Shown here piece by piece: positions 1 to 64,000 of a stretch of 64,000 nucleotides of DNA (positions within the stretch are counted from its first letter, which is position 1; the number at the start of each line of letters is the position of its first letter). The translations under genes were made by a program, and so were the position numbers. The DNA comes from Phycisphaerales bacterium (GTDB taxonomy: Bacteria > Planctomycetota > Phycisphaerae > Phycisphaerales > SM1A02). The stretch covers positions 124,001 to 188,000 of the forward strand of contig JAQWNP010000016.1 of assembly GCA_029268515.1 (NCBI GenBank), written 5' to 3'. Below the pieces are notes generated by a model that was not told where the DNA came from, searched no databases, and saw only the letters and a program-made list of their open reading frames with translations.

Positions 1-2
1 TT

Positions 3-776
3 CGTACTGCCATTGTCCCAATCGTGCTTATTAAAAATCCAGTTGGCAAAGAGTGGCGAGGGACTATCGCGCCCACAAATTGGGAACAATGGTGGATGAG
101 CTACGGTGCATTTATTAACCACTTCGCTGGCATGGCCGCTGAATTGGATATTGACATCCTTTCCATCGGAAGTGAGTTGAACTCAACTGAAGATCAAGAG
201 CAACATTGGACTCATGTTGCTGCTGCTACACGAAAAATATTCTCCGGCACAATGACCTACACCGCAAATTGGGATCGATATGAGAAAGTAAAATTTTGGA
301 ATCTTGTCGATGCCATCAGCATTAGTGCCTACTTTGAGTTAGTAGAAAATCCAGAACAACAAAACGTATTAATGATGTCCGAAGCCTGGGGAAAAATTGC
401 CACTAAAATCGCTGACTTTGCCAAGACACAGGGCCGACCACTTCTGCTCATGGAAGTCGGATATCCATCTGTACCATGGGCAGCCCTTCATCCATGGAAC
501 TACCAGCCCGGCGATCTCAAAGAATCTGATCCTGAAACCCAAGCTCGAGCCTATGAGGCCTTTCTCACAATTTGGACGGCAAAGCTCACGGCTCAGGCCT
601 GCCCCGTACAGGGGTTCTTCCTCTACCACTGGGATCCGTACCACAGCGGCGGCTCACGGGATTTTGGCTATGGCATTGACGGAAAGCCTGCCAAAACGCT
701 CATCCGAGATGCCTTCCAGCAGATCAAATCAGAGATCCGAAAAAACCAAGCAAAGCCTCAATCTCTGGCAGATTGA
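3..776 (+). CDS. GH113-like glycoside hydrolase, 5' truncated by window edge
   Basis: The C-terminal part of a TIM-barrel glycosidase resembling family GH113 (endo-beta-mannanase type). The reading frame stays open to the left edge, so the GTG at 24 is probably internal and the start lies outside the window. Two acidic landmarks fit this clan: a Glu in the segment SIGSELN, the place of the general acid/base, and a Glu in LLMEVGYPS, the place of the nucleophile. A WDPY segment near the C-terminus fits the last barrel strand. A secretion signal, if any, would be outside the window. Substrate cannot be told from sequence; mannan or another beta-glycan is likely. The next gene, aspS, follows after 88 bases and is unrelated in function. 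Confidence 0.7.
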   Translation, partial: RTAIVPIVLIKNPVGKEWRGTIAPTNWEQWWMSYGAFINHFAGMAAELDIDILSIGSELNSTEDQEQHWTHVAAATRKIFSGTMTYTANWDRYEKVKFWNLVDAISISAYFELVENPEQQNVLMMSEAWGKIATKIADFAKTQGRPLLLMEVGYPSVPWAALHPWNYQPGDLKESDPETQARAYEAFLTIWTAKLTAQACPVQGFFLYHWDPYHSGGSRDFGYGIDGKPAKTLIRDAFQQIKSEIRKNQAKPQSLAD

Positions 777-864
777 ACGTTCCTCGCTAGGATGTGCCAG
801 CGTTCTGTCTTCGTCCTGATCCAATCAGCCCCAAGCAGCCCAACTGGGCAACCACCCTATTCCA

Positions 865-2661
865 ATGAACAAAAGAACTCATATGTGCGGCGAGCTTCGA
901 GAAACCGATTCCGGCTCACATGTCACTATCAGCGGCTGGATTGCTACCTATCGAGATCAGGGCAAAGGCCTCATCTTCCTGGACCTTCGAGATCGCACCG
1001 GTATTACCCAGGTTGTCTTTGATCTAGAGGATGTCGATGAAGAGCTGGTTACGACTGCAAAGAGTCTCCGCCGCGAGTTTGTAGTGAGCATCACCGGCAT
1101 GGTGCGGGAACGTGAAGGCAAGGCCAATCAAAAACTTGCAACCGGCGCCATTGAAGTAAGAGCAGACAAGCTTGAAGTCCTCAGTCGCAGTGATAATCCA
1201 CCGATTCTTCCTGACGAACACGAAGCTGAAAAAATCTCTGAAGATATTCGACTCAAGTATCGGTATATCGATCTGCGGCGTAAGCGAATGCAGGATATCC
1301 TCACCACTCGACATCGAATCACACAACTAACAAGATCGTTCTTTGGTGAAAATGGTTTCATTGAAGTTGAAACACCACTTCTGATTAAACCGACACCAGA
1401 AGGAGCGCGTGACTTTATTGTGCCTTCGCGCGTCAAGCCAGGATCGTGGTATGTACTCCCACAAAGTCCACAGATCTTTAAGCAAATTTTGATGATTGGT
1501 GGCCTCGATCGATACATGCAGATTTGCAAGTGCCTTCGAGATGAAGATCCTCGTGCCGATCGTCAGGCAGAGTTCACTCAAATCGATCTCGAAATGAGTT
1601 TTGTGGATCGAGATGATGTAATGGACATGACGTCGAGTTTCGTACGTTTACTATTCAAAGAACTGAAGGGTATAGACGTTGGCCTGATCCCAACAATGAG
1701 CTATGCCGATGCGATGAGCCGCTTTGGTAGTGATCGCCCCGACCTTCGCTTTGACCTTGAGCTTCACGATGCCACTGATCTTGCGAGCAAGACAGAGTTC
1801 CGCGTTTTCACTGAAGCAATTGGATTAGAAAATGGTGTTGTCAAAGCACTGGTTGTACCGAACGGGGTCGACAAACTAACTCGCAAGAATCTTGATGGCT
1901 ATGGAGAGATTGCCAAAACCTATGGTGCAGGTGGATTGCCGACATCAAAGTTCACAGGACAAGGTGAGCACGGCGGTTTCGAAACTGGTATTGCCAAGTT
2001 CCTTGCTCCCATTGCAGGTGAGCTCGCTGCATCACTCAATCTCAAGCACGGTGATATTGTTGTCTTTACCGCTGATCGTGCCAACATCGCCAACACGGCA
2101 CTGGGTCAAGTAAGATTACAAATTGGCCGAGATTTAGATCTGATCGACGAGACCCAATTCAAGTTACTTTGGGTTGTTGACTTTCCGATGTTTGAACGCG
2201 ATGAGGAAACGGGCCATTGGACGAGTTTGCACCACCCCTTTACCGCCCCCATGCCAGGCCAGGTTGGTGTGCTTGATTCTGATCCGGGTGCCTGCATCTC
2301 GGCTGGATATGATCTGGTTATCAATGGTTCAGAAGCAGCCGGAGGCTCTGTTCGTATCCATGATCAAGATGTCCAAGCCAAGGTTTTCTCACTTTTAGGG
2401 CTCACTCCAGAAGATGCTTCAACAAAATTTGGTTTCTTATTGGAAGCCTTGAGATATGGAGCCCCACCACACGGTGGCATTGCCTTCGGATTGGATCGTT
2501 TGACGATGCTCTTCTGTGATACTGATAATATTCGTGACGTCATTGCCTTCCCCAAAACTGGCAGTGGCTTAGATCTCATGTCAGAAGCACCTGGACCTGT
2601 TGATGATGAGCAACTCGCCGAACTGCGTGTTTGTGTCATGGAACCAGACACTGCTTCCTAA
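865..2661 (+). CDS. aspS: Aspartyl-tRNA synthetase
   Basis: Class II synthetase charging tRNA-Asp (or tRNA-Asp/Asn if non-discriminating) in the cytoplasm; 598 residues, the usual length of the bacterial-type enzyme. Visible in order: an N-terminal OB-fold anticodon domain (about 1-110) with GLIFLDLRDRTGITQVVF, class II motif 1 around RYIDLRRKRM and FIEVETPLL, the bacterial insert domain in the middle third, motif 2 with KCLRDEDPRADRQAEFTQ, and motif 3 near the end with GIAFGLDRLTMLF. ATG 865 gives the expected N-terminus. Whether the organism also charges Asn through this enzyme cannot be decided here because asnS and gatCAB are not in the window. Confidence 0.97.
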   Translation: MNKRTHMCGELRETDSGSHVTISGWIATYRDQGKGLIFLDLRDRTGITQVVFDLEDVDEELVTTAKSLRREFVVSITGMVREREGKANQKLATGAIEVRADKLEVLSRSDNPPILPDEHEAEKISEDIRLKYRYIDLRRKRMQDILTTRHRITQLTRSFFGENGFIEVETPLLIKPTPEGARDFIVPSRVKPGSWYVLPQSPQIFKQILMIGGLDRYMQICKCLRDEDPRADRQAEFTQIDLEMSFVDRDDVMDMTSSFVRLLFKELKGIDVGLIPTMSYADAMSRFGSDRPDLRFDLELHDATDLASKTEFRVFTEAIGLENGVVKALVVPNGVDKLTRKNLDGYGEIAKTYGAGGLPTSKFTGQGEHGGFETGIAKFLAPIAGELAASLNLKHGDIVVFTADRANIANTALGQVRLQIGRDLDLIDETQFKLLWVVDFPMFERDEETGHWTSLHHPFTAPMPGQVGVLDSDPGACISAGYDLVINGSEAAGGSVRIHDQDVQAKVFSLLGLTPEDASTKFGFLLEALRYGAPPHGGIAFGLDRLTMLFCDTDNIRDVIAFPKTGSGLDLMSEAPGPVDDEQLAELRVCVMEPDTAS

Positions 2662-2692
2662 TGCCTCTCAAGACCTGTGACTGTTTTTTCTC

Positions 2693-4021
2693 ATGAGTAA
2701 AAACGCGATTCTAACACTACTGATTCTGATTGGCTTGGTTGCAGGCGCTCTTTTTGGTGAGTACATCCTCTTCCCTTCTGGGCAAGTTGGTGGCGATCAC
2801 TGGACAAAACAGCTTGGTGATTTGATTTTGATTCGACCGCTGAAGCTGCTGGTGATCCCCCTCATCTTCTTTAGCGTGGTATCAGGCATCACTCGAATTG
2901 GTGACCCCTCTCGGCTTGGCTTGGTTGGTGGCGCAACCATCATTTATTACATCACAACGATGTTGCTTGCCGTCATCCTTGGGACGGCACTCGTTTCTTG
3001 GGTTGCACCTGGCGTCAGCCCACACGATCAACAACTTGCACTTATCAGCCAAGGCGAGGCTGCTTTTAATGACAGCACCAATCTTCAAAGCAAAGTCAGC
3101 AACCAGACGATGGGTTCCGCCTGGACAAATATCCTACGGCAGTTGATACCAGACAATGTCATCAAGGAAATGTCAGATGGCAGACCCTTGGGCGTCATCG
3201 TCTTTGCCATTGGATTTGGGCTGGCGCTGGCCTGGGGACGAGAACGCACGAAGGCCGCAAGAAAGGTCATGGATGCTTGTTTTGAAGGCATGATGATCTT
3301 TGTTCAGTGGATTATTTGGCTCACGCCTATTGGTGTATTTTTCTTGGTCTCATGGTCTGTTGGCCAACTTGGTCTGACAAACATTGCTGGGCCAATTGGA
3401 AAATACATGCTTGTGGTGCTTGTCGGGCTCGCAATTCACGGATTGATTGTTCTTCCAATCGTGCTAACAATCTTCGGACGAACAAATCCATACCAATTCC
3501 TATGGCAGATGCGAAGAGCATTACTGACCGCATTTGGCACCGACTCTAGCTCTGCCACACTGCCAGTCACGATGGATACAGCCGAAAATGAGGGGCGATG
3601 TTCTAAACGAGCCTCGAATTTTGTATTACCACTGGGCTCGACAATCAACATGGATGGCACAGCCCTCTATGAAGCCGTCGCAGTCGTCTTTCTATTCCAG
3701 TTATATGGCTACGATCTCAGCATGGTTCAACTGACGATTGTCGTTATTACTGCGACACTAGCAGCAATCGGTGCTGCTGGCATTCCCTCAGCGGGCCTTG
3801 TTACGATGGTTGTGGTTATCTCTGCAGTCAATACCAGTCTTGCACCAACCGGCGTGGATCCGCTACCCATTGCTGCAATCGGCATTATTCTAGGTGTCGA
3901 TCGCATCTTGGACATGTGCCGAACAACAGTCAACGTGTGGGGTGACGCCACTGGCGCCAAGATTATTTCGCGATTGGCGCCCGATGAGCCCGTCAGTGAC
4001 GCATCAGATTCAGATATCTAA
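2693..4021 (+). CDS. Dicarboxylate/amino acid:cation symporter (DAACS/GltP family)
   Basis: Inner-membrane secondary transporter of the DAACS family (GltP, GltT, DctA), moving glutamate, aspartate or C4-dicarboxylates with Na+ or H+. The 442-residue length is typical. Family hallmarks are present: the serine-rich re-entrant loop DSSSATLP followed by the NMDGTALYEA stretch that binds cation and substrate, the GIPSAGLVTM segment of the second hairpin, and the Asp/Arg/Thr/Asn face in DRILDMCRTTVNVWGD. The Arg in DMCRTT is the residue that usually marks acidic substrates in this family. It begins 31 bases after aspS and ends 8 bases before the convergent trxB. Exact substrate is unknown. Confidence 0.93.
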   Translation: MSKNAILTLLILIGLVAGALFGEYILFPSGQVGGDHWTKQLGDLILIRPLKLLVIPLIFFSVVSGITRIGDPSRLGLVGGATIIYYITTMLLAVILGTALVSWVAPGVSPHDQQLALISQGEAAFNDSTNLQSKVSNQTMGSAWTNILRQLIPDNVIKEMSDGRPLGVIVFAIGFGLALAWGRERTKAARKVMDACFEGMMIFVQWIIWLTPIGVFFLVSWSVGQLGLTNIAGPIGKYMLVVLVGLAIHGLIVLPIVLTIFGRTNPYQFLWQMRRALLTAFGTDSSSATLPVTMDTAENEGRCSKRASNFVLPLGSTINMDGTALYEAVAVVFLFQLYGYDLSMVQLTIVVITATLAAIGAAGIPSAGLVTMVVVISAVNTSLAPTGVDPLPIAAIGIILGVDRILDMCRTTVNVWGDATGAKIISRLAPDEPVSDASDSDI

Positions 4022-4029
4022 AATGTGCT

Positions 4030-5004
4030 CTATTCGATGCCTTGGTCAGCCAACCATCGCTCCGCATCAAGTGCCGCCTGACACCCCATGCCCGCTGCAG
4101 TAACCGCTTGTCGATAGACGCTATCAGCAACATCACCAGCAGCGAAGACACCAGGTAAATTTGTATGACTCGTACGTGTTTCAAGCTTCACGTACTTCTT
4201 GTCATCCATCGCAATTGATGTTCCCTCCAGAAACTCTGACGCTGGCGTGTGCCCGATCGCGACAAACATTCCCGTTACTTCAACTTGGGACTTCTCACCA
4301 GTAACAGTATCTTCTAATAAGACGGCACTGATTCGGTCTTCACCAAGCACATCGATGACCTGCTTATTCCAAAGCACCTCAGCATTCTCGGCATTGAGAA
4401 CACGATCTTGCATCGTTTTAGAGGCGCGGAATTCTGATCTCCTGTGAATCACATAGACCGTTGATGCAAATTTAGTCAGATAGCTTGCTTCTTCCATTGC
4501 CGAGTCACCGCCACCAATAACCGCCAATGGTTGATCACGGAACATAGGCAAGGCGCCATCGCAAACAGCACATGCACTCACGCCCCCGCCACTTTGAGCC
4601 AGCCTCATTTCATTCTCAAGGCCCAGCCAATTTGCAGTCGCACCAGTTGCAATAATCACCGCATGCGCAGACAAGGTCTGGCCGTTGGCCTGAGTCAATT
4701 TAAGCGGTGTTGATGAAAAATCACAGGAAACAACATCATCCTCGATGATCTTAGTTTCAAAACGCTCTGCCTGGCTACGAAAGGCAGCCATCATGTCAGG
4801 ACCGCTCACACCTTCAGGAAAGCCAGGATAATTTTCAACATCAGTGGTCAGCATAAGTTGCCCACCTGGCAGCACCGGTGCAGGGTTTGATTTTGGCACA
4901 CCAACACAAACAACTGGCGAGAGATTAGCCCTTGCTGCATAGATCGCCGCTGTCCAGGCTGCTGGACCACTTCCAATAATGATGACCTTGCATACTTCTG
5001 TCAT
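4030..5004 (-). CDS. trxB: Thioredoxin reductase (NADPH)
   Basis: FAD-dependent thioredoxin-disulfide reductase, 324 residues, normal for the low-molecular-weight bacterial type. The N-terminal GSGPAAWTAAIYAARA binds FAD, the redox pair is CAVC (C145 and C148), GGGDSAMEEA is the NADPH Rossmann loop, and GVFAAGDVAD is the C-terminal FAD motif. The redox loop reads CAVC where most homologues have CATC, a mild variant. It is transcribed against the upstream symporter and reduces thioredoxin for cytoplasmic thiol balance. The window also holds a membrane protein with a thioredoxin-like tail (23205-24332), but nothing ties the two together. Confidence 0.95.
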   Translation of the reverse strand: MTEVCKVIIIGSGPAAWTAAIYAARANLSPVVCVGVPKSNPAPVLPGGQLMLTTDVENYPGFPEGVSGPDMMAAFRSQAERFETKIIEDDVVSCDFSSTPLKLTQANGQTLSAHAVIIATGATANWLGLENEMRLAQSGGGVSACAVCDGALPMFRDQPLAVIGGGDSAMEEASYLTKFASTVYVIHRRSEFRASKTMQDRVLNAENAEVLWNKQVIDVLGEDRISAVLLEDTVTGEKSQVEVTGMFVAIGHTPASEFLEGTSIAMDDKKYVKLETRTSHTNLPGVFAAGDVADSVYRQAVTAAGMGCQAALDAERWLADQGIE

Positions 5005-5072
5005 TGAAAACCTATCAAGTCAGTTGGCCTAGGGGCAGATGAACAAGTCAAAACAATTTACACAAAATACTT

Positions 5073-6524
5073 TTAGGATGACTGCGAAGCTTCCCGAACA
5101 ATTGTTCTCACTGGTGGCCAGATGACAACATCACCGGTTGCACCAATAGGCACATGTTCTGCAGCAAGTCCATCCTCATGGTCTTGCCCAACGCTGTAAA
5201 GTAAACCCGAACCTCTCTTAAGCCAGACTCGACCCAGCGAAGTATCAAGAGCGCGCCTGGCTGCGACATACCTGTAAATCAGAGGGTCAAATTTCAGGTC
5301 AAACGCGTCAACGTTTGATCTCTTCCGCGTATAGGTCGGGTAGATCTTTTCACTGTCATTCGGATAGTTACCGTACTCTTTGTGATAGGCACAGAGCCCC
5401 GCAGAGATCGCAGTACCGTTTACTTGCACAATCAGTAGATTTCGAATCGCAAACAGCTCTTTGATGTCTCGAATGGCATAAAGAACAGCGGCATAGCGAA
5501 CTGGATTTGTACGATCGAACTCTGACTTCCTTTCCAGTATTGGATCGTATTCCTGCACACGCCAGCGGCGCCACCAGTCGTCATAAATCAATATTAAATG
5601 CCGGTGAGCCTCTTTACGGGGACTATGAAGTGCTGCCACCTTCTCCCAACGGCGAGCTGCACCAAAACGTGTCAATGGTTCAGATTCGGCCTGGATATCT
5701 GTAAATACCTTACGGAACATCTGTGGGTCTGCTTTGCCACTGTTTTCATCAAAGACCAGATCGATGAGCCCAGTCGAAACAATTCGATCTCCCTCTGGCA
5801 TCGTCAGGCGATTACGAGTTGGCTGCAAGAATGGAATATCTTCTCGACCAAAGTCCTGATATATCTTGCCTGGCATCTCATCAAGATAGGTGTAAAAGAT
5901 GTCTCGGAGGATACTAAGTGAATCAGAGAGCATCGTGATAGCAAATACTTTTTCAGCAAAGAAATCACGATCACAGAGCATTCGATAAACCCGTAAGCTG
6001 GCAACGATTTGCTTTTGAGCATCCTCAAAATTCTTCGCTTCACATAGCCGGTAGTGATTCGCTGTTGAGAATGCAGCTATGACTCGCATGGCCTTGAGGT
6101 ACGGAAACTCACTTCGGCGAAGATTACCTTCGACTCCGATTTCAATGTGTAGTCCCCGAGATTGGTAAACACTATCAACTGAGCTCTTCCCATAAGGCAG
6201 CCCAATGATATTACGATCTCCAGACTTTAAAATGGCCTCTGCCATTGCCTGGTTTCCTTCCGCCCAAGCACTGACCTGATCCCAACCTTCCATGCCAGGC
6301 CAGATTGTGGTTTGATTGAAATTGGGACCAATTTCAAAAGGTGGGGGCGAGAGTTCAAGATAAGCATCGAACAGAATGCGGTATGACTTGCTTTGTTCGG
6401 TACCGTCAACCTGAGGGCTGCTATTGAGTTGCTCTACGATGTCGGAGAATTCTTCCTGTCCCAGGGCGACCGTACCCCAGGAAAGTAAGACTATCAAAAT
6501 CATGTGAAAACGAAGGAGGGGCAT
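5073..6524 (-). CDS. Exported protein of unknown function with pseudopilin-like tail
   Basis: Not assigned to a family. The 483-residue product begins with a short charged stretch and a hydrophobic run ending in a plausible signal-peptidase I site (about residues 1-22, cut near ALGQ-EE), so it should be exported. An in-frame ATG at codon 8 could be the true start. The last ~110 residues have the pattern AYHKEYGNYP, then FDLKFDPLIYRY, then LLYSVGQDHEDG and a WPP ending. This is a layout seen at the C-termini of many planctomycete surface proteins and reminiscent of type II secretion pseudopilin G tails. The rest is helical and featureless to the eye. It stands alone between trxB and the divergent aminotransferase. 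Confidence 0.6.
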   Translation of the reverse strand: MPLLRFHMILIVLLSWGTVALGQEEFSDIVEQLNSSPQVDGTEQSKSYRILFDAYLELSPPPFEIGPNFNQTTIWPGMEGWDQVSAWAEGNQAMAEAILKSGDRNIIGLPYGKSSVDSVYQSRGLHIEIGVEGNLRRSEFPYLKAMRVIAAFSTANHYRLCEAKNFEDAQKQIVASLRVYRMLCDRDFFAEKVFAITMLSDSLSILRDIFYTYLDEMPGKIYQDFGREDIPFLQPTRNRLTMPEGDRIVSTGLIDLVFDENSGKADPQMFRKVFTDIQAESEPLTRFGAARRWEKVAALHSPRKEAHRHLILIYDDWWRRWRVQEYDPILERKSEFDRTNPVRYAAVLYAIRDIKELFAIRNLLIVQVNGTAISAGLCAYHKEYGNYPNDSEKIYPTYTRKRSNVDAFDLKFDPLIYRYVAARRALDTSLGRVWLKRGSGLLYSVGQDHEDGLAAEHVPIGATGDVVIWPPVRTIVREASQSS

Positions 6525-6694
6525 CGCGGGGCCCTTTCTGTAGATAAAGGAAGCTGTTTCAGCATTCTAGTGTGACCAGTCAGTGGAAGGCAAAAAGCGA
6601 CAATTAACACATCGTCCACGGCGTGCGGATATGATCGTCGCGCATTCTTTGAGTAGGCCGCGTAGGCCGCCGTGTAGCCTTGACGGAGCCCCGT

Positions 6695-7912
6695 ATGTCT
6701 ATGTTTCGACCCTCCCAGAGAGGTGCTACTTCACCATCCTCACCGATTCGACGCCTCGCTGTATTGGCAGATGAGGCAGCCAAACGGGGGGTGACCGTAC
6801 ACCACCTTAATATTGGTCAACCCGATATCAAGACCCCACAATGCATGCTCGATGCCTATCGGAACTATGACGAATCCGTTATTGAATATGCACCAAGCGA
6901 CGGCTATCTGCAGTTTCGTGATCAACTGGCAAACTACTATCAGAACCTGCTAGGAAAGTCCCCCATTAAGACTGATGATATTGTCGTCACAACGGGTGGG
7001 TCTGAAGCGCTCCTCTTCACATTTGCAGCAATCTGCGACCCTGATGATGAGATCCTCGTTTGCGAACCTTTCTATACCAACTACGCCGGCTTTGCCCACC
7101 TACTGTCAATTAAGACCAAGCCAGTAACAACCTGCGCAGAGGATGGATATCGCATCGATATTAATCAAGTGAGAGATGCCATTACCGAACGCACACGTGC
7201 GATCACCATTCCTTCTCCTGGAAATCCCACTGGTTTGGTTCTCACCCAAGATGAACTACAGGCACTTGTTGATTTATGCCGTGAGCACAATCTCTTCTAC
7301 ATTAGTGATGAGGTGTACAGGGACTTTGTCTACAACCTTCCAGAAGGAGTAAGAGCGCCGAGCTCTCTCTCATGTCATGGAGATCTGGAACACGTTGTGG
7401 TGATTGACTCTGTCTCTAAGAGATACAGCGCATGTGGCAGCCGCATCGGGTGGCTCGCAACAACCAACAAGGCTATTCGTGATGCTGCACTATGCTATGG
7501 TCAGGCGAGACTGTCCCCCGCGACAGTCGATCAATATGCTTCCATGGCTGCACTTCAAACTCCAGAATCTTATTTCACTGAGGCTCGCCGCGAATACATG
7601 AAACGCCGCGATCTACTGGTCGAGGGGCTGGTACGCATCGGCATCAAATGCACAAAGCCAGACGGTGCCTTTTACCTTGCAGCGCAATTACCAGTAAGCG
7701 ATGCCGAAGACTTTTGCCGCTTTCTTCTTAATGAACACAGTCTTGATGGCGAGACAGTCATGCTGGCGCCCCTTGCAGGCTTCTATGCCACCGAAGGAAT
7801 GGGAATGAATGAAGTTCGGATTGCATATGTTCTCGAATCAAGCAAACTAAAGCGATGTATCGACATCCTTGAATCTGCGCTCGCAGCATATAAAGTCAAA
7901 ACACAGAACTAA
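6695..7912 (+). CDS. PLP-dependent class I/II aminotransferase (AspC-like)
   Basis: Fold-type I aminotransferase of the aspartate aminotransferase superfamily, about 405 residues. Landmarks: NIGQPDIKTP at the N-terminus, the cofactor-contacting GGSEALLF, PGNPTGLVL, ISDEVYRDF, and the PLP lysine in SVSKRYSACGSRIGW (K242 counted from this start). The frame is also open from a TTG at 6680, but ATG 6695 has a GGAG eight bases upstream and is preferred. Family members include aspartate, aromatic and N-succinyl-diaminopimelate aminotransferases; the specific substrate cannot be read off. It lies 64 bases before another PLP enzyme on the same strand. Confidence 0.88.
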   Translation: MSMFRPSQRGATSPSSPIRRLAVLADEAAKRGVTVHHLNIGQPDIKTPQCMLDAYRNYDESVIEYAPSDGYLQFRDQLANYYQNLLGKSPIKTDDIVVTTGGSEALLFTFAAICDPDDEILVCEPFYTNYAGFAHLLSIKTKPVTTCAEDGYRIDINQVRDAITERTRAITIPSPGNPTGLVLTQDELQALVDLCREHNLFYISDEVYRDFVYNLPEGVRAPSSLSCHGDLEHVVVIDSVSKRYSACGSRIGWLATTNKAIRDAALCYGQARLSPATVDQYASMAALQTPESYFTEARREYMKRRDLLVEGLVRIGIKCTKPDGAFYLAAQLPVSDAEDFCRFLLNEHSLDGETVMLAPLAGFYATEGMGMNEVRIAYVLESSKLKRCIDILESALAAYKVKTQN

Positions 7913-7976
7913 GTAACTCGATACAACATGATCGGCCTTTTAGGAACGCACATTAAAGATCTGGTCGCCAATCAAT

Positions 7977-9179
7977 ATGTCACGTATTTATTTTGACAAC
8001 GCAGCAACGAGTTACCCTAAACCACCAGCTGTAACTGATGCAATCGTACATTTCTCGAAAATGTGCGGTGCCAGCCCCGGGCGCGGAGCCTATGCCGAAT
8101 CACGACTGGCATCGAGTGAGCTTGAGCGTTGTCGAGACAATATCAATTCGCTCATCAATGGTGAAAATCCGAAGCACGTCATTTTCACACTCAATACAAC
8201 AGACGCTCTCAATCTTGCGATCTACGGAATCTACCAGTCACATCTCAAGTCAAGTTCTTCACGAAGACTTCATATGGTTTCAACGGTGATGGATCACAAT
8301 TCAGTGCTTCGTCCCTTTCACGCCCTAAAAGATCAAGGCGTTGATGTCACCTTCGTTGAGGGCGATCCTCAATCAGGATTGGTTGATCCTGACGAATTTG
8401 CAGCTGCTCTCACGCCACAGACATGCCTCGCCGCTGTGATCCATGGTTCAAATGTCACCGGCACCGTCCAGAACATCGCGGCAATCGGTGACCGCTGCCG
8501 ATCAAAACAAGTACCACTCTTAGTAGATGCGGCCCAAACGATTGGGCACCAGCCCATTGATGTCCAAGCGATGGGGATCGATCTTCTTGCGTTCCCTGGG
8601 CACAAAGGTTTACTTGGCCCTCTCGGTACTGGCGGCTTGTACATTCGACCAGGTATGGAACCGTTCTTGGAGCCCTACCGACAAGGTGGCACAGGCAGTG
8701 CAAGCGAAGCCCCCTATCAGCCAATAGTCATGCCCGATAAATTTGAATGTGGCTCTCATAACACACTGGGCCTTATTGGCCTATCTGAAGCAATTACATG
8801 GATCAAAAAAGAGACGCCCGCTGCACTGTGGCGTCAGGAATGTATACAAATAGAGCAGATGCTTGATGGCCTTAGAACACTAGAGGATGTCCAGCTTCTG
8901 GGCCCGCAGGGGCTCGAAAATCGGTGCGGCGTCTTCTCTATCATCGTCAAGAAGTTAACGCCGGAAGAAGTCTCTCAAAAACTTGAGCAAGAGCACGGCA
9001 TACTCACCAGAAGTGGCTTGCATTGTGCCCCATTTGCCCATCAACAAATGGGATCCTCTTGTCATCATGGCGCTACACGGCTGAGCCTGGGTCCATTTCT
9101 GACTAGAGATAACATTGAACACGCTTTGCAAGCAATATCTGAAATAAGTCGAACCACAACCGTTGTTGCCATTGCCTAG
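7977..9179 (+). CDS. Class V aminotransferase, cysteine desulfurase-like
   Basis: PLP enzyme of fold type I, class V, 400 residues. The N-terminus IYFDNAATSYPKP is characteristic of the cysteine-desulfurase-like family. The PLP lysine is K210 in FPGHKGLLGPLGTGGLYI. A cysteine in SGLHCAPFAH (C350) occupies the place of the catalytic persulfide cysteine of SufS/CsdA-type enzymes. No IscU or SufU scaffold lies beside it, so a role in Fe-S assembly is not shown by context; some members of this subgroup act elsewhere in sulfur transfer. A small NFU-type Fe-S protein occurs 30 kb away. It ends 9 bases before the gmhA-like gene and may be cotranscribed with it. Confidence 0.88.
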   Translation: MSRIYFDNAATSYPKPPAVTDAIVHFSKMCGASPGRGAYAESRLASSELERCRDNINSLINGENPKHVIFTLNTTDALNLAIYGIYQSHLKSSSSRRLHMVSTVMDHNSVLRPFHALKDQGVDVTFVEGDPQSGLVDPDEFAAALTPQTCLAAVIHGSNVTGTVQNIAAIGDRCRSKQVPLLVDAAQTIGHQPIDVQAMGIDLLAFPGHKGLLGPLGTGGLYIRPGMEPFLEPYRQGGTGSASEAPYQPIVMPDKFECGSHNTLGLIGLSEAITWIKKETPAALWRQECIQIEQMLDGLRTLEDVQLLGPQGLENRCGVFSIIVKKLTPEEVSQKLEQEHGILTRSGLHCAPFAHQQMGSSCHHGATRLSLGPFLTRDNIEHALQAISEISRTTTVVAIA

Positions 9180-9188
9180 GAATGCCAC

Positions 9189-9764
9189 ATGTCACTAAAT
9201 GATCTGATTACCAAACGACTCAAGATCGCTGCCGAGACGATCACTTCATTGCAAAGAATTGGTGATGAACTTACCAAGGCTTGCGAACTTGCAATAGCAA
9301 CGATTGAGGGTGGCGGAATGATTGCCACCTGTGGAAATGGTGGCTCCGCTGCCCAAGCGCTCCATCTCGCGGAAGAGCTCATGGGGCGATACCGTGCCGA
9401 TCGCCGCCCCTTAGCGGGCGTGTGCTTGAACGCCGACCCCACACTTTTAACGTGTATCGCCAATGACTACGGGTTCGATGCTATCTTCGCTCGCCAGTGT
9501 GAAGCCCTTCTTAACGAGGGTGACCTCTTGCTTGTTTTTAGCACATCAGGAAAGAGTCCTAATATTATTCGAGCCTTAAAAACCGCTCGCTCTAAAGGCG
9601 CGAGAACCATGGGACTACTCGGCCCCAATGACAGCCCCTGTCACGAACTCTGTGACATTGCAATCTCAAGCCATGGCGCGGATACAGCCATGATCCAAGA
9701 TGCTCACCAGGTTGTATTACATCTACTTTGCGAAGCAATAGAGCAATCTATTTTGCAACCTTGA
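9189..9764 (+). CDS. gmhA: Phosphoheptose isomerase-like SIS-domain protein
   Basis: A 191-residue SIS-domain protein matching sedoheptulose-7-phosphate isomerase, which makes D-glycero-D-manno-heptose 7-phosphate for lipopolysaccharide inner core or S-layer glycans. Typical segments are CGNGGSAAQALHLAEEL, RYRADRRPLAGVCLNAD, LLVFSTSGKSPNIIRAL and the C-terminal HQVVLHLLCEAIE. An AGGA seven bases before ATG 9189 supports the start. Its 3' end overlaps the convergent rmlB by 17 bases. The other heptose genes (hldE, gmhB) are not in this window, so heptose synthesis is likely but not proven; DiaA-type relatives exist, but the RYRADRRPL stretch favours GmhA. Confidence 0.85.
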   Translation: MSLNDLITKRLKIAAETITSLQRIGDELTKACELAIATIEGGGMIATCGNGGSAAQALHLAEELMGRYRADRRPLAGVCLNADPTLLTCIANDYGFDAIFARQCEALLNEGDLLLVFSTSGKSPNIIRALKTARSKGARTMGLLGPNDSPCHELCDIAISSHGADTAMIQDAHQVVLHLLCEAIEQSILQP

Positions 9765-10746
9765 GTGGTCGCCACCAATCCTCATGCTCACGATACCACT
9801 CCGCCGTCTGAATCAGCCCTGCCGGCCAGGCGCTCCGCTGTGGCTTCCAACCCAACTCCCGTTCAATCTTTGAAGCATCAATCGCATAGCGGCGATCGTG
9901 TCCAAGTCGATCAGGTACTGGCTCAATCATCGCTTGATCCTGGCCCATGCACTCCAGCAACATATCCGTGAGCGATCGATTACTCCACTCATTACAACCA
10001 CCAATATTGTAAACCTCGCCAAGCGTCCCTCGTTCCAATGTAAGAAGAACTGCTTCACAATGATCATGCACGTGAATCCAGTCTCTTACATTAAGTCCAT
10101 CACCATAAAGTGGCACACGTTCACCATCTATCAAATTGGTAATGAACAGTGGGATCACTTTCTCAGGAAACTGAAACGGTCCAAAGTTGTTAGAGCAACG
10201 CGTAATGAGTCCGGGAAAACCAAACGTATGATGATATGAAAGCACGAGCAAATCTGCGGCAGCTTTAGATGCGCTGTAAGGGCTACTCGGACAGAGTGGC
10301 GTACTTTCCTGAAATAGCAAGTCAGGGCGATCCAGTGGAAGATCACCATAGACCTCATCTGTTCCAATCTGAAGGAACTTAGGACAGTTTTCCATTTGCC
10401 TACATGCATCCATCAATACCTGGGTACCAGTAATATTTGTGGATACAAAAGGACCAGAATCATAGATAGATCGATCCACATGCGACTCAGCTGCGAAGTT
10501 CACAACTGCATCACAATCTTGGAGTGCTTGCTGAACAACAAGCGGATCACGGATATCGCCTTGTATAAACTTATATCGAGGGTTTTCTGAACAGTCGACC
10601 AGGCTCTCTAGATTACCTGCATAAGTCAGCGCATCTAAATTCACAACTGAGTAGCTAGATCGCTCTGCCAACACGAAGCGAATGAAGTTACTGCCAATGA
10701 ACCCAGCACCACCGGTGACCAAAATCCGCATAGGCTCAGTCACCAT
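9748..10746 (-). CDS. rmlB: dTDP-glucose 4,6-dehydratase
   Basis: Extended short-chain dehydrogenase converting dTDP-glucose to dTDP-4-keto-6-deoxyglucose, second step towards dTDP-rhamnose. The nucleotide motif is GGAGFIGSNFIRF; the catalytic Thr/Asp/Glu lie in TDEVYGDL and Tyr/Lys in YSASKAAADL. The frame is open further upstream through the rmlA gene, but the start is set at ATG 10746: an AAGGAG sits six bases before it and it overlaps the rmlA stop by 11 bases, giving 332 residues, the normal size. A second ATG at 10731 is possible. This is the last gene of the nine-gene polysaccharide operon. No rmlD is visible in the window. Confidence 0.95.
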   Translation of the reverse strand: MVTEPMRILVTGGAGFIGSNFIRFVLAERSSYSVVNLDALTYAGNLESLVDCSENPRYKFIQGDIRDPLVVQQALQDCDAVVNFAAESHVDRSIYDSGPFVSTNITGTQVLMDACRQMENCPKFLQIGTDEVYGDLPLDRPDLLFQESTPLCPSSPYSASKAAADLLVLSYHHTFGFPGLITRCSNNFGPFQFPEKVIPLFITNLIDGERVPLYGDGLNVRDWIHVHDHCEAVLLTLERGTLGEVYNIGGCNEWSNRSLTDMLLECMGQDQAMIEPVPDRLGHDRRYAIDASKIERELGWKPQRSAWPAGLIQTAEWYREHEDWWRPLKVAK

Positions 10747-11527
10747 CCCTGGCTCCTTCTTGACCTTGCCCTGACATGAACGATACATCTGTACTGTTCG
10801 CACCACTCTCAGCCACAAGATTTGAAACTGAGTGGAGGCTCTTAAATGTTCCTGCGTCAGACCACCAACCTTCGAGTATCTCATACTCCAGATCACCGCG
10901 AGCAAGATACATATTATTAACGTCCGTGATCTCCAACTCTCCTCGTTCACTTGGGGACAGTTGGCTGGCCATACCGAAGACGTCTTGATCATACATATAG
11001 ATGCCTGTCACAGCATATGAACTAGGCGGCGAAACTGGCTTCTCTAAAATCTCGACGATTTTCTCATCTGCAAAACGTGGCACGCCAAACCTCTCCGGAT
11101 CTGATACTTCTTTAAGAAGAAGCCGCGCACCTGTCTGCTGCGCACGATAACTATTGACAGAGGCTTGAATGGAACCCTGGATGATATTGTCTCCTAGAAT
11201 GACGCATATGCGGCCACCTTCAGAAAAATCTTCCGCTAATAGAAGCGCATCAGCAATACCACCTTCACCTTCTTGATACGTATAGTGAAGATCTGACAAA
11301 CCTAAATGCTTCCCATTTTTTAACAGACGCAGAAAATCTCCTGCATGTTCACCACCGGTAACCACTAAGACTTCGTCAATGCCCGCTTTAATAAGACACT
11401 CAATGGGATAGTGAATCATCGGCTGATCGTACACTGGCAGCAAGTGCTTGTTCGTCACAAGCGTAAGCGGTGAGAGACGAGTTCCGAGACCTCCAGCAAG
11501 AATAACACCCTTCATCGTAGGTCCCAC
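10736..11527 (-). CDS. rmlA: Glucose-1-phosphate thymidylyltransferase
   Basis: Sugar nucleotidyltransferase making dTDP-glucose from dTTP and glucose 1-phosphate. The signature is intact: ILAGGLGTRLSPLT with KHLLPVYDQPMI right after, then YQEGEGGIADALLLAED, VILGDNIIQG and GWWSDAGTFKSL. At up to 263 residues it belongs to the shorter RmlA-like group rather than the ~290-residue E. coli type. Two starts are possible, ATG 11527 and ATG 11515 (the latter begins directly at MKGVILAGG). It follows the TPR gene after 25 bases and overlaps rmlB, so the two dTDP-sugar enzymes are translationally linked. Confidence 0.92.
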   Translation of the reverse strand: MGPTMKGVILAGGLGTRLSPLTLVTNKHLLPVYDQPMIHYPIECLIKAGIDEVLVVTGGEHAGDFLRLLKNGKHLGLSDLHYTYQEGEGGIADALLLAEDFSEGGRICVILGDNIIQGSIQASVNSYRAQQTGARLLLKEVSDPERFGVPRFADEKIVEILEKPVSPPSSYAVTGIYMYDQDVFGMASQLSPSERGELEITDVNNMYLARGDLEYEILEGWWSDAGTFKSLHSVSNLVAESGANSTDVSFMSGQGQEGARDGD

Positions 11528-11552
11528 ATTCTTAATTGTAATATCAGTGTTC

Positions 11553-14500
11553 TCACCAATTGACCCCTGTAGACATCGAGTGGAGCTTACTCTCTATAGA
11601 TTCAAGAAGCGCCTTCTGTTCAGACTCCATTTCTTCCCGGTCAACAGTACTGAGTTGCGCTTTACCTAAAATTGACTCAGCTTCACTAAGGCGACCGGAT
11701 TCAATCAAACAGCTGACATAATGAAGTCGGGAACTCAAATATTCAGGATCAACAGCAATGATCTTTGAGAAAACCTCAAATGACTCCTCATACTGTCCCT
11801 GAGCACACAGACTCTGCCCTTTCGTATCGAGTAACACTAACCAGTCAGGATTTTCATCCAGTGCTCTATTAATCGCTACCAACGCCTCATCGGGTTGACC
11901 GTTATTGATAAACACCATCGCCATATTGTTGAGAGCAACGGTATTTTTAGGCTCTCTTTCCAAAACCCCCTGATAAATCACCAAGGCTTTACTCAAGTTA
12001 TTTTGTCCGGTCGCAATTTGCGCCAACACAAGCTCACCCCGCGTTGCTTCACTGGGAATCTCAGTCATCTGAGTGGCTGATGCGATCGCCTTTTGCAAGT
12101 AGATCGGATTCTGATCTCTTTCTGATAATCGAACCCACGCTCGCATGACCTCTCCTTTGATACCCACCGCATCTGAAGAGAGCGACTCGACCATTTCAAT
12201 TGCTTCCGCCGTCTCGCTTGGCTCAAATAGCTGACTCACGCCAAGCCATAACTGCACCCATTTATCATCCGATGGCAGAAGATCCTGAACGATTGCTCGC
12301 GCGTCCTCAAAATCCCCGACCTCGGCCAAAGCCGTCACAAGTAAAGAGGTATCAAATGGACGCTCCTCTACAGTTGATGCGAGTTCATCCTTATAGTTTT
12401 CTAAGATACTGATCGCTTTCCTTGGCTGATCATTCTCCAAATAACAACGTGCTAAAAACAAATCAGGCTTCAGCGTTGCATAAGGAGTTCGTTCTCGCCA
12501 TGCTTGCGTATCTGCTATTGCTTGATCCCACTTCTTCTGCTTAGCCGATATTTCCGCTGCCCGCTGCAAAGGCAAACTATTGTTTGGAAAACGATTTGCA
12601 GCCTGTTGAGCCAGATCCCATGCGCGTGAATATTTGCCGCCATCCTCATGGATAGAGATTGCCATAATCCACAGCACCGAGTGCTGTGGGGACTTCTTTA
12701 TAATCCTCATTACCTCAGCGAGATCGACATTCGACGGGTTTCTCTTTCCATCTTCAAGAGGAATTTTCTCGAGTAAACTCAAGGCCACAAATAGTGTGTC
12801 TGAACTGGTCTCTCTGACAGATAACTTAGCCAAAACATCATTCGTGTCGCCACCCATCTCAAGTAAAATGAGAGCAAGGCTCTCGAGAAGACCTGAATCT
12901 TCCGGCGCGATCTCTAGACCAGCTTGGACCTTTTTAAGCGCTCGCTCTGGACTACCCGATTTCATCAGCAACTTAGCAGCGTCGTAGTAGAGAAGTGGAT
13001 TTTCTGGTGATCGCGCAATACCTATATCAAAGAACGGATCTGCTGCATCTGGGCCAAGAAATCGAGCCGCATACAAACCGCGTGTCATCGGCATACGAGC
13101 AGATACACCATCATCAGGAACTTGACTAAGAACTACACGTCCCTCTTCGATTTGACCCTGTAGCCCAAGATAATTCGCGTAAGCAATGCGGACATTGTCA
13201 TTTGGTTCACTCTCTAGAAGAGATTCGTAAATCTCTCCTGCCCGCCTCGACTCTCCAATATTCGTCAACAACTCTGCCATCAACATACGATCAGAGAAAC
13301 TCGCATTTGGCGCATCCATTTTTTGAATTCGCTTCGACAATAATTTCACATCACCCTGTTTACTAAGTAGCCTAAGCTCACTCTTATTCAAACGTGGCTC
13401 GGCATCTACCATGGGAGATAATTGGCTCAGATTAGAAGCTGCTGAATCATAGTCGCCAGTGACCTGCTGTAGGCCGATCAATCTGATCAGCCGATCGGCG
13501 TTGTCAGGATAAAGTGAATTAAGCGATGTAAGAGCCCTAATTGCTGAACTGTATGATGGTACCGTTCCTGACAGGTTCGCACGGACCAGTAATTCAAGAG
13601 CCAACTCAGAGTCTGGATCTACTTCCAGTATGTCCTGAATTCTTACAGTCGCTTCGGCAAGTGATTTTTCGTCTAGTTCACTATCCGCCATTAACGCAGA
13701 CGCCATCGCTAAAGTAACTAATTGCGATTCATCTCCAAGTTCTCTGCGAAGGTTCGCTATGACTACCTGCGCCAACTCTGGCAAGTCCTCAAACTGCTGA
13801 GTCTGCAAAGCCATTTTCTGTATAGACAAATCGCTTGGATACACGACCACCAGCTGACTTAATGCGTCTCCGGCTTTCTCGTGTCCTTGCTGGATTAGAT
13901 AAGTCACGCGCAGACGCCGCCAGTTTCGAAGCTCCGGTGAATTAGGCTGAAGCTTCTCAATTGCTGCATCAATCATCTCAAGCCCACCTTCTACATTGCC
14001 GTCCACTGCCATTTTATTTGCAGCCAGAAGCACATTGAAATTTGAAGGGGTTCCACGCCGACGAGCCTCTGCCATCAGTCTTTTATCTAAGCCAAGCCCA
14101 GTCCTCTCACTGAGTGCAGCCAACTTAATGAACGTCGGGTAGGTACTATTTGAATCTTCTAAAGTTGCCTCCATAACACCTATAGCCGCCGCAGAATCAT
14201 CAGCCAATAGATACGCTCGAACTAACAATGGAGCGACTAACTCACTGTCAACAATAAGCGATGCAAGCTCTTCTAAATTTTCAGTTACAAAGATCAGCTC
14301 TTGTGGACTATTGACAGGACCAATTTTTTTATTCGCTTCTTCGACTAATAAGAACACATCAGAGTACAACAGAAATGGCGCAACCATTCCTTTTGGCGAT
14401 ATAAACATCGAGTCCCTCGCGACCGGAAGCGCTTCACGTGGCCGCCCCGCAGTTACCAGCGTACGGGCATACGCAACATTCGCTGCCAACCAACGATGAT

Positions 14501-15785
14501 CTAACTTTCTCGCCTTACCAAACGAATCAAGTGCCTCAGGATTCTGCCCTCGATAGGAATACAATTCACCCAGAATGTAGTGAATAACAGGATCTTTACT
14601 ATTAATAACAGACGCATCCAGAACTTGATCTAACACCTCTTGAATGTTTGTTTCATTCAATAGGCTCCGAGCTAACATTGCATTGGCCCAAGCTTCTTGC
14701 GCTTGTTTCTCCTGACCTTGAAATTGCAAGATCATTTCTTCTGCAATTACCTTCGCTGATGAACTGTCAGCTGATAGTAAAGACAGAAGAAGTTTATCTC
14801 GCATCAACTCTTGGCTTAAGTTCTCGAATCTCTCCTCGGCAAGAGCTAGTGTTTTTTTGGCTTCCTCTAAACGACTTGAACGCCAAAGACGACGAACCGT
14901 CACCTCATACACGCCTTGATTGTTAGGCTCGACTTCAATAGCTTCCTGCAGTGCTTCATCAGCCTTGTTAAAGTTTCCAAGCTGATCATACACTAACACT
15001 GAACGACTCAACACATCCGTATCACGGTAGCCTTGGGCTTCACCCAGTTCCATTTCTTCTCGAGCACCAACATAGTCATTAAATTTGATAAGCAGTCCAG
15101 CACGCAACACGTGAAAACGCCCATCGCCTTCATACTCATCTATCCATTGCTGCGTCATCTCAAGCATTTCTAACTCTGGTGTATCCAGCGTCAATAGGAC
15201 ATCAATCTTGAGGGCGTACCATGAAATAGTTTCTGGTTCCAATTCAATAAGACGCGAGATAAATGGACCAGCCTCCTCCAGCAGTCGCTGATTTCTCAAA
15301 CTCACTGCCTTAGCACTAATCAAGCGCACGTCATTTGGATGCTTGGCCAACAGACGATCAGCAAGCTCAGACACCTCGACAAACTGCTGAGCCATTTCAT
15401 ACCACTCGAGTATCCGCCGCTGCGCCTGCTCATAAAGATCACTGTCTATTTCAGTTTCCGCCTCAGCTTCCATAACCAGAAGCCCCTGCTGAGTCAGATA
15501 AATCGCTTGACTAATGTAACCCTCAGCAGGCACCATCGCTCGAGCATGGCCAAAGGCGATGAGTGTTTCGTAGTCAGTTTGAATATGAGCATTGTAGTTA
15601 CTTAGATTTTCGATCGCCGCTGGATAGTCATTCTCTGCGTATGCCTGCATACCTGCTTCACGAGATTCCGCAAGCATTCGAGCGCTCTGGCTATCACGGA
15701 CCAACTTCACGATGACAACACCGGCCACCAGAACAACAATCAGTGCCAATAAAAACGTAATACGTCGCTTAAATTTTCGTGTCAT
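11553..15785 (-). CDS. Membrane-anchored giant TPR protein of the exosortase/EPS operon
   Basis: A very large protein (1410 residues from ATG 15785). It has a basic N-terminus, one transmembrane helix at about residues 6-30, then an almost continuous array of helix-turn-helix repeats with tetratricopeptide character, e.g. the repeated ALxxxGRxxEA and ALxxNPxxxxxL patterns, to the C-terminus. The layout suggests a periplasmic scaffold. Long TPR proteins are common next to exosortase and EPS genes (PrsT/EpsL-like roles), where they are thought to organise polymer export. The frame is open 45 bases further upstream, but ATG 15785 begins right before the membrane anchor and overlaps the preceding sugar-transferase gene by 17 bases. 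Precise function unknown. Confidence 0.8.
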   Translation of the reverse strand: MTRKFKRRITFLLALIVVLVAGVVIVKLVRDSQSARMLAESREAGMQAYAENDYPAAIENLSNYNAHIQTDYETLIAFGHARAMVPAEGYISQAIYLTQQGLLVMEAEAETEIDSDLYEQAQRRILEWYEMAQQFVEVSELADRLLAKHPNDVRLISAKAVSLRNQRLLEEAGPFISRLIELEPETISWYALKIDVLLTLDTPELEMLEMTQQWIDEYEGDGRFHVLRAGLLIKFNDYVGAREEMELGEAQGYRDTDVLSRSVLVYDQLGNFNKADEALQEAIEVEPNNQGVYEVTVRRLWRSSRLEEAKKTLALAEERFENLSQELMRDKLLLSLLSADSSSAKVIAEEMILQFQGQEKQAQEAWANAMLARSLLNETNIQEVLDQVLDASVINSKDPVIHYILGELYSYRGQNPEALDSFGKARKLDHRWLAANVAYARTLVTAGRPREALPVARDSMFISPKGMVAPFLLYSDVFLLVEEANKKIGPVNSPQELIFVTENLEELASLIVDSELVAPLLVRAYLLADDSAAAIGVMEATLEDSNSTYPTFIKLAALSERTGLGLDKRLMAEARRRGTPSNFNVLLAANKMAVDGNVEGGLEMIDAAIEKLQPNSPELRNWRRLRVTYLIQQGHEKAGDALSQLVVVYPSDLSIQKMALQTQQFEDLPELAQVVIANLRRELGDESQLVTLAMASALMADSELDEKSLAEATVRIQDILEVDPDSELALELLVRANLSGTVPSYSSAIRALTSLNSLYPDNADRLIRLIGLQQVTGDYDSAASNLSQLSPMVDAEPRLNKSELRLLSKQGDVKLLSKRIQKMDAPNASFSDRMLMAELLTNIGESRRAGEIYESLLESEPNDNVRIAYANYLGLQGQIEEGRVVLSQVPDDGVSARMPMTRGLYAARFLGPDAADPFFDIGIARSPENPLLYYDAAKLLMKSGSPERALKKVQAGLEIAPEDSGLLESLALILLEMGGDTNDVLAKLSVRETSSDTLFVALSLLEKIPLEDGKRNPSNVDLAEVMRIIKKSPQHSVLWIMAISIHEDGGKYSRAWDLAQQAANRFPNNSLPLQRAAEISAKQKKWDQAIADTQAWRERTPYATLKPDLFLARCYLENDQPRKAISILENYKDELASTVEERPFDTSLLVTALAEVGDFEDARAIVQDLLPSDDKWVQLWLGVSQLFEPSETAEAIEMVESLSSDAVGIKGEVMRAWVRLSERDQNPIYLQKAIASATQMTEIPSEATRGELVLAQIATGQNNLSKALVIYQGVLEREPKNTVALNNMAMVFINNGQPDEALVAINRALDENPDWLVLLDTKGQSLCAQGQYEESFEVFSKIIAVDPEYLSSRLHYVSCLIESGRLSEAESILGKAQLSTVDREEMESEQKALLESIESKLHSMSTGVNW

Positions 15786-17253
15786 TGCCACGGCGCAATC
15801 TCCCACTAATAAATGAACAAGTCGTTGCAAATAGAATAGAAAGATCTGTTTTCATAGAAGCTTGTCTCACATATTCAATGTCGAAACGAATCCACTCCTG
15901 AAAATCTTCTCCAGGCTGCCGAGTGCGCTTTAGTTGCCATAAACCAGTAATACCTGGGCGCACGCTTAATCGAACATCTCGCCATGCTGGACAGAGTTGA
16001 TTTTCATCATTCGGACTTGGTCTTGGGCCCACAATACTCATTTGACCAAGTAACACATTAAGGAACTGAGGCAGCTCATCAAGCTGCGTGCTACGCAGAA
16101 TATTTCCAACTGGTGTGACCCGAGGATCGTTTTTTATTAAGACCTGGGGACCGTCACAGACATTACTTTCTTGCAAACTCTGGACCATCGAGTCTGCATT
16201 TTTTCGCATCGTCCGGAATTTCCAACAACGAAATGTCCGTCCACCACGCCCTTGTCTTTTATGTCCATAAAAAACCGGAGCACCGTCACTCAGAAGAATC
16301 GCTAATGAAATAATCAACAAGAGCGGTAAAAGGCAAACAAGTACAGAAAAGCTGAATAACAAGTCAAGAAGGCGTTTACTAATACGGTAAAGCGTTCTTG
16401 ATTTTTGATTCTCTTGATTCAAGGACGCATTTTTACTGGCTTCAACATCTGGAATTGTGCGAACTATGGTTCCTAAAGGATTATCTCGCCGATCTACTTG
16501 CCAACTTGGCCCCACAACGCACTGCCGAGAGAACGATTGACAACCAGATCCAAGCCAAAGCGGCCCAATCAGTTTCTTGTCTGGCGGTGGAGTCTCATCT
16601 TCTAGATGCCAAATGTCACCACCTGTTGAGACAATTCCCTCAATGACCTGACTGGGATCAAGCCATCGCTCTACAAGGTTCGTCAAGAGTGATTGCTGCT
16701 CGCCAACAATGCGTTCATCGAAAGTGGTTCCATCACACTTCCAATGGTTGACACGTGACCATGGAACTGAACGACGCACACGATCCCATCCCACGCGCCG
16801 TGTCGCTGCAGCCGACCAATTCTGTGCTACACGACGCTTCGTTGTGATAACCACCCAATTCATAGGCAGGGTTGTATCGCTATAGCGACGTTCAATCGAA
16901 CGAACGAGACCTTGATCATTTGTAACGACTCGTTCTGAGTAAACACGGTGTCTTTCATCCAAAAGACGTAGACGCATAATGAGCGCATTGTGCCAAGTCA
17001 TGCGATCACTCAGATCACTCATCTCAAAGAGTGACATTTGCTCTTTTTCTAACAACAGGTACAGCTCGGCGCTACAACGATGTGGCAAACCACTTCCGCG
17101 GCGAACACACTCCACACCTCGTGATCGCCAGTAAGCATCGTGAAGTTGCCTAGCGCTCAATCCCCATACGACTGGCGGGACGACCGGCGCCGATCCTTCG
17201 GTCTCGGTCAACGTGCCTATCACTTGATCATTCCTCGCTATCCTCGTTTTCAA
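15769..17253 (-). CDS. Polyprenyl-phosphate sugar-1-phosphate transferase with long soluble N-terminal region
   Basis: The C-terminal ~210 residues form a bacterial sugar transferase domain (WcaJ/WbaP/EpsL type) that starts a polysaccharide repeat unit on undecaprenyl phosphate: a membrane hairpin LFSFSVLVCLLPLLLIISL, then GRGGRTFRCWKFRTM, the catalytic-loop Asp/Glu in STQLDELPQFLNVLLGQMS, VGPRPS and RPGITGLWQL. The N-terminal ~270 residues are unusual. They are hydrophilic, rich in Arg and Trp, and lack the four-helix membrane segment plus CoA-binding domain normally found in long family members. Their role is unknown. The gene overlaps the upstream kinase gene by 26 bases and the downstream TPR gene by 17 bases. 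Confidence 0.88.
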   Translation of the reverse strand: MKTRIARNDQVIGTLTETEGSAPVVPPVVWGLSARQLHDAYWRSRGVECVRRGSGLPHRCSAELYLLLEKEQMSLFEMSDLSDRMTWHNALIMRLRLLDERHRVYSERVVTNDQGLVRSIERRYSDTTLPMNWVVITTKRRVAQNWSAAATRRVGWDRVRRSVPWSRVNHWKCDGTTFDERIVGEQQSLLTNLVERWLDPSQVIEGIVSTGGDIWHLEDETPPPDKKLIGPLWLGSGCQSFSRQCVVGPSWQVDRRDNPLGTIVRTIPDVEASKNASLNQENQKSRTLYRISKRLLDLLFSFSVLVCLLPLLLIISLAILLSDGAPVFYGHKRQGRGGRTFRCWKFRTMRKNADSMVQSLQESNVCDGPQVLIKNDPRVTPVGNILRSTQLDELPQFLNVLLGQMSIVGPRPSPNDENQLCPAWRDVRLSVRPGITGLWQLKRTRQPGEDFQEWIRFDIEYVRQASMKTDLSILFATTCSFISGRLRRGNDTKI

Positions 17254-19552
17254 TACGAGAACGACTACTTGTTTCCATAGCCAGCATCAACGGGCTACGT
17301 TCATTTCTTGATGCTACTGCTAGCGAAGGCCTATCTTGAACATCACCTTCAACAACATCCCTGGCATCAGCCGCTGCTGAGAGAGATGCTTCTGATACAT
17401 ATCGGTAGCACTCTTCATAAGGGGCGCAATTAAGGATCGTTCCAAGATATCGCACGCCGTAGCGATTTAAACCGTTGAGACACTCTTCAAGCCCGCTCCT
17501 TGAGCCACCACTACGGATGACCATGATGACCCCATCTGATGCTACTGAGACAGGCGTGCTTTCAAGACTACCCGTCATTGGCCCGGTATCGACGAGAACG
17601 ATATCGAAACTCTTTCTTAGAGAATCGAATAACTCATCAATGTCTGACTTACGAATACTCTCGGGGCCAACTTTTGGATCTATACCAACCGGAAGTATGC
17701 TCAGATTATGACTTTCAAGAGCACGAACTTCCCCATTCAAGTGATGCGATCGAAGAACTTCCTTGAGACCTGGTGCTCCAACCATACCCATCTGCCGTGT
17801 CATACTGCGACCCACCAGATCGCAGTCGACAACGATGGTTCGGTATCCAGCTGCAGCATAAGAACAGCCCAGAGACATCACTAAACTGGTTTTACCATCC
17901 CCTTGAAATGGACTCGTCACCGTGACCACATACCCTTTGCGAGGATTACGAATTGCCTCGATCTGATTGCGTATTTGATGCACGCAGTGAGAAGCAACAT
18001 CAGCTCCATCGACGTCTTCTTTTGCCTGGTTCAAGTCAGGCAGAACACCAAGACATCTCGCATCTGCGTTGACTGAACTTTTACCCACGTGATACGCCGT
18101 CGTCGCTCGGCGATCAAAACAACCTATTACGAATACAATGAAGAAACCAAAAAAAGCCCCTCCAGCAAGTCCTAACATCGCACTCATTGCGCGCCGATCA
18201 CTGGATGCTAACGAAGGCACAATTCCGTATTGAATTTCTATCTGGCGTTCAATTGATGGCTCTTCAACCGTAAGATCACGAATACGCTGATTCGTTTGAC
18301 TCAGGTCTTCCTTAATGGTGGTAACGAGACTCGAGAGATCTTTTACCTCCCGCACATCTTGCATCAAAGATTCAGAGAGGGCTCTCTCTTGCTCTAGATC
18401 TGTTTTCCACATCGCTAGCTGTGATTCCAAGCGTTCAGACTTCCACGTGACGAGCACGGGATTTACGAGAATCCCATTAACACCACTGTCGAGATCCCCA
18501 CTGGCACCTACGCCAATCCATTGTGAACTCACTTCTTTGTACTGACGCTCGTAGAGTTTCTGAGCGCTGGCAAGTCGCTCCTCAGCCCAAACATACTGTC
18601 GGGCAGAGGTGTTATAACGTCCCTTAATAATCTCAAAATGACTAATCGCACTATCAAGTGTTTTACGTAAGCTCAAAAGATGGTCGTCAAACTTCTCAAG
18701 GTCCTTCTGTGAAGGGCCTACTGGCGTCACCCCTGCGATTGCCTCATCATCAATACTACTGAGTCGACGACTAGCAAGAATCTTTTCTGCTTCAGTAACT
18801 CGGGTCTGTATTGTCCCAACAACTTCATGGCTCGCAATAACTAATCCCGAAAGATCGTTCGTGTGATAGCTGGAATGAATATCAGCAATCTGCGATTCCA
18901 ATGGGCGAAGTCGGCGCTCTTGTTTTGCAACATCATCTCTTAGATCCTGAATCTTACGACCCATGCCAATGACACCAGCACGTCCATAGAGCTCGCTATA
19001 AGAGCGGACAACAGCATTGACGCCTGCTTCAGCAAGTACGCCGGTTGGCGCGGTAAAACTAACTAAAATAAGCTGCGTATCAGAGCTACTAGATGCTCTA
19101 AGACCCTCCCGAAGGTTTTCAATCCCATTCACACCTTGGAAGTATTTTTTGTTTTTCAGCTCTTCCATTGTCAGTGCATGCGCAAGTACTCGATGACTCC
19201 TGATTAAGACTGCTTGAGTTTTAAGATACTGACCGTAGAACCTAATATTGAGATCTTCAATCTTCCGACGAGTTACTTCAGTTTGAGGATCAATCTGAAT
19301 AAGTGCTTCACTTCTATACTCTTGATTTGAGTTATACCAACCTACAATCAAGCCAGCGAAACCAAGCACCACTGCTAAACACAGTGCCAATAACCAGCGA
19401 CCACCCAATCGATCTGAAAATAGTACACCGAGAGAAACCTGGCTATTTTGATCATCCTCTAGCCGAGCATCGCGAAAATCACGAGGACTATTATAAGGGT
19501 GACCCGTTTCTCCAAATTGGTCATACTCATTCCTCATGACTCGCTCCTTCAA
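17228..19552 (-). CDS. Chain-length determinant (Wzz) / BY-kinase fusion
   Basis: A 774-residue inner-membrane protein that would control length and export of the polysaccharide. Residues ~52-73 and ~456-481 are the two membrane helices that bracket a long periplasmic coiled-coil region (Wzz domain). The cytoplasmic C-terminal domain is a P-loop tyrosine-kinase-like ATPase: Walker A in SPFQGDGKTSLV (Lys ~554), Walker A' in VVDCDLVGRS and Walker B in IVLVDTGPM. Oddly, the C-terminus is not tyrosine-rich, unlike typical Wzc/CpsD kinases, so classical tail autophosphorylation is doubtful. It overlaps the EpsI-like gene by 26 bases. An in-frame ATG at codon 6 is an alternative start. Confidence 0.88.
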   Translation of the reverse strand: MKERVMRNEYDQFGETGHPYNSPRDFRDARLEDDQNSQVSLGVLFSDRLGGRWLLALCLAVVLGFAGLIVGWYNSNQEYRSEALIQIDPQTEVTRRKIEDLNIRFYGQYLKTQAVLIRSHRVLAHALTMEELKNKKYFQGVNGIENLREGLRASSSSDTQLILVSFTAPTGVLAEAGVNAVVRSYSELYGRAGVIGMGRKIQDLRDDVAKQERRLRPLESQIADIHSSYHTNDLSGLVIASHEVVGTIQTRVTEAEKILASRRLSSIDDEAIAGVTPVGPSQKDLEKFDDHLLSLRKTLDSAISHFEIIKGRYNTSARQYVWAEERLASAQKLYERQYKEVSSQWIGVGASGDLDSGVNGILVNPVLVTWKSERLESQLAMWKTDLEQERALSESLMQDVREVKDLSSLVTTIKEDLSQTNQRIRDLTVEEPSIERQIEIQYGIVPSLASSDRRAMSAMLGLAGGAFFGFFIVFVIGCFDRRATTAYHVGKSSVNADARCLGVLPDLNQAKEDVDGADVASHCVHQIRNQIEAIRNPRKGYVVTVTSPFQGDGKTSLVMSLGCSYAAAGYRTIVVDCDLVGRSMTRQMGMVGAPGLKEVLRSHHLNGEVRALESHNLSILPVGIDPKVGPESIRKSDIDELFDSLRKSFDIVLVDTGPMTGSLESTPVSVASDGVIMVIRSGGSRSGLEECLNGLNRYGVRYLGTILNCAPYEECYRYVSEASLSAAADARDVVEGDVQDRPSLAVASRNERSPLMLAMETSSRSRIENEDSEE

Positions 19553-20282
19553 CGTAAACTGACGATTCGTTCTTAATACCTAAATCTGACAGCAGCATGG
19601 GCATCCCAGCTAATAGTTCTTCGGCTGTCTGAATTGCTACATCTTCACTTATCTCTGCGGGAGTCAAAATTTGGAGTTGAGCGACCCCCTGGACTGCCAG
19701 TTCATATCGACCTGATAGCTCATTGATCTCACCAATATGGGGCGTCACGCCACCATTTGGGAGGATAAATGTGTCGAATATTCGGACCCTCTGCTCTGTA
19801 CCGTCTGAAATGCGTCTACGGAATTGATAAACAAACACCGGAATGGCACCATTTGGCGTCTGAATTGCGATTTGCTCACGCTCATTTAAGCCGAGATCCG
19901 TAGTAACCCAACCGTTGGCCGGGTAACAAATCGGCGGATAATGCCCAAGCATGTCCCGTGAATCGCCACAATGCACAAGCAGAAAGGTGGCAGATAAACC
20001 ATTTGTCCCACGATAACGGCGGCTAAGAGCTCCGTTAAAGCGAAGAAGCCGCTGCGCATCGGGCGGAATGGGTTGGTCGATGCCATTCCAACGGCCCCCT
20101 CCTATTCGGAATGGAACTGCTGCGAGTGTTTGTCGAATCTTCTCTTTGCGGGCTTCCACTTCTTCCTGAATACGGACATGAGCAGGCAGCTTCCAACCAA
20201 GCAAGATAAGCAATACGAACGTGCATGCCGGAGCAACCACTGGAATGCGCTGAAAAAAATGACCGCGTCTTGGTAATCTCAT
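19527..20282 (-). CDS. EpsI-like exosortase-associated protein (DUF3485 type)
   Basis: A 251-residue protein with one N-terminal membrane helix (~15-33) and a periplasmic domain. The stretch GHYPPICYPANGWV corresponds to the conserved H-P-E/x-x-C-Y/L-P-x-x-GW segment of EpsI/DUF3485 proteins that accompany exosortases in EPS loci. Molecular activity of this family is not established; it is genetically linked to polysaccharide export and protein sorting. It overlaps the upstream exosortase by 4 bases (ATGA-type junction) and the downstream kinase by 26, so translational coupling is expected. Family assignment rests on this motif and on gene order. Confidence 0.78.
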   Translation of the reverse strand: MRLPRRGHFFQRIPVVAPACTFVLLILLGWKLPAHVRIQEEVEARKEKIRQTLAAVPFRIGGGRWNGIDQPIPPDAQRLLRFNGALSRRYRGTNGLSATFLLVHCGDSRDMLGHYPPICYPANGWVTTDLGLNEREQIAIQTPNGAIPVFVYQFRRRISDGTEQRVRIFDTFILPNGGVTPHIGEINELSGRYELAVQGVAQLQILTPAEISEDVAIQTAEELLAGMPMLLSDLGIKNESSVYVEGASHEE

Positions 20283-21151
20283 TGGCTTGCCAATCGATAA
20301 TTGTTTACTGGAAAATCAAGCCATCGCAACGTACGCAACATGGTCATTAATATAAAGACAGCAACAGGCAACATGACCCAACCAGCAATGTCATGGAAAT
20401 CATGTGCAAAGTCAGGATCGCCGTAACCATATATCAAACTCGTGGGAACGAGTCTGATGATATTGCAAAGTATTGCAATAAAGGGACTGATCACTAACAA
20501 CAGAACACGAGTAACAGGTTTAAATGGCGTACTAAATGCGAACGCATAAACAACCAACGTCAACGCAAAGATCATACGCATACCATTACATGCTTCGCCA
20601 ACTGCTACAGACTGTCCATTAATAACGAGAACATTACCTGTCTTGATCGTCGGCACACCTAACAGTTCTAACACTGAGTATGACACACTCGTTGCAAACT
20701 CTTGCATCGGCAGCGCAATCATATGACGTATCACACCAGGCACAGGCAACACAAACAGCAACACGCCAAATACAGGCGCAAAAAGGTAGATAGGCAAAAG
20801 GCCTGTAAAAGAAATCAGAATGCCAACGAGCACCAATAATGTCCCCGCATGCCAGAAGATCTGAATGCCAGAGGTGAAGCCCCACCATGAAATGAGCCAT
20901 CCGATCAGCACAATCAGGGGGCCTATCAAACTGGGTTGAACCAGAACATGCCTGAGCCGCGGCCGGCGTAACCACAAGAGCCAAACAGCAATTAACGGCG
21001 CCAGGAAAATATGCGACTGTTCTGTGTCATTGATCCCAATCGTGGCGATATCTTTCAATGGCTGCAGCATGAGAAATGCTGCGAACACCAAGAGGCCGCC
21101 AAGCATCAACCAATCTGTCACTTTCCAAGCTCTTCGGGGGCGGAAGTTCAT
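20279..21151 (-). CDS. Exosortase (multi-pass cysteine transpeptidase)
   Basis: A 290-residue polytopic membrane protein with about eight hydrophobic helices and the exosortase/archaeosortase catalytic set. Cys188 lies in GEACNGMRM, Arg233 in NIIRLVPT and His253 in HDFHDIAGW. Exosortases recognise C-terminal PEP-CTERM-like signals on exported proteins and process or attach them at the cell surface. No gene with a recognisable PEP-CTERM tail is seen in this window, so the substrates lie elsewhere or carry a variant signal. Placement inside an EPS operon next to the EpsI-like gene is the classic arrangement. The subtype (XrtA, XrtD, planctomycete XrtU and so on) cannot be fixed by eye. Confidence 0.9.
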   Translation of the reverse strand: MNFRPRRAWKVTDWLMLGGLLVFAAFLMLQPLKDIATIGINDTEQSHIFLAPLIAVWLLWLRRPRLRHVLVQPSLIGPLIVLIGWLISWWGFTSGIQIFWHAGTLLVLVGILISFTGLLPIYLFAPVFGVLLFVLPVPGVIRHMIALPMQEFATSVSYSVLELLGVPTIKTGNVLVINGQSVAVGEACNGMRMIFALTLVVYAFAFSTPFKPVTRVLLLVISPFIAILCNIIRLVPTSLIYGYGDPDFAHDFHDIAGWVMLPVAVFILMTMLRTLRWLDFPVNNYRLASQ

Positions 21152-22134
21152 GACCGAGATGCTCCCGGATTTGGACTCTTGCTGACGGCATGACTGCCTG
21201 TTTTCAGTTGGCGTCTATTTGTTCGCTGCACTCTCGGCAGAAGAGTATGCCCACCAAGGATCGTGTCCACAACACTTTCACCAGGACGAACTTTTGCACC
21301 AGCACCAACCACTGATCTTGCAACCACTGCACCATAACCAATAGAGGCACCGTTCAAAATCACACTGTCATGAACAAGTACACCATCATCGATAGTGACG
21401 CCAGACTCAATCAAGCATCTGCCATCAACGACGGCGTTCTTCGAGATAATTGTCTGATCTTGATCCTTCGAATACGTGACGACCTGATTTTCAACCGCCA
21501 GCTCCTTACGAACTGCTTCTAAATACGAAAGACGATCATGTATTCGAGAAGAACCTTTGAGTACGCTGACTGGGCGAACTCGAAAATGAGCCTCATGCAG
21601 AGCAGGCAAGAACTGCTCCTTGAGATCGAAGTAGCCAATCTTTGGTATGAGATCAATGCTGGATCGACGAAATGCAGACACGCCCGCTGGGCTATTTGAT
21701 CCACACACGCCAACGGCTCCATCAGCACCGCCCTGAACCGTAGAGATAACATCCTTTACTGAGGAAACTGGGGCGCTATTTCCTTCAACGATGACCACAA
21801 TGGTGTCCGCATCAAGATCCAAAGTGATGTCACGAACCACACCGCCTGGACCACGCCATGCCGCTGGCTCCAAAAATGTCCTGGTCACAGCCTGGAAGTC
21901 TCTTTTTCGCGTCATCGCATCGATTGCTGCATTAATAGCGTGGGTATCTTTATCAAGATTTATAGCCACGCGTACTTCGTCTACAAAGGCCTGATTCAGT
22001 ATTTCTAACCATGACTCGAAAACAGTTGCAGATCGGCGCAATGGCAACAAGATCGTTGGTGTATCCAACGAATCACGCAGCGAAGAACTGCGCATATGGC
22101 CCGCCAACATGACTACAACAATCCCCGATATCAC
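21148..22134 (-). CDS. Degenerate sugar nucleotidyltransferase-like protein with hexapeptide repeats
   Basis: 328 residues from GTG 22134. The N-terminal ~220 residues fold like a nucleotidyltransferase (GIVVVMLAGHM as first strand, then DLDADTIVVIVEGNSAPVSS at the usual place of the metal-binding region). The canonical G-x-G-T-R and following Pro/Lys are replaced by AGHMRSSSLRDSL. From about residue 230 there is a run of left-handed beta-helix hexapeptides, for example VVDGRCLIESGVTIDDGVLV and VILNGASIGYGAVVARSVVG. The shape recalls GlmU or GDP-mannose pyrophosphorylase homologues, but the missing signature suggests an altered activity or a regulatory role. It overlaps the exosortase by 4 bases and follows the cupin gene by 34. 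Confidence 0.65.
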   Translation of the reverse strand: MISGIVVVMLAGHMRSSSLRDSLDTPTILLPLRRSATVFESWLEILNQAFVDEVRVAINLDKDTHAINAAIDAMTRKRDFQAVTRTFLEPAAWRGPGGVVRDITLDLDADTIVVIVEGNSAPVSSVKDVISTVQGGADGAVGVCGSNSPAGVSAFRRSSIDLIPKIGYFDLKEQFLPALHEAHFRVRPVSVLKGSSRIHDRLSYLEAVRKELAVENQVVTYSKDQDQTIISKNAVVDGRCLIESGVTIDDGVLVHDSVILNGASIGYGAVVARSVVGAGAKVRPGESVVDTILGGHTLLPRVQRTNRRQLKTGSHAVSKSPNPGASRS

Positions 22135-22168
22135 GTTTCTAAAATCTCCCGGAAACCCAACTCAGAAA

Positions 22169-22717
22169 CTACCCATGGCGCGGTTGCCATGGGAATCCAC
22201 TCACGCTATCCCATTCACGTCGATGTTCATCCGGCGCTTCTGGGTTATATCTCTCTGTCACATAATAAAGAAGGCCAGCTGCTTCAGCTCCAACACAGGC
22301 TGCGCCATGCCATAGCGGCGGTGGAATCACAAGCACTGCTGGACGCATCTGACCGAGTACGGCCATCCATGAAGCGCCATCATCTTCCCGCCAAACACCA
22401 GCCTTTAGATGACCATTCACACACAACCAAAAGTCTGTCTGGCGATCATGTCGATGCCACGCTTTTACAATACCTGGATGCTGGCACGAATAGTTGATCT
22501 GACCTTGATCAGATAAAGCGCCTGCCATGCAATTCATCAAAGACCAACCCCGATCATCGGCGTGTGGTGTGATGGGCATCAGCAGAGGCTCATTAAGTGA
22601 ACGAGCTGCCTCCTCAACATCTGACCAGCTACCCTCATGAATGCGAGGCGATGCTGGGTTCACCACATGGTCTCGATGGGCATCAAACTGATGCACGCTC
22701 TGGGGGGAGAGGCTCAT
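22169..22717 (-). CDS. RmlC-like cupin (dTDP-4-dehydrorhamnose 3,5-epimerase family)
   Basis: A 182-residue cupin. The segments HADDRGW, IVKAWHRHDRQTDFWLCVNG, VIPPPLWHGAACVG and YYVTERYNPEAPDEHRREWD correspond in order to the conserved blocks of the RmlC fold. The usual GLHYQ block is replaced by AWHRH, as in distant epimerase-like or ketoisomerase-like members. It probably acts on the 4-keto sugar made by RmlB, encoded at the other end of the same operon. It is the first gene of the operon; an AAGGAT lies eight bases before ATG 22717. Whether it performs both 3- and 5-epimerisation is unknown. Confidence 0.75.
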   Translation of the reverse strand: MSLSPQSVHQFDAHRDHVVNPASPRIHEGSWSDVEEAARSLNEPLLMPITPHADDRGWSLMNCMAGALSDQGQINYSCQHPGIVKAWHRHDRQTDFWLCVNGHLKAGVWREDDGASWMAVLGQMRPAVLVIPPPLWHGAACVGAEAAGLLYYVTERYNPEAPDEHRREWDSVSGFPWQPRHG

Positions 22718-23204
22718 CTACTACTATCCTTCCCGATCCGCCTGACGCATTAAGACTGCATCAACGAAGCGTTTTGCTTAGGGGGAGCCGCTCTTACTTC
22801 GACCCAGCCTCCCGAGCCAGATCGAGTTCTCTCAATGAAATTTCTGGACGAGAGCGGTCCCCACCAGACCTCGCCCACAGAACTGGGTGTCGCCTTCCTC
22901 TATCGGATCATTCCCAGGCACACCATGCCCAAAGCAGCAAGTACTTTGGAGACAATATGTAATGTATAGGCGGGGGAAGACAGCAGGCAATTTTAACCAC
23001 CCTAAATTGATGGTTTGGCATTTATCGGACCCGTACAAGGCCTCTAAATGACAGGATTATCTAATACCTGCATAAAATCGGTTTCAGGGACGTTCACTCT
23101 GAAGTTGCCTGACGCCCGATAAAGTCGGAGCGACCAATAGAATATTGCTGAGCCAAGGTGGCCGAGCATCAATATATAAGTTGAGATGGGTTGAATCGGA
23201 GCAA
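22718..23204. other. Long divergent intergenic region (leader of the EPS operon)
   Basis: 487 bases without a convincing gene, between the start of the minus-strand polysaccharide operon and the plus-strand MauE/DoxX gene. Promoters for both directions should be here, but no hexamer pair was clear enough to name. A 7-bp inverted repeat, CCGCTCT at 22788-22794 and AGAGCGG at 22851-22857, encloses 56 bases and could form a stem in the operon leader. Short open frames on either strand have no ribosome site or recognisable product. No known riboswitch core was seen. Confidence 0.4.
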
Positions 23205-24332
23205 ATGATGACCAAGGCCCCCAATGACGAACCGCAGTCCCAGTCCCTGGCGCGAACCTCAGTGAGTCGGCGCCGGACACTCGGCACGATCCTGACCCGC
23301 ATCATTGTTCCCTGCTGGGTCCTTGCTGGGGTGATCTTCAAGCTATCGCATGCAACACCTACCAACCTACCACCAACGATCTTGCAACTCGGCCATAAGA
23401 CAATGGGCATTGATGCTCACTGGCTACTGGCCACGCTGCTCGTCTTAGAACTCTTTGCTATTGCAGTCATGTTCTTCACACGTTGGGCGCGGCCAATGGC
23501 CGTTTTTATGCTGGTGGCTTTTTGCCTCATCCTGCTTGCAGAAATGTTCCAAGGCAATGTTACGAGTTGTGGCTGCTTTGGAACACTACCCATTCCGCCT
23601 TGGGTCATGCTTATCATTGACGGCTCTCTACTTGTTGGTGTCTTACTCACTTGGCAACGACGCGAATCTGTTGAAAGCAATGCTTACCTACTGGCGTTGG
23701 TAACAGCCTGTTTTATATTAGTTGCTGGATTTACATACATCCGCATACTCGGAGTCAGGTCTGCCAATCAACGTGTGATCACGATCGCACAACCAAATAA
23801 TGAAACATCAAATACACCTGATCCATCTCCGAATGATATTGAAAATGGAAATTCCATCTCCGCCAACCAATCAACCGTCACTGAGATTCAACTTCCAAGC
23901 TTCTACTATATTGATGATCCAGATGCCTGGGTGGGCCAGTCTTTTCGTTCTATTGATCTCTACAAATATATGAAAGTAAAACCAAAGGACTTAGACAAAG
24001 GTAAGCGTTACATCGTCTTCTACCGCAGGACCTGCGATCACTGCGAAGAACTCATTTACGATCACTTCTATGGCGAGCCCGTCGTACCATCAACACTGGT
24101 TGCTTTTCCGGACACTGCCAATGGATATGCCACCGAGGGCCTCTGGAGTATGCCCTGCGATGGTTGTGAGGAGCTTGAGCTCCCTGTGGGCCCAGATTGG
24201 GCGATTGAACCGCCACTCGTCATTGCGCTCAATAACGGCAAAATAGTCTGCGTCAGTGAGGCTGAAGAATCTTACGAACCACAATGCCTGCCATGGCACG
24301 TTGAGGCTGGCTTGGTCGAAGCTCCCAACTGA
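23205..24332 (+). CDS. MauE/DoxX-type membrane protein with thioredoxin-like C-terminal domain
   Basis: About 375 residues from ATG 23205, which has GGAG three to four bases ahead; the frame is open back to a TTG at 23145. Several membrane helices fill the first ~180 residues, with a cytochrome- or quinone-type cysteine loop TSCGCFG near residue 122, a feature of MauE/DoxX redox membrane proteins. The second half is hydrophilic and ends with a thioredoxin-like region holding C-D-H-C in YRRTCDHCEEL (about residue 275) and a later CDGCEEL pair. This suggests electron transfer through the membrane to a periplasmic dithiol. It has no obvious operon partner. Function is inferred from these motifs only. 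Confidence 0.65.
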   Translation: MMTKAPNDEPQSQSLARTSVSRRRTLGTILTRIIVPCWVLAGVIFKLSHATPTNLPPTILQLGHKTMGIDAHWLLATLLVLELFAIAVMFFTRWARPMAVFMLVAFCLILLAEMFQGNVTSCGCFGTLPIPPWVMLIIDGSLLVGVLLTWQRRESVESNAYLLALVTACFILVAGFTYIRILGVRSANQRVITIAQPNNETSNTPDPSPNDIENGNSISANQSTVTEIQLPSFYYIDDPDAWVGQSFRSIDLYKYMKVKPKDLDKGKRYIVFYRRTCDHCEELIYDHFYGEPVVPSTLVAFPDTANGYATEGLWSMPCDGCEELELPVGPDWAIEPPLVIALNNGKIVCVSEAEESYEPQCLPWHVEAGLVEAPN

Positions 24333-24481
24333 TCTAGTTCAAGACGACTCAGAGTCAATAAGCACGCTGGGCCCATGAGCTGCAAGCATCAACCCAATCG
24401 GACTTTGCCCGATGTCGTGGTAGGATGCCGCGCTGCTTTACGTCTTATGATTGTCAATATGCAATGGCCAGGAGAGTACCC

Positions 24482-25891
24482 ATGTCAAATGATTCAAAGC
24501 CCGTCTTAGATCACCTCGCAACGACAAGTGAAGCTCGCCTGGAGCGACTCTGTCATGTGCTTCGATTTCCGAGTGTCGGCACAGACTCCGCTTTTGACAA
24601 AGATACAAGAGCTTGCGCTGAATGGCTTGTCAATGATCTTAAGGAATGTGGACTGAAGGCGGAACTGCGCGAAACAGAAGGCCAACCTCTTGTCTATGCA
24701 CATCATCCAGGGCCTGGTGGTGATGCACCACACATTCTCTATTACGGACACTATGACGTTCAGCCCGCAGACCCTCTCGAACTTTGGGATTCACCCCCGT
24801 TCGAACCAACCATCCTCGATGGAAAACACGGAAAGCGCATTGTGGCGCGTGGTGCTGTTGATGATAAAGGCCAGGTACGGACGATCCTTGAAGCACTACG
24901 AGCCTGGCATGATGTCAATGAAACATTCCCCTTCCAAGTCAGTGTTCTCATTGAAGGAGAAGAAGAGTCAGGCAGTCATAGCTTGCCAGGCTACCTAAGC
25001 AAACATGCTGAAGAACTTAAGGCCGATGTCTGCATCATCAGTGACACTGGTATGTGGAATATTGATACACCAGCGATTACCACCATGCTGCGGGGTGTTC
25101 TAAGTACAGAGGTCACACTCCATGGCCCCGATCATGATCTTCACTCCGGCATGTATGGCGGTGCAGTTGCAAATCCAATCAACGGCCTCGCCCTGGCCCT
25201 TGGCCAGCTGATTGATGCAGAAGGACGCATCCAGATTCCTGGCTTCTATGACGGCATCATTCCGATCACCGAGCAACAGAAACAACAATGGGCCGAACTC
25301 GGTTTCAGCGAAGAAGAAACCGTCAAGGACGTGGGCATGACCGCGGGTACCGGAGAAGCAGGCTTCTCTGCTCTGGAGCGCATTTGGGCACGTCCTACCT
25401 GCGACCTTAATGGCATCATTGGTGGCTACACCGGTGAAGGCGGGAAGACAATCATTGCATCCAAAGCATCTTCTAAGATTAGCTGCCGCCTTGTTCCTGG
25501 TATGGATGGCGACAAAATTGCAACTGCTTTACAAGAATTCTTCGAAGCTCGGACGCCGCCAGGCTGCCATTGGGAGTTCGGGAAGACGCATGTTGCCCCG
25601 GCCATTCGAGTACCAACTGAGTCGTGTTGGGTTGATGCATGTTGTGAAGCACTCACTGAAATCTACGACAAAGAGGCCGTACTGATTGGCTGCGGTGGTT
25701 CGATACCAGTTGCGGCTTTTTTCAAAGACATCCTTGATCTTGATTGCCTTCTCGTTGGATTTGGCCTTGATGACGATAGGATTCATTCGCCAAATGAGAA
25801 GTTTGAATTGACTTGCCTGGAGAAAGGCGCTGCTTCTCATGTGGCCATGATTGCTCACTTTGCGAAATGCCCTGCGGGAATGTCCTGCTGA
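24482..25891 (+). CDS. M20-family metallopeptidase / dipeptidase
   Basis: Dinuclear zinc peptidase of the M20 family (dipeptidase / ArgE / DapE relatives), 469 residues from ATG 24482. A GGAG lies seven bases before it; the frame also opens at 24425. Metal and catalytic positions are visible: His in YYGHYDVQP, Asp in RGAVDDKGQ, the catalytic and bridging Glu pair in EGEEESGS, Asp in ISDTGM and a late His in DDDRIHSPNEKF. The dimerisation domain contains HSGMYGGAVANP, typical of M20 dipeptidases with broad specificity. It probably hydrolyses small peptides in the cytoplasm, since no signal peptide is present. Confidence 0.9.
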   Translation: MSNDSKPVLDHLATTSEARLERLCHVLRFPSVGTDSAFDKDTRACAEWLVNDLKECGLKAELRETEGQPLVYAHHPGPGGDAPHILYYGHYDVQPADPLELWDSPPFEPTILDGKHGKRIVARGAVDDKGQVRTILEALRAWHDVNETFPFQVSVLIEGEEESGSHSLPGYLSKHAEELKADVCIISDTGMWNIDTPAITTMLRGVLSTEVTLHGPDHDLHSGMYGGAVANPINGLALALGQLIDAEGRIQIPGFYDGIIPITEQQKQQWAELGFSEEETVKDVGMTAGTGEAGFSALERIWARPTCDLNGIIGGYTGEGGKTIIASKASSKISCRLVPGMDGDKIATALQEFFEARTPPGCHWEFGKTHVAPAIRVPTESCWVDACCEALTEIYDKEAVLIGCGGSIPVAAFFKDILDLDCLLVGFGLDDDRIHSPNEKFELTCLEKGAASHVAMIAHFAKCPAGMSC

Positions 25892-25947
25892 TCTCAAAAA
25901 AACGGCTGATCACCCATTCAACAGACTCTTAGTCGCCCATTAAGCAA

Positions 25948-25978
25948 CGATGATCACACCGACTCGCCGTGATCATCG
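25948..25978. repeat. Perfect 10-bp inverted repeat upstream of the 26000 gene
   Basis: CGATGATCAC at 25948-25957 and GTGATCATCG at 25969-25978 are exact reverse complements separated by 11 bases. The repeat lies between the M20 gene and the next plus-strand gene, 22 bases before its ATG. There is no T-run after it, so it is not a standard terminator; an operator or a leader hairpin close to the ribosome site is more likely. Confidence 0.5.
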
Positions 25979-25999
25979 CTATGGGGCTAGAATCCGCTT

Positions 26000-28480
26000 A
26001 TGCATATCCGCTGGTTCATTATGGCTCTTGCCCTTCTCGTGCTCAGCACTGCAAGCAGCGCCCAAGTCGATGATATCTCTATCAAACTTGACAAGTTTGG
26101 CATTGGTTCTGTTGCCCGTGCGGGCGAATTGGCTGCCATTCGATTAGATCTCATCAATAACACCGGTGAACCTAGACAAGTTTGGGTGCACTGGGAGGTA
26201 CCCAATCCAGATCAAGACATCGCAGAATATGGACGCGTCATCACCCTGGCTGGCTCAGAGTCGATATGGCTCTACGCCCCACTTCCCTTTGATATTGACC
26301 AAAATGGCCTGGACCCATGGACGATTCATGTTCATGAATATGAAGATGGACAACGCGGCAACCTCCTGGCCTCTACGGCAGTCAGAGCCGCTGACGATCC
26401 TTCGATGCGAATTGTGTCCGCGCGTACAGGCTTGATCGGTGTCATTGGCCCAATGCCAGCTGGCTTAGCAGAGCTCTCTTACGCCATGGGCACCGAGCCA
26501 TCCCCGGCAGCACACGAACCGCTTGTCATTAACCAACTCATCCAGCCCATCGATCTCCCCGATCGCTGGGAAGGATTACGCCAGTATGAATCGATCATCT
26601 GGATGACTGATTCCCAACATGGTCCAGATCAACTCAATGACCGCACTTCTGATGCAATCATCCAATATGTACGCAATGGTGGGCATCTTATTATCATTCT
26701 GCCTCCAAACGTCGATTCATGGGAACTTGCTCGCGGTGACAATTCCAACATCTATCTTCGATCGTTACTCCCACCTGTTGCGCCAAGGACTTACGAAAAT
26801 GTACCGCTTAACAACCTACTTGATGTTCTGAGCAAGACGCCTGAAACCAGGACACGGTTGGACATCAATGCTGGAAATAATCAAACAGATTTGGAAATTG
26901 CTCTTCAGGTTTTCGCAAGCAAAGACAAGCAATCTCTTGAGGCCCTTGCGCCATACCAACCACTCATTTCTCTCGAAGATGGACGAGTCATCGTTGTTGA
27001 ACGCCCATTAGGATTTGGAGCAATCACAGTCATTGGCATTGACTTGAGCGATAGCGACTTGGCCCGCAGCCTCCCCTCACTGCCACAAGCCGACATCTTC
27101 TGGAACCGTGTCTTAGGCAGACGTGCTGACACGCCGACACCAACAGAAATTGCTGACACAAAAGCCGCAGATCGTTTCGCCCTTGTGCAACCGACCTGGA
27201 CGGATCTCGGCGAAGGGCAACTCTTCTCACAGGCAACTGAGCTACAACAACGAGCAGGACAAGGACTCATATTAGCGCTTTTATTGTTCTTGTTGTATTG
27301 GGCTGTCGCAGGTCCAGGATCATTCTTTTTACTCAAACGCTACCGCATGACACAGCACGCCTGGATCGTCTTCGCGGCATGCTCAATTGCTTTTACTGCA
27401 ATTACGTGGGGCAGTGTTTCCATACTCCAGCGACGCGAGTTAAATCTACAACATGTCACAGTGCTTGATCACATTGCGCTCGCAGATGAAGCACATCAGC
27501 AACGAGCAAGTAGCTGGTTTACAGTCTTTCTTCCAATGTATGGCGATCCAGAAATCTCCCTTAATAACCCCACAGACAATCGAGATCTGCTCTACCCCTG
27601 GAAGGGCCCTAAGGAGATTCGGCAAGGCTTTCCTAATCGAGAAAATTATCAGGTCGATGTTGGACAGACTCAGAGTCAATTTCAAGTGCCTGCAAGAGCA
27701 ACATCTTCTCACTTCTTTTCCCAATGGCGAGGCGGTGTCGATCCAGATCAATGGGGCTCGCTGCTACGAATTGATCCGAGCAATCCGCCACGGGTCATCA
27801 CAGACGAAGATGGACGGGAAACCAGTTTGGCTGGGGCCATTATTAGTGAGCTACCAAGTGAGCTCGAAGATATTTCTATCATCTGGATCACCAATGAGCG
27901 AAATAAACCTCGCTCCTATGCGACGAATCTTGTCAACGGTGATCGAGAACCGTGGATTCAAATGCGAGATTCAGGCGATCTTCTTGATCGAGGCTATCTC
28001 TGGACAATCGATGCCATTTCACCGGGCGAAGTTATTAACCTAAGCCTGCCGACCACACCTGCGTTCTCACTTGAAACAGCTCTAAATGACAGCTACTACA
28101 AGGCCTACCAAAAAAGCACCCAGGCCTTTTCTGGATTGCGCAATATTGCGCCCTCAGTGCGGCGTCGGCATCTAGAGGCGTTGAGTTTTTATAACCAACT
28201 AACGCCTCCAACCTATCTCAAATCACCAAACCAAAATGAAGAGCCTGCACTGCAAGTACAGCGATGGGTTGGGCGATCACTTGATCTAGGCCGATGGTTG
28301 TCGCGGCCATGTATTATTATCATGGGTTATATGCCAGGCAGCACTTCACCGATGCCAATTCAGCTTGAGGGTAATCCGGACGCTATCCCAAGCACTGGCT
28401 TGACGCTCTTTCGATGGATCTATCCTCTTCCTACAGCCATTGATCAGTGGCAAGAAGAGATCACACCAGATGACAATTAA
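26000..28480 (+). CDS. Large exported/membrane protein of unknown function
   Basis: 826 residues with an N-terminal signal peptide (about 1-21, cut after SSAQ), a long extracytoplasmic region, two adjacent membrane helices at about 418-440 and 453-476, and a second soluble region to the C-terminus. Around residues 195-250 a segment runs YESIIWMTDSQHGPDQ, then YVRNGGHLIIILPP. This resembles the glutamine-amidotransferase-like or von Willebrand-associated fold of Bat/GldG-type membrane proteins (the look of DUF4350-like proteins). Proteins of this layout often stand beside an ABC-2 exporter, as here, with an ABC ATPase 170 bases downstream. Its role as an exporter accessory is inference. Confidence 0.6.
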   Translation: MHIRWFIMALALLVLSTASSAQVDDISIKLDKFGIGSVARAGELAAIRLDLINNTGEPRQVWVHWEVPNPDQDIAEYGRVITLAGSESIWLYAPLPFDIDQNGLDPWTIHVHEYEDGQRGNLLASTAVRAADDPSMRIVSARTGLIGVIGPMPAGLAELSYAMGTEPSPAAHEPLVINQLIQPIDLPDRWEGLRQYESIIWMTDSQHGPDQLNDRTSDAIIQYVRNGGHLIIILPPNVDSWELARGDNSNIYLRSLLPPVAPRTYENVPLNNLLDVLSKTPETRTRLDINAGNNQTDLEIALQVFASKDKQSLEALAPYQPLISLEDGRVIVVERPLGFGAITVIGIDLSDSDLARSLPSLPQADIFWNRVLGRRADTPTPTEIADTKAADRFALVQPTWTDLGEGQLFSQATELQQRAGQGLILALLLFLLYWAVAGPGSFFLLKRYRMTQHAWIVFAACSIAFTAITWGSVSILQRRELNLQHVTVLDHIALADEAHQQRASSWFTVFLPMYGDPEISLNNPTDNRDLLYPWKGPKEIRQGFPNRENYQVDVGQTQSQFQVPARATSSHFFSQWRGGVDPDQWGSLLRIDPSNPPRVITDEDGRETSLAGAIISELPSELEDISIIWITNERNKPRSYATNLVNGDREPWIQMRDSGDLLDRGYLWTIDAISPGEVINLSLPTTPAFSLETALNDSYYKAYQKSTQAFSGLRNIAPSVRRRHLEALSFYNQLTPPTYLKSPNQNEEPALQVQRWVGRSLDLGRWLSRPCIIIMGYMPGSTSPMPIQLEGNPDAIPSTGLTLFRWIYPLPTAIDQWQEEITPDDN

Positions 28481-28619
28481 TCAGCACTCTAAGATGGCTC
28501 ACACAGCTTCCTTGGCAGATCCAGTGACCTCACCCGTGAAAGATCCATCTGGAATTCTTGATGTTGCCACCCTCTCGACCCGCTGGCTACTATATGGCAC
28601 CCAATCGATGATGCCTTAA
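28470..28619 (+). CDS. Possible 49-residue small protein between membrane protein and ABC ATPase
   Basis: A short open frame starting at ATG 28470, which overlaps the stop of the 826-residue gene by 11 bases, and ending at TAA 28617-28619. The product begins MTINQHSKMAH and ends WLLYGTQSMMP; it resembles no family I know. The overlap would allow translational coupling. It sits exactly where an ABC-2 permease would be expected between the membrane protein and the ATPase, so it may be a remnant of one, a genuine small protein, or chance. Confidence 0.25.
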   Translation: MTINQHSKMAHTASLADPVTSPVKDPSGILDVATLSTRWLLYGTQSMMP

Positions 28620-28649
28620 AACCTCTTTATAAATTATGATGACCAACCA

Positions 28650-29597
28650 GTGCCCATTGTTGAGACCATCAACCTGACGAAGAAGTACGGCGACCTGACG
28701 GCGCTGGACAATCTCAACCTCACTATTGAGGAGGGAGAGTGCTATGGTTTCATCGGCCCCAATGGCGCAGGCAAGACCACCACAATTAAAATTCTTGCCA
28801 CCCTCCTTAAACCCACCTGGGGTGAAGCAAGAATTGATGGCAAAGTTGTTGGATATCAGAACGGTCTCATTCGTCCCATCATTGGCTATGTGCCTGACTT
28901 TATGGGTGCGTACGAAGACATGGTTGTTGTGGAATACCTTGAATTCTTTGCTGCGTGCTACAACTTACACGGGAAAAAACGCCGGCAAGTCGTCGGCGAT
29001 GTCCTTGACCTGACTGATCTCTCCTATAAGTCAAACGCGGATGTCAATAGTCTGAGCCGAGGAATGAGCCAACGGCTATCCATTGCTCGCGTACTCCTGC
29101 ATGATCCCAAGATGTTACTACTTGATGAACCAGCGTCTGGGCTTGATCCTCGAGCACGAATTGAAATCCGTGAGCTACTCAAAGAACTTCGTCGTATGGG
29201 TAAGACTATTCTGATTAGTTCCCACATTCTTCATGAGCTTGCAGAGCTTTGCTCCTCAGTCGGAATTATCGAACAAGGAAAACTGATCTACTCGGGGAGT
29301 GTCCAAGACATTATGGCACAAGCTGCTGTCGGAAAGGTTGTACATATCACCGTAAGAGATCGCGCTGAAGAAGCAGCCAAGCTGCTTGTGAACGTTGATG
29401 GAATCACAAAGGTTGATCTCACTAGGCAAAACAACCAACCGCGCATTGACGTGACCATTAATCCTGAGAGTGGCTTGGATATGTCAGATCTTCCAAATCG
29501 CTTGATTGCCCAGGGATTTAGGCTGACTGCGATGCAACCTGAGCAACTGAATCTTGAGACCGCTTTCATGCGACTCACAAGAGGACTGGTCTCATGA
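28650..29597 (+). CDS. ABC transporter ATP-binding protein (ABC-2 / CcmA-like)
   Basis: A 315-residue ABC ATPase with Walker A GPNGAGKTTTIK, signature LSRGMSQRLSIAR, Walker B LLLDEPASGLDP and the switch His in ISSHILHELAE. The C-terminal ~80 residues are the extra domain common in DrrA/CcmA-type exporters. The start is GTG 28650; no ATG in frame is available and no clear ribosome site is seen. No ABC-2 permease gene is adjacent, which is odd. The preceding 826-residue membrane protein is the nearest candidate partner. The stop overlaps the start of nadK by 4 bases, coupling the two genes. Confidence 0.9.
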   Translation: MPIVETINLTKKYGDLTALDNLNLTIEEGECYGFIGPNGAGKTTTIKILATLLKPTWGEARIDGKVVGYQNGLIRPIIGYVPDFMGAYEDMVVVEYLEFFAACYNLHGKKRRQVVGDVLDLTDLSYKSNADVNSLSRGMSQRLSIARVLLHDPKMLLLDEPASGLDPRARIEIRELLKELRRMGKTILISSHILHELAELCSSVGIIEQGKLIYSGSVQDIMAQAAVGKVVHITVRDRAEEAAKLLVNVDGITKVDLTRQNNQPRIDVTINPESGLDMSDLPNRLIAQGFRLTAMQPEQLNLETAFMRLTRGLVS

Positions 29598-30448
29598 CCG
29601 TTCGCATCGCATTACTCGCTGACAAGCAACGCCCAGGCGTAACAAAAATTCTTGCCAAGATCCATGAGGTCGTTGGCGATCATGCTGAACTGATCGACTG
29701 TTCAATTGACCATGACATCCCACTACCAGATGGCATTGAAAGAGCGATGGTCCTTGGTGGCGATGGCGCCATGATTTCTCAGATCAGACGATTGGCCGGC
29801 AAGGAAGTCCCCATCATTGGCGTCAATAGTGGACGCCTTGGTTTCCTCACCCAGTTTGATGTGGCCTCTTTAGAGGACAATCTTGAAAGCGCTATTGGCC
29901 CCAATCCTTGTCTCGCATCACCAATGCTACTTGCAGTTCATGTCGCCCAACCAAACGAAGATACCAACGATCCAATGATCGCAGCAAATGACTGTGTCAT
30001 CCATAGTGGACCACCTTTCAGTGTCATTCAGATTGGACTCGCAGTGGATGAGTCACCAGGGCCAATTATGGCGGGTGATGGCTTGGTCATTGCGACACCT
30101 ATTGGCTCGACCGCCCACAATCTTTCAGCTGGCGGCGCTATTGTGCAGCAAACCCTTGACGCATTCGCCCTCACGCCACTGGGCGCTCATACACTGTCAT
30201 ATCGGCCAATCGTGCTCAGTGCAGATCAGACGCTGAAATGCACGGTCTACCGTGCAAACCCTGGTAGTACACTGGTTCTTGATGGCCAAGTACAGATACC
30301 TCTCAAGACGAATGCCGAAATTACTGTACGCAGACATACCAAACGAACCTCTCTGGTTTTGAATCCCACTTTGCATTACTGGCAGACATTACGAGAAAAA
30401 TTAGGCTGGGCTCATCTTCCACTTGATCCCCACCAGCGGAGCAACTAA
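29594..30448 (+). CDS. nadK: NAD kinase
   Basis: ATP-dependent NAD kinase making NADP, 284 residues, the normal size. The GGDG motif lies at 55-58 in VLGGDGAMI, followed by the NAD-binding GVNSGRLGFL, and the conserved GDGLVIATPIGSTAHNLSAGG block is clear. It starts at ATG 29594 within an ATGA overlap with the ABC ATPase gene and ends 26 bases into the following frame, so the three genes probably share an mRNA, although no functional link is apparent. Confidence 0.95.
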   Translation: MTVRIALLADKQRPGVTKILAKIHEVVGDHAELIDCSIDHDIPLPDGIERAMVLGGDGAMISQIRRLAGKEVPIIGVNSGRLGFLTQFDVASLEDNLESAIGPNPCLASPMLLAVHVAQPNEDTNDPMIAANDCVIHSGPPFSVIQIGLAVDESPGPIMAGDGLVIATPIGSTAHNLSAGGAIVQQTLDAFALTPLGAHTLSYRPIVLSADQTLKCTVYRANPGSTLVLDGQVQIPLKTNAEITVRRHTKRTSLVLNPTLHYWQTLREKLGWAHLPLDPHQRSN

Positions 30449-31190
30449 CGAGGCGCCATACTTGGACAATATTTTTACTGTCTTTTGGATGATGTCCCCG
30501 TTACTCGTTTTGGCGTTCGTTATTTTGGTGGTCGCAATGAATAAGATCGCAGTTGAGAAAGCTGCTGGTCGCCGCAAGAACCTCAAGCAATTAGCGATTA
30601 ATATTGGCTTTACTTTTACAAAACGTGAGAGTCCAAGAACCAGCGATACATTTAAGCATTTCACAACATTTTCCCAAGGTCATGACCGACTGGCATATAA
30701 CACGCTTGCTGGAACAATGACCATTGGCGGCAAAGATGTTCGGGCACAGATTGGCGACTACAAATATTCAGTCACAAGCAACAATGGGAAGACGACGAAA
30801 ACAACCACACATCATCTGAGCTATCTCATCTTGAGACTACCCTTTATTGATGTGCCAGATATGATTGTTCGGACAGAGTCTATATTCGACAAAATTGGAG
30901 CTGCTATTGGCTTTGATGATATTGACTTCGAATCCAGTGAGTTCAGCCGAAAATTCTTTGTCAAAGGCAAGAATAGGCAATTCACCTACGGGCTTATACA
31001 CCAGGGAATGATGGAGTTCTTTCTGACCGAACCCTTCACACCAATTGAGATCAAGGCTGGTGACTGCTTGATCTGTGACGGCTATTCAACATGGTCTGCT
31101 CCTGAGATCATGGAAAAAATCGACTTTGCCAAAGGCTTCATTGAGCGTTGGCCTGCCGATCTACTGGATGACGTTTTGAATCGGAGCTAG
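30423..31190 (+). CDS. Single-pass membrane protein, DUF3137-like
   Basis: Up to 255 residues. A hydrophobic helix (residues ~21-38, WMMSPLLVLAFVILVVAM) anchors it, followed by a basic segment and a soluble domain. The line DDIDFESSEFSRKFFVKGKNRQFTYGLIHQGMMEFFL recalls the core of DUF3137-type proteins. The true start is uncertain: TTG 30423 overlaps nadK by 26 bases, while ATG 30489 would begin right at the membrane helix. Neither has a strong ribosome site. No function is established for this family. Confidence 0.6.
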   Translation: MIPTSGATNEAPYLDNIFTVFWMMSPLLVLAFVILVVAMNKIAVEKAAGRRKNLKQLAINIGFTFTKRESPRTSDTFKHFTTFSQGHDRLAYNTLAGTMTIGGKDVRAQIGDYKYSVTSNNGKTTKTTTHHLSYLILRLPFIDVPDMIVRTESIFDKIGAAIGFDDIDFESSEFSRKFFVKGKNRQFTYGLIHQGMMEFFLTEPFTPIEIKAGDCLICDGYSTWSAPEIMEKIDFAKGFIERWPADLLDDVLNRS

Positions 31191-31237
31191 AACACCGCTG
31201 ATGCCGTTGCCTGTAACTGCTGCTACCATGCCATCCC

Positions 31238-32632
31238 ATGATTGACCTCAAGGCATTGCGAGCGAATCCTGATCTCTTCAAGAACGGGGCCCGACTAAAA
31301 GGCATGGACATCGATATTGATCGTCTGCTGTTGCTGGACGAACAAAGACGTGAGCTCATGTCTCGACAGGAAGTAGCCCGCAGCCAACAAAAACGACTTG
31401 GAAAAGAAGTAGGCCCACAACTTGGCAAACTAAAGGGGCAACTCAAATCCGCTCCTGATGATCAGCGCCCTGATCTCGAAGCACAAGTCCAATTACTTGA
31501 AGCGAAACCTGCGGCACTTAAGCAAGAAATTCATGACCTTGATGAACAGCTCAAATCGCTTGAACCAGAATGGCGCCATTTATGGTTGTGTGTACCGCAG
31601 CCGCCTGACGAAGATGTACCAGTTGGTGCATCGGCCGATCAAAATGTTGAGCTTCGCACATGGAATCCATCATGGTTCGACCCCGCTAAGACATTTGAGA
31701 AAAACAAAGGATTCCAACCCAAGAGTCATATCGAACTTGTCAAATCGCTTGGACTTGCCGACTTTGAGCGCGGCGTAAAAATAGCTGGCTCGCGAAGCTA
31801 TGTCCTAACCGGCGATGGCATGCGTTTACATCAGGCCATCTTACAACTCGCCCTGCAATACATCACTGAAGAGCACGGCTTTCAACCTGTGTCCGTACCC
31901 GTGATCGTTCGCGAACAGAGCATGGAGGGCACAGCCTTCTTCCCACACGGTAAGGATCAAGCTTACCTTGTTGACGAACAACATCGTGGTGGCACTCATG
32001 ACTTGTGGCTAACAGGAACTGGTGAAGTTTCCTTGATGTCGCTCCATTCAGATGAGATCCTTAATGTGGATCAACTACCTCTGAAATATGCGACCTGCTC
32101 AACCTGCTTCCGCCGAGAAGCTGGCGCTGCCGGCAAGGATACGGCGGGGCTCTACAGAATTCACCAGTTTGATAAGGTTGAACAAGTCGTCATTTGCAGA
32201 GCGGATGAGGAAGAATCGAGAGCCTGGCACAAAACGATGCTGGGAATCGTTGAATCACTTTTGCAACAACTTGAACTGCCCTATCGATTACTCCAGTGCT
32301 GCACCGGTGATTTGGGGCCAAAGAATGCAGATATGATTGATATCGAGTGCTGGATGCCGTCACGAGGCGATGAGGATGCTGATGGCATGCCAAAAGGACA
32401 TTGGGGTGAAACACACTCTGCTTCAAGGCTCTACGACTACCAGTGTAGACGACTCAATATCCGCTACAACGATGCAGACCAGCGAGCCATTTGTCATTCA
32501 CTCAATAATACCGTTGTTGCAAGTCCACGCATTCTGATTCCCATACTTGAGCTTTACCAAAATCAAGATGGTTCAGTGACGGTGCCCGAAGTACTTCGGC
32601 CGTTGATGCGGGGCAAAGAAGTAATCCGTTAA
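31238..32632 (+). CDS. serS: Seryl-tRNA synthetase
   Basis: Class II synthetase, 464 residues. The N-terminal ~110 residues form the long antiparallel coiled coil that contacts tRNA-Ser (two charged helices with LEAQVQLLEAKPAALKQE). The catalytic domain has GTGEVSLMSLHS, motif 2 around TCFRREAGAAGKDTAGLYR with HQFDKVEQV, and motif 3 near the C-terminus. Motif 3 reads LNNTVVASPRILIPILE, where most bacterial enzymes have LNGSGLAVGRTLVAILE, a divergent but recognisable version. Also charges tRNA-Sec where present. It ends 4 bases into the convergent tilS gene. Confidence 0.95.
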   Translation: MIDLKALRANPDLFKNGARLKGMDIDIDRLLLLDEQRRELMSRQEVARSQQKRLGKEVGPQLGKLKGQLKSAPDDQRPDLEAQVQLLEAKPAALKQEIHDLDEQLKSLEPEWRHLWLCVPQPPDEDVPVGASADQNVELRTWNPSWFDPAKTFEKNKGFQPKSHIELVKSLGLADFERGVKIAGSRSYVLTGDGMRLHQAILQLALQYITEEHGFQPVSVPVIVREQSMEGTAFFPHGKDQAYLVDEQHRGGTHDLWLTGTGEVSLMSLHSDEILNVDQLPLKYATCSTCFRREAGAAGKDTAGLYRIHQFDKVEQVVICRADEEESRAWHKTMLGIVESLLQQLELPYRLLQCCTGDLGPKNADMIDIECWMPSRGDEDADGMPKGHWGETHSASRLYDYQCRRLNIRYNDADQRAICHSLNNTVVASPRILIPILELYQNQDGSVTVPEVLRPLMRGKEVIR

Positions 32633-33681
32633 TGAGTGCCGTCCGCAATACAGGACAGCCAGACTTCCTTTGCCGTGATGTGAACTTCCACACCACCTTC
32701 CCAATCAAACTGACGAGGCCGATCTACGTCGTCTCGGATTGCATCAGCTGCAGGCAGCATCTGCCGCTGACAAACACTGTCAGGTGCGATGCCGAGGTGT
32801 CTAGCCGCTCGCTGTAGGCCCATCCCTACCAAGACTCTCGGATGACAAGCCAACGTACTTCGAGCCCATCTGGTGACTTCCGGTGGGCCAAAAATATGCG
32901 CCACTTTTTCTTCTAGTGCCAAGGCTGCCTGCTCAAGCACTTCTGCTGTAATTGAACTACGACGTGATGTTCCAGGCCATATCGATTCGAGTACTGGTGT
33001 CACTTCTGAGCGGACACGAATGCGCGGACTCTGGGGATCAAGGTTGCTTGCATCTTCAGACCAGGGCACTTGGGCCAGACTGCAATACTCGCAAAGTATC
33101 TGATGCGTCACATGCAGCAAGGGCCTGACAAGCATGATCCCCTCCGTACGATCTGACCTGAGCATACGTTTTTGACTCATACCGCTGATGCCGGCAACAC
33201 CTGCCCCTCTTGCTAAGGACATAAGCACGGTCTCAAGCTGATCATCGGCGTGATGTGCCGTCAAGACAGCCTGAGCGCCCACGCGGCTCGCCTCTTCTAG
33301 CAGACTGCTGTAGCGAAGTGAGCGAGCTGCTGCAGCCAGACTCCCCTTTTCTTCAGCTGGTTTGATATTCACACAGCGGAAAGGCATACCAATGCGATCA
33401 GACAATGTGGCCACATCTTTGGCCTCCTGATCTGCTTCAGAGCGGAGATGATGGTGAACGTAGACCACGAGAGGCCTTGAATCCTGAACTTGATCGGATC
33501 GGTCAGATATTACACTTGCAGCCAAGAGCAGCGCTGTCGAGTCAGCACCGCCACTACAGGCAATGACCACCCGACGAAGATCAACCTCCAAACGAGTCAG
33601 AACAGCATCGAGCTCACCAACCAGCCAATGACGGCGTGCAGCCAACGGAAGTGTCGAACATGAGCCTGATCGTGGTGTCAT
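32629..33681 (-). CDS. tilS: tRNA(Ile)-lysidine synthase
   Basis: ATP-pyrophosphatase-type enzyme that converts C34 of the CAU-anticodon tRNA-Ile to lysidine. The PP-loop is SGGADSTALLLAA, with further family marks HHHLRSEADQEA, LTAHHADDQLETVLMSLARGAG and GISGM. The open frame reaches back to 33786, but that would overlap the leader of the divergent gene at 33773. ATG 33681 gives 350 residues and leaves about 45 residues before the PP-loop; a GTG at 33717 is also possible. It is a single-copy essential function in nearly all bacteria. Confidence 0.9.
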   Translation of the reverse strand: MTPRSGSCSTLPLAARRHWLVGELDAVLTRLEVDLRRVVIACSGGADSTALLLAASVISDRSDQVQDSRPLVVYVHHHLRSEADQEAKDVATLSDRIGMPFRCVNIKPAEEKGSLAAAARSLRYSSLLEEASRVGAQAVLTAHHADDQLETVLMSLARGAGVAGISGMSQKRMLRSDRTEGIMLVRPLLHVTHQILCEYCSLAQVPWSEDASNLDPQSPRIRVRSEVTPVLESIWPGTSRRSSITAEVLEQAALALEEKVAHIFGPPEVTRWARSTLACHPRVLVGMGLQRAARHLGIAPDSVCQRQMLPAADAIRDDVDRPRQFDWEGGVEVHITAKEVWLSCIADGTH

Positions 33682-33772
33682 CTCACAGATGGTACTACCA
33701 TGCTGCAGTCGAATCACTGGTTCCTCCGATATGGATATGGAAGAACACTCGTTTCGTGAGTAGGAGGCATGG

Positions 33773-34495
33773 ATGCCGCAGACCACCGATCAAATAATCA
33801 CTGATGCTTGGCCCTCAGTGGACCCCACTGGCGCTTCCTTTTCTGGAGATCTCCTCGACCGAGAGCAAGGCATGACTGGCCTGAATGTCGGCCGAGAGAT
33901 TGCTGCCGAACGAGCCCTCCAGACCAGCCTCGATGGTGAAACCGCTGAATCACAAAAAGAGCTTGGGCTGCCAGAGTATATGTTGCTGGCAGGTGTGGTT
34001 TTACTGCTGGGCGTTGGACTCTTATGCCTCTGGCAAGTGAGAGGCCGCATTACCCGGCGAAAGCAAGCAACGCCACCACCACGCACACAAATCTCACAGA
34101 TCAAACAGCGGCGCGAAGAGCATACGGGAACGGCTCACTTGCAAGGTGAGCTACAGGTCTTGTCACAGAAACTAGCCACACAAATGGCTAATAGAGCGAA
34201 GCAACTTGAGTATTTACTAGATCAGGCTGACGAACGAATCGCCGAATTGACGACCCAGCTCGAACATGCCAAAAATCACCCTATGACAACAAGCATGCTT
34301 CCCAGTGAGGACAATGCCGACACCGCAATACCCACTGCTTCGCTTGACCCACTCTCCAAGTGTGTTTACGACCGAGCTGATCTTGGCCAGAATGCCATGG
34401 AAATCGCTCAGTCCCTCGATGAGCAGGTTGGAAAGATTGAGTTGATTTTAGCACTTCGTAAAACGCAAGCAGGATCTACCGGACTACTCCGCTGA
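33773..34495 (+). CDS. Single-pass membrane protein with coiled coil and C-terminal HTH-like segment
   Basis: 240 residues, start ATG 33773 with AGGAGG five bases ahead. The first ~68 residues are polar, then one membrane helix (about 69-90, EYMLLAGVVLLLGVGLLCLW), a basic Pro-rich stretch, and a coiled coil at about 118-168. The last ~45 residues, CVYDRADLGQNAMEIAQSLDEQVGKIELILALR, look like the short helix-turn-helix found at the end of several bacterial membrane-anchored proteins (the pattern A-x-x-G-x-x-x-x-E-I-A-x-x-L-x-x-x-x-G-x-I-E-L-I-L). No family name is offered. Its end overlaps the convergent DUF4097-like gene by 12 bases. Confidence 0.55.
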   Translation: MPQTTDQIITDAWPSVDPTGASFSGDLLDREQGMTGLNVGREIAAERALQTSLDGETAESQKELGLPEYMLLAGVVLLLGVGLLCLWQVRGRITRRKQATPPPRTQISQIKQRREEHTGTAHLQGELQVLSQKLATQMANRAKQLEYLLDQADERIAELTTQLEHAKNHPMTTSMLPSEDNADTAIPTASLDPLSKCVYDRADLGQNAMEIAQSLDEQVGKIELILALRKTQAGSTGLLR

Positions 34496-35377
34496 AGCCG
34501 CTTCGATGCAACCCTCAATGTCAGCATTCGTCGTCTTAACATGAGATGCTTCACCTGCGTCAAACATCGTAATACGCTTTGTAGATTGCCCGTCTGAAAT
34601 TCGACGAATGGCATCTCCAGAATCAATAACATGAATAGATGCATTTGTCGTTTCAGCCAAAATGGTACCACCAAACATAGGCCCAACTTCAAACGCGATT
34701 GGTGCGTTGCTTGTCTCAAGAAAAATGGGGCCTCGCTGATCTTCATTGAGATGAAGGCTAATGCTGGCATTTGTTGCCTTGATGCTTGGCTGACCCGCAA
34801 GTTCTTGCACATGAACCAGCCCATTTGACGTCTGAATCAACAAATCACCCACTTGGCCATTAACCATGATTGAACCATTTGACGTGATCAATCTTGCCGC
34901 TCCAACATGGGAGGTCACGCTCACAGAACCTCTTCGGTTATTAATGGCTAACTGCCCCTGTGTACCTCTGGTATGAACATCTCCATTATGGGTTTGAATT
35001 GTCAGCCCACTTAGATCTGGCAGGTGCACAATCAAGTCCATTCCGTTCTCTCGATGGGCGCCGCCGAAGAACCTCGGCTCAAGGAGAAGATGATCACTTC
35101 GCGACCATTCTTGGTGAAGCTCAGCCCGCTGAGTTCCATTGGTTTCATTCGATTCATCATCACTAAAGAGATGGGCCACCCATAGAATCTCAACATGGTC
35201 CAACGACGGATCAGCGAGTACTGACACATCGCCATTTTGTGTGCTGACCGTCATAGTCTTTGGCATACGCCTAATAGTGAGCTGCCCTCCGCTGCTTGTA
35301 TCGCTCGGATTGCGATCTTGGCAGCCAGATGACATGAACGTGGCAATGATGATTATGAAAATAAACTGGCGTAACAT
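34484..35377 (-). CDS. DUF4097-like beta-helix lipoprotein
   Basis: 297 residues. A lipoprotein signal with lipobox MSSGC (Cys at about residue 19) begins the protein. The rest is a ladder of short repeats with alternating Asn-Gly and Thr-Asn turns (QTHNGDVHTRG, TSNGSIMVNGQ, TSNGLVHVQ, TTNASIHV) typical of DUF4097/DUF2807-type beta-helical domains, often secreted or surface-bound adhesin-like proteins. Function within the family is mostly unknown. Followed upstream by about 230 bases with no convincing gene, up to dapF. Confidence 0.7.
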   Translation of the reverse strand: MLRQFIFIIIIATFMSSGCQDRNPSDTSSGGQLTIRRMPKTMTVSTQNGDVSVLADPSLDHVEILWVAHLFSDDESNETNGTQRAELHQEWSRSDHLLLEPRFFGGAHRENGMDLIVHLPDLSGLTIQTHNGDVHTRGTQGQLAINNRRGSVSVTSHVGAARLITSNGSIMVNGQVGDLLIQTSNGLVHVQELAGQPSIKATNASISLHLNEDQRGPIFLETSNAPIAFEVGPMFGGTILAETTNASIHVIDSGDAIRRISDGQSTKRITMFDAGEASHVKTTNADIEGCIEAASAE

Positions 35378-35606
35378 GAAATGCTCTGGAATTTATTATT
35401 GGGAGTCCTAAATAGTACCTAACCAGACCTTCTGTGTCAGATCATTCCTCGTATCTATGAAGCGATTCCACAAAGCCAGCTGCATCTAAGTAATAAACAC
35501 GACAGGCCTTTCACAAGTTGAACTACATCGCCAGTGCATAGATATGCGTTCTCTTTGAAGTAAGGTCGCAGCATTGGAGATCGAGCCATCAATTCCAAGC
35601 TTCTCT

Positions 35607-36566
35607 TTATGAATGGGGAAGCCGATCTGAGACAAAGTGAGTCGTAGGCATCACTGCACAAGCATCACCTGGCTCAGCTATCTCACACAGCGTTCCCGAG
35701 CAGACCTCGACCGCATCACCACGCAGAGAAACTTCCGTATCGCCGCCAGGCCAGTTTAGCGCCAGCATCCCCCCTGGCAGCAAGATTTCCATATGCCCAG
35801 ACGCATAACCAGCATCAACCACAGCGGCACAAACTGCTGCAGCGCCCGTGCCACAAGCCTGAGTGAGACCACTTCCACGCTCCCAGGTCAACATCTTCAG
35901 CGGCGATGAACGCTGAGCTAATTCCCGACTTATCTCAACTGCATGCACATTAATACGCTCAGGAAATGCAGGGTGCTTTTCAATGCAAGGTCCCAAAGTA
36001 GACATATCGATGAGGTCCAGAGCATCGACGAAGATGATTGCATGTGGGTTACCCATAGAAACCAAATGCAGTGGCGGAATCTCTGGAGACGGCTTTCCTG
36101 TAACAGGATTCAATAAACACACCAGGCCATCTGCATCTAAATCAACGTAGCGCTGATCCAAGGCAATAGCATCAATACCAAACTTAGGAATGCCCATTTC
36201 AACCTGAGCTTCATGAATCAAACCCTGTTCATTGGCTTCGTACCATACACGTCGCAAACCAGCTGGCGTCGAAAAAACCATCGGGTTTGCCCGACATAGA
36301 TCTCGCTCATATACATACTTGCATGCACAACGGATACCGTTCCCACACATCTCCGCTGCACTACCATCGGCATTATAAATGTGCATACTCACGTGTGAGG
36401 AATCGTCTCCTGGCCCGATGACAATAAGCCCATCTGAACCAATGCCTCGATTTCGATCACTCACGGCAACAGCTAGTGTTTCAGGTGATATCAATACCGA
36501 TTCAAACGTTGACACGAAGATGTAAGAATTACCAAGGCCATGCATTTTTGAAAATGATCGGGTCAT
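35607..36566 (-). CDS. dapF: Diaminopimelate epimerase
   Basis: Interconverts LL- and meso-diaminopimelate for lysine and peptidoglycan synthesis. The two catalytic cysteines are visible: C74 in AEMCGNGIRC and C238 in QACGTGAAAV. At 319 residues it is longer than the ~275 of E. coli; the extra length is in a mid-protein loop and a C-terminal tail. ATG 36566 overlaps the stop of the M48 peptidase gene by 4 bases, which fixes the start, and a coding link to that membrane peptidase is suggested. A DAP epimerase supports a peptidoglycan wall in this organism. Confidence 0.95.
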   Translation of the reverse strand: MTRSFSKMHGLGNSYIFVSTFESVLISPETLAVAVSDRNRGIGSDGLIVIGPGDDSSHVSMHIYNADGSAAEMCGNGIRCACKYVYERDLCRANPMVFSTPAGLRRVWYEANEQGLIHEAQVEMGIPKFGIDAIALDQRYVDLDADGLVCLLNPVTGKPSPEIPPLHLVSMGNPHAIIFVDALDLIDMSTLGPCIEKHPAFPERINVHAVEISRELAQRSSPLKMLTWERGSGLTQACGTGAAAVCAAVVDAGYASGHMEILLPGGMLALNWPGGDTEVSLRGDAVEVCSGTLCEIAEPGDACAVMPTTHFVSDRLPHS

Positions 36567-38086
36567 AAGATATTTCCAATCAGCGTCGCTGTTTTTGAAA
36601 GAGCTTGTATAGACACATCTTGTTCATATCCAATCGTCCAAAGAACACGCAATACTAATGCCAAGAACAGAACTGCAATTGCACTCAACTTGATACGCCG
36701 CACTGTTCGATCAATAGGCAATGCATCTGCTCGCTTTCCCACTAATGATTCCAAATACCCCTGCCTCCATGCGATCGATCCGTGTCGCCAACTTCTTCCG
36801 CGTGGATTCAGCGCATGAAACTCTGTGATACGAGCCAATGCCGTTGCCATTGGCACCACTGCGGCTTCACTGATCTGACCCATCGCTTCACTCGATTCCC
36901 TGATGTGTAACGCAAAATGCTGTGATGCAAACGTATCCGCTTGCCGCTCAAAACGGCGAGAGATCCAGCCAAACAGCAACATAATCACCACCAGTGCACC
37001 AACAAGGAGCCCCACTTGCACGCCAGAATCGCCCCAACCAGCAACGAGCTGCATCTCTGCACCCTGCACAACCATATTTGGTTCAGGCAATACCCATCGA
37101 ATTAATCCAAGACTCACTAAATCAAGCACCGTTGCGATCGCGACAAAGCAAACCAAAAACCAAGGAATATGTCTGCGACGAACATGACCAATCTCATGAG
37201 CCATGACAGCCAACACTTGTGGACGATTCAGTACTTCAAGAAGCGTATCAGTCAGCATGATGTATCGCAGCGGTGCAACAATACCCATCACGGCTGCATT
37301 GATCATCGAGCCCCCAGTTTGCCAGAGCATGATCTCTCGCACCTTCACGCTGTGCGTTTTGCAAAGGAGTAACAGTTCTGTACGTAACTCACCTTCTGGC
37401 AGTGGTTTTAAACCCAAAATAAACTTTGCTACAAGAGGACTCAACGTAAAAATAGACGCTGCAACAATTATTGTTACACCTTCCACAATCCAGGTCGTGC
37501 TCCCGTCTGATACACCCAAAGCATGCTCAACAATTTCACTGGCTGCCACAATCAACAGTAAAGGGACCAGCAATAAGAGCACATTTGTCCGAAGCTTCCA
37601 GAGCACGTACGAACCGCGCGTTGGAAGTGGCCGAATCGATCCGCCCATGTCGAGTTGCCTGATTAAGACCGCCTCTCGCATGCGCCTCTCAATTGGATAC
37701 CAGAACACCCAAAGAAGTACCATTGCACCAATAGGCACAGACAGCACTAGAATTTCATCTAATAGAACCAAGTCCCCGGTCACATGGCGCACGGTTGTCA
37801 ACCACTCAAACATGACCACCGACACAATGAACATCACTAATACACCAGAGCGAGTGAGTCGCATAATGCGATCACCCCACCGTAAAGCCTTGACAGATCC
37901 TTGCTGATCCATCGCACGCCGCACAACTTGAATAGCAATCGCTGCAGCCGCAACCAATAACAGTGTTGGCACAACCGCAACCGCCATGGCGTACCAGCCC
38001 GTCACTGGAGATGATTCCAATGACATCTGCAAGCCGCCATCGACAGCCATCACAACTGCTACCAAAAGCACTGAAAAGAGCTGCAT
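36563..38086 (-). CDS. M48-family membrane metallopeptidase
   Basis: 507 residues, with about six membrane helices before and one or two after a zinc-peptidase domain. The zinc site is H297-E298-x-x-H301 in VMAHEIGHVRRRH, preceded by the substrate-strand segment GIVAPLRYIMLTDTLLEVL typical of HtpX/Ste24-like M48 enzymes. The third ligand would be the Glu in RFERQADTFASQH (the E-x-x-A-D motif). It is larger and more membrane-embedded than HtpX and probably acts on membrane or periplasmic substrates in envelope quality control. Its stop overlaps the start of dapF. Confidence 0.85.
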   Translation of the reverse strand: MQLFSVLLVAVVMAVDGGLQMSLESSPVTGWYAMAVAVVPTLLLVAAAAIAIQVVRRAMDQQGSVKALRWGDRIMRLTRSGVLVMFIVSVVMFEWLTTVRHVTGDLVLLDEILVLSVPIGAMVLLWVFWYPIERRMREAVLIRQLDMGGSIRPLPTRGSYVLWKLRTNVLLLLVPLLLIVAASEIVEHALGVSDGSTTWIVEGVTIIVAASIFTLSPLVAKFILGLKPLPEGELRTELLLLCKTHSVKVREIMLWQTGGSMINAAVMGIVAPLRYIMLTDTLLEVLNRPQVLAVMAHEIGHVRRRHIPWFLVCFVAIATVLDLVSLGLIRWVLPEPNMVVQGAEMQLVAGWGDSGVQVGLLVGALVVIMLLFGWISRRFERQADTFASQHFALHIRESSEAMGQISEAAVVPMATALARITEFHALNPRGRSWRHGSIAWRQGYLESLVGKRADALPIDRTVRRIKLSAIAVLFLALVLRVLWTIGYEQDVSIQALSKTATLIGNIL

Positions 38087-38117
38087 GAATGCTCCACAGA
38101 AACAAACACAGGCTTCG

Positions 38118-39602
38118 CTATGGCCGCTTGATAACGCCGAGGTCTACAACAACACCGCTATGGCGATAGAAATCAACATTTAGTGTGTCTTCGTCAACAA
38201 AAGTAAACACGAGACAATTTGTTCGCGTGTTATCTGCATAATTCAAATCACCATGCCCCGGCCCTGCGAATTCTTTATTGTCGTGTTGCTGGACGTGCAG
38301 ATGAAAGTGATAAGGGGAGGTGTACCCAGCATCAAACATTTCCTGAGAAGCGACAAACATCTCATCATGACGGCGGTTACGTGGGGTGAACTCCAATATC
38401 TGAAATCGACCCTGAACATCGAGATTGATGACACCACCATACTCCGTTGTCGCATCCTGCTTATCTCGATCAGCGTAGTCGAACATATGGCCAACAAGCT
38501 CTGGCACAGACATTGCTTCGATCGCAATGTGCATCGCTGCCAAATCACCCCAATTCAGCTTCTCTGAGAATTCATTAAGACGCTGCGGAGAGTCGCCTCT
38601 AAAACCCTTGAATGTGCGGGAGTAGCCATAGTGTTTACGTTGATCCAATTGATTCGAAAGATCGCTGTATAGAGATGTTGTATCCTCAACCAGTAACTCA
38701 GGCCTATGCCGAGCAGCCGCAACAACAACTGGAAGCGTGCGCAACTCCAAATTGACGCGCTCTGATTGTGGCATCAGCTTCACCGCTCCAGATGCTTCTT
38801 TCCAGAAAAGAGAACGTGATGGATCTCTGAGCTTTCGCATCCACAGAATCTCTTCACGATTTCGTGGCAGAATGCCTAGATCTTGAGCACCCGATTGTAG
38901 ATCCAGCAACATTCCATCGTTGCTATCTTCGGGCAGAGGCTGAGCAACGAGTTCAACAAGCCGCTCCCGCTCTCCCAAACGATGGAGCAGTGTCCAAGAA
39001 CGTTCGCGCAGGCCTCTTTCCCGAGCAGTGTCAGACGATTTGAACATTTCAAAGACCACATCAATGACTTGATCTTCTCCGTGCAATCCTACGAGTGCGA
39101 GGTACTCAGGACGAGTTTCTTCATCGGGGCCCCAAACCTGCGCCTCACGTGACCAACTGCTCACCAACGCCGGACTCAAATCACGCCAACCATGTTCCTC
39201 AATAAGTTGACAAAGTATCTCAAGCCAGGTGATCGTCGTCATCCGAGGAAGCTGCAAACGAATCGTACGCTTGAGGCCTTCGAGATCATTTTGTTCAAGA
39301 CGATCAAAAGCAGCCCGCTTGGTATCAATTGCGAAACCACTTTTCCAGATCATTCGCCGGAGCACTTCGTGATAGGCCTCGTTATCAGGCGTCACATCAA
39401 GTTGAATCATCGCATCTTCATGATCGTAGGGTGACCGATCTGGCGATCGCAGCACGGTGACTGGATCATCAAACGTCTTGGGGCCACATCCTGCGATCAC
39501 CAGAATGACGAATCCAGCGGCCAGCCCTTGAAAGGAGCAAACCGACCAGCGTGAACGCCTCCATGCAGTAGTTCTCACCATGCCCGTAGTGTAGCGGTGC
39601 AA
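38118..39602 (-). CDS. Lipoprotein with JAMM-like C-terminal motif, unknown function
   Basis: Up to 494 residues (start ATG 39602 or ATG 39581). A basic N-terminus is followed by a hydrophobic stretch and lipobox VIAGC, so it should be lipid-anchored. The middle part is helical without recognisable domain. The last ~110 residues carry Glu387 in TTEYGGVI, then H434-x-H436 in YHFHLHVQQ and Asp452 in GPGHGDLNYADN, followed by strands VFTFVDEDTLNVDFY. This resembles the E...HxH...S/G-x-x-D layout of JAMM/Mov34 metalloproteases, though spacing to the Asp is longer than the classical ten. A zinc hydrolase role is inference. Confidence 0.55.
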   Translation of the reverse strand: MHRYTTGMVRTTAWRRSRWSVCSFQGLAAGFVILVIAGCGPKTFDDPVTVLRSPDRSPYDHEDAMIQLDVTPDNEAYHEVLRRMIWKSGFAIDTKRAAFDRLEQNDLEGLKRTIRLQLPRMTTITWLEILCQLIEEHGWRDLSPALVSSWSREAQVWGPDEETRPEYLALVGLHGEDQVIDVVFEMFKSSDTARERGLRERSWTLLHRLGERERLVELVAQPLPEDSNDGMLLDLQSGAQDLGILPRNREEILWMRKLRDPSRSLFWKEASGAVKLMPQSERVNLELRTLPVVVAAARHRPELLVEDTTSLYSDLSNQLDQRKHYGYSRTFKGFRGDSPQRLNEFSEKLNWGDLAAMHIAIEAMSVPELVGHMFDYADRDKQDATTEYGGVINLDVQGRFQILEFTPRNRRHDEMFVASQEMFDAGYTSPYHFHLHVQQHDNKEFAGPGHGDLNYADNTRTNCLVFTFVDEDTLNVDFYRHSGVVVDLGVIKRP

Positions 39603-39668
39603 ATTGAAAGTGGCCCTTTGTAATGGTGAGTACTATGATGCAGCCCCAAGTCCACGGAGATCCAAGCA

Positions 39669-39941
39669 ATGAATGCAACCTCACATGAAGAGTCGAGCGC
39701 CCAATCAGGCGGTGACCTGCGAGCCTCCGTTGAACATGTACTGGAATTGATCCGACCAGCAGTACAGGCCGATGGTGGCGACTTTGACTTGATTGATGTC
39801 CGACCTGAAGGCGTGGTGGAAATTCGCTTCAAAGCCGCCTGCGTCGACTGCCCAAGCCGTGCGAGCACCTTACATGGCGGCATCGAGAGAAATCTAAAAA
39901 ACCTTGTTCCAGGCGTAACCTCAGTGGTTGCAATTGATTAG
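39669..39941 (+). CDS. NFU-type Fe-S scaffold/carrier protein
   Basis: A 90-residue protein consisting almost entirely of a NifU C-terminal (NFU) domain: RPAVQADGGDFDLIDV, the cluster-binding C-x-x-C in AACVDCPSRA, and the closing GVTSVVAI. NFU proteins hold or deliver 4Fe-4S clusters. The extra A-type domain of NfuA is absent. GGAGA about ten bases before ATG 39669 supports the start. It lies divergently from the JAMM-like lipoprotein and 136 bases before csrA. The cysteine desulfurase-like gene at 7977 could be part of the same pathway, but the two are far apart. Confidence 0.9.
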   Translation: MNATSHEESSAQSGGDLRASVEHVLELIRPAVQADGGDFDLIDVRPEGVVEIRFKAACVDCPSRASTLHGGIERNLKNLVPGVTSVVAID

Positions 39942-40077
39942 AATCGTTTTTTATCTCTAAAATTTACTGTGAACCGGCTCTTTGCCCCTTTGGATAACGC
40001 CTGTGGTGATGTACCCTATGCGTTGGTGGACTAGTGCACGAGGGCGCTAGGCAATTCATGGGCAGGAGGTCCGGCAC

Positions 40078-40299
40078 ATGCTCGTTATTACGCGACGCGA
40101 AGGGGAAGAGGTGGTGATTGGAGATCCTTCAAGCCCAGTTGGGGTTGTACGGATCGTTTCAATCAAAGGTGATCGAATTAGGCTGGCCTTCGATTTTCCC
40201 CGCGAAATAGAGGTACATCGGCGCGAAGTCGCTGATCAGATTTTGGCTGATAAACCCCACGTTGTCGGTTCAATTCGCCCTGCTTCCGGCGGTAGCTAA
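40078..40299 (+). CDS. csrA: Carbon storage regulator
   Basis: Small RNA-binding translational regulator, 73 residues. The sequence MLVITRREGEEVVIGD, then VRIVSIKGDRIRLAFDFPREIEVHRREV is CsrA/RsmA throughout, including the Arg in the C-terminal EVHRREV that contacts GGA motifs in target mRNAs. A strong Shine-Dalgarno AGGAGGT (40064-40070) lies seven bases before ATG 40078; it contains GGA, so self-regulation is possible. A terminator follows at 40417-40449. No FliW gene, the usual antagonist, is present in the window. Confidence 0.96.
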   Translation: MLVITRREGEEVVIGDPSSPVGVVRIVSIKGDRIRLAFDFPREIEVHRREVADQILADKPHVVGSIRPASGGS

Positions 40300-40416
40300 G
40301 TACCAACGCCCGATACTTCCATCCAAGATAATCGAACAAAAACGCTTCTCATGTAGGACACTACAAGTAAGTAGTGGTAGATGATTCCTGCGTTGAAGAT
40401 ATCTGCTGATGCAAAA

Positions 40417-40449
40417 AGCAGCCCCGCCGTCGCGGGGCTGCTGAATTTT
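40417..40449 (+). terminator. Rho-independent terminator after csrA
   Basis: An 11-bp perfect stem, AGCAGCCCCGC at 40417-40427 and GCGGGGCTGCT at 40432-40442, with a 4-base loop, followed by GAATTTTT. Five As precede the stem, so it could also act on the opposite strand. Confidence 0.9.
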
Positions 40450-40532
40450 TGTGATTCCATGACCATATTTATCGGCTGTTGCGCATTTTCCACCATTTAG
40501 GGAGCATAAATGACCTTTTCAGTGGCAAAGTG

Positions 40533-40561
40533 TTGCGAAGTGGGTCATAGTGGGTTAAGAT
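40533..40561 (+). promoter_or_regulatory. Candidate mraZ promoter with MraZ-type TGGG boxes in the spacer
   Basis: TGGG occurs at 40541-40544 and 40551-40554, and a weaker TGTT at 40531-40534, all at exactly 10-bp spacing. MraZ of E. coli binds TGGGN repeats separated by 5 bases (10-bp period) in its own promoter. A candidate sigma-70 pair, TTGCGA at 40533-40538 and TAAGAT at 40556-40561 with a 17-base spacer, places the boxes between -35 and -10. The mraZ start is 38 bases further on. The layout implies autorepression. Confidence 0.55.
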
Positions 40562-40598
40562 CCCAAACATTGAATGACAGTCACGAGAGGTCCAATGC

Positions 40599-41078
40599 GT
40601 GCTCTTTACAGGACAGTACGAACACAATCTCGATGCCAAGCATCGCTTGGCGATTCCGTCGGATATTCGTGCCGCGTTGGATCCAGCTCGCCACGGGACG
40701 GGGTTCTATTTAGCACCTGGTCCCAACGATGTTCCCTGGCTCTGGCCCCAACGTGTTTTCGAAGCAATGTCGGGCGCGCTCGAGCAATCCCTCCTACCAA
40801 CCGAAGAACAAATGCTCTACGAGCAGCTGCTCTTCTCCCAAGCGACCCATCTAGAAATCGACTCAACCAATCGAATACGCCTTCCGCAACGATTGGTGGA
40901 TCACTTCAAACTTGGCCCCTCCATCATGATCCTGGGGGTCAAAGACCATCTGGAATTACACAACCCTGCAAATTGGCAACAGCAGCTCGACAAGCAGCTC
41001 GGTCAACAGAGAAGCATCATGCTTCGCGCCCGAGAAGCACTCCGTCAGCAGCAGCCTGGTTCTGAAACAGGCTCTTGA
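40599..41078 (+). CDS. mraZ: Transcriptional regulator MraZ
   Basis: 159 residues with the two AbrB-like halves of MraZ: LFTGQYEHNLDAKHRLAIPSDIR with the D-x-K-x-R motif, and THLEIDSTNRIRLPQRLVDH with D-x-x-x-R. MraZ forms a ring that binds TGGG repeats and normally controls the division and cell-wall cluster. The start is GTG 40599 with GAGAGG nine bases upstream. Unlike most bacteria, rsmH, ftsI and mur genes do not follow; instead there are about 270 non-coding bases and a convergent glycosyltransferase. This fits planctomycetes, in which the division cluster is broken up, but leaves the regulator's targets unknown. Confidence 0.93.
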   Translation: MLFTGQYEHNLDAKHRLAIPSDIRAALDPARHGTGFYLAPGPNDVPWLWPQRVFEAMSGALEQSLLPTEEQMLYEQLLFSQATHLEIDSTNRIRLPQRLVDHFKLGPSIMILGVKDHLELHNPANWQQQLDKQLGQQRSIMLRAREALRQQQPGSETGS

Positions 41079-41109
41079 GCCCCAAACGGTTCAAGATCCA
41101 TTCCGTGCA

Positions 41110-41367
41110 AGATAAGCTCCGTTCGCACCCACCACCCGAACGGGGCGCGGGATAAAGCGGGCAAGGACGCCCGACAGCATACACCGGCCATGGATGGCCG
41201 GTGCTCCCGTTTCGCTTTCACGATGCTTGGTCTTTTGATCAAGCCCTGCACCGTGTCTCCGTGAGAAGGCCTCTCTGAGGCCTACTCGCGGGACAAGGGA
41301 AAGTTAAGAGAAGAACTCCTTCCCTTTCGCTCGTGACGTGCCCACCACATGTCACGAGCCTTTCTTT
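41110..41367 (+). ncRNA. Densely structured RNA candidate downstream of mraZ, ending in a terminator-like hairpin
   Basis: Six good helices lie in about 250 bases: 41119-41125/41137-41143 (CCGTTCG with CGAACGG); CGGGC/GCCCG around 41158-41173; a perfect 9-bp stem 41182-41190/41195-41203; a 7+7-bp stem with one 1x1 mismatch, 41259-41291; an 11-bp stem with a 2-base bulge, 41295-41326; and a 9-bp stem 41329-41337/41351-41359 followed by CTTTCTTT. No RNase P, tmRNA, SRP or riboswitch core was recognised. It could be an independent RNA or a long 3' region of the mraZ mRNA. The last hairpin contains the stop codon of the convergent glycosyltransferase. Confidence 0.45.
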
Positions 41368-42476
41368 ACCCGCATCAATGCATCAACTGCATCCGCAATT
41401 GACTGTTCGAAAACAGATGGGGAGAAGCGTTGCGCATTGGCAACGCAAGCCTTGCTATCACGTTGATCTGCGGCAGCAGCTTTGACCGCTCCAGCAATAC
41501 CATGGGCGGTGACATCATTGAATAGCCACCCCGTTTCGGGCGTCACGATTTCCAATGCCCCACCTTCACCAAACGCGAGCACTGGGCATCCAGATGCCTG
41601 TGCTTCGACGGCGATAATTCCAAAGTCCTCCAACTGTGGGAATATGAGTCCTCTGGCTTGGCGATAGAGCTGGCGAAGGTGCTCGTCCGTGACGCGTCCT
41701 AGAAACTCAACATGCTCAGGAGCATGCCGTCGTAGCTCTTCGAACTGCGAACCACTACCAGCCACCTTGAGCGCAAAGCCACCGCGCCGAGCTGCGTCAA
41801 TAACTAAGTCAGTGCGCTTATACGGCTCCAGTGCCGCCACGACTAACCACCAAGGCTGACGCTCAATGTTCTCGTCGGGCGTAAAGTAACCAACACGAAC
41901 TGGAGGGTAACACACCTGTGCCTTTCGGCCGTAGCACCGTTCAATCCGATGAGCCGTATGTTGTGAGTTTGCAAGAAACTTTGTGACGCTTGCTGAAGTT
42001 TTTTTATCCCAACTCCGAAGACGTGGACCAGTAAAGCTCAGCCCCAAAGAACGCAAACGCCCCCCCTGCCCTTGAGCATAATCATGGGTCTGTTCCCACA
42101 AATACCGCGCCGGCGAGTGACAATAGCACAGGTGGGCGGCTCCAGATGGAACTGGAATGGACTTAATGAACGCCGAAGAAGTTGAAATGATGAGATCGCA
42201 CGGCGCCACCTTCATTTGGGTGACCGCCCTTGGCATCAGTGGCAAATACCAACGGCGACAGCGGCCAGCAGCGCCTGGCAACCTTTGCAGAGATGATGTG
42301 ATCACCTCACATGCATCGATTGCATCGGTCAATGGCTGTCCATTTGAGACCATTGTGTAGAGCTTTGTTGGCCCTGTCATTTGTGCAAGTTGATCGAGAA
42401 CCCACTCACCACCACGTAAGCCCACCAACCAATCATGGGCAAGAACGATCTCAAATTGGTCAGAAAGACGTATCAT
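41352..42476 (-). CDS. GT4-family glycosyltransferase
   Basis: Retaining, NDP-sugar-dependent glycosyltransferase with GT-B fold, 374 residues from ATG 42476 (frame open to 42599). The N-terminal acceptor domain starts FEIVLAHDWLVGLRGGEWVL, typical of GT4 proteins. The donor domain has LVVAALEPYKRTDLVIDA, VKVAGSG-like FALKVAGSGSQ, and the E-x7-E signature EDFGIIAVEAQASG. The CHSPARYLWE stretch is frequent in planctomycete and cyanobacterial mannosyl/glucosyltransferases. It transfers a hexose onto a surface glycan or lipid; the acceptor is unknown. Start is only 6 bases from that of the divergent amidohydrolase. Confidence 0.88.
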   Translation of the reverse strand: MIRLSDQFEIVLAHDWLVGLRGGEWVLDQLAQMTGPTKLYTMVSNGQPLTDAIDACEVITSSLQRLPGAAGRCRRWYLPLMPRAVTQMKVAPCDLIISTSSAFIKSIPVPSGAAHLCYCHSPARYLWEQTHDYAQGQGGRLRSLGLSFTGPRLRSWDKKTSASVTKFLANSQHTAHRIERCYGRKAQVCYPPVRVGYFTPDENIERQPWWLVVAALEPYKRTDLVIDAARRGGFALKVAGSGSQFEELRRHAPEHVEFLGRVTDEHLRQLYRQARGLIFPQLEDFGIIAVEAQASGCPVLAFGEGGALEIVTPETGWLFNDVTAHGIAGAVKAAAADQRDSKACVANAQRFSPSVFEQSIADAVDALMRVKKGS

Positions 42477-42482
42477 CAGCGA

Positions 42483-43592
42483 ATGTCCCACACAGTATCC
42501 CCCCATCCCACGACTTCCAACCGACTTGACCTTGACTATCATGCCCAGGCTGCTTCTTTCCAGAAGCTGCCTTACCCCATCATCGACGTTCACACCCACC
42601 TCTCTGGAGCATCGGCATGCCTTCTATACAAGGAGATTGCCCGCCTCTACGGCATTGGAATGACCTTTTCCATGACCGATCTGGATGAGATTGAGGTGGT
42701 CCGCTCAGTGTTAGGTGAGAAGGTAGCGTTTATCGCCGTCCCCAACTTCCGAGATCCAGATCATCGTTGGCATTTTGGAGAGGGATATCTCCGACGAATT
42801 GAAGCCTATCACCAGAAAGGTGTCCGCATTGCTAAATTCTGGGCGGCCCCCGGGGCGCGTGAATACGGGAAGTCAATCGGTGATCCAGATTTTATGAATC
42901 TTGATGCCCCCGCTCGCATCGCTGCAATGGAACTAGCCACGAGTCTGGACATGATTCTCATGGCTCATGTAGCTGATCCTGACACCTGGTTTCAAACGCG
43001 ATACAAAGATGCATCGCAATTCGGTACGAAGCTTGATCAGTACAGACCCTTGCGTCATGTTTTAGATAGGTTTACACAACCGTGGATTATCGCTCACCTG
43101 GGTGGCTGGCCAGAAGATCTAGAATTCTTGACGGAATTACTAGAACAACACCCCAATTGTCATTTGGATACAAGTGCGACAAAATGGATGGTGCGAGAAA
43201 TCAGTAAGCATGAACCGAGTCACTTTCGTGATTTCATCACACACTTCCAAGGACGCATTCTCTTTGGTTCGGATATTCTCACATCCGACCAACATCTTCA
43301 GCCTCCTGAAGAGGACGCGACTGCTTACAGCCTAAAAGCAAACAACAAGCAGGATGCAATTGATCTCTATGCAAGTCGCTATTGGGCCTTAAGAACGCTC
43401 TTCGAAAGCGATCTTAAAATTCCTTCACCAATTGCTGATCCTGATCTCGCGCTCATCGACCCCGAGGGCTCGTCACCGTTGGATGGCCCCACACTCTGCG
43501 GAATGGCCCTCCCTGATCACTTACTCAAAAGTGTTTATCACGACGCGGCAACAGCACTACTACTGGGCAAAGGCGCTTGCTCAAACGACTGA
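42483..43592 (+). CDS. Amidohydrolase-2 family metal-dependent hydrolase
   Basis: TIM-barrel hydrolase related to PF04909 (amidohydrolase_2, including decarboxylases of the ACMSD type), 369 residues from ATG 42483; an in-frame ATG at 42435 is an alternative. The metal site starts with IIDVHTHLSG near the N-terminus; further ligands are suggested by ILMAHVADPD, WIIAHLGGW and ILFGSDIL. No specific substrate can be assigned. It runs divergently from one glycosyltransferase gene and its 3' end overlaps the next, convergent one by 55 bases. Confidence 0.8.
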   Translation: MSHTVSPHPTTSNRLDLDYHAQAASFQKLPYPIIDVHTHLSGASACLLYKEIARLYGIGMTFSMTDLDEIEVVRSVLGEKVAFIAVPNFRDPDHRWHFGEGYLRRIEAYHQKGVRIAKFWAAPGAREYGKSIGDPDFMNLDAPARIAAMELATSLDMILMAHVADPDTWFQTRYKDASQFGTKLDQYRPLRHVLDRFTQPWIIAHLGGWPEDLEFLTELLEQHPNCHLDTSATKWMVREISKHEPSHFRDFITHFQGRILFGSDILTSDQHLQPPEEDATAYSLKANNKQDAIDLYASRYWALRTLFESDLKIPSPIADPDLALIDPEGSSPLDGPTLCGMALPDHLLKSVYHDAATALLLGKGACSND

Positions 43593-44743
43593 TAGACTTC
43601 ATGCACACGCTCAACGAAACGTTGGGGTGCACACAAACCTTTAGCTCGGTTTCTCGCCGCTTGGCCGATCGAGGCGGCCAAAGATGGATCTTCAACCAGC
43701 TTCAATAAGTGGCGACAAATACAGTTGATGTCTGGATTTTTGTTAGTGAGGCCTGAACTTCCGTCCCGCACTAATAAATCAGCTGCTGGTGTTGCATCAG
43801 TAATCACGGGCAGCCCAGCAACCATCGACCATAACAGTGGCATCACCCCTGGCTGGCCAAGATCTGGCTGACTGGCTCCACTCAGAGATAACTGCGTGAG
43901 TGATGGGTGGTACGTCACGTCACAACAAGGCAGGCCAAGCATGAGCGCGCCGTCTAAACCACTGAGAATATTCCACGGCTCAGCAAGTCCTTCCTCAAAC
44001 ACAACAACATCACGAACGCCTGGCATCGATCGCTCTGACCATTGCCTGGCAGACGTACTATTCTTTGCGCCGGGATGTACAAGTAGGCCAACCTTGTGCC
44101 CTGAGTAGGCAACCCGCCCGACTGCAGAGACTGCTCTTTGTGCATCACCACTACGCAGCGGTTCAGCCATAAGACCGACAAGAAATGTGTCATCATCAAT
44201 ACCCCACTTAGCGCGGAGTTCAGCTCGATTGGACGTATCGATCAAATGTGGGTCAATCGAAGGTGGCACGACCTTCATATCACATGACGATAATCCCAGT
44301 GCAGCGTATTCTTGTTGAATGGACGCAGACATCACCATCATTCGCACACCGCCATCTGCAACCTGCGTCAGCCACCGAATTGTGGGAACACTGCGGACCG
44401 GGCCAATACTGGCCGTGAAGGCAACCGCCCGCAAGCCATCACAAGCAGCGCGTCCCATCACTGCAGATGCAATCGTCCAAGCATGAATGATGTCAACGCG
44501 TCCCGCAGCATAGAGCCACTGCCGAAGCGATCGCTCTGCTAATCGCACACCACGTGGGGCACAAATAGACCCTACTGGTCGCAGGCCACATCGCTCAGCC
44601 AGTCTGACATGCGTTTGATTGCCAAGAATGAGAACACGATGATTTGCACTCTGATCGCGGTCAATAAGATCTGCAATCATGCGGAGTGTGAAGGCACCCC
44701 CCCCGGGTGAGGATGGATCGACTAGATGCAATACTGAAAGCAC
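43538..44743 (-). CDS. GT4-like glycosyltransferase
   Basis: 401 residues with the GT-B layout: an N-terminal domain beginning SVLHLVDPSSPGGGAFTLRMIADL and HAWTIASAVMGRAACDGLR, then a donor domain with FLVGLMAEPLRSGDAQRAV and VAGLPVITDATPAADLLVRD. The E-x7-E pair of GT4 is not clean here, which puts it among the more diverged members. It is the last gene of a minus-strand run DUF2752, two lipoproteins, this gene, and starts 14 bases after the preceding stop. The C-terminus overlaps the convergent amidohydrolase gene by 55 bases. Confidence 0.78.
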   Translation of the reverse strand: MLSVLHLVDPSSPGGGAFTLRMIADLIDRDQSANHRVLILGNQTHVRLAERCGLRPVGSICAPRGVRLAERSLRQWLYAAGRVDIIHAWTIASAVMGRAACDGLRAVAFTASIGPVRSVPTIRWLTQVADGGVRMMVMSASIQQEYAALGLSSCDMKVVPPSIDPHLIDTSNRAELRAKWGIDDDTFLVGLMAEPLRSGDAQRAVSAVGRVAYSGHKVGLLVHPGAKNSTSARQWSERSMPGVRDVVVFEEGLAEPWNILSGLDGALMLGLPCCDVTYHPSLTQLSLSGASQPDLGQPGVMPLLWSMVAGLPVITDATPAADLLVRDGSSGLTNKNPDINCICRHLLKLVEDPSLAASIGQAARNRAKGLCAPQRFVERVHEVYQSFEQAPLPSSSAVAAS

Positions 44744-44757
44744 GCGCTATCTCACCT

Positions 44758-45420
44758 TTATCTTGCTTGGAGCCTGTCACCCAAAATCCGTGGTTCGTAT
44801 TCATAAAAGAGCCGTGCCACCGCATCGCCGGATTCAATAGCGAGCTGCTCTTTAATCTGGGAACGCCCCGAAAGAGATCGAAAGAGCTCAATATCAACGG
44901 TGGGTAGTTCTACTAACAACTGATGAATCATCTGACCACTTTCAGGATCAGGAAAAACAATCCTGCTATCTTCGATATCTAAAACCTTAATATTAAGCAC
45001 TGCCGTCGGCTTACTAGAATACCCACCCGCAGTGAGATCAAATCGTATAACTTCGATATACACAAGCTGATCAGCACCAACTGCTTCAGCAATATCTTGA
45101 TTAGAAACCACATTGTCTGAGCGATCGTTTTGCTTCACAAATGCGATCGCATCGGCTGGCCGATACACGGTCTCAACCAGTTCCATATCAAGCAACATCT
45201 CACTGGTTTGATCAGCCAACGTACGAACTAATCGCGACGGACTGACACGCCCGAGACGATCGTCAACAAATACCACGGTCGGCTTATCTTCAATGATATG
45301 AACCGCTGCAATTTTTGGTTCAGGACCAATTGCATATGCGACCGGCGCTACAACATTACAGCCCATGGACACGGCGGCGAGCAATGGCAGTGCCACCCAA
45401 AAATAAACCGTGCCGCTCAT
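44758..45420 (-). CDS. Lipoprotein of unknown function, paralogue of the adjacent gene
   Basis: 220 residues with signal peptide and lipobox VSMGC near residue 20. The mature part contains a strand-helix unit VVFVDDRLGRVSPSRLVRTLADQTSEMLL and a block DIAEAVGADQLVYIEVIRFDL. Matching blocks in the next gene upstream are VAVLVDADYSILFEHPRLMEVVADHISARL and EVADDLGVNRLVHIDLYEFRL, so the two are tandem paralogues. No known family is claimed. The start overlaps the preceding gene by 4 bases. Confidence 0.65.
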   Translation of the reverse strand: MSGTVYFWVALPLLAAVSMGCNVVAPVAYAIGPEPKIAAVHIIEDKPTVVFVDDRLGRVSPSRLVRTLADQTSEMLLDMELVETVYRPADAIAFVKQNDRSDNVVSNQDIAEAVGADQLVYIEVIRFDLTAGGYSSKPTAVLNIKVLDIEDSRIVFPDPESGQMIHQLLVELPTVDIELFRSLSGRSQIKEQLAIESGDAVARLFYEYEPRILGDRLQAR

Positions 45421-46127
45421 TTTGATTGCCCCTGACTTGTCGTATCAGGCTTATATTTATCTGGATACTTCGGTTCAGTGTGGGTGTAAAACAACCAGGT
45501 TGATTCCTTTACGAAGCGTGACAACAAGCCAGTCTCAACGGCATTCTGAGAGGCACCGTCACGTGTCACGCCGCGCACGTCTGGAAACTCGGCCACCACA
45601 TTAAAAGTCTCTGCATATTGATCTGAATCATAACTTTCGCGTTCGGCCAAGCCGATTGTGGCCGCTGCCACACCCTCCCAAAGCCACTGATTTCCTGGCG
45701 GATTGAGGCGAAACTCGTAAAGGTCAATATGAACAAGACGATTGACCCCCAAATCATCGGCCACCTCACTCAAAGGCATCGCATTCCATTGTGGCGTCTG
45801 ATACTGCCACGTACGAACCATCTGTGGATTGAGCACCCGAATACCCTCAACCTCTTTCGCCAAGCGAGCTGAAATATGATCCGCAACAACCTCCATTAAG
45901 CGAGGGTGCTCGAAGAGAATTGAGTAGTCTGCATCAACGAGTACTGCAACCGTATGATTCTCAAGGCCGGAATACTCAGGATGCACCTCAATGAGTTTTT
46001 GATACTCATAGTTCTGCGCCATAGCACCAGCCAACTTAATGACACCACAACCACTGAGGCCAATGTTTGCAAAGCCAAGAAGGCAGATTCCAATACCTAC
46101 GTAAAGTCTCTGAATTGTCTTGCTCAT
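45417..46127 (-). CDS. Lipoprotein of unknown function, paralogue of the following gene
   Basis: 236 residues; hydrophobic signal ending in lipobox LSGC, then a mature domain with the same order of strands and helices as the gene behind it. A hydrophilic Lys/Asp/Thr-rich tail closes the protein. Such pairs may assemble together at the outer membrane, but nothing in the sequence states the function. The start overlaps the stop of the DUF2752 gene by 4 bases, and the stop overlaps the next start by 4 bases, so DUF2752 and both lipoproteins form one translationally coupled unit. Confidence 0.65.
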   Translation of the reverse strand: MSKTIQRLYVGIGICLLGFANIGLSGCGVIKLAGAMAQNYEYQKLIEVHPEYSGLENHTVAVLVDADYSILFEHPRLMEVVADHISARLAKEVEGIRVLNPQMVRTWQYQTPQWNAMPLSEVADDLGVNRLVHIDLYEFRLNPPGNQWLWEGVAAATIGLAERESYDSDQYAETFNVVAEFPDVRGVTRDGASQNAVETGLLSRFVKESTWLFYTHTEPKYPDKYKPDTTSQGQSK

Positions 46128-46663
46128 GATGAAGCCCCGGTCGTAACCACTAATATTTTATAGCCCCATGCAACGAGCACAACTGCGCTAATCGTCCATA
46201 GCCACCTCGCACGAAACGGCCCTGCCAAACGATTGGCCACACGAGACCCCGTAATAGCAACATATACGCCGAGTAATAGAATAGCCGCAGTCACAACTGC
46301 CAGGATTGCGCCCAAAGGCTGAGCCATAAATGCATGCCCCAGTTCTCCTTTCACCGCATGTGAAAATGAAGTGGTCATACCACAGGTTGGGCAGGGAATA
46401 CCAAAGCCAGACATCCAACTACATGCCGGCAGACCGAGTTGAGCATGCGTTCCATAGCCATCTGGATCAGGGCTCAATGAGACTGCAATGCCAAGTAGCG
46501 TTCCTGCCAATATTGCAAGAGTTAAGCCCCAAAGGCGCCGCGCTCCGACAGCATCCATTCGCTGAGCCTGCTCCACCACCAACTGCCCCCCAGGAGCTTC
46601 CGCGCACAGCTCGGCATTGCCGCTCTCGGTCAAGTTGGTTGAATTGGGTCTCGATTTCTCCAT
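46124..46663 (-). CDS. DUF2752 membrane protein
   Basis: 179 residues with a hydrophilic N-terminus (~45 residues) and three membrane helices. The conserved DUF2752 segment GFGIPCPTCGMTTSFSHAVKGE lies between helices one and two, with the C-P-x-C-G-x-T-x-S pattern. The family is widespread and its biochemical role is unknown. The long N-terminal polar stretch is unusual; a later start is possible, e.g. at the Met in AQRMDAVGARR. First gene of the minus-strand run, divergent from the M19 peptidase-like gene. Confidence 0.8.
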   Translation of the reverse strand: MEKSRPNSTNLTESGNAELCAEAPGGQLVVEQAQRMDAVGARRLWGLTLAILAGTLLGIAVSLSPDPDGYGTHAQLGLPACSWMSGFGIPCPTCGMTTSFSHAVKGELGHAFMAQPLGAILAVVTAAILLLGVYVAITGSRVANRLAGPFRARWLWTISAVVLVAWGYKILVVTTGASS

Positions 46664-46784
46664 GATTCGACTACCCTACCCCTTCCTTGCAGGTGTATCA
46701 AAGCCTGCAGCGCTTTCATCATGATCAGCCTGCGTGAAACCTCACTTAGGCCTCGTTAATACAAAACACTCGGAGGCTCTCTGT

Positions 46785-47762
46785 ATGTGGCTCGATGCTC
46801 ATCTTGATATGGCCTGGGCTGCCGTCCAGGGTCGTGATCTGACAACACCCTGCCCTGATCGTTCAGAAGCTGCGCTCAGCTTGCCTGATCTTGCAGAGGG
46901 TGATGTTCAGTATGCCTTTGCCACAATCTTCACTGATCCACCCAGCCCCCAAATGATTGCCACACATACTGATGAAGAAATACGAAACTGGTGTCATGAA
47001 GCTGGACTGGAACAGTTGGCCGTTTACGAAAATCTAGAAAGAGACGGACACATTCGCATTGTCCGATCGACCAGTGATCTAGACGTCAACTGTGACTGCC
47101 TAAGCATTGTATTGCTCATGGAAGGCGCTGACCCAATCCGTCGACCAGATGAAGTGAGCTGGTGGTTTGAACGCGGCCTGCGCGTGGTAGGACTCACATG
47201 GGCAATGGGAAGTCGCTATGCGGGAGGAAACGCTCAAAGTCATCCCCTGACGGATGAAGGCCGAGCACTCATCACTGCACTTGATGAATATAAAATTGTT
47301 CACGACCTTTCTCATCTCGCTGATCCAGCTGTAGACGAATTACTGAGTATCAGCCATGGACCGGTGATTGCCTCGCACTCGAATGCTCGGCATTTCATTC
47401 CTGGCAATGAGCGTCATATCCAGGATGCTCATATCAAAGAGATTAGCAATCGCAATGGCGTGATTGGGCTGAATTTATTCAGCCAGTTTCTAACGCCCAA
47501 CCGCCGTGCCCGTGTCGCAGATTGCATAGACCATATCTCACACATCTGTTCAGTCATGGGCCATCATCAGGGCTGTGGCTTGGGATCAGATCTTGATGGC
47601 GGCTTTGCACCCACTCAGATGCCGGAGGGTCTTGATCATCCATCTAAGTATGGTGCCTTGAGCCAAGCACTACGCCAAAGGGGCTGGTCTGCATCAGACA
47701 TTCGTGGATTTGAGCACGCCAACTGGCTCAATTTCCTTCGAACCGCGTTACCAAATGACTAA
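46785..47762 (+). CDS. M19 (renal dipeptidase-like) membrane dipeptidase family protein
   Basis: 325 residues from ATG 46785, which has GGAGG eight bases ahead; the frame opens at GTG 46734. The metal site begins with H-x-D in DAHLDMAW, followed by DLSHLADPA, VIASHSNARHF and GLGSDLDGGF, the ordered blocks of zinc dipeptidases of the M19 family. These split dipeptides, including D-amino-acid dipeptides, in some bacteria. No signal peptide is seen, so a cytoplasmic site is likely. Stands alone, convergent with the pseudo-MinD gene. Confidence 0.85.
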   Translation: MWLDAHLDMAWAAVQGRDLTTPCPDRSEAALSLPDLAEGDVQYAFATIFTDPPSPQMIATHTDEEIRNWCHEAGLEQLAVYENLERDGHIRIVRSTSDLDVNCDCLSIVLLMEGADPIRRPDEVSWWFERGLRVVGLTWAMGSRYAGGNAQSHPLTDEGRALITALDEYKIVHDLSHLADPAVDELLSISHGPVIASHSNARHFIPGNERHIQDAHIKEISNRNGVIGLNLFSQFLTPNRRARVADCIDHISHICSVMGHHQGCGLGSDLDGGFAPTQMPEGLDHPSKYGALSQALRQRGWSASDIRGFEHANWLNFLRTALPND

Positions 47763-47788
47763 TGCCAGCAAGATCCATGGCGTGGTGC

Positions 47789-49066
47789 CTACAAATCAAT
47801 ACAGCGAGGACGCTGGTCAGGATCTTCGGGCAGCACCAGATGTAGTTCAAAGCCACAGCGATGAAGATCATCAAGATCCCCGGCGCTATCTGCAAACAGA
47901 TGTTGCCTGATCTCGGCTTTGGCCCGCAGACCTTCGCCATGACAGGCTTCAGCGAGCAGCGGCAGGTGGTCACTCGCCCATGAAGTCACCATGACGAGTT
48001 TACGAAGTTGATCATGCCACGCGAGAATATTGAGCCGGCCCTCATTGTCAACTGCCAACTCAATTGTCTGATCATAAGGACAGCGTTGTCTCAAAGGCAA
48101 CAGATCTTTCATGAGTGAAGACCATTGACCTTGCTCAGTCGGCGCTGTGTCAACAACCACACTGCGCTGAGATGGCGATGTTGATTCCGATGTCACCAGC
48201 GCATCGAGGGCCGTTGCAGATCCAGCAGCAGCTGGCATCTCCAATTTGGGACGAGCTGTTTCTGTTGCCTGGGCGGAGGGGGCATTTTGATCAACTGGTG
48301 GCTGCTCCCAACGCACCGCTCGAGGAACATGAACAGCAGTCATGATATCGAGTACCGCATCGTTCAAACCGCCTTCACAATTCAAAGAACGGTGACTGTG
48401 TTTAAGCACATCAATACGTGGCAACGTAAGACCTAAGTGTAGCTTGACCCCAAGATGGGCTTCTGTTGTCGCTCTTAAGCGATCCATCATTTGTTCAGCC
48501 TGGTGATCATCACAACCAACGATTGCCATATGTACCGTTGGTGATGGCATTTCAGCTTCCTGGGCTGCTAAGGCCAATACTTTAATGCGCCGATAAGCCG
48601 CAACCAATGCCGCTTGATCCGCACTTGTCAAGAGTGTGATTTGATCAGGTTGACTCCGCAACAAATCGATCGGATGCATTTGTTCATCAACCAGAATAAT
48701 CCAGCAAGCAATCTCGGGCGCCAGATCAACGACCACTCGTTCAAGGTCCTGCTCGGAAGCAAGACCGTCAAGCTGCCCCAAAGGAACCTGCGCACATTGA
48801 ATTCGCACACCACTGACATCTTCTTGAACCAGGCAGGTTGGACCTTGATCAGATGCAATACGATCTAAATAGGGTGGCAGCCACAACCCCCCACGTACCG
48901 GCAAGTGACCGGCAAGTAACAAATGCCGTTGGGCTCGCTGCGGCATATCACACCCCGCACCACCGCCGCCTCGTGGCTCTGATTGATTGCCCGTTGACGA
49001 AGCTGCATCTGCTGGTGTGAGGAAGAGCTCAGCGAGTTCATCAATGGGATCGATGTGTTGGGACAT
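47789..49066 (-). CDS. Degenerate MinD/ParA-like protein, partner of the ParA-CBM48 protein
   Basis: 425 residues. After a polar, Gly-rich N-terminus (~1-45), residues ~45-235 follow the MinD/FleN order of strands: HLLLAGHLPVRGGLWLPPYL where Walker A should be, then DQITLLTSADQAALVAAYRRIKVLAL and HMAIVGCDDHQAEQMMDRL, LGLTLPRIDVLKHSHRSL. The Walker A lysines are missing, so it cannot bind ATP in the normal way. A Pro/Ala-rich linker follows, and the last ~110 residues form an unassigned domain. It starts 11 bases after the ParA-fusion gene and is almost surely cotranscribed; a heterodimer with it is inference. Confidence 0.55.
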   Translation of the reverse strand: MSQHIDPIDELAELFLTPADAASSTGNQSEPRGGGGAGCDMPQRAQRHLLLAGHLPVRGGLWLPPYLDRIASDQGPTCLVQEDVSGVRIQCAQVPLGQLDGLASEQDLERVVVDLAPEIACWIILVDEQMHPIDLLRSQPDQITLLTSADQAALVAAYRRIKVLALAAQEAEMPSPTVHMAIVGCDDHQAEQMMDRLRATTEAHLGVKLHLGLTLPRIDVLKHSHRSLNCEGGLNDAVLDIMTAVHVPRAVRWEQPPVDQNAPSAQATETARPKLEMPAAAGSATALDALVTSESTSPSQRSVVVDTAPTEQGQWSSLMKDLLPLRQRCPYDQTIELAVDNEGRLNILAWHDQLRKLVMVTSWASDHLPLLAEACHGEGLRAKAEIRQHLFADSAGDLDDLHRCGFELHLVLPEDPDQRPRCIDL

Positions 49067-49077
49067 GATTAGTCGCC

Positions 49078-50394
49078 TCAGCCGACGATCAGCACGTTAC
49101 AAGGGCCGATTGCCGGGTCGTTCTGTCGTTGATCGTTGTATGAATCGAGCCCCGCCTGCCCGTCGACCAGAATCTGATAGCGATACCGCCCCTCTGGAAG
49201 AGGTACTGTTATCTCAAGCATTCCAGTTTGCTCGCTACGTTTCAATCTGATTGGTGCCCAAGCATTAAAGTCTCCAGCCACAGAGACAACTTGCGCCCCC
49301 GAATCGGGCTGCACAAAGCGGACACCGCCTGAAGTTACTTCAGCACCCAAGAAGCGATTCACTTCAATCTCAGGGGGATCCAGAGGCGCCTTCTCCAGCA
49401 TCGCATCAGGCACGGGCTCATTGCCGATCTGCTCATCGGATGGCTGATCAGTCACTGACTGCCCCAAAAACTCTGAGGACTCTGCTTCACTTTTTACTTT
49501 GCTTTCAGCTCGATTGATTCTCGCCACTAACTCGGCAGCACGATGTCCCCGATCAGAGATCGGTGGCGCAACACGACTCTCGGTCATCGGCACACTGAAT
49601 TGCTCTTGTGGTGCCGCCAAAATACGCAAACGCTCTAACTCATCAGCAAGATCTTCAAACTCTTGATGTGCCATTGACTGCGGGGCATATTCGAGGATGG
49701 GCTGGCCCATACTCACCGCCTCTCGCAGCTCTTCATGACGACGAATGACGGTCCGCAATAACTCACCAGGGAAGTCGCGGCGTAGCGACTCAAGAATTGT
49801 TGTTGCAAGTTTGGATTCAGGGTCATACATCGTGGCAAGAAGATGACACTGCAGCGGACGACCCATTCGACTAATTAAGTTCTGAACAGTGCGAAACTGT
49901 TTATGCGCACCGCGCATTGCAAAGAATCCTGACTCGACCGGAATCAATGCGTCATCGGCCGCCCGAAGTGCATTGAATGTTAGTAATCCAATCGCTGGCG
50001 AACAGTCAATGAGGCAAATGTCATAATCCGGTTTGATCAACTTCAACAGACTCTCAAGCCTGCGATCGCGATCGGCTCGCTGGTGCAATCCGCCACCTGG
50101 AGCCTCCACAGCGGCTAGTCGCATCGTACTGGGAAGCAGGTGAAAGCTTCTTCCGACCTCCCAAACCACCGACTTTAAATTAAGACCCTGCTCATGCTCA
50201 GCTAAGAGTGCCTCTGAAACACTGAATTCGATATCGTCTTCGGGAACACCAAGACCTGCAGCACAGTGTGACTGGGGATCAAGATCAACCAACAGGGTTC
50301 GCTTGCCGCGCGCTGCAAAGACTGCAGCCAGGTTGATTGCTGTGGTCGTCTTCCCGGAGCCACCCTTTTGATTGACTATTGCAAAAACCCGCAA
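49078..50394 (-). CDS. ParA-family ATPase fused to a glycogen-binding (CBM48/AMPK-beta-like) domain
   Basis: 438 residues. Residues 1-~255 form a complete ParA/Soj ATPase: deviant Walker A KGGSGKTTTAIN (start of protein), LVDLDPQSHCAAGLG, Walker B ICLIDCSPAIGLLT and VESGFFAMRG. A polar linker (~270-350) follows. Residues ~352-438 match the early-set carbohydrate-binding module of AMPK-beta and branching enzymes: VSVAGDFNAW (374-379 is GDFNAW), then ITVPLPEGRYRYQILVDG and the closing CNVLIV. The second aromatic of the sugar platform, usually W after VDG, reads A-G-L here. No parB or parS is nearby. A surface- or glycan-positioning ATPase is suggested but unproven. Confidence 0.85.
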   Translation of the reverse strand: MRVFAIVNQKGGSGKTTTAINLAAVFAARGKRTLLVDLDPQSHCAAGLGVPEDDIEFSVSEALLAEHEQGLNLKSVVWEVGRSFHLLPSTMRLAAVEAPGGGLHQRADRDRRLESLLKLIKPDYDICLIDCSPAIGLLTFNALRAADDALIPVESGFFAMRGAHKQFRTVQNLISRMGRPLQCHLLATMYDPESKLATTILESLRRDFPGELLRTVIRRHEELREAVSMGQPILEYAPQSMAHQEFEDLADELERLRILAAPQEQFSVPMTESRVAPPISDRGHRAAELVARINRAESKVKSEAESSEFLGQSVTDQPSDEQIGNEPVPDAMLEKAPLDPPEIEVNRFLGAEVTSGGVRFVQPDSGAQVVSVAGDFNAWAPIRLKRSEQTGMLEITVPLPEGRYRYQILVDGQAGLDSYNDQRQNDPAIGPCNVLIVG

Positions 50395-50523
50395 GATCTA
50401 CCTTTAATGTTCATGAGGTAAGACGGGCGGGCCTTGGGGCCCCGATCCGTCAAGGCCACGGCAACCGCCACTGCGGTCACTCTTCAACTAGTTTATCGGA
50501 AGACCTTGCTCGTATGCTTGAAA

Positions 50524-51639
50524 TCAATCAAGTTCAGCACCAACATAATTCCATGCTTCCACCACCGCTTGATGATCAACGTCCTCAACAATCGAGACCG
50601 CTCCGATTGCATCGGGCACGATCAGCCTTATCACACCATTGAGGACCTTTTTGTCGAACTGCATTGCCTCGACAAGGGATGCCGCTTTAACAGGACTTGG
50701 CAGCCGAGTTGGCAAGCCAAGCGAAGCAAGGAGTTGCTCGATTCGTAGGCAGGTCGCTGCCGAAAGCTTGCCTGATTGCTGGCTGACCCGGCAAGCAGCC
50801 ACAATCCCAATAGCAACAGCCTCACCATGAAGAAGATCTAGAGCCGGTAAGGGCTCAATAACGTGAGCGAATGTATGGCCTAGATTCAGGAGTGCTCGCC
50901 GCCCTGCCTCACGCTCATCCTGTTGAACGATATCAACTTTGATTTCTATCGAGCGGCTGATCAACTCTGTTTGGATTGCCTCATTATCTGTTAGGAGCGT
51001 TTCACCCTGACTTTCGATCCAGTCAAACAAACTTTCATCAGCGATCATGGCATGCTTCACACACTCTGCCAAGCCACAGCAACGATCTCTACGCGAGAGC
51101 GTTGTGAGGGTGCGCGGATCAACGATCACAGCTGTTGGTTGCCAAAAGGAGCCAACAAGGTTCTTCCCCAAAGTCCCGCTGGGTAAATCAAAGTTAACGC
51201 CAGTCTTCCCTCCGATCGAAGCATCGACCATCGCAAGGAGCGTGGTCGGAACTTGAATCAGAGGCACACCCCGAAGGTAGGTCGCGGCGAGAAAGCCTGC
51301 CACATCTCCAGTCAGACCACCGCCAACAGCAATCACCGGATGGGACCGATCAAGATGACCTTCTAACATCTTGTTGTATCCATCGCTCACTGTCGCCAAT
51401 CGCTTGTTGGACTCCTTGGCGTGAATTTCCCATTCAATAACATCAACGCCCATTGCCTCTAGTGCGCGATGCACTGCTTGACCATGCGTTTCTTTCACCG
51501 CAGCATCGAGCACAAGTAAACAACGACGAGATTGAAGATCTTCGACCACTGAAATTGTGACCAAGCGACTAATGGCACCGGGCTCAACGATGATTGGATA
51601 AGAAGCCGTTGGAAGATTCACTTCCGTGCGATAAATCAT
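50524..51639 (-). CDS. aroB: 3-dehydroquinate synthase
   Basis: Second enzyme of the shikimate pathway, NAD- and zinc-dependent, 371 residues. Diagnostic stretches are AVGGGLTGDVAGFLAATYLRG, QVPTTLLAMVDASIGGKTGVNF, and the zinc ligands around CVKHAMI, NLGHTFAHVIE and LLHGEAVAIG. It starts within a 4-base overlap with the upstream exported protein gene. Other aro genes are not in the window. Confidence 0.95.
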   Translation of the reverse strand: MIYRTEVNLPTASYPIIVEPGAISRLVTISVVEDLQSRRCLLVLDAAVKETHGQAVHRALEAMGVDVIEWEIHAKESNKRLATVSDGYNKMLEGHLDRSHPVIAVGGGLTGDVAGFLAATYLRGVPLIQVPTTLLAMVDASIGGKTGVNFDLPSGTLGKNLVGSFWQPTAVIVDPRTLTTLSRRDRCCGLAECVKHAMIADESLFDWIESQGETLLTDNEAIQTELISRSIEIKVDIVQQDEREAGRRALLNLGHTFAHVIEPLPALDLLHGEAVAIGIVAACRVSQQSGKLSAATCLRIEQLLASLGLPTRLPSPVKAASLVEAMQFDKKVLNGVIRLIVPDAIGAVSIVEDVDHQAVVEAWNYVGAELD

Positions 51640-52397
51640 GGTTTTCCTTCTGCTCGACGTTTGAGTTCACCAAGTGCAATCGCTGGATCTTGAGGAAGTG
51701 GCCTCATGTCATCAACCTCATCAGCCAGATCATGACCGACTCGAGCATTGATTGGCTCTCTAGCACGGCGAGCTCGTCTTGTCACAACAAACACAAACAA
51801 GAAAATAGCCCCCAGAAAAACAACTAGAACAACGATGCCCCAAGCATGTTCTGCGGTTAAGCCTGGCGGACGTGGTATCCGAGTAGGTCCAGGACTCACA
51901 AATGCTAAGTAGTTTTTCATTTCGCCACTACGTGCTTGAATGAGCAAGCGTTTATAAAAGCGACCATTCAGTCTGACCGACTGCCCCACCGATGACGATC
52001 GATTTCCGTCATGCAAAACATAAACAATAAATGGAATACCTTGATCGCTTCGGATGACCCACTCTTCAATCGCGCGCGTTCCAGGCTTGAGGCCCAATGG
52101 ACGGGTCACATCAGTATTCATGACAAGCGTTCCATTGAGTTGGAATTGTTGTCCACGAAAACGCGCTGGATCTTTGAGAATCATGGAGTGATCAGATGCA
52201 ACCAGGGTCGACTCACTATGATTGACCGACTGGTCCTGATGATTCGCGACTTCAACAAGAACCGCAAAAGCTGACTCACCAATTTCTTGATCGTCGCGCG
52301 CCGCTTGAAGTTGCTCAACTTGTTCAGCAGAAAAGAGGCCAGGGAACTGGCTAGTCACCTGCAGTGGCAGGAAAAAGATCGCCATCAAGAGTGCCAT
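51636..52397 (-). CDS. Exported membrane-anchored protein of unknown function (possible OB-like domain)
   Basis: 253 residues with an N-terminal signal or anchor helix (~1-16) and a C-terminal membrane helix (about 186-208, GIVVLVVFLGAIFLFVFVV) followed by a basic, then acidic cytoplasmic tail. The central part contains two similar strand sets, FRGQQFQLNGTLVMN and VGQSVRLNGRFYKRL, separated by about 55 residues, the look of an OB-like barrel. No function is known. It is preceded by tRNA-Glu 97 bases upstream on the same strand and overlaps aroB by 4 bases. Confidence 0.6.
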   Translation of the reverse strand: MALLMAIFFLPLQVTSQFPGLFSAEQVEQLQAARDDQEIGESAFAVLVEVANHQDQSVNHSESTLVASDHSMILKDPARFRGQQFQLNGTLVMNTDVTRPLGLKPGTRAIEEWVIRSDQGIPFIVYVLHDGNRSSSVGQSVRLNGRFYKRLLIQARSGEMKNYLAFVSPGPTRIPRPPGLTAEHAWGIVVLVVFLGAIFLFVFVVTRRARRAREPINARVGHDLADEVDDMRPLPQDPAIALGELKRRAEGKP

Positions 52398-52494
52398 CTC
52401 ACTCCAAGGCGTAGATACGTTACACGCACCACTTGCAAGGAATACATGGTCGCTTCACGATCTGCGCAGATCGTTTTAAGCAGCCATTGGAAAG

Positions 52495-52569
52495 CGACCC
52501 CAAGGGGATTTGAACCCCTGTTCCCAGGATGAAAACCTGGTGTCCTAGACCAGACTAGACGATGGGGTC
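52495..52569 (-). tRNA. tRNA-Glu (TTC)
   Basis: A full cloverleaf on the minus strand. Acceptor GACCCCA pairs with TGGGGTC, the anticodon stem CCAGG/CCTGG encloses loop TTTTCAT with anticodon TTC, the T arm is AGGGG-TTCAAAT-CCCCT, and the discriminator base is G. CCA is not encoded. D-arm sequence TCTAGTCTGGTCTAGGA is typical of tRNA-Glu. Confidence 0.96.
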
Positions 52570-52643
52570 AGTCAGGTCGGCAGATCATAAGAGAAAAACC
52601 GCCCTTTCGGCCAGTATCTTTGCAGACTATTTAGGATAGGAAT

Positions 52644-53306
52644 ATGACTGAGGATGCCAGCGATAACCATTATGTGGTCTGCCCACTGGCCTACGAGCTC
52701 GCTGGTTTACGCCGACGTGGCGTTTCCAGGCACTTCAATATGGAGCTCTGTGGGATGGGAGCCGTATCACTCAGTCGATGGTCACAGTCCGTCAATATTC
52801 CAGCTGGGTCCAAAGTTTGGCTTGCTGGGCTCGCTGGCGGATTGAACCCACACCTCAAAATGGGGCAGGCATACGCAATTAGCGGCGTTTTGGGCACTTC
52901 TGACGCCGATCTCAAGCCACCGCTGCAAGCCCTTGCCCCAGCTGCCACGATCGTCTCAGTCGATCAACCCCTGGCTTCAATCGACCAAAAGGCCAAAACC
53001 TATGCGGATACCCAATCCGATCTTGTTGACATGGAGGCGATGGCTTTTGCTCAAATTGCCGAAGAAAAAGGATGGGAATGGGGTGTGATCAAAGGGATCA
53101 GTGATGCCAGTGATCAAGAACTCCCCCCTCTTGTTGAAAAAATGACAATGACAACTGGCCGCCCGCAAATGTGGCAAATGGCCTGGGCAATCGCTTCTCA
53201 CCCTCAGCAAATACCCGCGCTTCTGGCTCTTGGGCGTCATGCCCGACGAGCACTCGATTCCGTGGCGGCTTGCCTGATCGCTTCGATACAGAAACAAGCC
53301 TCTTGA
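52644..53306 (+). CDS. Nucleoside phosphorylase-superfamily protein (MTA/SAH nucleosidase-like)
   Basis: 220 residues of the PNP/UDP phosphorylase superfamily. The family pattern includes GLAGGLNPHLKMGQAYAI, the ribose-binding VDMEAMAFAQIAEEKG with D-M-E, and the catalytic-loop GISDASD (Asp in the place of the purine-contacting residue). It is shorter than purine nucleoside phosphorylase and closer in size to MTA/SAH nucleosidases; members linked to hopanoid synthesis (HpnG) also have this size. Substrate is not decided. ATG 52644 follows AGGA seven to eight bases upstream. Confidence 0.75.
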   Translation: MTEDASDNHYVVCPLAYELAGLRRRGVSRHFNMELCGMGAVSLSRWSQSVNIPAGSKVWLAGLAGGLNPHLKMGQAYAISGVLGTSDADLKPPLQALAPAATIVSVDQPLASIDQKAKTYADTQSDLVDMEAMAFAQIAEEKGWEWGVIKGISDASDQELPPLVEKMTMTTGRPQMWQMAWAIASHPQQIPALLALGRHARRALDSVAACLIASIQKQAS

Positions 53307-53764
53307 GACTTCGATGACCTATTGGGCAAGGCCTCCCCGGCCCTCTCTCGGCCCCCTACAGGGCATCGCGGACGTATCTGCGACCCCCAAGGCCATGTGC
53401 CGCCTGAGCGGCCACAGTGGATGCTAAGACGCCTGCACAAGGTCGCTCACAAGCCTTTGCCTTGCAATGCTTTACGAAATTTCGTGGGTTCCGAGGACGT
53501 GGCTATTGCCCACCGAGTACCCAGTGTCTATTGTGCTGTAGAAGCCGCCTGAGATGCTGCAACGAAGTAGTCCTTGGACTACTGCACATCGCCGCCCGGG
53601 AGTGTCGGAGCGATCGGGCGGCGGCTTCATTTTTGCCCATCGAATGTGAACTACCAAGAACACCCGCTTTTCAAACAGAGTGGCGTGGGAACCCCACAGT
53701 GACATGTCGAGCAATGAGATTAAGATTCTCATTACAATACAATCGTCCTGTGGAGGTACACCTA
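53307..53764. other. Long intergenic region with several hairpins
   Basis: 458 bases between the phosphorylase-family gene and the PagL-like gene. Frames open in this region have no ribosome site and appear non-coding. Hairpins: 53366-53383 (7 bp with one G-U), 53396-53416 (GCCGC/GCGGC core), a 12-bp palindrome ACGAAATTTCGT at 53474-53485, and the inverted repeat AGTAGTCC/GGACTACT at 53566-53583, then the terminator listed separately. A structured RNA is possible; tmRNA, RNase P and 6S cores were looked for and not found. Confidence 0.35.
53590..53634 (+). terminator. Rho-independent terminator
   Basis: CGCCGCCC at 53590-53597 pairs with GGGCGGCG at 53616-53623 around an 18-base loop, followed by GCTTCATTTTTG with a five-T run (53630-53634). 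It would end transcription from the phosphorylase gene or an RNA in the upstream gap. Confidence 0.7.
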
Positions 53765-54550
53765 ATGCTCAGTTCACTAACTACGACGACAATCATTGCT
53801 CAAATGGCGATCACACCGTTACCAGACGCCACCCAGGCATCAGACTTTCTGACCCTAAAGAATGGCACATCGATCAATGCTTTTCATATCCCGACACTCG
53901 ATGATGGGCGCAGCGATCTTCATGAAATTGCCGTATTAGACCTATCCAGCGATCTTAATACACCACACACATGGAACAAACGCTTCCGTACCAGCCTTGT
54001 CTCTACTCAGGATTCATCAGAAAGCAATCCAGAGAGCACCGACGCGCCAGCTATTAATGAGACCGCTTCTCGTATTGCCTTTGGCACTCAAGGCCAACTA
54101 CGCTGGACCATACAGGGCGCTTGGTCGATTAGTGTCAAAGACGCTGAGGATCAATCTGGTCTGCTTGGCTTTGGAATCGACTACTTCCTGATAGATAACT
54201 TATCGATCAATGGTGAGTTCAATGGCGCCTATGTGAATCAAGTAGGCCCAGACGCTTGGGGCTTCAATTTCAATCTCATTGCCCGCTGGCACATCATCGC
54301 TCAAGAGAACTGGTCCTTCTTTGTTGATGGCGGAGCTGGTCTCTTATGGACGACTGAAAACGTCCCGGACAATGGAAGTCGTTTTAACTTTACGCCTCAG
54401 GCCGGCGTTGGTTGCACGATTGGCGTGGGCGGCAATGCACGTGTCATCACTGGCGTTCGCTGGCTACACATCTCAAACGCCAACCTCTATTCGTCAAATC
54501 CTGGGCGAGATAGCATTGAGGTTTACGCGGGCATCACACTGCCATTTTGA
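53765..54550 (+). CDS. PagL-like acyloxyacyl hydrolase / outer-membrane beta-barrel protein
   Basis: 261 residues from ATG 53765, with GGAGG eight bases ahead; the frame is open a further 350 bases upstream, without ribosome site. The second half is made of alternating amphipathic strands ending in Phe (TLPF), as in outer-membrane barrels. Near the end lies VRWLHISNANLYSSNPGRDSIEVYAG, matching the H-x-S-N-A...N-P-G block of PagL lipid A 3-O-deacylases, where the His and Ser are catalytic; a Glu follows in DSIEVYAG. This suggests lipid A editing at the outer membrane. The N-terminal ~100 residues, largely polar, are not part of PagL. A classical signal peptide is weak. Confidence 0.6.
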   Translation: MLSSLTTTTIIAQMAITPLPDATQASDFLTLKNGTSINAFHIPTLDDGRSDLHEIAVLDLSSDLNTPHTWNKRFRTSLVSTQDSSESNPESTDAPAINETASRIAFGTQGQLRWTIQGAWSISVKDAEDQSGLLGFGIDYFLIDNLSINGEFNGAYVNQVGPDAWGFNFNLIARWHIIAQENWSFFVDGGAGLLWTTENVPDNGSRFNFTPQAGVGCTIGVGGNARVITGVRWLHISNANLYSSNPGRDSIEVYAGITLPF

Positions 54551-54592
54551 TTGATGTCTTGTTGAATAAGAGGAACGTCGTAAGACAGTCTT

Positions 54593-55870
54593 CTAGTCAC
54601 CGTCGTAACGAGCCATCACAAGACTCACGTTGTGACCGCCAAACCCGAATGAGTTATTCAGGGCGTAGCGGATTGGCCGCTCCTGCACTTCATTGGCTAC
54701 AAAGTTCAGATCAAAGCCATCATCAGGATTATCACAATTGATCGTCGGCAGCATCAGCCCGTTTTTCAGAGACAGTGCAACTGCAAGCGTCTCAATGCCT
54801 CCAGCAGCGCCAAGCATATGACCTGTCATTGACTTCGTTGACGACATTGCCAAGTCGTGGGCGTGGTCACCAAAAAGATTTTTGACAGCATGTACTTCAG
54901 CCGCATCACCAAGTGGCGTAGAAGTACCGTGTGCATTGATGTAATCAACGTCTTTTAGATTAATCCCGGATCGACTAATGGCCTTCTCCATGGCCTTAAG
55001 CGCCCCCGTCCCCTCTGGGTCAGGCGCAGCAATGTGATGAGCATCACCAGTACAGCCAAAGCCAAGTACCTCAGCGTAGATTGTGGCGCCACGTGCCTTT
55101 GCTGTTTCGAGCTCCTCAAGTACGACGACTGCAGCCCCCTCAGCAAGTACGAATCCGTCTCGATCGCGATCGAAAGGTCTTGACGCACGCTTTGGATCAT
55201 CATTGCGAGTTGATAGTGCCTTCATCGCCGCAAAGGCACCAACACAAATCTCTGTAATCGCCGCCTCAGCACCGCCAGCAAACATCAGATCCGCATCGCC
55301 GCGGCTGATGCAATGAAATGCCTCACCAATCGCATGCCCGCCCGTGGCACAGGCTGTCGCAGGCGAGGTATTGGCACCACGTAAGTTGAATCGAATGGAA
55401 ACATTGCCTGCTGCAGCATTGACCATAAGTTTAGGAACGGTAAATGGACTGAGCCGACTGGCCGAGCCCCCACCCTTGAGAATCTTAGTCATGCCCTCTG
55501 CAACCGTAATGATGCCCCCAACACCACTGCCAATAGCGACGCCACGCTGATAAGGATCCCCCTGTTCGAAGTCAATGCCAGTTGACTCTGCTGCGCCGAT
55601 TGCAGCAGAGAGCGCCATTGCAGCGAAACGATCCATGCGCTTGACTTCAACCTTTGGGATATGAGCCAGTGGGTCGAAACAGGTTGCTTGCCCAGCAATG
55701 CGTACTGACCAGCTTTCATCCTGACCAAAAGCATCAAGAGCACCGATGCCTGAAACACCATTGCATAGGCTATCCCAGATTTTGGATACTTCACAGCCAA
55801 GATCACATACAGCACCAAGGCCTGTGATAACAACACGTCGCTGCTGTGTATATGTCATCTGGACATTCAA
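54593..55870 (-). CDS. fabF: 3-oxoacyl-ACP synthase II
   Basis: Condensing enzyme elongating acyl-ACP with malonyl-ACP, about 425 residues (ATG 55870, or ATG 55858 four codons later). The active-site triad is visible: Cys174 in TSPATACATGGHA, His in NAHGTSTPLGD and His in SMTGHMLGAAGG. A Lys in STKSMTGH is the conserved structural residue. Last gene of the minus-strand fatty-acid cluster, 108 bases behind acpP. A convergent PagL-like gene ends 42 bases away. Confidence 0.95.
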   Translation of the reverse strand: MNVQMTYTQQRRVVITGLGAVCDLGCEVSKIWDSLCNGVSGIGALDAFGQDESWSVRIAGQATCFDPLAHIPKVEVKRMDRFAAMALSAAIGAAESTGIDFEQGDPYQRGVAIGSGVGGIITVAEGMTKILKGGGSASRLSPFTVPKLMVNAAAGNVSIRFNLRGANTSPATACATGGHAIGEAFHCISRGDADLMFAGGAEAAITEICVGAFAAMKALSTRNDDPKRASRPFDRDRDGFVLAEGAAVVVLEELETAKARGATIYAEVLGFGCTGDAHHIAAPDPEGTGALKAMEKAISRSGINLKDVDYINAHGTSTPLGDAAEVHAVKNLFGDHAHDLAMSSTKSMTGHMLGAAGGIETLAVALSLKNGLMLPTINCDNPDDGFDLNFVANEVQERPIRYALNNSFGFGGHNVSLVMARYDGD

Positions 55871-55978
55871 TCCACCGCCAGGAAGCAGTCTACAGTAGGT
55901 CTAAAGCCAGCCAAGTAGTCTCAAACTACCTGTGGTCTGCTGAGGTCTGGAGAAGAAGCAGGCCTTTGCTGATCCGGC

Positions 55979-56224
55979 TCAGGAGTTAGAAGCAGTCACG
56001 ATGTAGTCAATAGCTTGTCCTACCGTTTGAATCTTCTCCGCTTCATCATCAGGGATAGAGGTTTCAAATTGATCCTCAAACTCCATGACAAGTTCAACGG
56101 TGTCCAGGCTGTCTGCATTTAGATCGTTCGCAAAGCTGGTGTCTCTACTCACCTCACCTTTGTCTACGCCCATTTGCTCGGCCACTATTTCGATGACTTT
56201 TGCTTCAATTTCCGCTTCGGTCAC
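55979..56224 (-). CDS. acpP: Acyl carrier protein
   Basis: 81 residues, acidic, all helical. The phosphopantetheine serine is Ser39 in [18 protein letters not shown], the exact ACP motif. The start is GTG 56224 with AGGAG seven bases ahead. Placed between fabG and fabF as in many bacteria. It carries growing acyl chains for phospholipid and lipid A synthesis, and PlsX in the same cluster uses its products. Confidence 0.97.
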
Positions 56225-56355
56225 GGCAATTCTCCTGATGTTTGCGACTGTTCCGTTTTGCTTGCCGCCGCATTTTCTTTAGATACGAAATATATCCACT
56301 TTTGGGGCCCGTCTGCAATCAAGGGTACCCATGAGGCACTTAAAGAGTCAGAAAT

Positions 56356-57090
56356 CTAACAAGTCATGCCTCCATCGACCACTAATACCTGTCCCGTGAT
56401 ATATCCAGCCTCTTCAGAGGCGAGGAAGGCTACTAAATGTGCAATATCGTCAGGCGTACCCATCCGACGTGCCGGTATCTGCTTTTTTGCTTCTTCCAGA
56501 ATAGCGTCACTGAGGGAATCGGTCATATCCGTCTGAATAAACCCAGGGGCCACCACATTGGCCAATATGCCCTTGGCCGCAAATTCTCTGGCAATGGTCT
56601 TGGTCATACCAATCATGCCAGCCTTTGCTGCAGCATAGTTGGCCTGGCCAGGATTCCCCCGAATTCCAGTCACTGAGGCAATATTGATAATACGCCCATA
56701 TCGGTTTCGCATCATTGGGCGTGCTGCTGCACGACAAGTCACAAATGCTGAACGCAGATTCACCTGGATGACCTGGTCAAAATCCTCGTCACTCATTCGC
56801 AACAAGAGACCATCACGATTGATTCCCGCATTATTAACCAGGATGTCTAGTCGCTCATGGGTATCAGCCACACGATCTACCATGGCGGCTAATGCATCAC
56901 CATCACCGACATCACACGGCTCAACATCACAATGACCGCCTGCACTGCGAATCTCTTCTGCAAGTGCCTGTAGATGCTCTGCCGTTCGACTGACAAGCAC
57001 TGTGTGGTGCCCTGCAGCCGCTAGCTGCACAGAGATAGCTTTACCGATTCCCCGGCTCGCTCCTGTGACAATGGCAACGCGTTTTTCGAT
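56356..57090 (-). CDS. fabG: 3-oxoacyl-ACP reductase with apparent non-canonical ATC start
   Basis: Short-chain dehydrogenase reducing 3-oxoacyl-ACP with NADPH. From ATC 57090 the product reads (M)EKRVAIVTGASRGIGKAI, the normal N-terminus, and totals 244 residues like E. coli FabG, with S139, Y152 and K156 in the catalytic positions (one off E. coli numbering). No ATG, GTG or TTG occurs in frame between the upstream stop and the GTG at 57030. That GTG lies after the nucleotide-binding G-x-x-x-G-x-G and would destroy it. A 19-codon ORF ends one base before the ATC. Start by ATC with reinitiation, +1 frameshift, or a sequence error are the options. Confidence 0.85.
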   Translation of the reverse strand: MEKRVAIVTGASRGIGKAISVQLAAAGHHTVLVSRTAEHLQALAEEIRSAGGHCDVEPCDVGDGDALAAMVDRVADTHERLDILVNNAGINRDGLLLRMSDEDFDQVIQVNLRSAFVTCRAAARPMMRNRYGRIINIASVTGIRGNPGQANYAAAKAGMIGMTKTIAREFAAKGILANVVAPGFIQTDMTDSLSDAILEEAKKQIPARRMGTPDDIAHLVAFLASEEAGYITGQVLVVDGGMTC

Positions 57091-57091
57091 T

Positions 57092-57151
57092 TTATTTGAT
57101 CCAGAGTGAGATGGTTGAACGGGTTGTAATGGCCTGTGATCGGGTATTCAT
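57092..57151 (-). CDS. 19-codon leader ORF abutting fabG
   Basis: ATG 57151 to TAA 57094-57092 encodes MNTRSQAITTRSTISLWIK. The stop is one base before the apparent ATC start of fabG, and the two frames differ by +1. It may serve translational coupling or reinitiation, or supply the start for a frameshifted FabG. Neither a clear ribosome site nor conservation could be checked. Confidence 0.35.
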   Translation of the reverse strand: MNTRSQAITTRSTISLWIK

Positions 57152-57280
57152 GCCTGAGACATCAAAATCACTTCATACCCACATATCTAGCGCCTGATTG
57201 TACACCCCAGAGCCAATGCCACAAGCGAGCACCAAGCTCCTTACAGCCTTTACAAAAGTTGCCTTTTGCCCCCGACTGAA

Positions 57281-58075
57281 CTACTGACCCACCAATCCAT
57301 TAGGAGCGAATCCGGGCGCACTATTTGGAGAACCACCACCACCCTTACCTGGATTGCCCCCACTACCTTTGCCACCACCGTCGGCATCACTGGTACTTGA
57401 GCTCTCCAAGAAATCCTCCAAGCTGACCAATTCAACATCTGGTTCGTCTGAGACCTCCAGCTCCTCTTGAATGATGTCATGCCACGACTCAATCCAGTTG
57501 CCCCAACCGCCAGAGAGCTTGTTCATCATGTCAGGTGGCGTCCAGACCGACTCAAAGAGAAAGCTATCGCCAGACTGATCGTAGTACCACATCTGTGGCT
57601 GAAACACATAACCCACTTGATAAACAACGAGCAAGCACTTTTGACCATTCGCCACCCCAGTCTGAAGTTCGATCATTCGAAGATCTTCGCCCAAACCGTT
57701 CCAGTGTGGATTCTTAGACAATTGATCTAGCTCAAGCTGATCAACTAATGTGAGTTGCGGGCGAATAGCATCTACGTCGGTATTCGCAAAGCCATCTACA
57801 AATGACAGAATGGCCCTGCGTTCCTCTGTATCAAAGGGCGCATCATTTTCATTCCAGATGATGCGATCGTCGGTTCCCATCTGACTCTGCAGATCAGCCA
57901 CCGAAGCAACTGGTGGCGGCGGTGCAACTGGTGGCACATAAGCAGTAGACACCGGCTTAGGCTTTTCATCTTTACCTCCGCATCCCGTCATGAATGCAGA
58001 CGTCATTAAGGTAGCCACTCCCAACCGAGTAATTTTCACGAGAAGTTGTTTACGATTTATCTTGCGGTTCATCAT
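57281..58075 (-). CDS. Lipoprotein with Gly-rich C-terminus inside the fatty-acid cluster
   Basis: 264 residues. A charged N-terminus and hydrophobic run end in lipobox MTGC (about residue 32). The mature protein starts with a Lys/Pro-rich linker (PVAPPPPVAS), then a compact domain (~65-205) with RAILSFVDGFANTDVDAIRP and WNGLGEDLRMIELQTG, and a long low-complexity tail rich in Gly, Asn and Pro (GGGKGSGGNPGKGGGG). Domain unknown. Its start overlaps the end of fabD by 26 bases, so the gene is cotranscribed with fatty-acid genes, although no lipid-related role is visible. Confidence 0.65.
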   Translation of the reverse strand: MMNRKINRKQLLVKITRLGVATLMTSAFMTGCGGKDEKPKPVSTAYVPPVAPPPPVASVADLQSQMGTDDRIIWNENDAPFDTEERRAILSFVDGFANTDVDAIRPQLTLVDQLELDQLSKNPHWNGLGEDLRMIELQTGVANGQKCLLVVYQVGYVFQPQMWYYDQSGDSFLFESVWTPPDMMNKLSGGWGNWIESWHDIIQEELEVSDEPDVELVSLEDFLESSSTSDADGGGKGSGGNPGKGGGGSPNSAPGFAPNGLVGQ

Positions 58076-58985
58076 GGCTTACTACCTTTTTTGCTCGATC
58101 AATTCTCCGCATCAGACCGCGAAGCACAGTTCCTGGTGCCAACTCAGCCATTGCTTCTGGGCCACTTTCAATCATATGGCTACAACTTTGACTCCAGCGG
58201 ACAGGCGACGTGAGTTGTTGGACGAGTCTTTTTCGTAGAAGTTCCTCATCATCTTGACTATGGAGTTTAGCAGTCACATTCGACCAAACTGGTATGACTA
58301 GTGGCCTGATCGTACTTGAGGCTAGCGCAGAGGCCAAACCGACCCCTGCCAACTCCATTAGCGGGCTATGGAAGGCTCCAGCCACGGTGAGCGGCGTTGC
58401 CCGAAGACCTTGTTCAGCAGCAATGACGGCTGCTCGCTCACAAGCAGCGGCCTGACCTGAAAGCACAATTTGACCAGGTGCGTTGAAATTCGCAGGCACC
58501 AAAATGGCGCCATCTGCTGAGACCTGCTCACAAAGGCTTGTCGCCTGTTCCTCGTCAGCTCCGATCAGCGCCAACATGCCACCATCGGAGGCCTCTGCTG
58601 CCTGCTGCATTAAGCGGCCACGTTCGGTGACAAGCTGCAACCCCTGATCAAAGTCAAATGCATCTGCCAAATGCAATGCTGTGTACTCACCTAAAGAGAG
58701 ACCGGCAAGGCATACCGGACTGAGTGGTTGCCCCATCTCAATAAGACCATGATAACTCGCCACCGAGCAAGTATAGATCGCTGGCTGACTTACACTTGTC
58801 TTGTTCAATTCTTCTGCTGGCCCCTCAAAGCACAAGGTACTGAGCGGCGCTGAGAATACGCCATCTAAAATCTCATCCGCTTGCTTGAATACATCAGCTG
58901 CTGCAGAAGAGGCTGCGCACCATTTCGCACCCATGCCAACATACTGCGATCCTTGCCCAGGACATAGCACCGCTGTCGATGTCAC
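58050..58985 (-). CDS. fabD: Malonyl-CoA:ACP transacylase
   Basis: Loads malonyl groups on ACP. Start set at GTG 58985 (AGGGA five bases ahead), giving TSTAVLCPGQGSQYVGMG close to the N-terminus as expected; the frame is open to ATG 59036, which would overlap fabH. The nucleophile is Ser97 in AGLSLGEYTAL and the partner His lies in GAFHSPLM. 311 residues, normal for FabD. Confidence 0.93.
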   Translation of the reverse strand: MTSTAVLCPGQGSQYVGMGAKWCAASSAAADVFKQADEILDGVFSAPLSTLCFEGPAEELNKTSVSQPAIYTCSVASYHGLIEMGQPLSPVCLAGLSLGEYTALHLADAFDFDQGLQLVTERGRLMQQAAEASDGGMLALIGADEEQATSLCEQVSADGAILVPANFNAPGQIVLSGQAAACERAAVIAAEQGLRATPLTVAGAFHSPLMELAGVGLASALASSTIRPLVIPVWSNVTAKLHSQDDEELLRKRLVQQLTSPVRWSQSCSHMIESGPEAMAELAPGTVLRGLMRRIDRAKKVVSHDEPQDKS

Positions 58986-59008
58986 TTTTTCCCTTTCGGC
59001 TAACTTGT

Positions 59009-60007
59009 TTACACACGCCACAAGTTGACGGCCCATGTCATACCGCCACCAACTGCCGCAATGAGAATAATATCACCTGTCTTGATTTTACCTGCTCGCC
59101 AAACTTCATCTAAGCAGAGTCCTACAGAACCTGCCGAAGAGTTGCCGTAGTGCTGTATGTTCATATGCACTTTTTCTGCAGGCAAACCGAGCTTTGTAAT
59201 TGCTGATTCAATAATCCGAGCATTTGACTGATGACAAACGAATTGTGACACATCATCAGGACTCAAATTCGCTGCGGCCAACGCTTCCTCAATCATCTCT
59301 ATGAGCTTCGGCACTGCGAATTTATACACCTCTCGCCCGAGCATTCGCAGCTTACCCAGGGCAATATGCTCTACAGCAGAATGATCTTGGACTTCTTGTG
59401 CCCGCTGAGGAATATAAAGACATGGCCAATTTGAAGCATCAGACTTCATTGAGCTGTAGATGCTACCTCGGTCAGTGTCTTCATCCCTTTCAAGAATGAC
59501 CGCCCCAGCCGCATCTCCAAACAAGATAGAGACACTTCGATCCGAATAGTCACAAAGAGTGCTCATAGAATCACAACCTATAACGGCAATTCTTTTGAAC
59601 GCACCTCCACGAATAAGTGGATCCGCAACATTAAGGGCATACACAAAACCAGAACATGCGGCTACCAAATCAAATGCTGGCGTTGGAACCGCGCCTATTG
59701 CGTGGGCAACTCGGCATCCATTCGATGGACAAGTCATTTCCGAGCTGACAGAGGCGTTGATCAACAAGTCAATCGATGAACCATCGATGCCTGCATCATC
59801 AAGTGCTTTTTGGACGGCTTCTACCGAAAGCGTGAATGTACCTTCGGTCTCTTGATCAACAACGCGACGTTCACGGATACCCGTACGAGTCCTGATCCAC
59901 TCATCGCTGGTATCGAACATCTTTTCAAAGTCTTGGTTTGTCAACCGCCGGTCGGGAACCGCAGACCCGACTCCAGCAATTCTCACCCCATAGGTGGAAT
60001 TATTCAT
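59009..60007 (-). CDS. fabH: 3-oxoacyl-ACP synthase III
   Basis: Initiating condensing enzyme using acyl-CoA and malonyl-ACP, 332 residues. Catalytic residues: Cys118 in VAACSGFVYAL, His in FVCHQSNARI and Asn in HYGNSSAGSVGL. Its ATG 60007 overlaps the stop of plsX by 4 bases. The cluster order rpmF-plsX-fabH-fabD is the common bacterial one. Confidence 0.96.
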   Translation of the reverse strand: MNNSTYGVRIAGVGSAVPDRRLTNQDFEKMFDTSDEWIRTRTGIRERRVVDQETEGTFTLSVEAVQKALDDAGIDGSSIDLLINASVSSEMTCPSNGCRVAHAIGAVPTPAFDLVAACSGFVYALNVADPLIRGGAFKRIAVIGCDSMSTLCDYSDRSVSILFGDAAGAVILERDEDTDRGSIYSSMKSDASNWPCLYIPQRAQEVQDHSAVEHIALGKLRMLGREVYKFAVPKLIEMIEEALAAANLSPDDVSQFVCHQSNARIIESAITKLGLPAEKVHMNIQHYGNSSAGSVGLCLDEVWRAGKIKTGDIILIAAVGGGMTWAVNLWRV

Positions 60008-61023
60008 GCAACTACTTCTTCTTCAGACTGGCTAAGGTAGTCACTGATCGCTTCATTAATATTCTGAGCCACAAGTTTGCGAGCAGCCCTAACTGCATTT
60101 GAGATCGTTCTCGCCTGGCTCGATCCATGACAGATGAGACAGACACCATTCACGCCTAACAGCGGTGCTCCGCCATACTCGTGATAGTCATACTTTGCAT
60201 AGAGCTTCCGAACAACGCTCTGGAACTCCGCTTGGAGTTCATTAGACAGCCCGCCCATTTCAGAGGCCATTTGCTTCATAATCGAGGTTGAAAGTCCCTC
60301 AGTAAGCTTGAGCACCACGTTTCCAACAACGCCGTCAGTGATCACGACATCAGCTTCGCCTTCAAAGAGGCCACGCCCCTCAACTGAGCCGATGAAATTC
60401 AGCTCACTGACTTGTAGCAGTAATTCTCGAGCAGCCTGAATATCCTTGGTGCCCTTTTGCTCTTCACCGCCGACATTCAGAAGTGCCACCCTTGGATTCT
60501 CTATGCCAAGCATACTTCGTGCATAAAGACCACCCATCAATCCATACTGAGCCAGGTGCAATGGCTTAGGCTCAATATTGGCACCAACATCAATGACAGT
60601 GAGAGCGCCACCAAATGTGGGAATCACTGCAGCAATGCCTGGTCGTGTTACGTTCTTCAACCGACGCATATGCATCTGAGCTGCGGCAACAAAAGCACCT
60701 GTGTTGCCCGCTGATAGGACGGCATCAAGTCTATTGCTTGCTCGACGTCCAGCTGCTTCAACTAAGCGCACCAGTGAACTATCGGGAAGACTGCGCACCG
60801 CCTCAACCGGCGGATCGTCCATTTCAATAACTTGTGAAGTTCCGACGACTTCAATTCGACTGCAGTCGACTTCTGCTTTGCCAATATGGTCTTTGATCAG
60901 ACGCTCATCACCAAACAGAACTAAGCCGTCACCCTCATCAATCTCGGAAAGACCCGAGACAGCTCCATCAAGGATCGCGTGGGGCGCATTATCGCCTCCC
61001 ATGACATCGATCCCGATACGCAT
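60004..61023 (-). CDS. plsX: Phosphate acyltransferase PlsX
   Basis: Converts acyl-ACP to acyl-phosphate for phospholipid synthesis, 339 residues. The N-terminal RIGIDVMGGDNAPHAILDGAV and the later GNTGAFVAAAQMHMRRL, DVGANIEPKPLHL and ITDGVVGNVVLKLTEG are PlsX signatures. It starts three bases after the rpmF stop. It acts at the inner face of the membrane together with PlsY, which is not in this window. Confidence 0.96.
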   Translation of the reverse strand: MRIGIDVMGGDNAPHAILDGAVSGLSEIDEGDGLVLFGDERLIKDHIGKAEVDCSRIEVVGTSQVIEMDDPPVEAVRSLPDSSLVRLVEAAGRRASNRLDAVLSAGNTGAFVAAAQMHMRRLKNVTRPGIAAVIPTFGGALTVIDVGANIEPKPLHLAQYGLMGGLYARSMLGIENPRVALLNVGGEEQKGTKDIQAARELLLQVSELNFIGSVEGRGLFEGEADVVITDGVVGNVVLKLTEGLSTSIMKQMASEMGGLSNELQAEFQSVVRKLYAKYDYHEYGGAPLLGVNGVCLICHGSSQARTISNAVRAARKLVAQNINEAISDYLSQSEEEVVA

Positions 61024-61026
61024 GGT

Positions 61027-61212
61027 CTACTCATCTCCGCTAGTGGTCACCTGTAGACCGGGTCGAACATAGCCGCAGGCCCGACAAGTGCGATGCGGCA
61101 ATTTTGCAGCGCCGCAACTTGGGCAATTACCTGACTGGCGAGGCGTGATCGCTAGGTGAGAACGACGCTTGCGTTTACGACTTGGGGATGTTCGAAGAGC
61201 TGGAACGGCCAT
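61027..61212 (-). CDS. rpmF: 50S ribosomal protein L32
   Basis: 61 residues; begins MAVPALRTSPSRKRKRRSH and has the zinc-ribbon pair C-P-S-C and C-R-A-C (CPSCGAAKLPHRTCRACGY), as in L32 with intact zinc site. The C-terminus is slightly extended. First gene of the plsX-fab cluster; this linkage is typical of bacteria. Confidence 0.95.
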   Translation of the reverse strand: MAVPALRTSPSRKRKRRSHLAITPRQSGNCPSCGAAKLPHRTCRACGYVRPGLQVTTSGDE

Positions 61213-61330
61213 CTGAATACCTCATAAGTACGGCGCCGCTCAGTGAGATAGCGGCAAACCCGGATGGCTCACTGTACGAAGGGGTCCAGAGCATGTCAAA
61301 CCACCAGAAAAGCGGTTTAAGTGGCCACCA

Positions 61331-62608
61331 TCAGATACGCGGTATCAGATCAAGCCAGTTGCCGAAGAGGAACTCTAGCCGCTGACTGAGCAGCGCAATA
61401 CGGCCCATCACGGTAAATCCAAACATCGCGCCGAAGGCCACCATTAGGAACCAGATACCGACCTTTGCGGTCCGGCCAACCAGTCCAGTGTGCTCAACTG
61501 AGAAGAAGAAGTAGACCAAGCCAGTTAAGGTTGACAGCGTAATCACGATATTGCTGAACGATGCCCAGATTGTAAGCCAGACACTAAAACCGCCCCCTGC
61601 TACCTCTGTCGGCACATAGAGCGGAATAACGGCTGCAGAGATCTGCCCTAGGAAGTCAGCCTCGAGGTAGCCAATCAGGCGAAAACCAGCTGTCACGCCA
61701 ATAAAGAAAGCCAATGGCCAGCGGCTGATCCATCCACCTCTTGGAGCAAGGCGCCAGAGCAGGAGCACGATCATTACCAGTGGAATGATGTAGATGTAGT
61801 CCGGCGGCGTATCAGCACCAAGGCCGGGGACCAGAGAATCACGCATTTCGGCTGGAAAAAGTACGACAAGCAGATTCTTGACGAAGGTGGTCCAAAAGCC
61901 CGCCACCATCACGTAACCAGCAGAACTGCCAATAACCACTGCTTCTGCAACCTTGTAGAAGGGATTATCGCGGTACAGGAAAGACATGATGGCCAGCGTG
62001 AGTAGCGCGGCGACCCAAACACCGAAAGTTCGCTGCCAGCTCATAGAAATTTCTGGATAGCGATCCAAACCGCTCACGAGTACCTGCAAACCATCTTCCT
62101 GGCTTTGAGTGATCAAACCTTCAGCTTTGGCTTGAACGATTTTTTGCTTTGCAGTCGTGGGATCAAGGGCCAATGCTGGGGGCAGCCCTACCTCTTTGAG
62201 TGCTGCCTGGACGGGCATGATCTCCATACTGATATCACGCCACGTCGTCCATGGCGTCAGCTTGCTAATGATCTTGTCTTTACCAGATTCAACACCGGGA
62301 TCTGTCTCGTCAGCCAAATTGACCCATACCGTCTCAGGTACATCTGATTCCGGAAGCAGCTGTGCCTCACCCGCATCCTTCGCTTTTTCCTCAGCATCCT
62401 TCGCTTTGTCCTCACAAGACAAAGCCGCTGCTGATGCAGTCAACTGAAGAGCCGCACCCGCATCCTTCGCTTTGACCTCAACCTCGACAAACTCATAGTT
62501 TGTGCCCGCGACATAAGTCAATGACATACCTGTGGTGAAAAATCGCCATCCCAAAGCGCCAATGCCAATCACGAATATCAGGGTCCAAATGAGCTTCTCT
62601 TTTGTCAT
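61331..62608 (-). CDS. Polytopic membrane protein of unknown function, gene 3 of membrane cluster
   Basis: 425 residues. An N-terminal helix (about 6-24) is followed by a ~170-residue extracytoplasmic region, then about seven to eight membrane helices to the C-terminus. The extracytoplasmic part contains three KAKDA units in VKAKDAGAAL, KAKDAEEKAKDAGEAQ, encoded by an imperfect repeat of the 14-base word gcatccttcgcttt on the plus strand. It starts within a 4-base overlap with the preceding gene. No family could be named; the three genes together look like a conserved membrane complex. Confidence 0.6.
   Translation of the reverse strand: MTKEKLIWTLIFVIGIGALGWRFFTTGMSLTYVAGTNYEFVEVEVKAKDAGAALQLTASAAALSCEDKAKDAEEKAKDAGEAQLLPESDVPETVWVNLADETDPGVESGKDKIISKLTPWTTWRDISMEIMPVQAALKEVGLPPALALDPTTAKQKIVQAKAEGLITQSQEDGLQVLVSGLDRYPEISMSWQRTFGVWVAALLTLAIMSFLYRDNPFYKVAEAVVIGSSAGYVMVAGFWTTFVKNLLVVLFPAEMRDSLVPGLGADTPPDYIYIIPLVMIVLLLWRLAPRGGWISRWPLAFFIGVTAGFRLIGYLEADFLGQISAAVIPLYVPTEVAGGGFSVWLTIWASFSNIVITLSTLTGLVYFFFSVEHTGLVGRTAKVGIWFLMVAFGAMFGFTVMGRIALLSQRLEFLFGNWLDLIPRI
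62373..62473. repeat. Short repeats gcatccttcgcttt (x3) coding KAKDA units
   Basis: The 14-base word occurs at 62373-62386, 62394-62407 and 62460-62473, within the membrane protein gene, giving three KAKDA repeats. The first two units are 21 bases apart, consistent with slippage or duplication. Confidence 0.8.
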
Positions 62609-63462
62609 CGCTCTTCACCTCGCCTTCGCCCGACGAAGTAGATGATGTTGCCCATGATGATCAATGCCACCATAAGCGCATGACCGACAAGCTGTGGCCC
62701 CATCCGTTTCTTTGCTTCCTGAGCATCAGGATTGGCGGCAATCAATGGAAAATTTTCATCAAGTATCTGCTCGTATTCTGCCGCGCCCTTAATGGCGCCC
62801 AGCAGACCAATCAGTTGATCAGGAATATAAGCCACAAGCTGTGTTGCCTGGACACCAGTGACGCCAGCAACAATCGGAATGTCATGTGGTGTCCCCGCAT
62901 ACTGCACCCATTGCTTGGTACCCGGGTCACCCGCCGAAATACTGACAATCAAATCCATCTGCTGGATATTCTTGATTCCCTGGCACATCGGAATCTCGTC
63001 AAAGCTGGTGCCCTGCTGATCGGTGATGAAAAGCTTTTGCATGTCCGTAACGATGACCGTTATAACCGCTTCAGCACCTGGCTTAAAGCCAAGGTTGACG
63101 TAATCTTCGCCGTATTTGTAGTGCGGATATTCCTCCATCAGAATCCGCACACCGGCAACATCGATCATCGGCTCACCGAGCGGCCAAAGCGCCATGTAGT
63201 AGAGCTTGTGGTTTTTCTCAGCGCATTGCCGAGTGAATGCTTTCGCCATTGGCTGCAATTCACCCATCGAACCAGGGTCGTAGTCATACGCCATCAAGAT
63301 GCGGGATCCATCCGGAAGGTCCTCGATTGCATCATAAATATCCTGAACCATAGGCGACGTTTCTTCAGGAAACGTCAAGTTTGTAAGAATCGGTATAGCC
63401 ACAGCCAATCCCATTAGTAGGAAGACCCAGCGGCGATCGAGATTCTTAAGAAGCTTGTACAT
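62605..63462 (-). CDS. Bitopic membrane protein of unknown function, gene 2 of membrane cluster
   Basis: 285 residues with an N-terminal helix (about 13-30, VFLLMGLAVAIPILTNLTF) and a C-terminal one (about 260-279, ALMVALIIMGNIIYFVGRRR), enclosing a soluble domain outside the cytoplasm. The domain holds SRILMAYDYDPGSMGELQPMAKAF and DLIVSISAGDPGTKQWVQYAG and looks like an alpha/beta fold. No function is known. Its stop overlaps the start of the next gene by 4 bases and it follows the partial gene by 30 bases, so the three form one operon. Confidence 0.6.
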   Translation of the reverse strand: MYKLLKNLDRRWVFLLMGLAVAIPILTNLTFPEETSPMVQDIYDAIEDLPDGSRILMAYDYDPGSMGELQPMAKAFTRQCAEKNHKLYYMALWPLGEPMIDVAGVRILMEEYPHYKYGEDYVNLGFKPGAEAVITVIVTDMQKLFITDQQGTSFDEIPMCQGIKNIQQMDLIVSISAGDPGTKQWVQYAGTPHDIPIVAGVTGVQATQLVAYIPDQLIGLLGAIKGAAEYEQILDENFPLIAANPDAQEAKKRMGPQLVGHALMVALIIMGNIIYFVGRRRGEER

Positions 63463-63492
63463 AAGTAGTTGGTCAGTGTGTTCCCAAGCTGA

Positions 63493-63999
63493 TTAGTCCT
63501 GTCCCAGATAAGAACGATCGACACCTAAGAGAATCTTGAGCGAGACAGACACCACGCCCAGCGCGATGCCAATGATGATCGCCCGGCCAGCACCCTTTGT
63601 CGGTCCGTCCAATGCAAGCCACTCGGTCAAACGGTCAAGTCGCATGGTCTTCCAGTCATCAACCGTCGAGGCGATGTTGAACCAATTACAGATATCAACC
63701 ATCGTTCCTGGCACCCAACCTGTGAGCCAAACACCTGCATAGGTACGCCCGAGGAGCACGATAAAAGCAGTCAAAAGCAGCAGTGTGGCCTCAAAGTTCT
63801 TGGCTCTAAAGGCTCGGAATGCCGCTGATGCAACATAGAACGCCAGCATGGCAAACATCGTCGACGTCAGCGGATAAATCACATATTGGTAAATCCACCA
63901 GAAGCTTGCACCCTCTTCAAGATAGTTGCCGCCCCAAGCAAAGTCAGGGTACTTCGGATTCGGGTGCACACCGACTTGAAGTAAGCCAATAACCAACGT
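63493..63999 (-). CDS. Membrane protein of unknown function, 5' truncated by window edge
   Basis: C-terminal part of a multi-pass membrane protein. The frame remains open to the right edge, and the apparent TTG start at 63996 is probably internal. About four hydrophobic helices are seen, among them PLTSTMFAMLAFYVASAAF, ATLLLLTAFIVLLGRTYAGVWLTG and AIIIGIALGVVSVSLKILLGV. It is first in the order of transcription of the three-gene cluster visible here, but further genes could lie beyond the window. Confidence 0.6.
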   Translation of the reverse strand, partial: TLVIGLLQVGVHPNPKYPDFAWGGNYLEEGASFWWIYQYVIYPLTSTMFAMLAFYVASAAFRAFRAKNFEATLLLLTAFIVLLGRTYAGVWLTGWVPGTMVDICNWFNIASTVDDWKTMRLDRLTEWLALDGPTKGAGRAIIIGIALGVVSVSLKILLGVDRSYLGQD

Positions 64000-64000
64000 C

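Follow-up and report, generated by a model that had tools for sequence, protein, structure and literature searches.

A FlhG-type protein with a replaced P-loop, encoded beside a ParA-CBM48 ATPase in a Planctomycetota class, as a candidate partner of that ATPase

The TadZ/CpaE proteins are encoded in the Tad pilus locus and carry a receiver-like domain ahead of the ATPase domain. They share the ParA/MinD fold but have lost lysines, and TadZ of Eubacterium rectale is reported, in passages of PMC10482377, to retain ATPase activity without both of these residues. FlhG stimulates FlhF through an N-terminal helix bearing the motif DQAxxLR, according to excerpts of PMC12826062. The partner proteins of ParA/MinD ATPases, among them ParB, MinE, and McdB, are very diverse, and excerpts of PMC10241942 describe a positively charged, disordered N-terminal segment that contacts the ATP-bound dimer and links it to cargo. 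For many orphan ParA/MinD ATPases the partners are too diverse to be found by sequence, and cell organisation in the Planctomycetota class treated here is poorly understood.

The window (the whole stretch of DNA that was analysed, 64,000 nucleotides from a Phycisphaerales bacterium) carries a ParA-CBM48 gene and, directly downstream, a gene whose product we call pseudo-FlhG. The features of the locus are as follows.

47789..49066, minus strand: pseudo-FlhG/MinD gene, 425 aa; a single open reading frame fills the interval exactly.
49067..49077, minus strand: intergenic gap of 11 bases, with pseudo-FlhG downstream of the ParA stop.
49078..50394, minus strand: ParA-CBM48 gene, ATPase intact, 438 aa, TTG start, KGGSGKTT; matches to AAA_31 (7.8e-43), AMPK1_CBM (2.7e-8), and CBM_48 (6.4e-5).
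49081..49350, minus strand: CBM48/AMPK1-CBM-like tail of ParA (Pfam match), second Trp replaced by Ala.
49016..49051, minus strand: N-terminal motif DPIDELAELFLT of pseudo-FlhG, residues 6-17, a predicted helix and proposed ParA-contact peptide.
48392..48937, minus strand: FlhG/FleN-like domain, residues 44-225, from structure and profile matches.
48881..48910, minus strand: replaced P-loop GHLPVRGGLW, residues 53-62, aligned to GKGGVGKSNI.
48125..48331, minus strand: Pro/Ala-rich linker, residues 246-314, of low confidence (pLDDT <50 at 264-267 and 275-309).
47792..48124, minus strand: PD-(D/E)XK-like C-terminal domain, residues 315-425, with no recognisable catalytic pair.

An earlier sequence-only reading of this DNA had placed the two genes 11 bases apart, and their reading frames (49078-50394 and 47789-49066, both on the minus strand) bear this out. 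Judged by its AAA_31 match (7.8e-43), the ATPase part of the window ParA is ordinary in type. The 425 aa of pseudo-FlhG have no Pfam or NCBIfam family match, and a Pfam search with the protein and 34 aligned relatives returned nothing beyond scattered matches of single members (best E 0.043). The gene is present as one copy in its own genome and, compared with the copy of a congener, is under purifying selection (dN/dS of about 0.14, with dS near saturation). A TatB match of the linker (PDB profile, E 0.0047) was judged to reflect composition or chance.

The AlphaFold2 model of pseudo-FlhG, built from 35 sequences, has a mean pLDDT of 81.9, with 268 residues at 90 or above and the folded parts mostly above 90. 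The sequence-only reading had assigned the protein the MinD strand order and had set a fold comparison with MinD/FleN as the check; the model follows that order and has a ParA-like fold, so the refuting outcome, a prediction with no such fold, did not appear. Its best solved matches are FlhG 4rz3 (VIA Z 11.2, 162 aligned, 3.8 A) and, second, FleN 5jvf (VIA Z 10.4, 162 aligned, 4.5 A), above other P-loop families (Z 8.9 and lower), and Foldseek gave a best E of 1.3e-5. PDB profile matches are weak (FleN E 0.04, FlhG E 0.11). When the class-level alignment A5, which contains some sequences later scored with it, was compared by hhalign with five intact FlhG/MinD-type ATPases of the same class, one of which adjoins FlhF in the window's own genome, the result was 98.1% (E 1e-13, residues 42-221), whereas the order-level alignment A1 reached 0.8% against the profile of the neighbouring ParA. 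Given that the kinship of ParA and FlhG is itself detected at 99.0% by profile comparison, the method is sensitive enough for the 0.8% to count as a null, and pseudo-FlhG is thus to be taken as a FlhG-type relative and not as a copy of its ParA neighbour. Its earlier description as a dead paralogue of ParA-CBM48 was accordingly abandoned, and an origin by tandem duplication of the ParA gene is unsupported at 0.8% to the ParA profile.

With FlhG/FleN the protein shares the fold, the strand order, a DAYxLIKxL-type helix, the loop register, and a short N-terminal helix ahead of the domain; unlike them, it has a replaced P-loop, LAxLFL in the place of DQAxxLR, an added nuclease-fold tail, and a ParA, not FlhF, as its neighbour. 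The replacement of the P-loop by GHLPVRGGLWLPP, which the sequence-only reading had pointed out, is present (48881-48910 encodes GHLPVRGGLW), and a Walker A or KGGxGK[ST] pattern occurs in 0 of 63 distinct relatives. The hhalign register sets GHLPVRGG exactly on GKGGVGKS, so that H or N stands in place of the signature lysine, L and P in place of the two glycines, and mostly A or G in place of the catalytic lysine. The former P-loop site instead keeps a new motif, G[H/N]LP...W: of the 35 rows in the order-level alignment, 32 have G53, 34 have L55, 34 have P56, all 35 have W62, and 33 have H or N at position 54. On the evidence of these alignments the replacement is neither chance nor local decay, and we read the conserved motif together with the dN/dS as a sign that the site is selected for a new role rather than decaying.

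Pairing with ParA was followed through an order-level set of 41 genomes (the window's own and others of the genus, family, and order). The pseudo-FlhG gene is present in 39 of them, a single-sequence search having found it in 36 and a profile in 38, with G023 contributing a short, divergent form that starts on the ParA stop. Its position directly downstream of ParA was verified in 37 of the 41; in G005 and G015 the two genes lie at the ends of different contigs, where adjacency is not checkable. The absence of the gene beside ParA in related genomes, named beforehand as a refutation, did not appear. G029 and G036 have ParA and lack pseudo-FlhG, and their ParAs have long branches in the tree, as judged by eye. 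Elsewhere in the class, 24 of 24 loci fetched from families f7, f9, f10, f11, f12, f13, and f16 (L090-L109, L111, L112, L114, and L115), which were picked for having a match, show a relative immediately downstream of ParA. The start of pseudo-FlhG often overlaps the ParA stop by one base (gap -1).

The pair is not obligate, since G029 and G036 are without the partner, family f20 has ParA-CBM48 with no pseudo-FlhG neighbour at the four loci read (4/4), and G266 has a relative (L146:7010-9001) but no ParA in the stretch that was read. The G266 relative is long, with an open frame of 941 aa in L124 and no ParA in the upstream stretch. In 294 genomes sampled across the phylum, ParA matches better than 1e-100 are confined to 21 genomes, all of them from the class, and a profile finds the partner in 14 of these; among the matches read there were no relatives of the pair outside the class. 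Many of the class and phylum profile matches are FlhG-type ATPases that cover only model positions of about 98-250; part of these were read, with no listed ORF in L148 and L150-L153, and those read had intact P-loops and were left out of the count of relatives. Among the titles listed by searches of open-access PMC, none described a pair of this kind.

The co-occurrence with the fusion gene, which the sequence-only reading had set as a check, holds for the ParA ATPase (39 of 41 genomes) and not for its CBM48 part. A quick FastTree was built on 70 ParA domains, for many of which a partner match was the ground of choice, and ParAs without G.GK[ST]T were dropped beforehand. In this tree 13 domains lack CBM48 (6 parsimony changes) and 6 lack the partner (3 changes); since the partner is retained in 12 of the 13 genomes with a CBM48-less ParA, it goes with the ATPase and not with CBM48.

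Ahead of the FlhG-like domain, residues 7-15 form a helix in the AlphaFold2 model, with a pLDDT of about 55 there. A LAxLFL-type motif recurs at the N-terminus across the class (51 of 63 relatives by a loose pattern and, by eye, several of the remaining 12), and the DQAxxLR enhancer helix of FlhG was not found in its place. The net charge of the N-terminus is mostly negative in the order (-5 in the window protein), whereas it is positive in more remote families, f11 among them.

The C-terminal ~110 residues, which the sequence-only reading had left as of unknown type, reach a pLDDT of 96.2 when folded alone from 59 sequences and model as a PD-(D/E)XK-like fold, with Z at most 6.9. The best structural matches are EndoMS 5gke (Z 6.9, 3.1 A over 88 residues), the Pyrococcus repair endonuclease 2vld (6.8), PaqCI (6.1), and XisH (5.5), the top structural rows being, as we take them, mostly PD-(D/E)XK-fold proteins; Foldseek matches are modest (best E 2e-3). 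The tail thus resembles the C-terminal PD-(D/E)XK domain of EndoMS/NucS over 88 residues but, unlike that domain, has no (D/E)xK pair at the hairpin, in a catalytic register that we assumed from NucS. In this assumed register 28 of 59 rows have E at the position of the first acid, 34 of 59 have A at that of the second, and the lysine position is mixed, with no conserved lysine in the 59 rows. Since no (D/E)xK pair is recognisable, the tail is probably non-catalytic, and we read it as a nuclease fold that likely serves as a binding module. Other residues are kept (domain numbering), namely D26 in 48 of 59, G29 in 46, H32 in 43, and W49 in 56. A match of the tail to the chaperone SpcU (PDB profile, E 0.016) was put down to composition or chance.

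We give a probability of roughly 55% to the reading that pseudo-FlhG is the cognate partner or adaptor of the neighbouring ParA, a FlhG-type protein whose P-loop has been lost and whose nuclease-fold tail lacks the usual catalytic pair. That relatives across the class mostly keep the gene beside that ATPase argues that it is probably ParA's partner protein. A FlhG/FleN-type ancestor would have lost its ATP-binding loop long ago and would have been retained as the partner of the ParA-CBM48 encoded upstream. The LAxLFL N-terminal helix, or the FlhG-like face, may touch the ATP-bound ParA dimer, and this contact could control the release or turnover of ParA in the way that ParB, McdB, and the enhancer helix of FlhG act on their NTPases, while the C-terminal domain may bind cargo or DNA. 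Like the ParB, MinE, and McdB partners treated in excerpts of PMC10241942, pseudo-FlhG neighbours a ParA ATPase and has a low-confidence N-terminus with a conserved motif; unlike them, it is itself a ParA/MinD-superfamily fold. Its acidic N-terminus in the order counts against the partner reading, since the N-termini of partners are positively charged in the same excerpts (PMC10241942). If the partner reading is right, an ATPase of the same superfamily was apparently turned into a partner and the pair kept over much of a Planctomycetota class. A family without a Pfam model would thereby gain a testable role, with G[H/N]LP...W and LAxLFL as ready targets for mutation. It seems unlikely that the arrangement amounts to a class-wide system in which an active ParA and a retired FlhG-type regulatory subunit form a mixed sandwich and a retired nuclease domain serves as the hook for cargo or DNA.

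Also doubtful, though conceivable, is the asymmetric heterodimer suggested by the sequence-only reading, in which the dead FlhG-like domain would replace one ParA monomer in the ATP sandwich to give a one-site motor. ParA and pseudo-FlhG are both ParA/MinD-superfamily folds and are encoded together, and the loop region, which in the sandwich would lie against the partner, is highly conserved though no longer a P-loop. However, they fall on separate branches (0.8% for A1 against ParA, 98.1% for A5 against FlhG), the P-loop of ParA is complete, ParA lives alone in f20, and excerpts of PMC10241942 describe ParA/MinD ATPases as restricted to homodimers.

It is improbable that the two are conserved operon neighbours that never meet and are co-transcribed for some other reason. 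Synteny alone is weak evidence, since a wider block (aroB, the M19 peptidase, DUF2752, and two lipoproteins) keeps its gene order too, yet the ParA pair extends to further families of the class in which the adjoining ORFs differ in size and strand.

Among the structural matches of pseudo-FlhG is 3fkq (Z 7.3), which is titled an NtrC-like two-domain protein and which we take to be the structure of E. rectale TadZ. A TadZ-like protein that works alone and still binds or splits ATP at a rearranged site has in this enzyme a precedent without both lysines, and both share a ParA/MinD fold with lost lysines (passages of PMC10482377); because of that precedent, we infer rather than observe that the pseudo-FlhG ATPase is dead. 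We nevertheless hold this alternative to be quite improbable. In pseudo-FlhG the loop glycines are gone besides the lysines, no conserved basic residue was found at 53-62 (R58 in 11 of 35 rows), and the Walker B strand columns of the order-level alignment hold no conserved acid. No receiver-like domain precedes the ATPase-like domain, residues 1-43 being short and of low confidence, and no Tad locus genes occur among the scanned neighbours (aroB, M19 peptidase, DUF2752, and others).

A flagellar regulator, that is, a decayed second FlhG that acts on FlhF or FleQ-like factors and stays beside ParA by old synteny, would agree with FlhG/FleN as the closest fold and profile and with FlhF matches over the cut-off in 33 of 41 genomes. 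We consider it very improbable: the window's own genome encodes, beside FlhF, a distinct FlhG-like ATPase whose P-loop is intact (C16:26018, C16:27177), the DQAxxLR enhancer helix has given way to another motif, and dependence on a flagellum is disfavoured by G002, G006, and G018, which retain pseudo-FlhG with only FtsY-level matches to the FlhF model and thus no clear FlhF. PilT, present in 41 of 41 genomes, is uninformative.

The positioning of glycogen granules, with CBM48 binding glycogen and the partner regulating the ParA cycle, is scarcely credible despite the CBM48/AMPK1-CBM matches (PF16561 in 29 of 38 ParA rows), since searches of the 41 genomes found GlgA in 2 and GlgB over the cut-off in 5, with neither in the window's own genome, the window copy has lost the second Trp, and GlgB-model matches at E 1e-30 or better, most of them below the cut-off, occur in 7 of 7 genomes with CBM48 lost and the partner kept and in 13 of the 33 not scored CBM48-less (among which G001, G005, and G015 were unscored for CBM48), the opposite of what glycogen tethering predicts.

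Several minor observations concern the locus and its relatives. The tail of the window ParA reads DGQA instead of DGxW, having lost a second conserved Trp that most relatives keep, by tryptophan counts that are approximate (loose patterns) and in which three first-Trp misses are pattern failures. G002, G006, G018, and G036, the four genomes whose FlhF matches do not rise above FtsY level, are all among the eight relatives scored CBM48-less, an overlap that may represent one or two events since three of the four are related. In family f55, which belongs elsewhere in the phylum, ParA is directly adjoined by an FlhG/MinD-like ATPase that is intact (L154:2028-3853, L155:2172-3987), which is possibly a picture of the state before loop loss. 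In a congener (L002:4642-6046) ParA reads in two overlapping frames, the cause being either a real frameshift or a fault of the assembly. Positions 44758-47762 of the window hold a block, made up of two lipoprotein-like ORFs and the genes of a DUF2752 protein and an M19 peptidase, that is conserved with the pair at about 17 to 21 loci. An ORF of ~550 residues that by eye resembles a membrane glycosyltransferase of the ArnT/PMT kind often lies upstream of ParA, as in L022, L027, L030, L032, L041, L043, L046, L047, L050, and others.

Follow-up and report, generated by a model that had tools for sequence, protein, structure and literature searches.

The ParA-CBM48 fusion gene and its neighbours

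The window, i.e. the whole 64-kb stretch of Phycisphaerales DNA that was analysed, carries a confirmed fusion, one gene coding for a ParA ATPase that is joined, through a disordered linker containing a single helix, to an AMPK-beta-type CBM48 carbohydrate-binding module (CBM; Table 1). Its 438 codons form a single unbroken reading frame with a TTG start, preceded by AAGG about 7 nt upstream. The initial annotation had described a complete ParA ATPase with a deviant Walker A motif in the first 255 residues and a CBM48/AMPK-beta domain at the C-terminus of the same gene, and these assignments were borne out. Indeed, residues 2-179 matched PF13614 in a Pfam search (E=1.7e-42), and residues K10, K15, T16, D37, and D130 do not vary among 40 aligned orthologues, K10 being the signature lysine of the deviant Walker A motif (KGGxGKT). 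The ParA motifs are complete in 40 of the 41 aligned orthologues, the remaining sequence being masked. A Foldseek comparison placed the domain closest to Soj (9a6n, 8ray, and 2bek; TM score of about 0.9 of the target), the solved ParA/Soj chains nearest to it being 35-38% identical. At the position equivalent to R218 of Soj, which we take to be the DNA-binding arginine of ParA, the window protein has a glutamate; this position is acidic or uncharged in most members of the window's family and a lysine in many others.

Similarly, the C-terminal tail scored above the cut-offs of both PF16561 (AMPK1_CBM; residues 365-425, E=2.7e-8, 34.3 bits versus 26.8) and PF02922 (CBM_48; 23.6 bits versus 22.4). 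With the final 88 residues alone as phmmer query, the AMPK beta-1 structures 4yef and 1z0m were found at E~2e-5, and 1z0n was matched as well. Structure prediction, which the initial annotation had proposed as a check on the tail, returned a confident and separate C-terminal domain. The AlphaFold model (m42cb80567529; alignment of 40 orthologues; mean pLDDT 86) comprises two domains at pLDDT >90 with a disordered linker between them, in which one helix is predicted.

Table 1. Features of the fusion gene, its partner gene, and the upstream neighbour (window coordinates)
Feature	Position	Strand	Basis or remark
ParA-CBM48 fusion gene	49078..50394	-	438 aa ORF; Pfam; AlphaFold model; class-wide orthologues
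ParA/Soj ATPase domain, residues 1-255	49630..50394	-	KGGSGKTT deviant Walker A, DxDPQ, Walker B IDCSP
Linker helix, RAAEL motif, residues 284-304	49483..49545	-	helix in model; conserved motif
AMPK-beta-type CBM48 domain, residues 350-438	49081..49347	-	PF16561 above cut-off; phmmer to AMPK beta-1; site table
Partner gene	47789..49066	-	425 aa; start 11 nt past stop of fusion gene
Partner N-terminal helix, DELAELF/DELADLF motif, residues 7-15	49022..49048	-	model; alignment; disordered stretch next
Partner degenerate FlhG/FleN-like domain, residues 44-244	48335..48937	-	no Walker A; profile, Foldseek, VIA
Partner C-terminal alpha/beta domain, residues 311-425	47792..48136	-	model, alignment
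aroB (3-dehydroquinate synthase)	50524..51639	-	TIGR01357 4.2e-105; upstream neighbour in window's family

The gene that follows the fusion, which the initial annotation had not linked to it, is a partner conserved together with parA across the order. A partner profile retrieved it in 32 of the 44 class genomes searched, directly downstream of parA, with a spacing of -17 to +58 nt and several 4-nt overlaps. In family f6, a distant copy was found downstream of parA (L090; E=9e-16); in f8, which carries the fusion, the partner was not detected by the profile. The gene has no Pfam or NCBIfam match. Its N-terminal peptide is acidic, and its C-terminal domain, which has no Pfam match, possesses the near-invariant residues P330, D340, H346, W363, and H409. 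The N-terminal half is, as judged from profile and model comparisons, a degenerate FlhG/FleN-like ATPase. The partner profile matched FleN/FlhG chains weakly (E=0.003) and the organism's own FlhG at E=5e-8, while the model had FlhG 4rz2 as its best Foldseek match (E=2e-6) and aligned with FlhG 4rz3 in VIA (Z 11.2, 163 residues, rmsd 3.6). The top seven VIA rows were all FlhG/FleN, the next families having a Z of about 8-9. A Walker A motif was found in none of the 31 partners. The genome also possesses a separate flhF-flhG cluster of the normal kind, after which comes a sigma-factor-like ORF (G000:C16 24701-28144; L003), so that the partner is a repurposed FlhG paralogue.

A conserved context beyond the parA-partner pair was considered and rejected, as aroB, a glycosyltransferase, LpxK/RfaE, FtsK, and other neighbours differ by family. 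The aroB gene, a neighbour in 12 of the 42 fetched loci, probably stands outside the ParA-CBM system, and LpxK and RfaE-type genes flank the fusion locus in one family. The neighbourhoods of the fetched loci displayed no link with sugar-storage genes. Other genes of the window encode a protein with a C-terminal PagL (lipid A 3-O-deacylase) domain (53417-54550, + strand; E=1.6e-16) and a DUF2752 protein (46124-46663, - strand).

The statement in the initial annotation that no parB or parS is nearby was upheld. The genome's only ParB match is located on contig C2, and no canonical parS was found in the window at up to three mismatches. Contig C2 also carries a canonical ParA (35% identity); it lies about 14 kb from the ParB gene and is not adjacent to it (G000:C2:183343-198404; L002, L098). 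The presence of a canonical ParA and ParB elsewhere in the genome thus makes the ParA of the fusion a spare copy. A further stretch of the window, within a 783-aa open frame, weakly resembles a ParA-like ATPase (17507-17920, - strand; G000:C16:141507-141920; 29% identity, E=0.004).

Distribution of the fusion and state of its glycan-contact residues

A survey of 392 Planctomycetota genomes, such as the initial annotation had suggested, revealed that the fusion is class-wide in the Phycisphaerae, the class of the window organism, and not a one-off. Full-length or ParA-plus-tail matches occurred in families f1-f6 and f8, whereas in f7 and the rest of the phylum sample essentially the ParA part alone was covered, among about the best 150 matches listed. 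The CBM was detected by Pfam in 34 of 40 aligned class orthologues, so that the fusion can be put down neither to chance similarity nor to faulty assembly. Enlarging this set with further loci and scoring them with a CBM profile gave 67 orthologous loci, 55 of them with the CBM; the other 12, all of the same order, keep ParA without it. The possibility that the first six CBM-less loci were frameshifts with a CBM next door was rejected, since a whole-genome PF16561 search found no CBM adjoining their parA. The RAAEL motif of the linker helix is present in many members of the order, including the CBM-less loci L073, L086, L092, and L113. A scan of GTDB contigs retrieved only a same-genus relative (CALCOW010000253.1) because strict peptide patterns were used; the scope of the survey was otherwise Planctomycetota. 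In a same-genus metagenome-assembled genome, the parA-CBM frame is split near 5321-5370 (L054:5020-6397), probably through an assembly frameshift.

In AMPK beta, glucan is contacted by W100, K126, W133, and N150 (PMC4032982), and glycogen binding is abolished by W100G and K126Q and weakened by W133L (PMC6274970). The CBM of the window protein keeps W379 (equivalent to W100) and N433 (N150) and has substitutions at Q407 (K126) and A414 (W133). Most relatives differ from it: 44 of the 55 CBM-bearing orthologues have W, R, and W at positions 100, 126, and 133 (one locus read by eye from the alignment), and CBMs with an intact site match AMPK beta-2 structures at 3e-12 with the contact residues aligned. 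Glutamine occupies position 126 in six of the 55, the window protein among them, and W133 is lost in all six. Judged by these residues, the family looks competent for glucan binding, which is plausible in most relatives given their intact contacts, whereas the copy in the window is probably no longer able to bind glycogen.

Family searches of the window genome (99.5% complete) found no match to GlgA, GH13, or phosphorylase (PF00343 or TIGR02094); the sole GH57 enzyme has 413 aa. Together with the equivalents of K126Q and W133A, this makes tethering or sensing of glycogen unlikely in this organism. The initial annotation was right in assigning a tail of sugar-binding type to ParA, but its proposal of a glycogen tether or sensor is not supported for this organism. 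In the window lineage, the CBM-like fold more likely binds a protein, or some other altered ligand, than glycogen.

Many genomes of the class possess an archaeal-type alpha-glucan set (TIGR02094 phosphorylase, GH57, and GH77), GlgA being nearly absent. In G057, a glycogen-synthase-like glycosyltransferase of the GT4/5 type adjoins GH57, and the single-contig genome G368 has an intact site although GlgA, GH13, and phosphorylase were not found in it. All 12 GH13-less genomes kept the CBM, and the presence of the CBM had no positive link with GH13 (p=0.16, in the opposite direction, shared ancestry being ignored). Likewise, among genomes of known status, site intactness was unrelated to the presence of phosphorylase (27/41 versus 9/14, p=1, shared ancestry again being ignored). 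An association of W133 conservation with phosphorylase, as detected by PF00343 (26/27 versus 3/8, p=0.0009), was rejected, as it disappeared with TIGR02094 and a larger genome set; it was an artefact, since PF00343 missed divergent phosphorylases that TIGR02094 found. Overall, GH13 and phosphorylase genes did not co-vary with the CBM itself or with the intactness of its site. Family f7, which has no ParA fusion, contains a stand-alone AMPK1_CBM protein of 109 aa whose gene adjoins those for an alpha-glucan phosphorylase and a GlgA-like protein (G311:C1:232350-236765 and G331:C1:1041292-1045711).

A putative positioning system

ATPases of the ParA/MinD family arrange structures as varied as chromosomes, carboxysomes, chemotaxis arrays, and flagella, and many orphan members have no known cargo. 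The locus is best read as a second, non-chromosomal system specific to the Phycisphaerae. Sequence and model data suggest a dedicated ParA-type positioning system in which the CBM serves as cargo or target module, to which we assign a probability of about 0.5. ATP-bound ParA-CBM dimers would attach to a surface, which is probably that of the nucleoid, and the tail would hold or recognise the cargo. In most relatives, this cargo may be an intracellular alpha-glucan or a glucan-coated body; in the window lineage, where contact residues are replaced, it may be a protein surface. The pseudo-FlhG partner would act as an adaptor resembling ParB or McdB, its N-terminal peptide triggering ATP hydrolysis and the protein linking ParA to the cargo.

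Known partner proteins of A/D ATPases are highly diverse and contact the ATPase through their N-terminus, with peptides described as positively charged (PMC10241942). The layout of the N-terminal peptide of the partner resembles theirs, the partner gene is adjacent to parA and often overlaps it, and its product is kin to FlhG, itself a positioning ATPase of the ParA/MinD family; these features argue for the positioning reading, together with the intact ATPase motifs, the spare status of this ParA, and the widely kept CBM with its mostly intact contact site. Against it stand the acidic residue at the DNA-binding arginine position in the window protein and the acidic character of the partner peptide, compared with the basic ones known. 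Neither the partner nor the CBM is strictly required, as the former was undetected in the fusion-bearing family f8 and the latter was lost from 12 loci that keep ParA.

A glucan as the cargo throughout the class can be proposed only tentatively, and for the window organism it is highly improbable. The complete scenario, in which a ParA with its own glucan-binding cargo hook, regulated by a pseudo-FlhG, places an intracellular polysaccharide body for inheritance across the class, is unlikely. The same applies to the positioning or segregation of glycogen granules, with the CBM binding the cell's own glycogen and ParA spreading the granules to the daughter cells. The intact contacts in most orthologues and the alpha-glucan enzymes of many class genomes favour such a role, despite the near absence of GlgA. 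However, the window organism has two of the contacts substituted and lacks GlgA, GH13, and phosphorylase, an intact site does not go with phosphorylase, the CBM persists where GH13 is missing, and G311 and G331 have a glgA-like gene yet no fusion. Alternatively, a glucan or oligosaccharide on the CBM may allosterically control the ParA ATPase and so couple carbon status to the cell cycle. Such a sensor would agree with AMPK beta, the closest solved relative of the CBM, through which glycogen inhibits AMPK (PMC6274970), but the linker between the two domains is disordered in the model and the gene neighbourhood offers no link with sugar storage, making this explanation still less probable.

A glycan-independent role is doubtful but conceivable, the CBM-like fold then being a protein dock for the partner or for an envelope or polar complex, in a cousin of the FlhG/BcsQ-type placement of surface machines. 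Retention of the fold in the window lineage after loss of two contact residues fits this explanation, as do the match of all 40 orthologues to PF06564 (BcsQ), the FlhG origin of the partner, and the LpxK and RfaE-type flanking genes of one family. However, the strong conservation, in 44 of 55 orthologues, of exactly those residues by which AMPK contacts its glycan would be difficult to account for if no glycan were involved; moreover, the NCBIfam cut-off for BcsQ was missed and flanking genes differ between families. Finally, it is very unlikely that the fusion is a variant of chromosome segregation, an extra ParA working with the chromosomal ParB. Although its ParA domain is nearest to Soj, a separate canonical ParA lies in the vicinity of the only ParB, the fusion gene has a conserved partner of its own, and the window has no parS.

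As to its wider meaning, the dedicated positioning system proposed above would concern an orphan ParA that a whole bacterial class has kept, with a clue to its cargo fused on and a conserved candidate partner alongside. The intact, substituted, and lost CBMs among relatives constitute a natural series with built-in controls, and the ParA-CBM system can be tested directly in cultured Phycisphaerae.

Comparison with known systems

Both domains of the fusion are known. The literature searched contained nothing relevant on a ParA with a carbohydrate-binding module or glycogen-binding domain, nor on the positioning of a polysaccharide cargo by ParA, in line with the initial annotation, to which no described ParA-CBM48 system was known. 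No account of the fusion was found there either, nor of its conservation across the class or its pairing with a pseudo-FlhG, and all three look undescribed.

The fusion shares its ATPase fold and motifs with the Soj/ParA chromosome partition system but differs by its CBM tail, by a partner of its own in place of ParB, and by the lack of the adjacent parB and parS that characterise ParABS loci. BcsQ, the ParA-like protein of cellulose secretion, has the ParA fold too, and PF06564 covers the fusion orthologues; these fall below the NCBIfam TIGR03371 cut-off (97 versus 157.85 bits), and no bcs genes were among the neighbours identified. Positioning of carboxysomes by McdA-McdB likewise relies on an orphan ATPase of the ParA type that has a partner gene of its own, and a non-DNA cargo is proposed here as well. 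In contrast, the partner of the fusion is an FlhG-derived pseudo-ATPase and the fusion keeps the signature lysine K10; we know of no glycan-binding domain in McdA. The partner itself resembles FlhG/FleN (4rz2, 5j1j) in the fold of its N-terminal half and by a weak profile match, whereas it has no Walker A motif, possesses a new N-terminal peptide and a new C-terminal domain, and coexists with a separate normal FlhG. As for the tail, the CBM48 of AMPK beta (4yef, 1z0n, 4y0g) is its closest solved relative and most orthologues keep the contact residues, but the module is joined here to ParA instead of a kinase scaffold, with the K126Q and W133A equivalents in the window copy.
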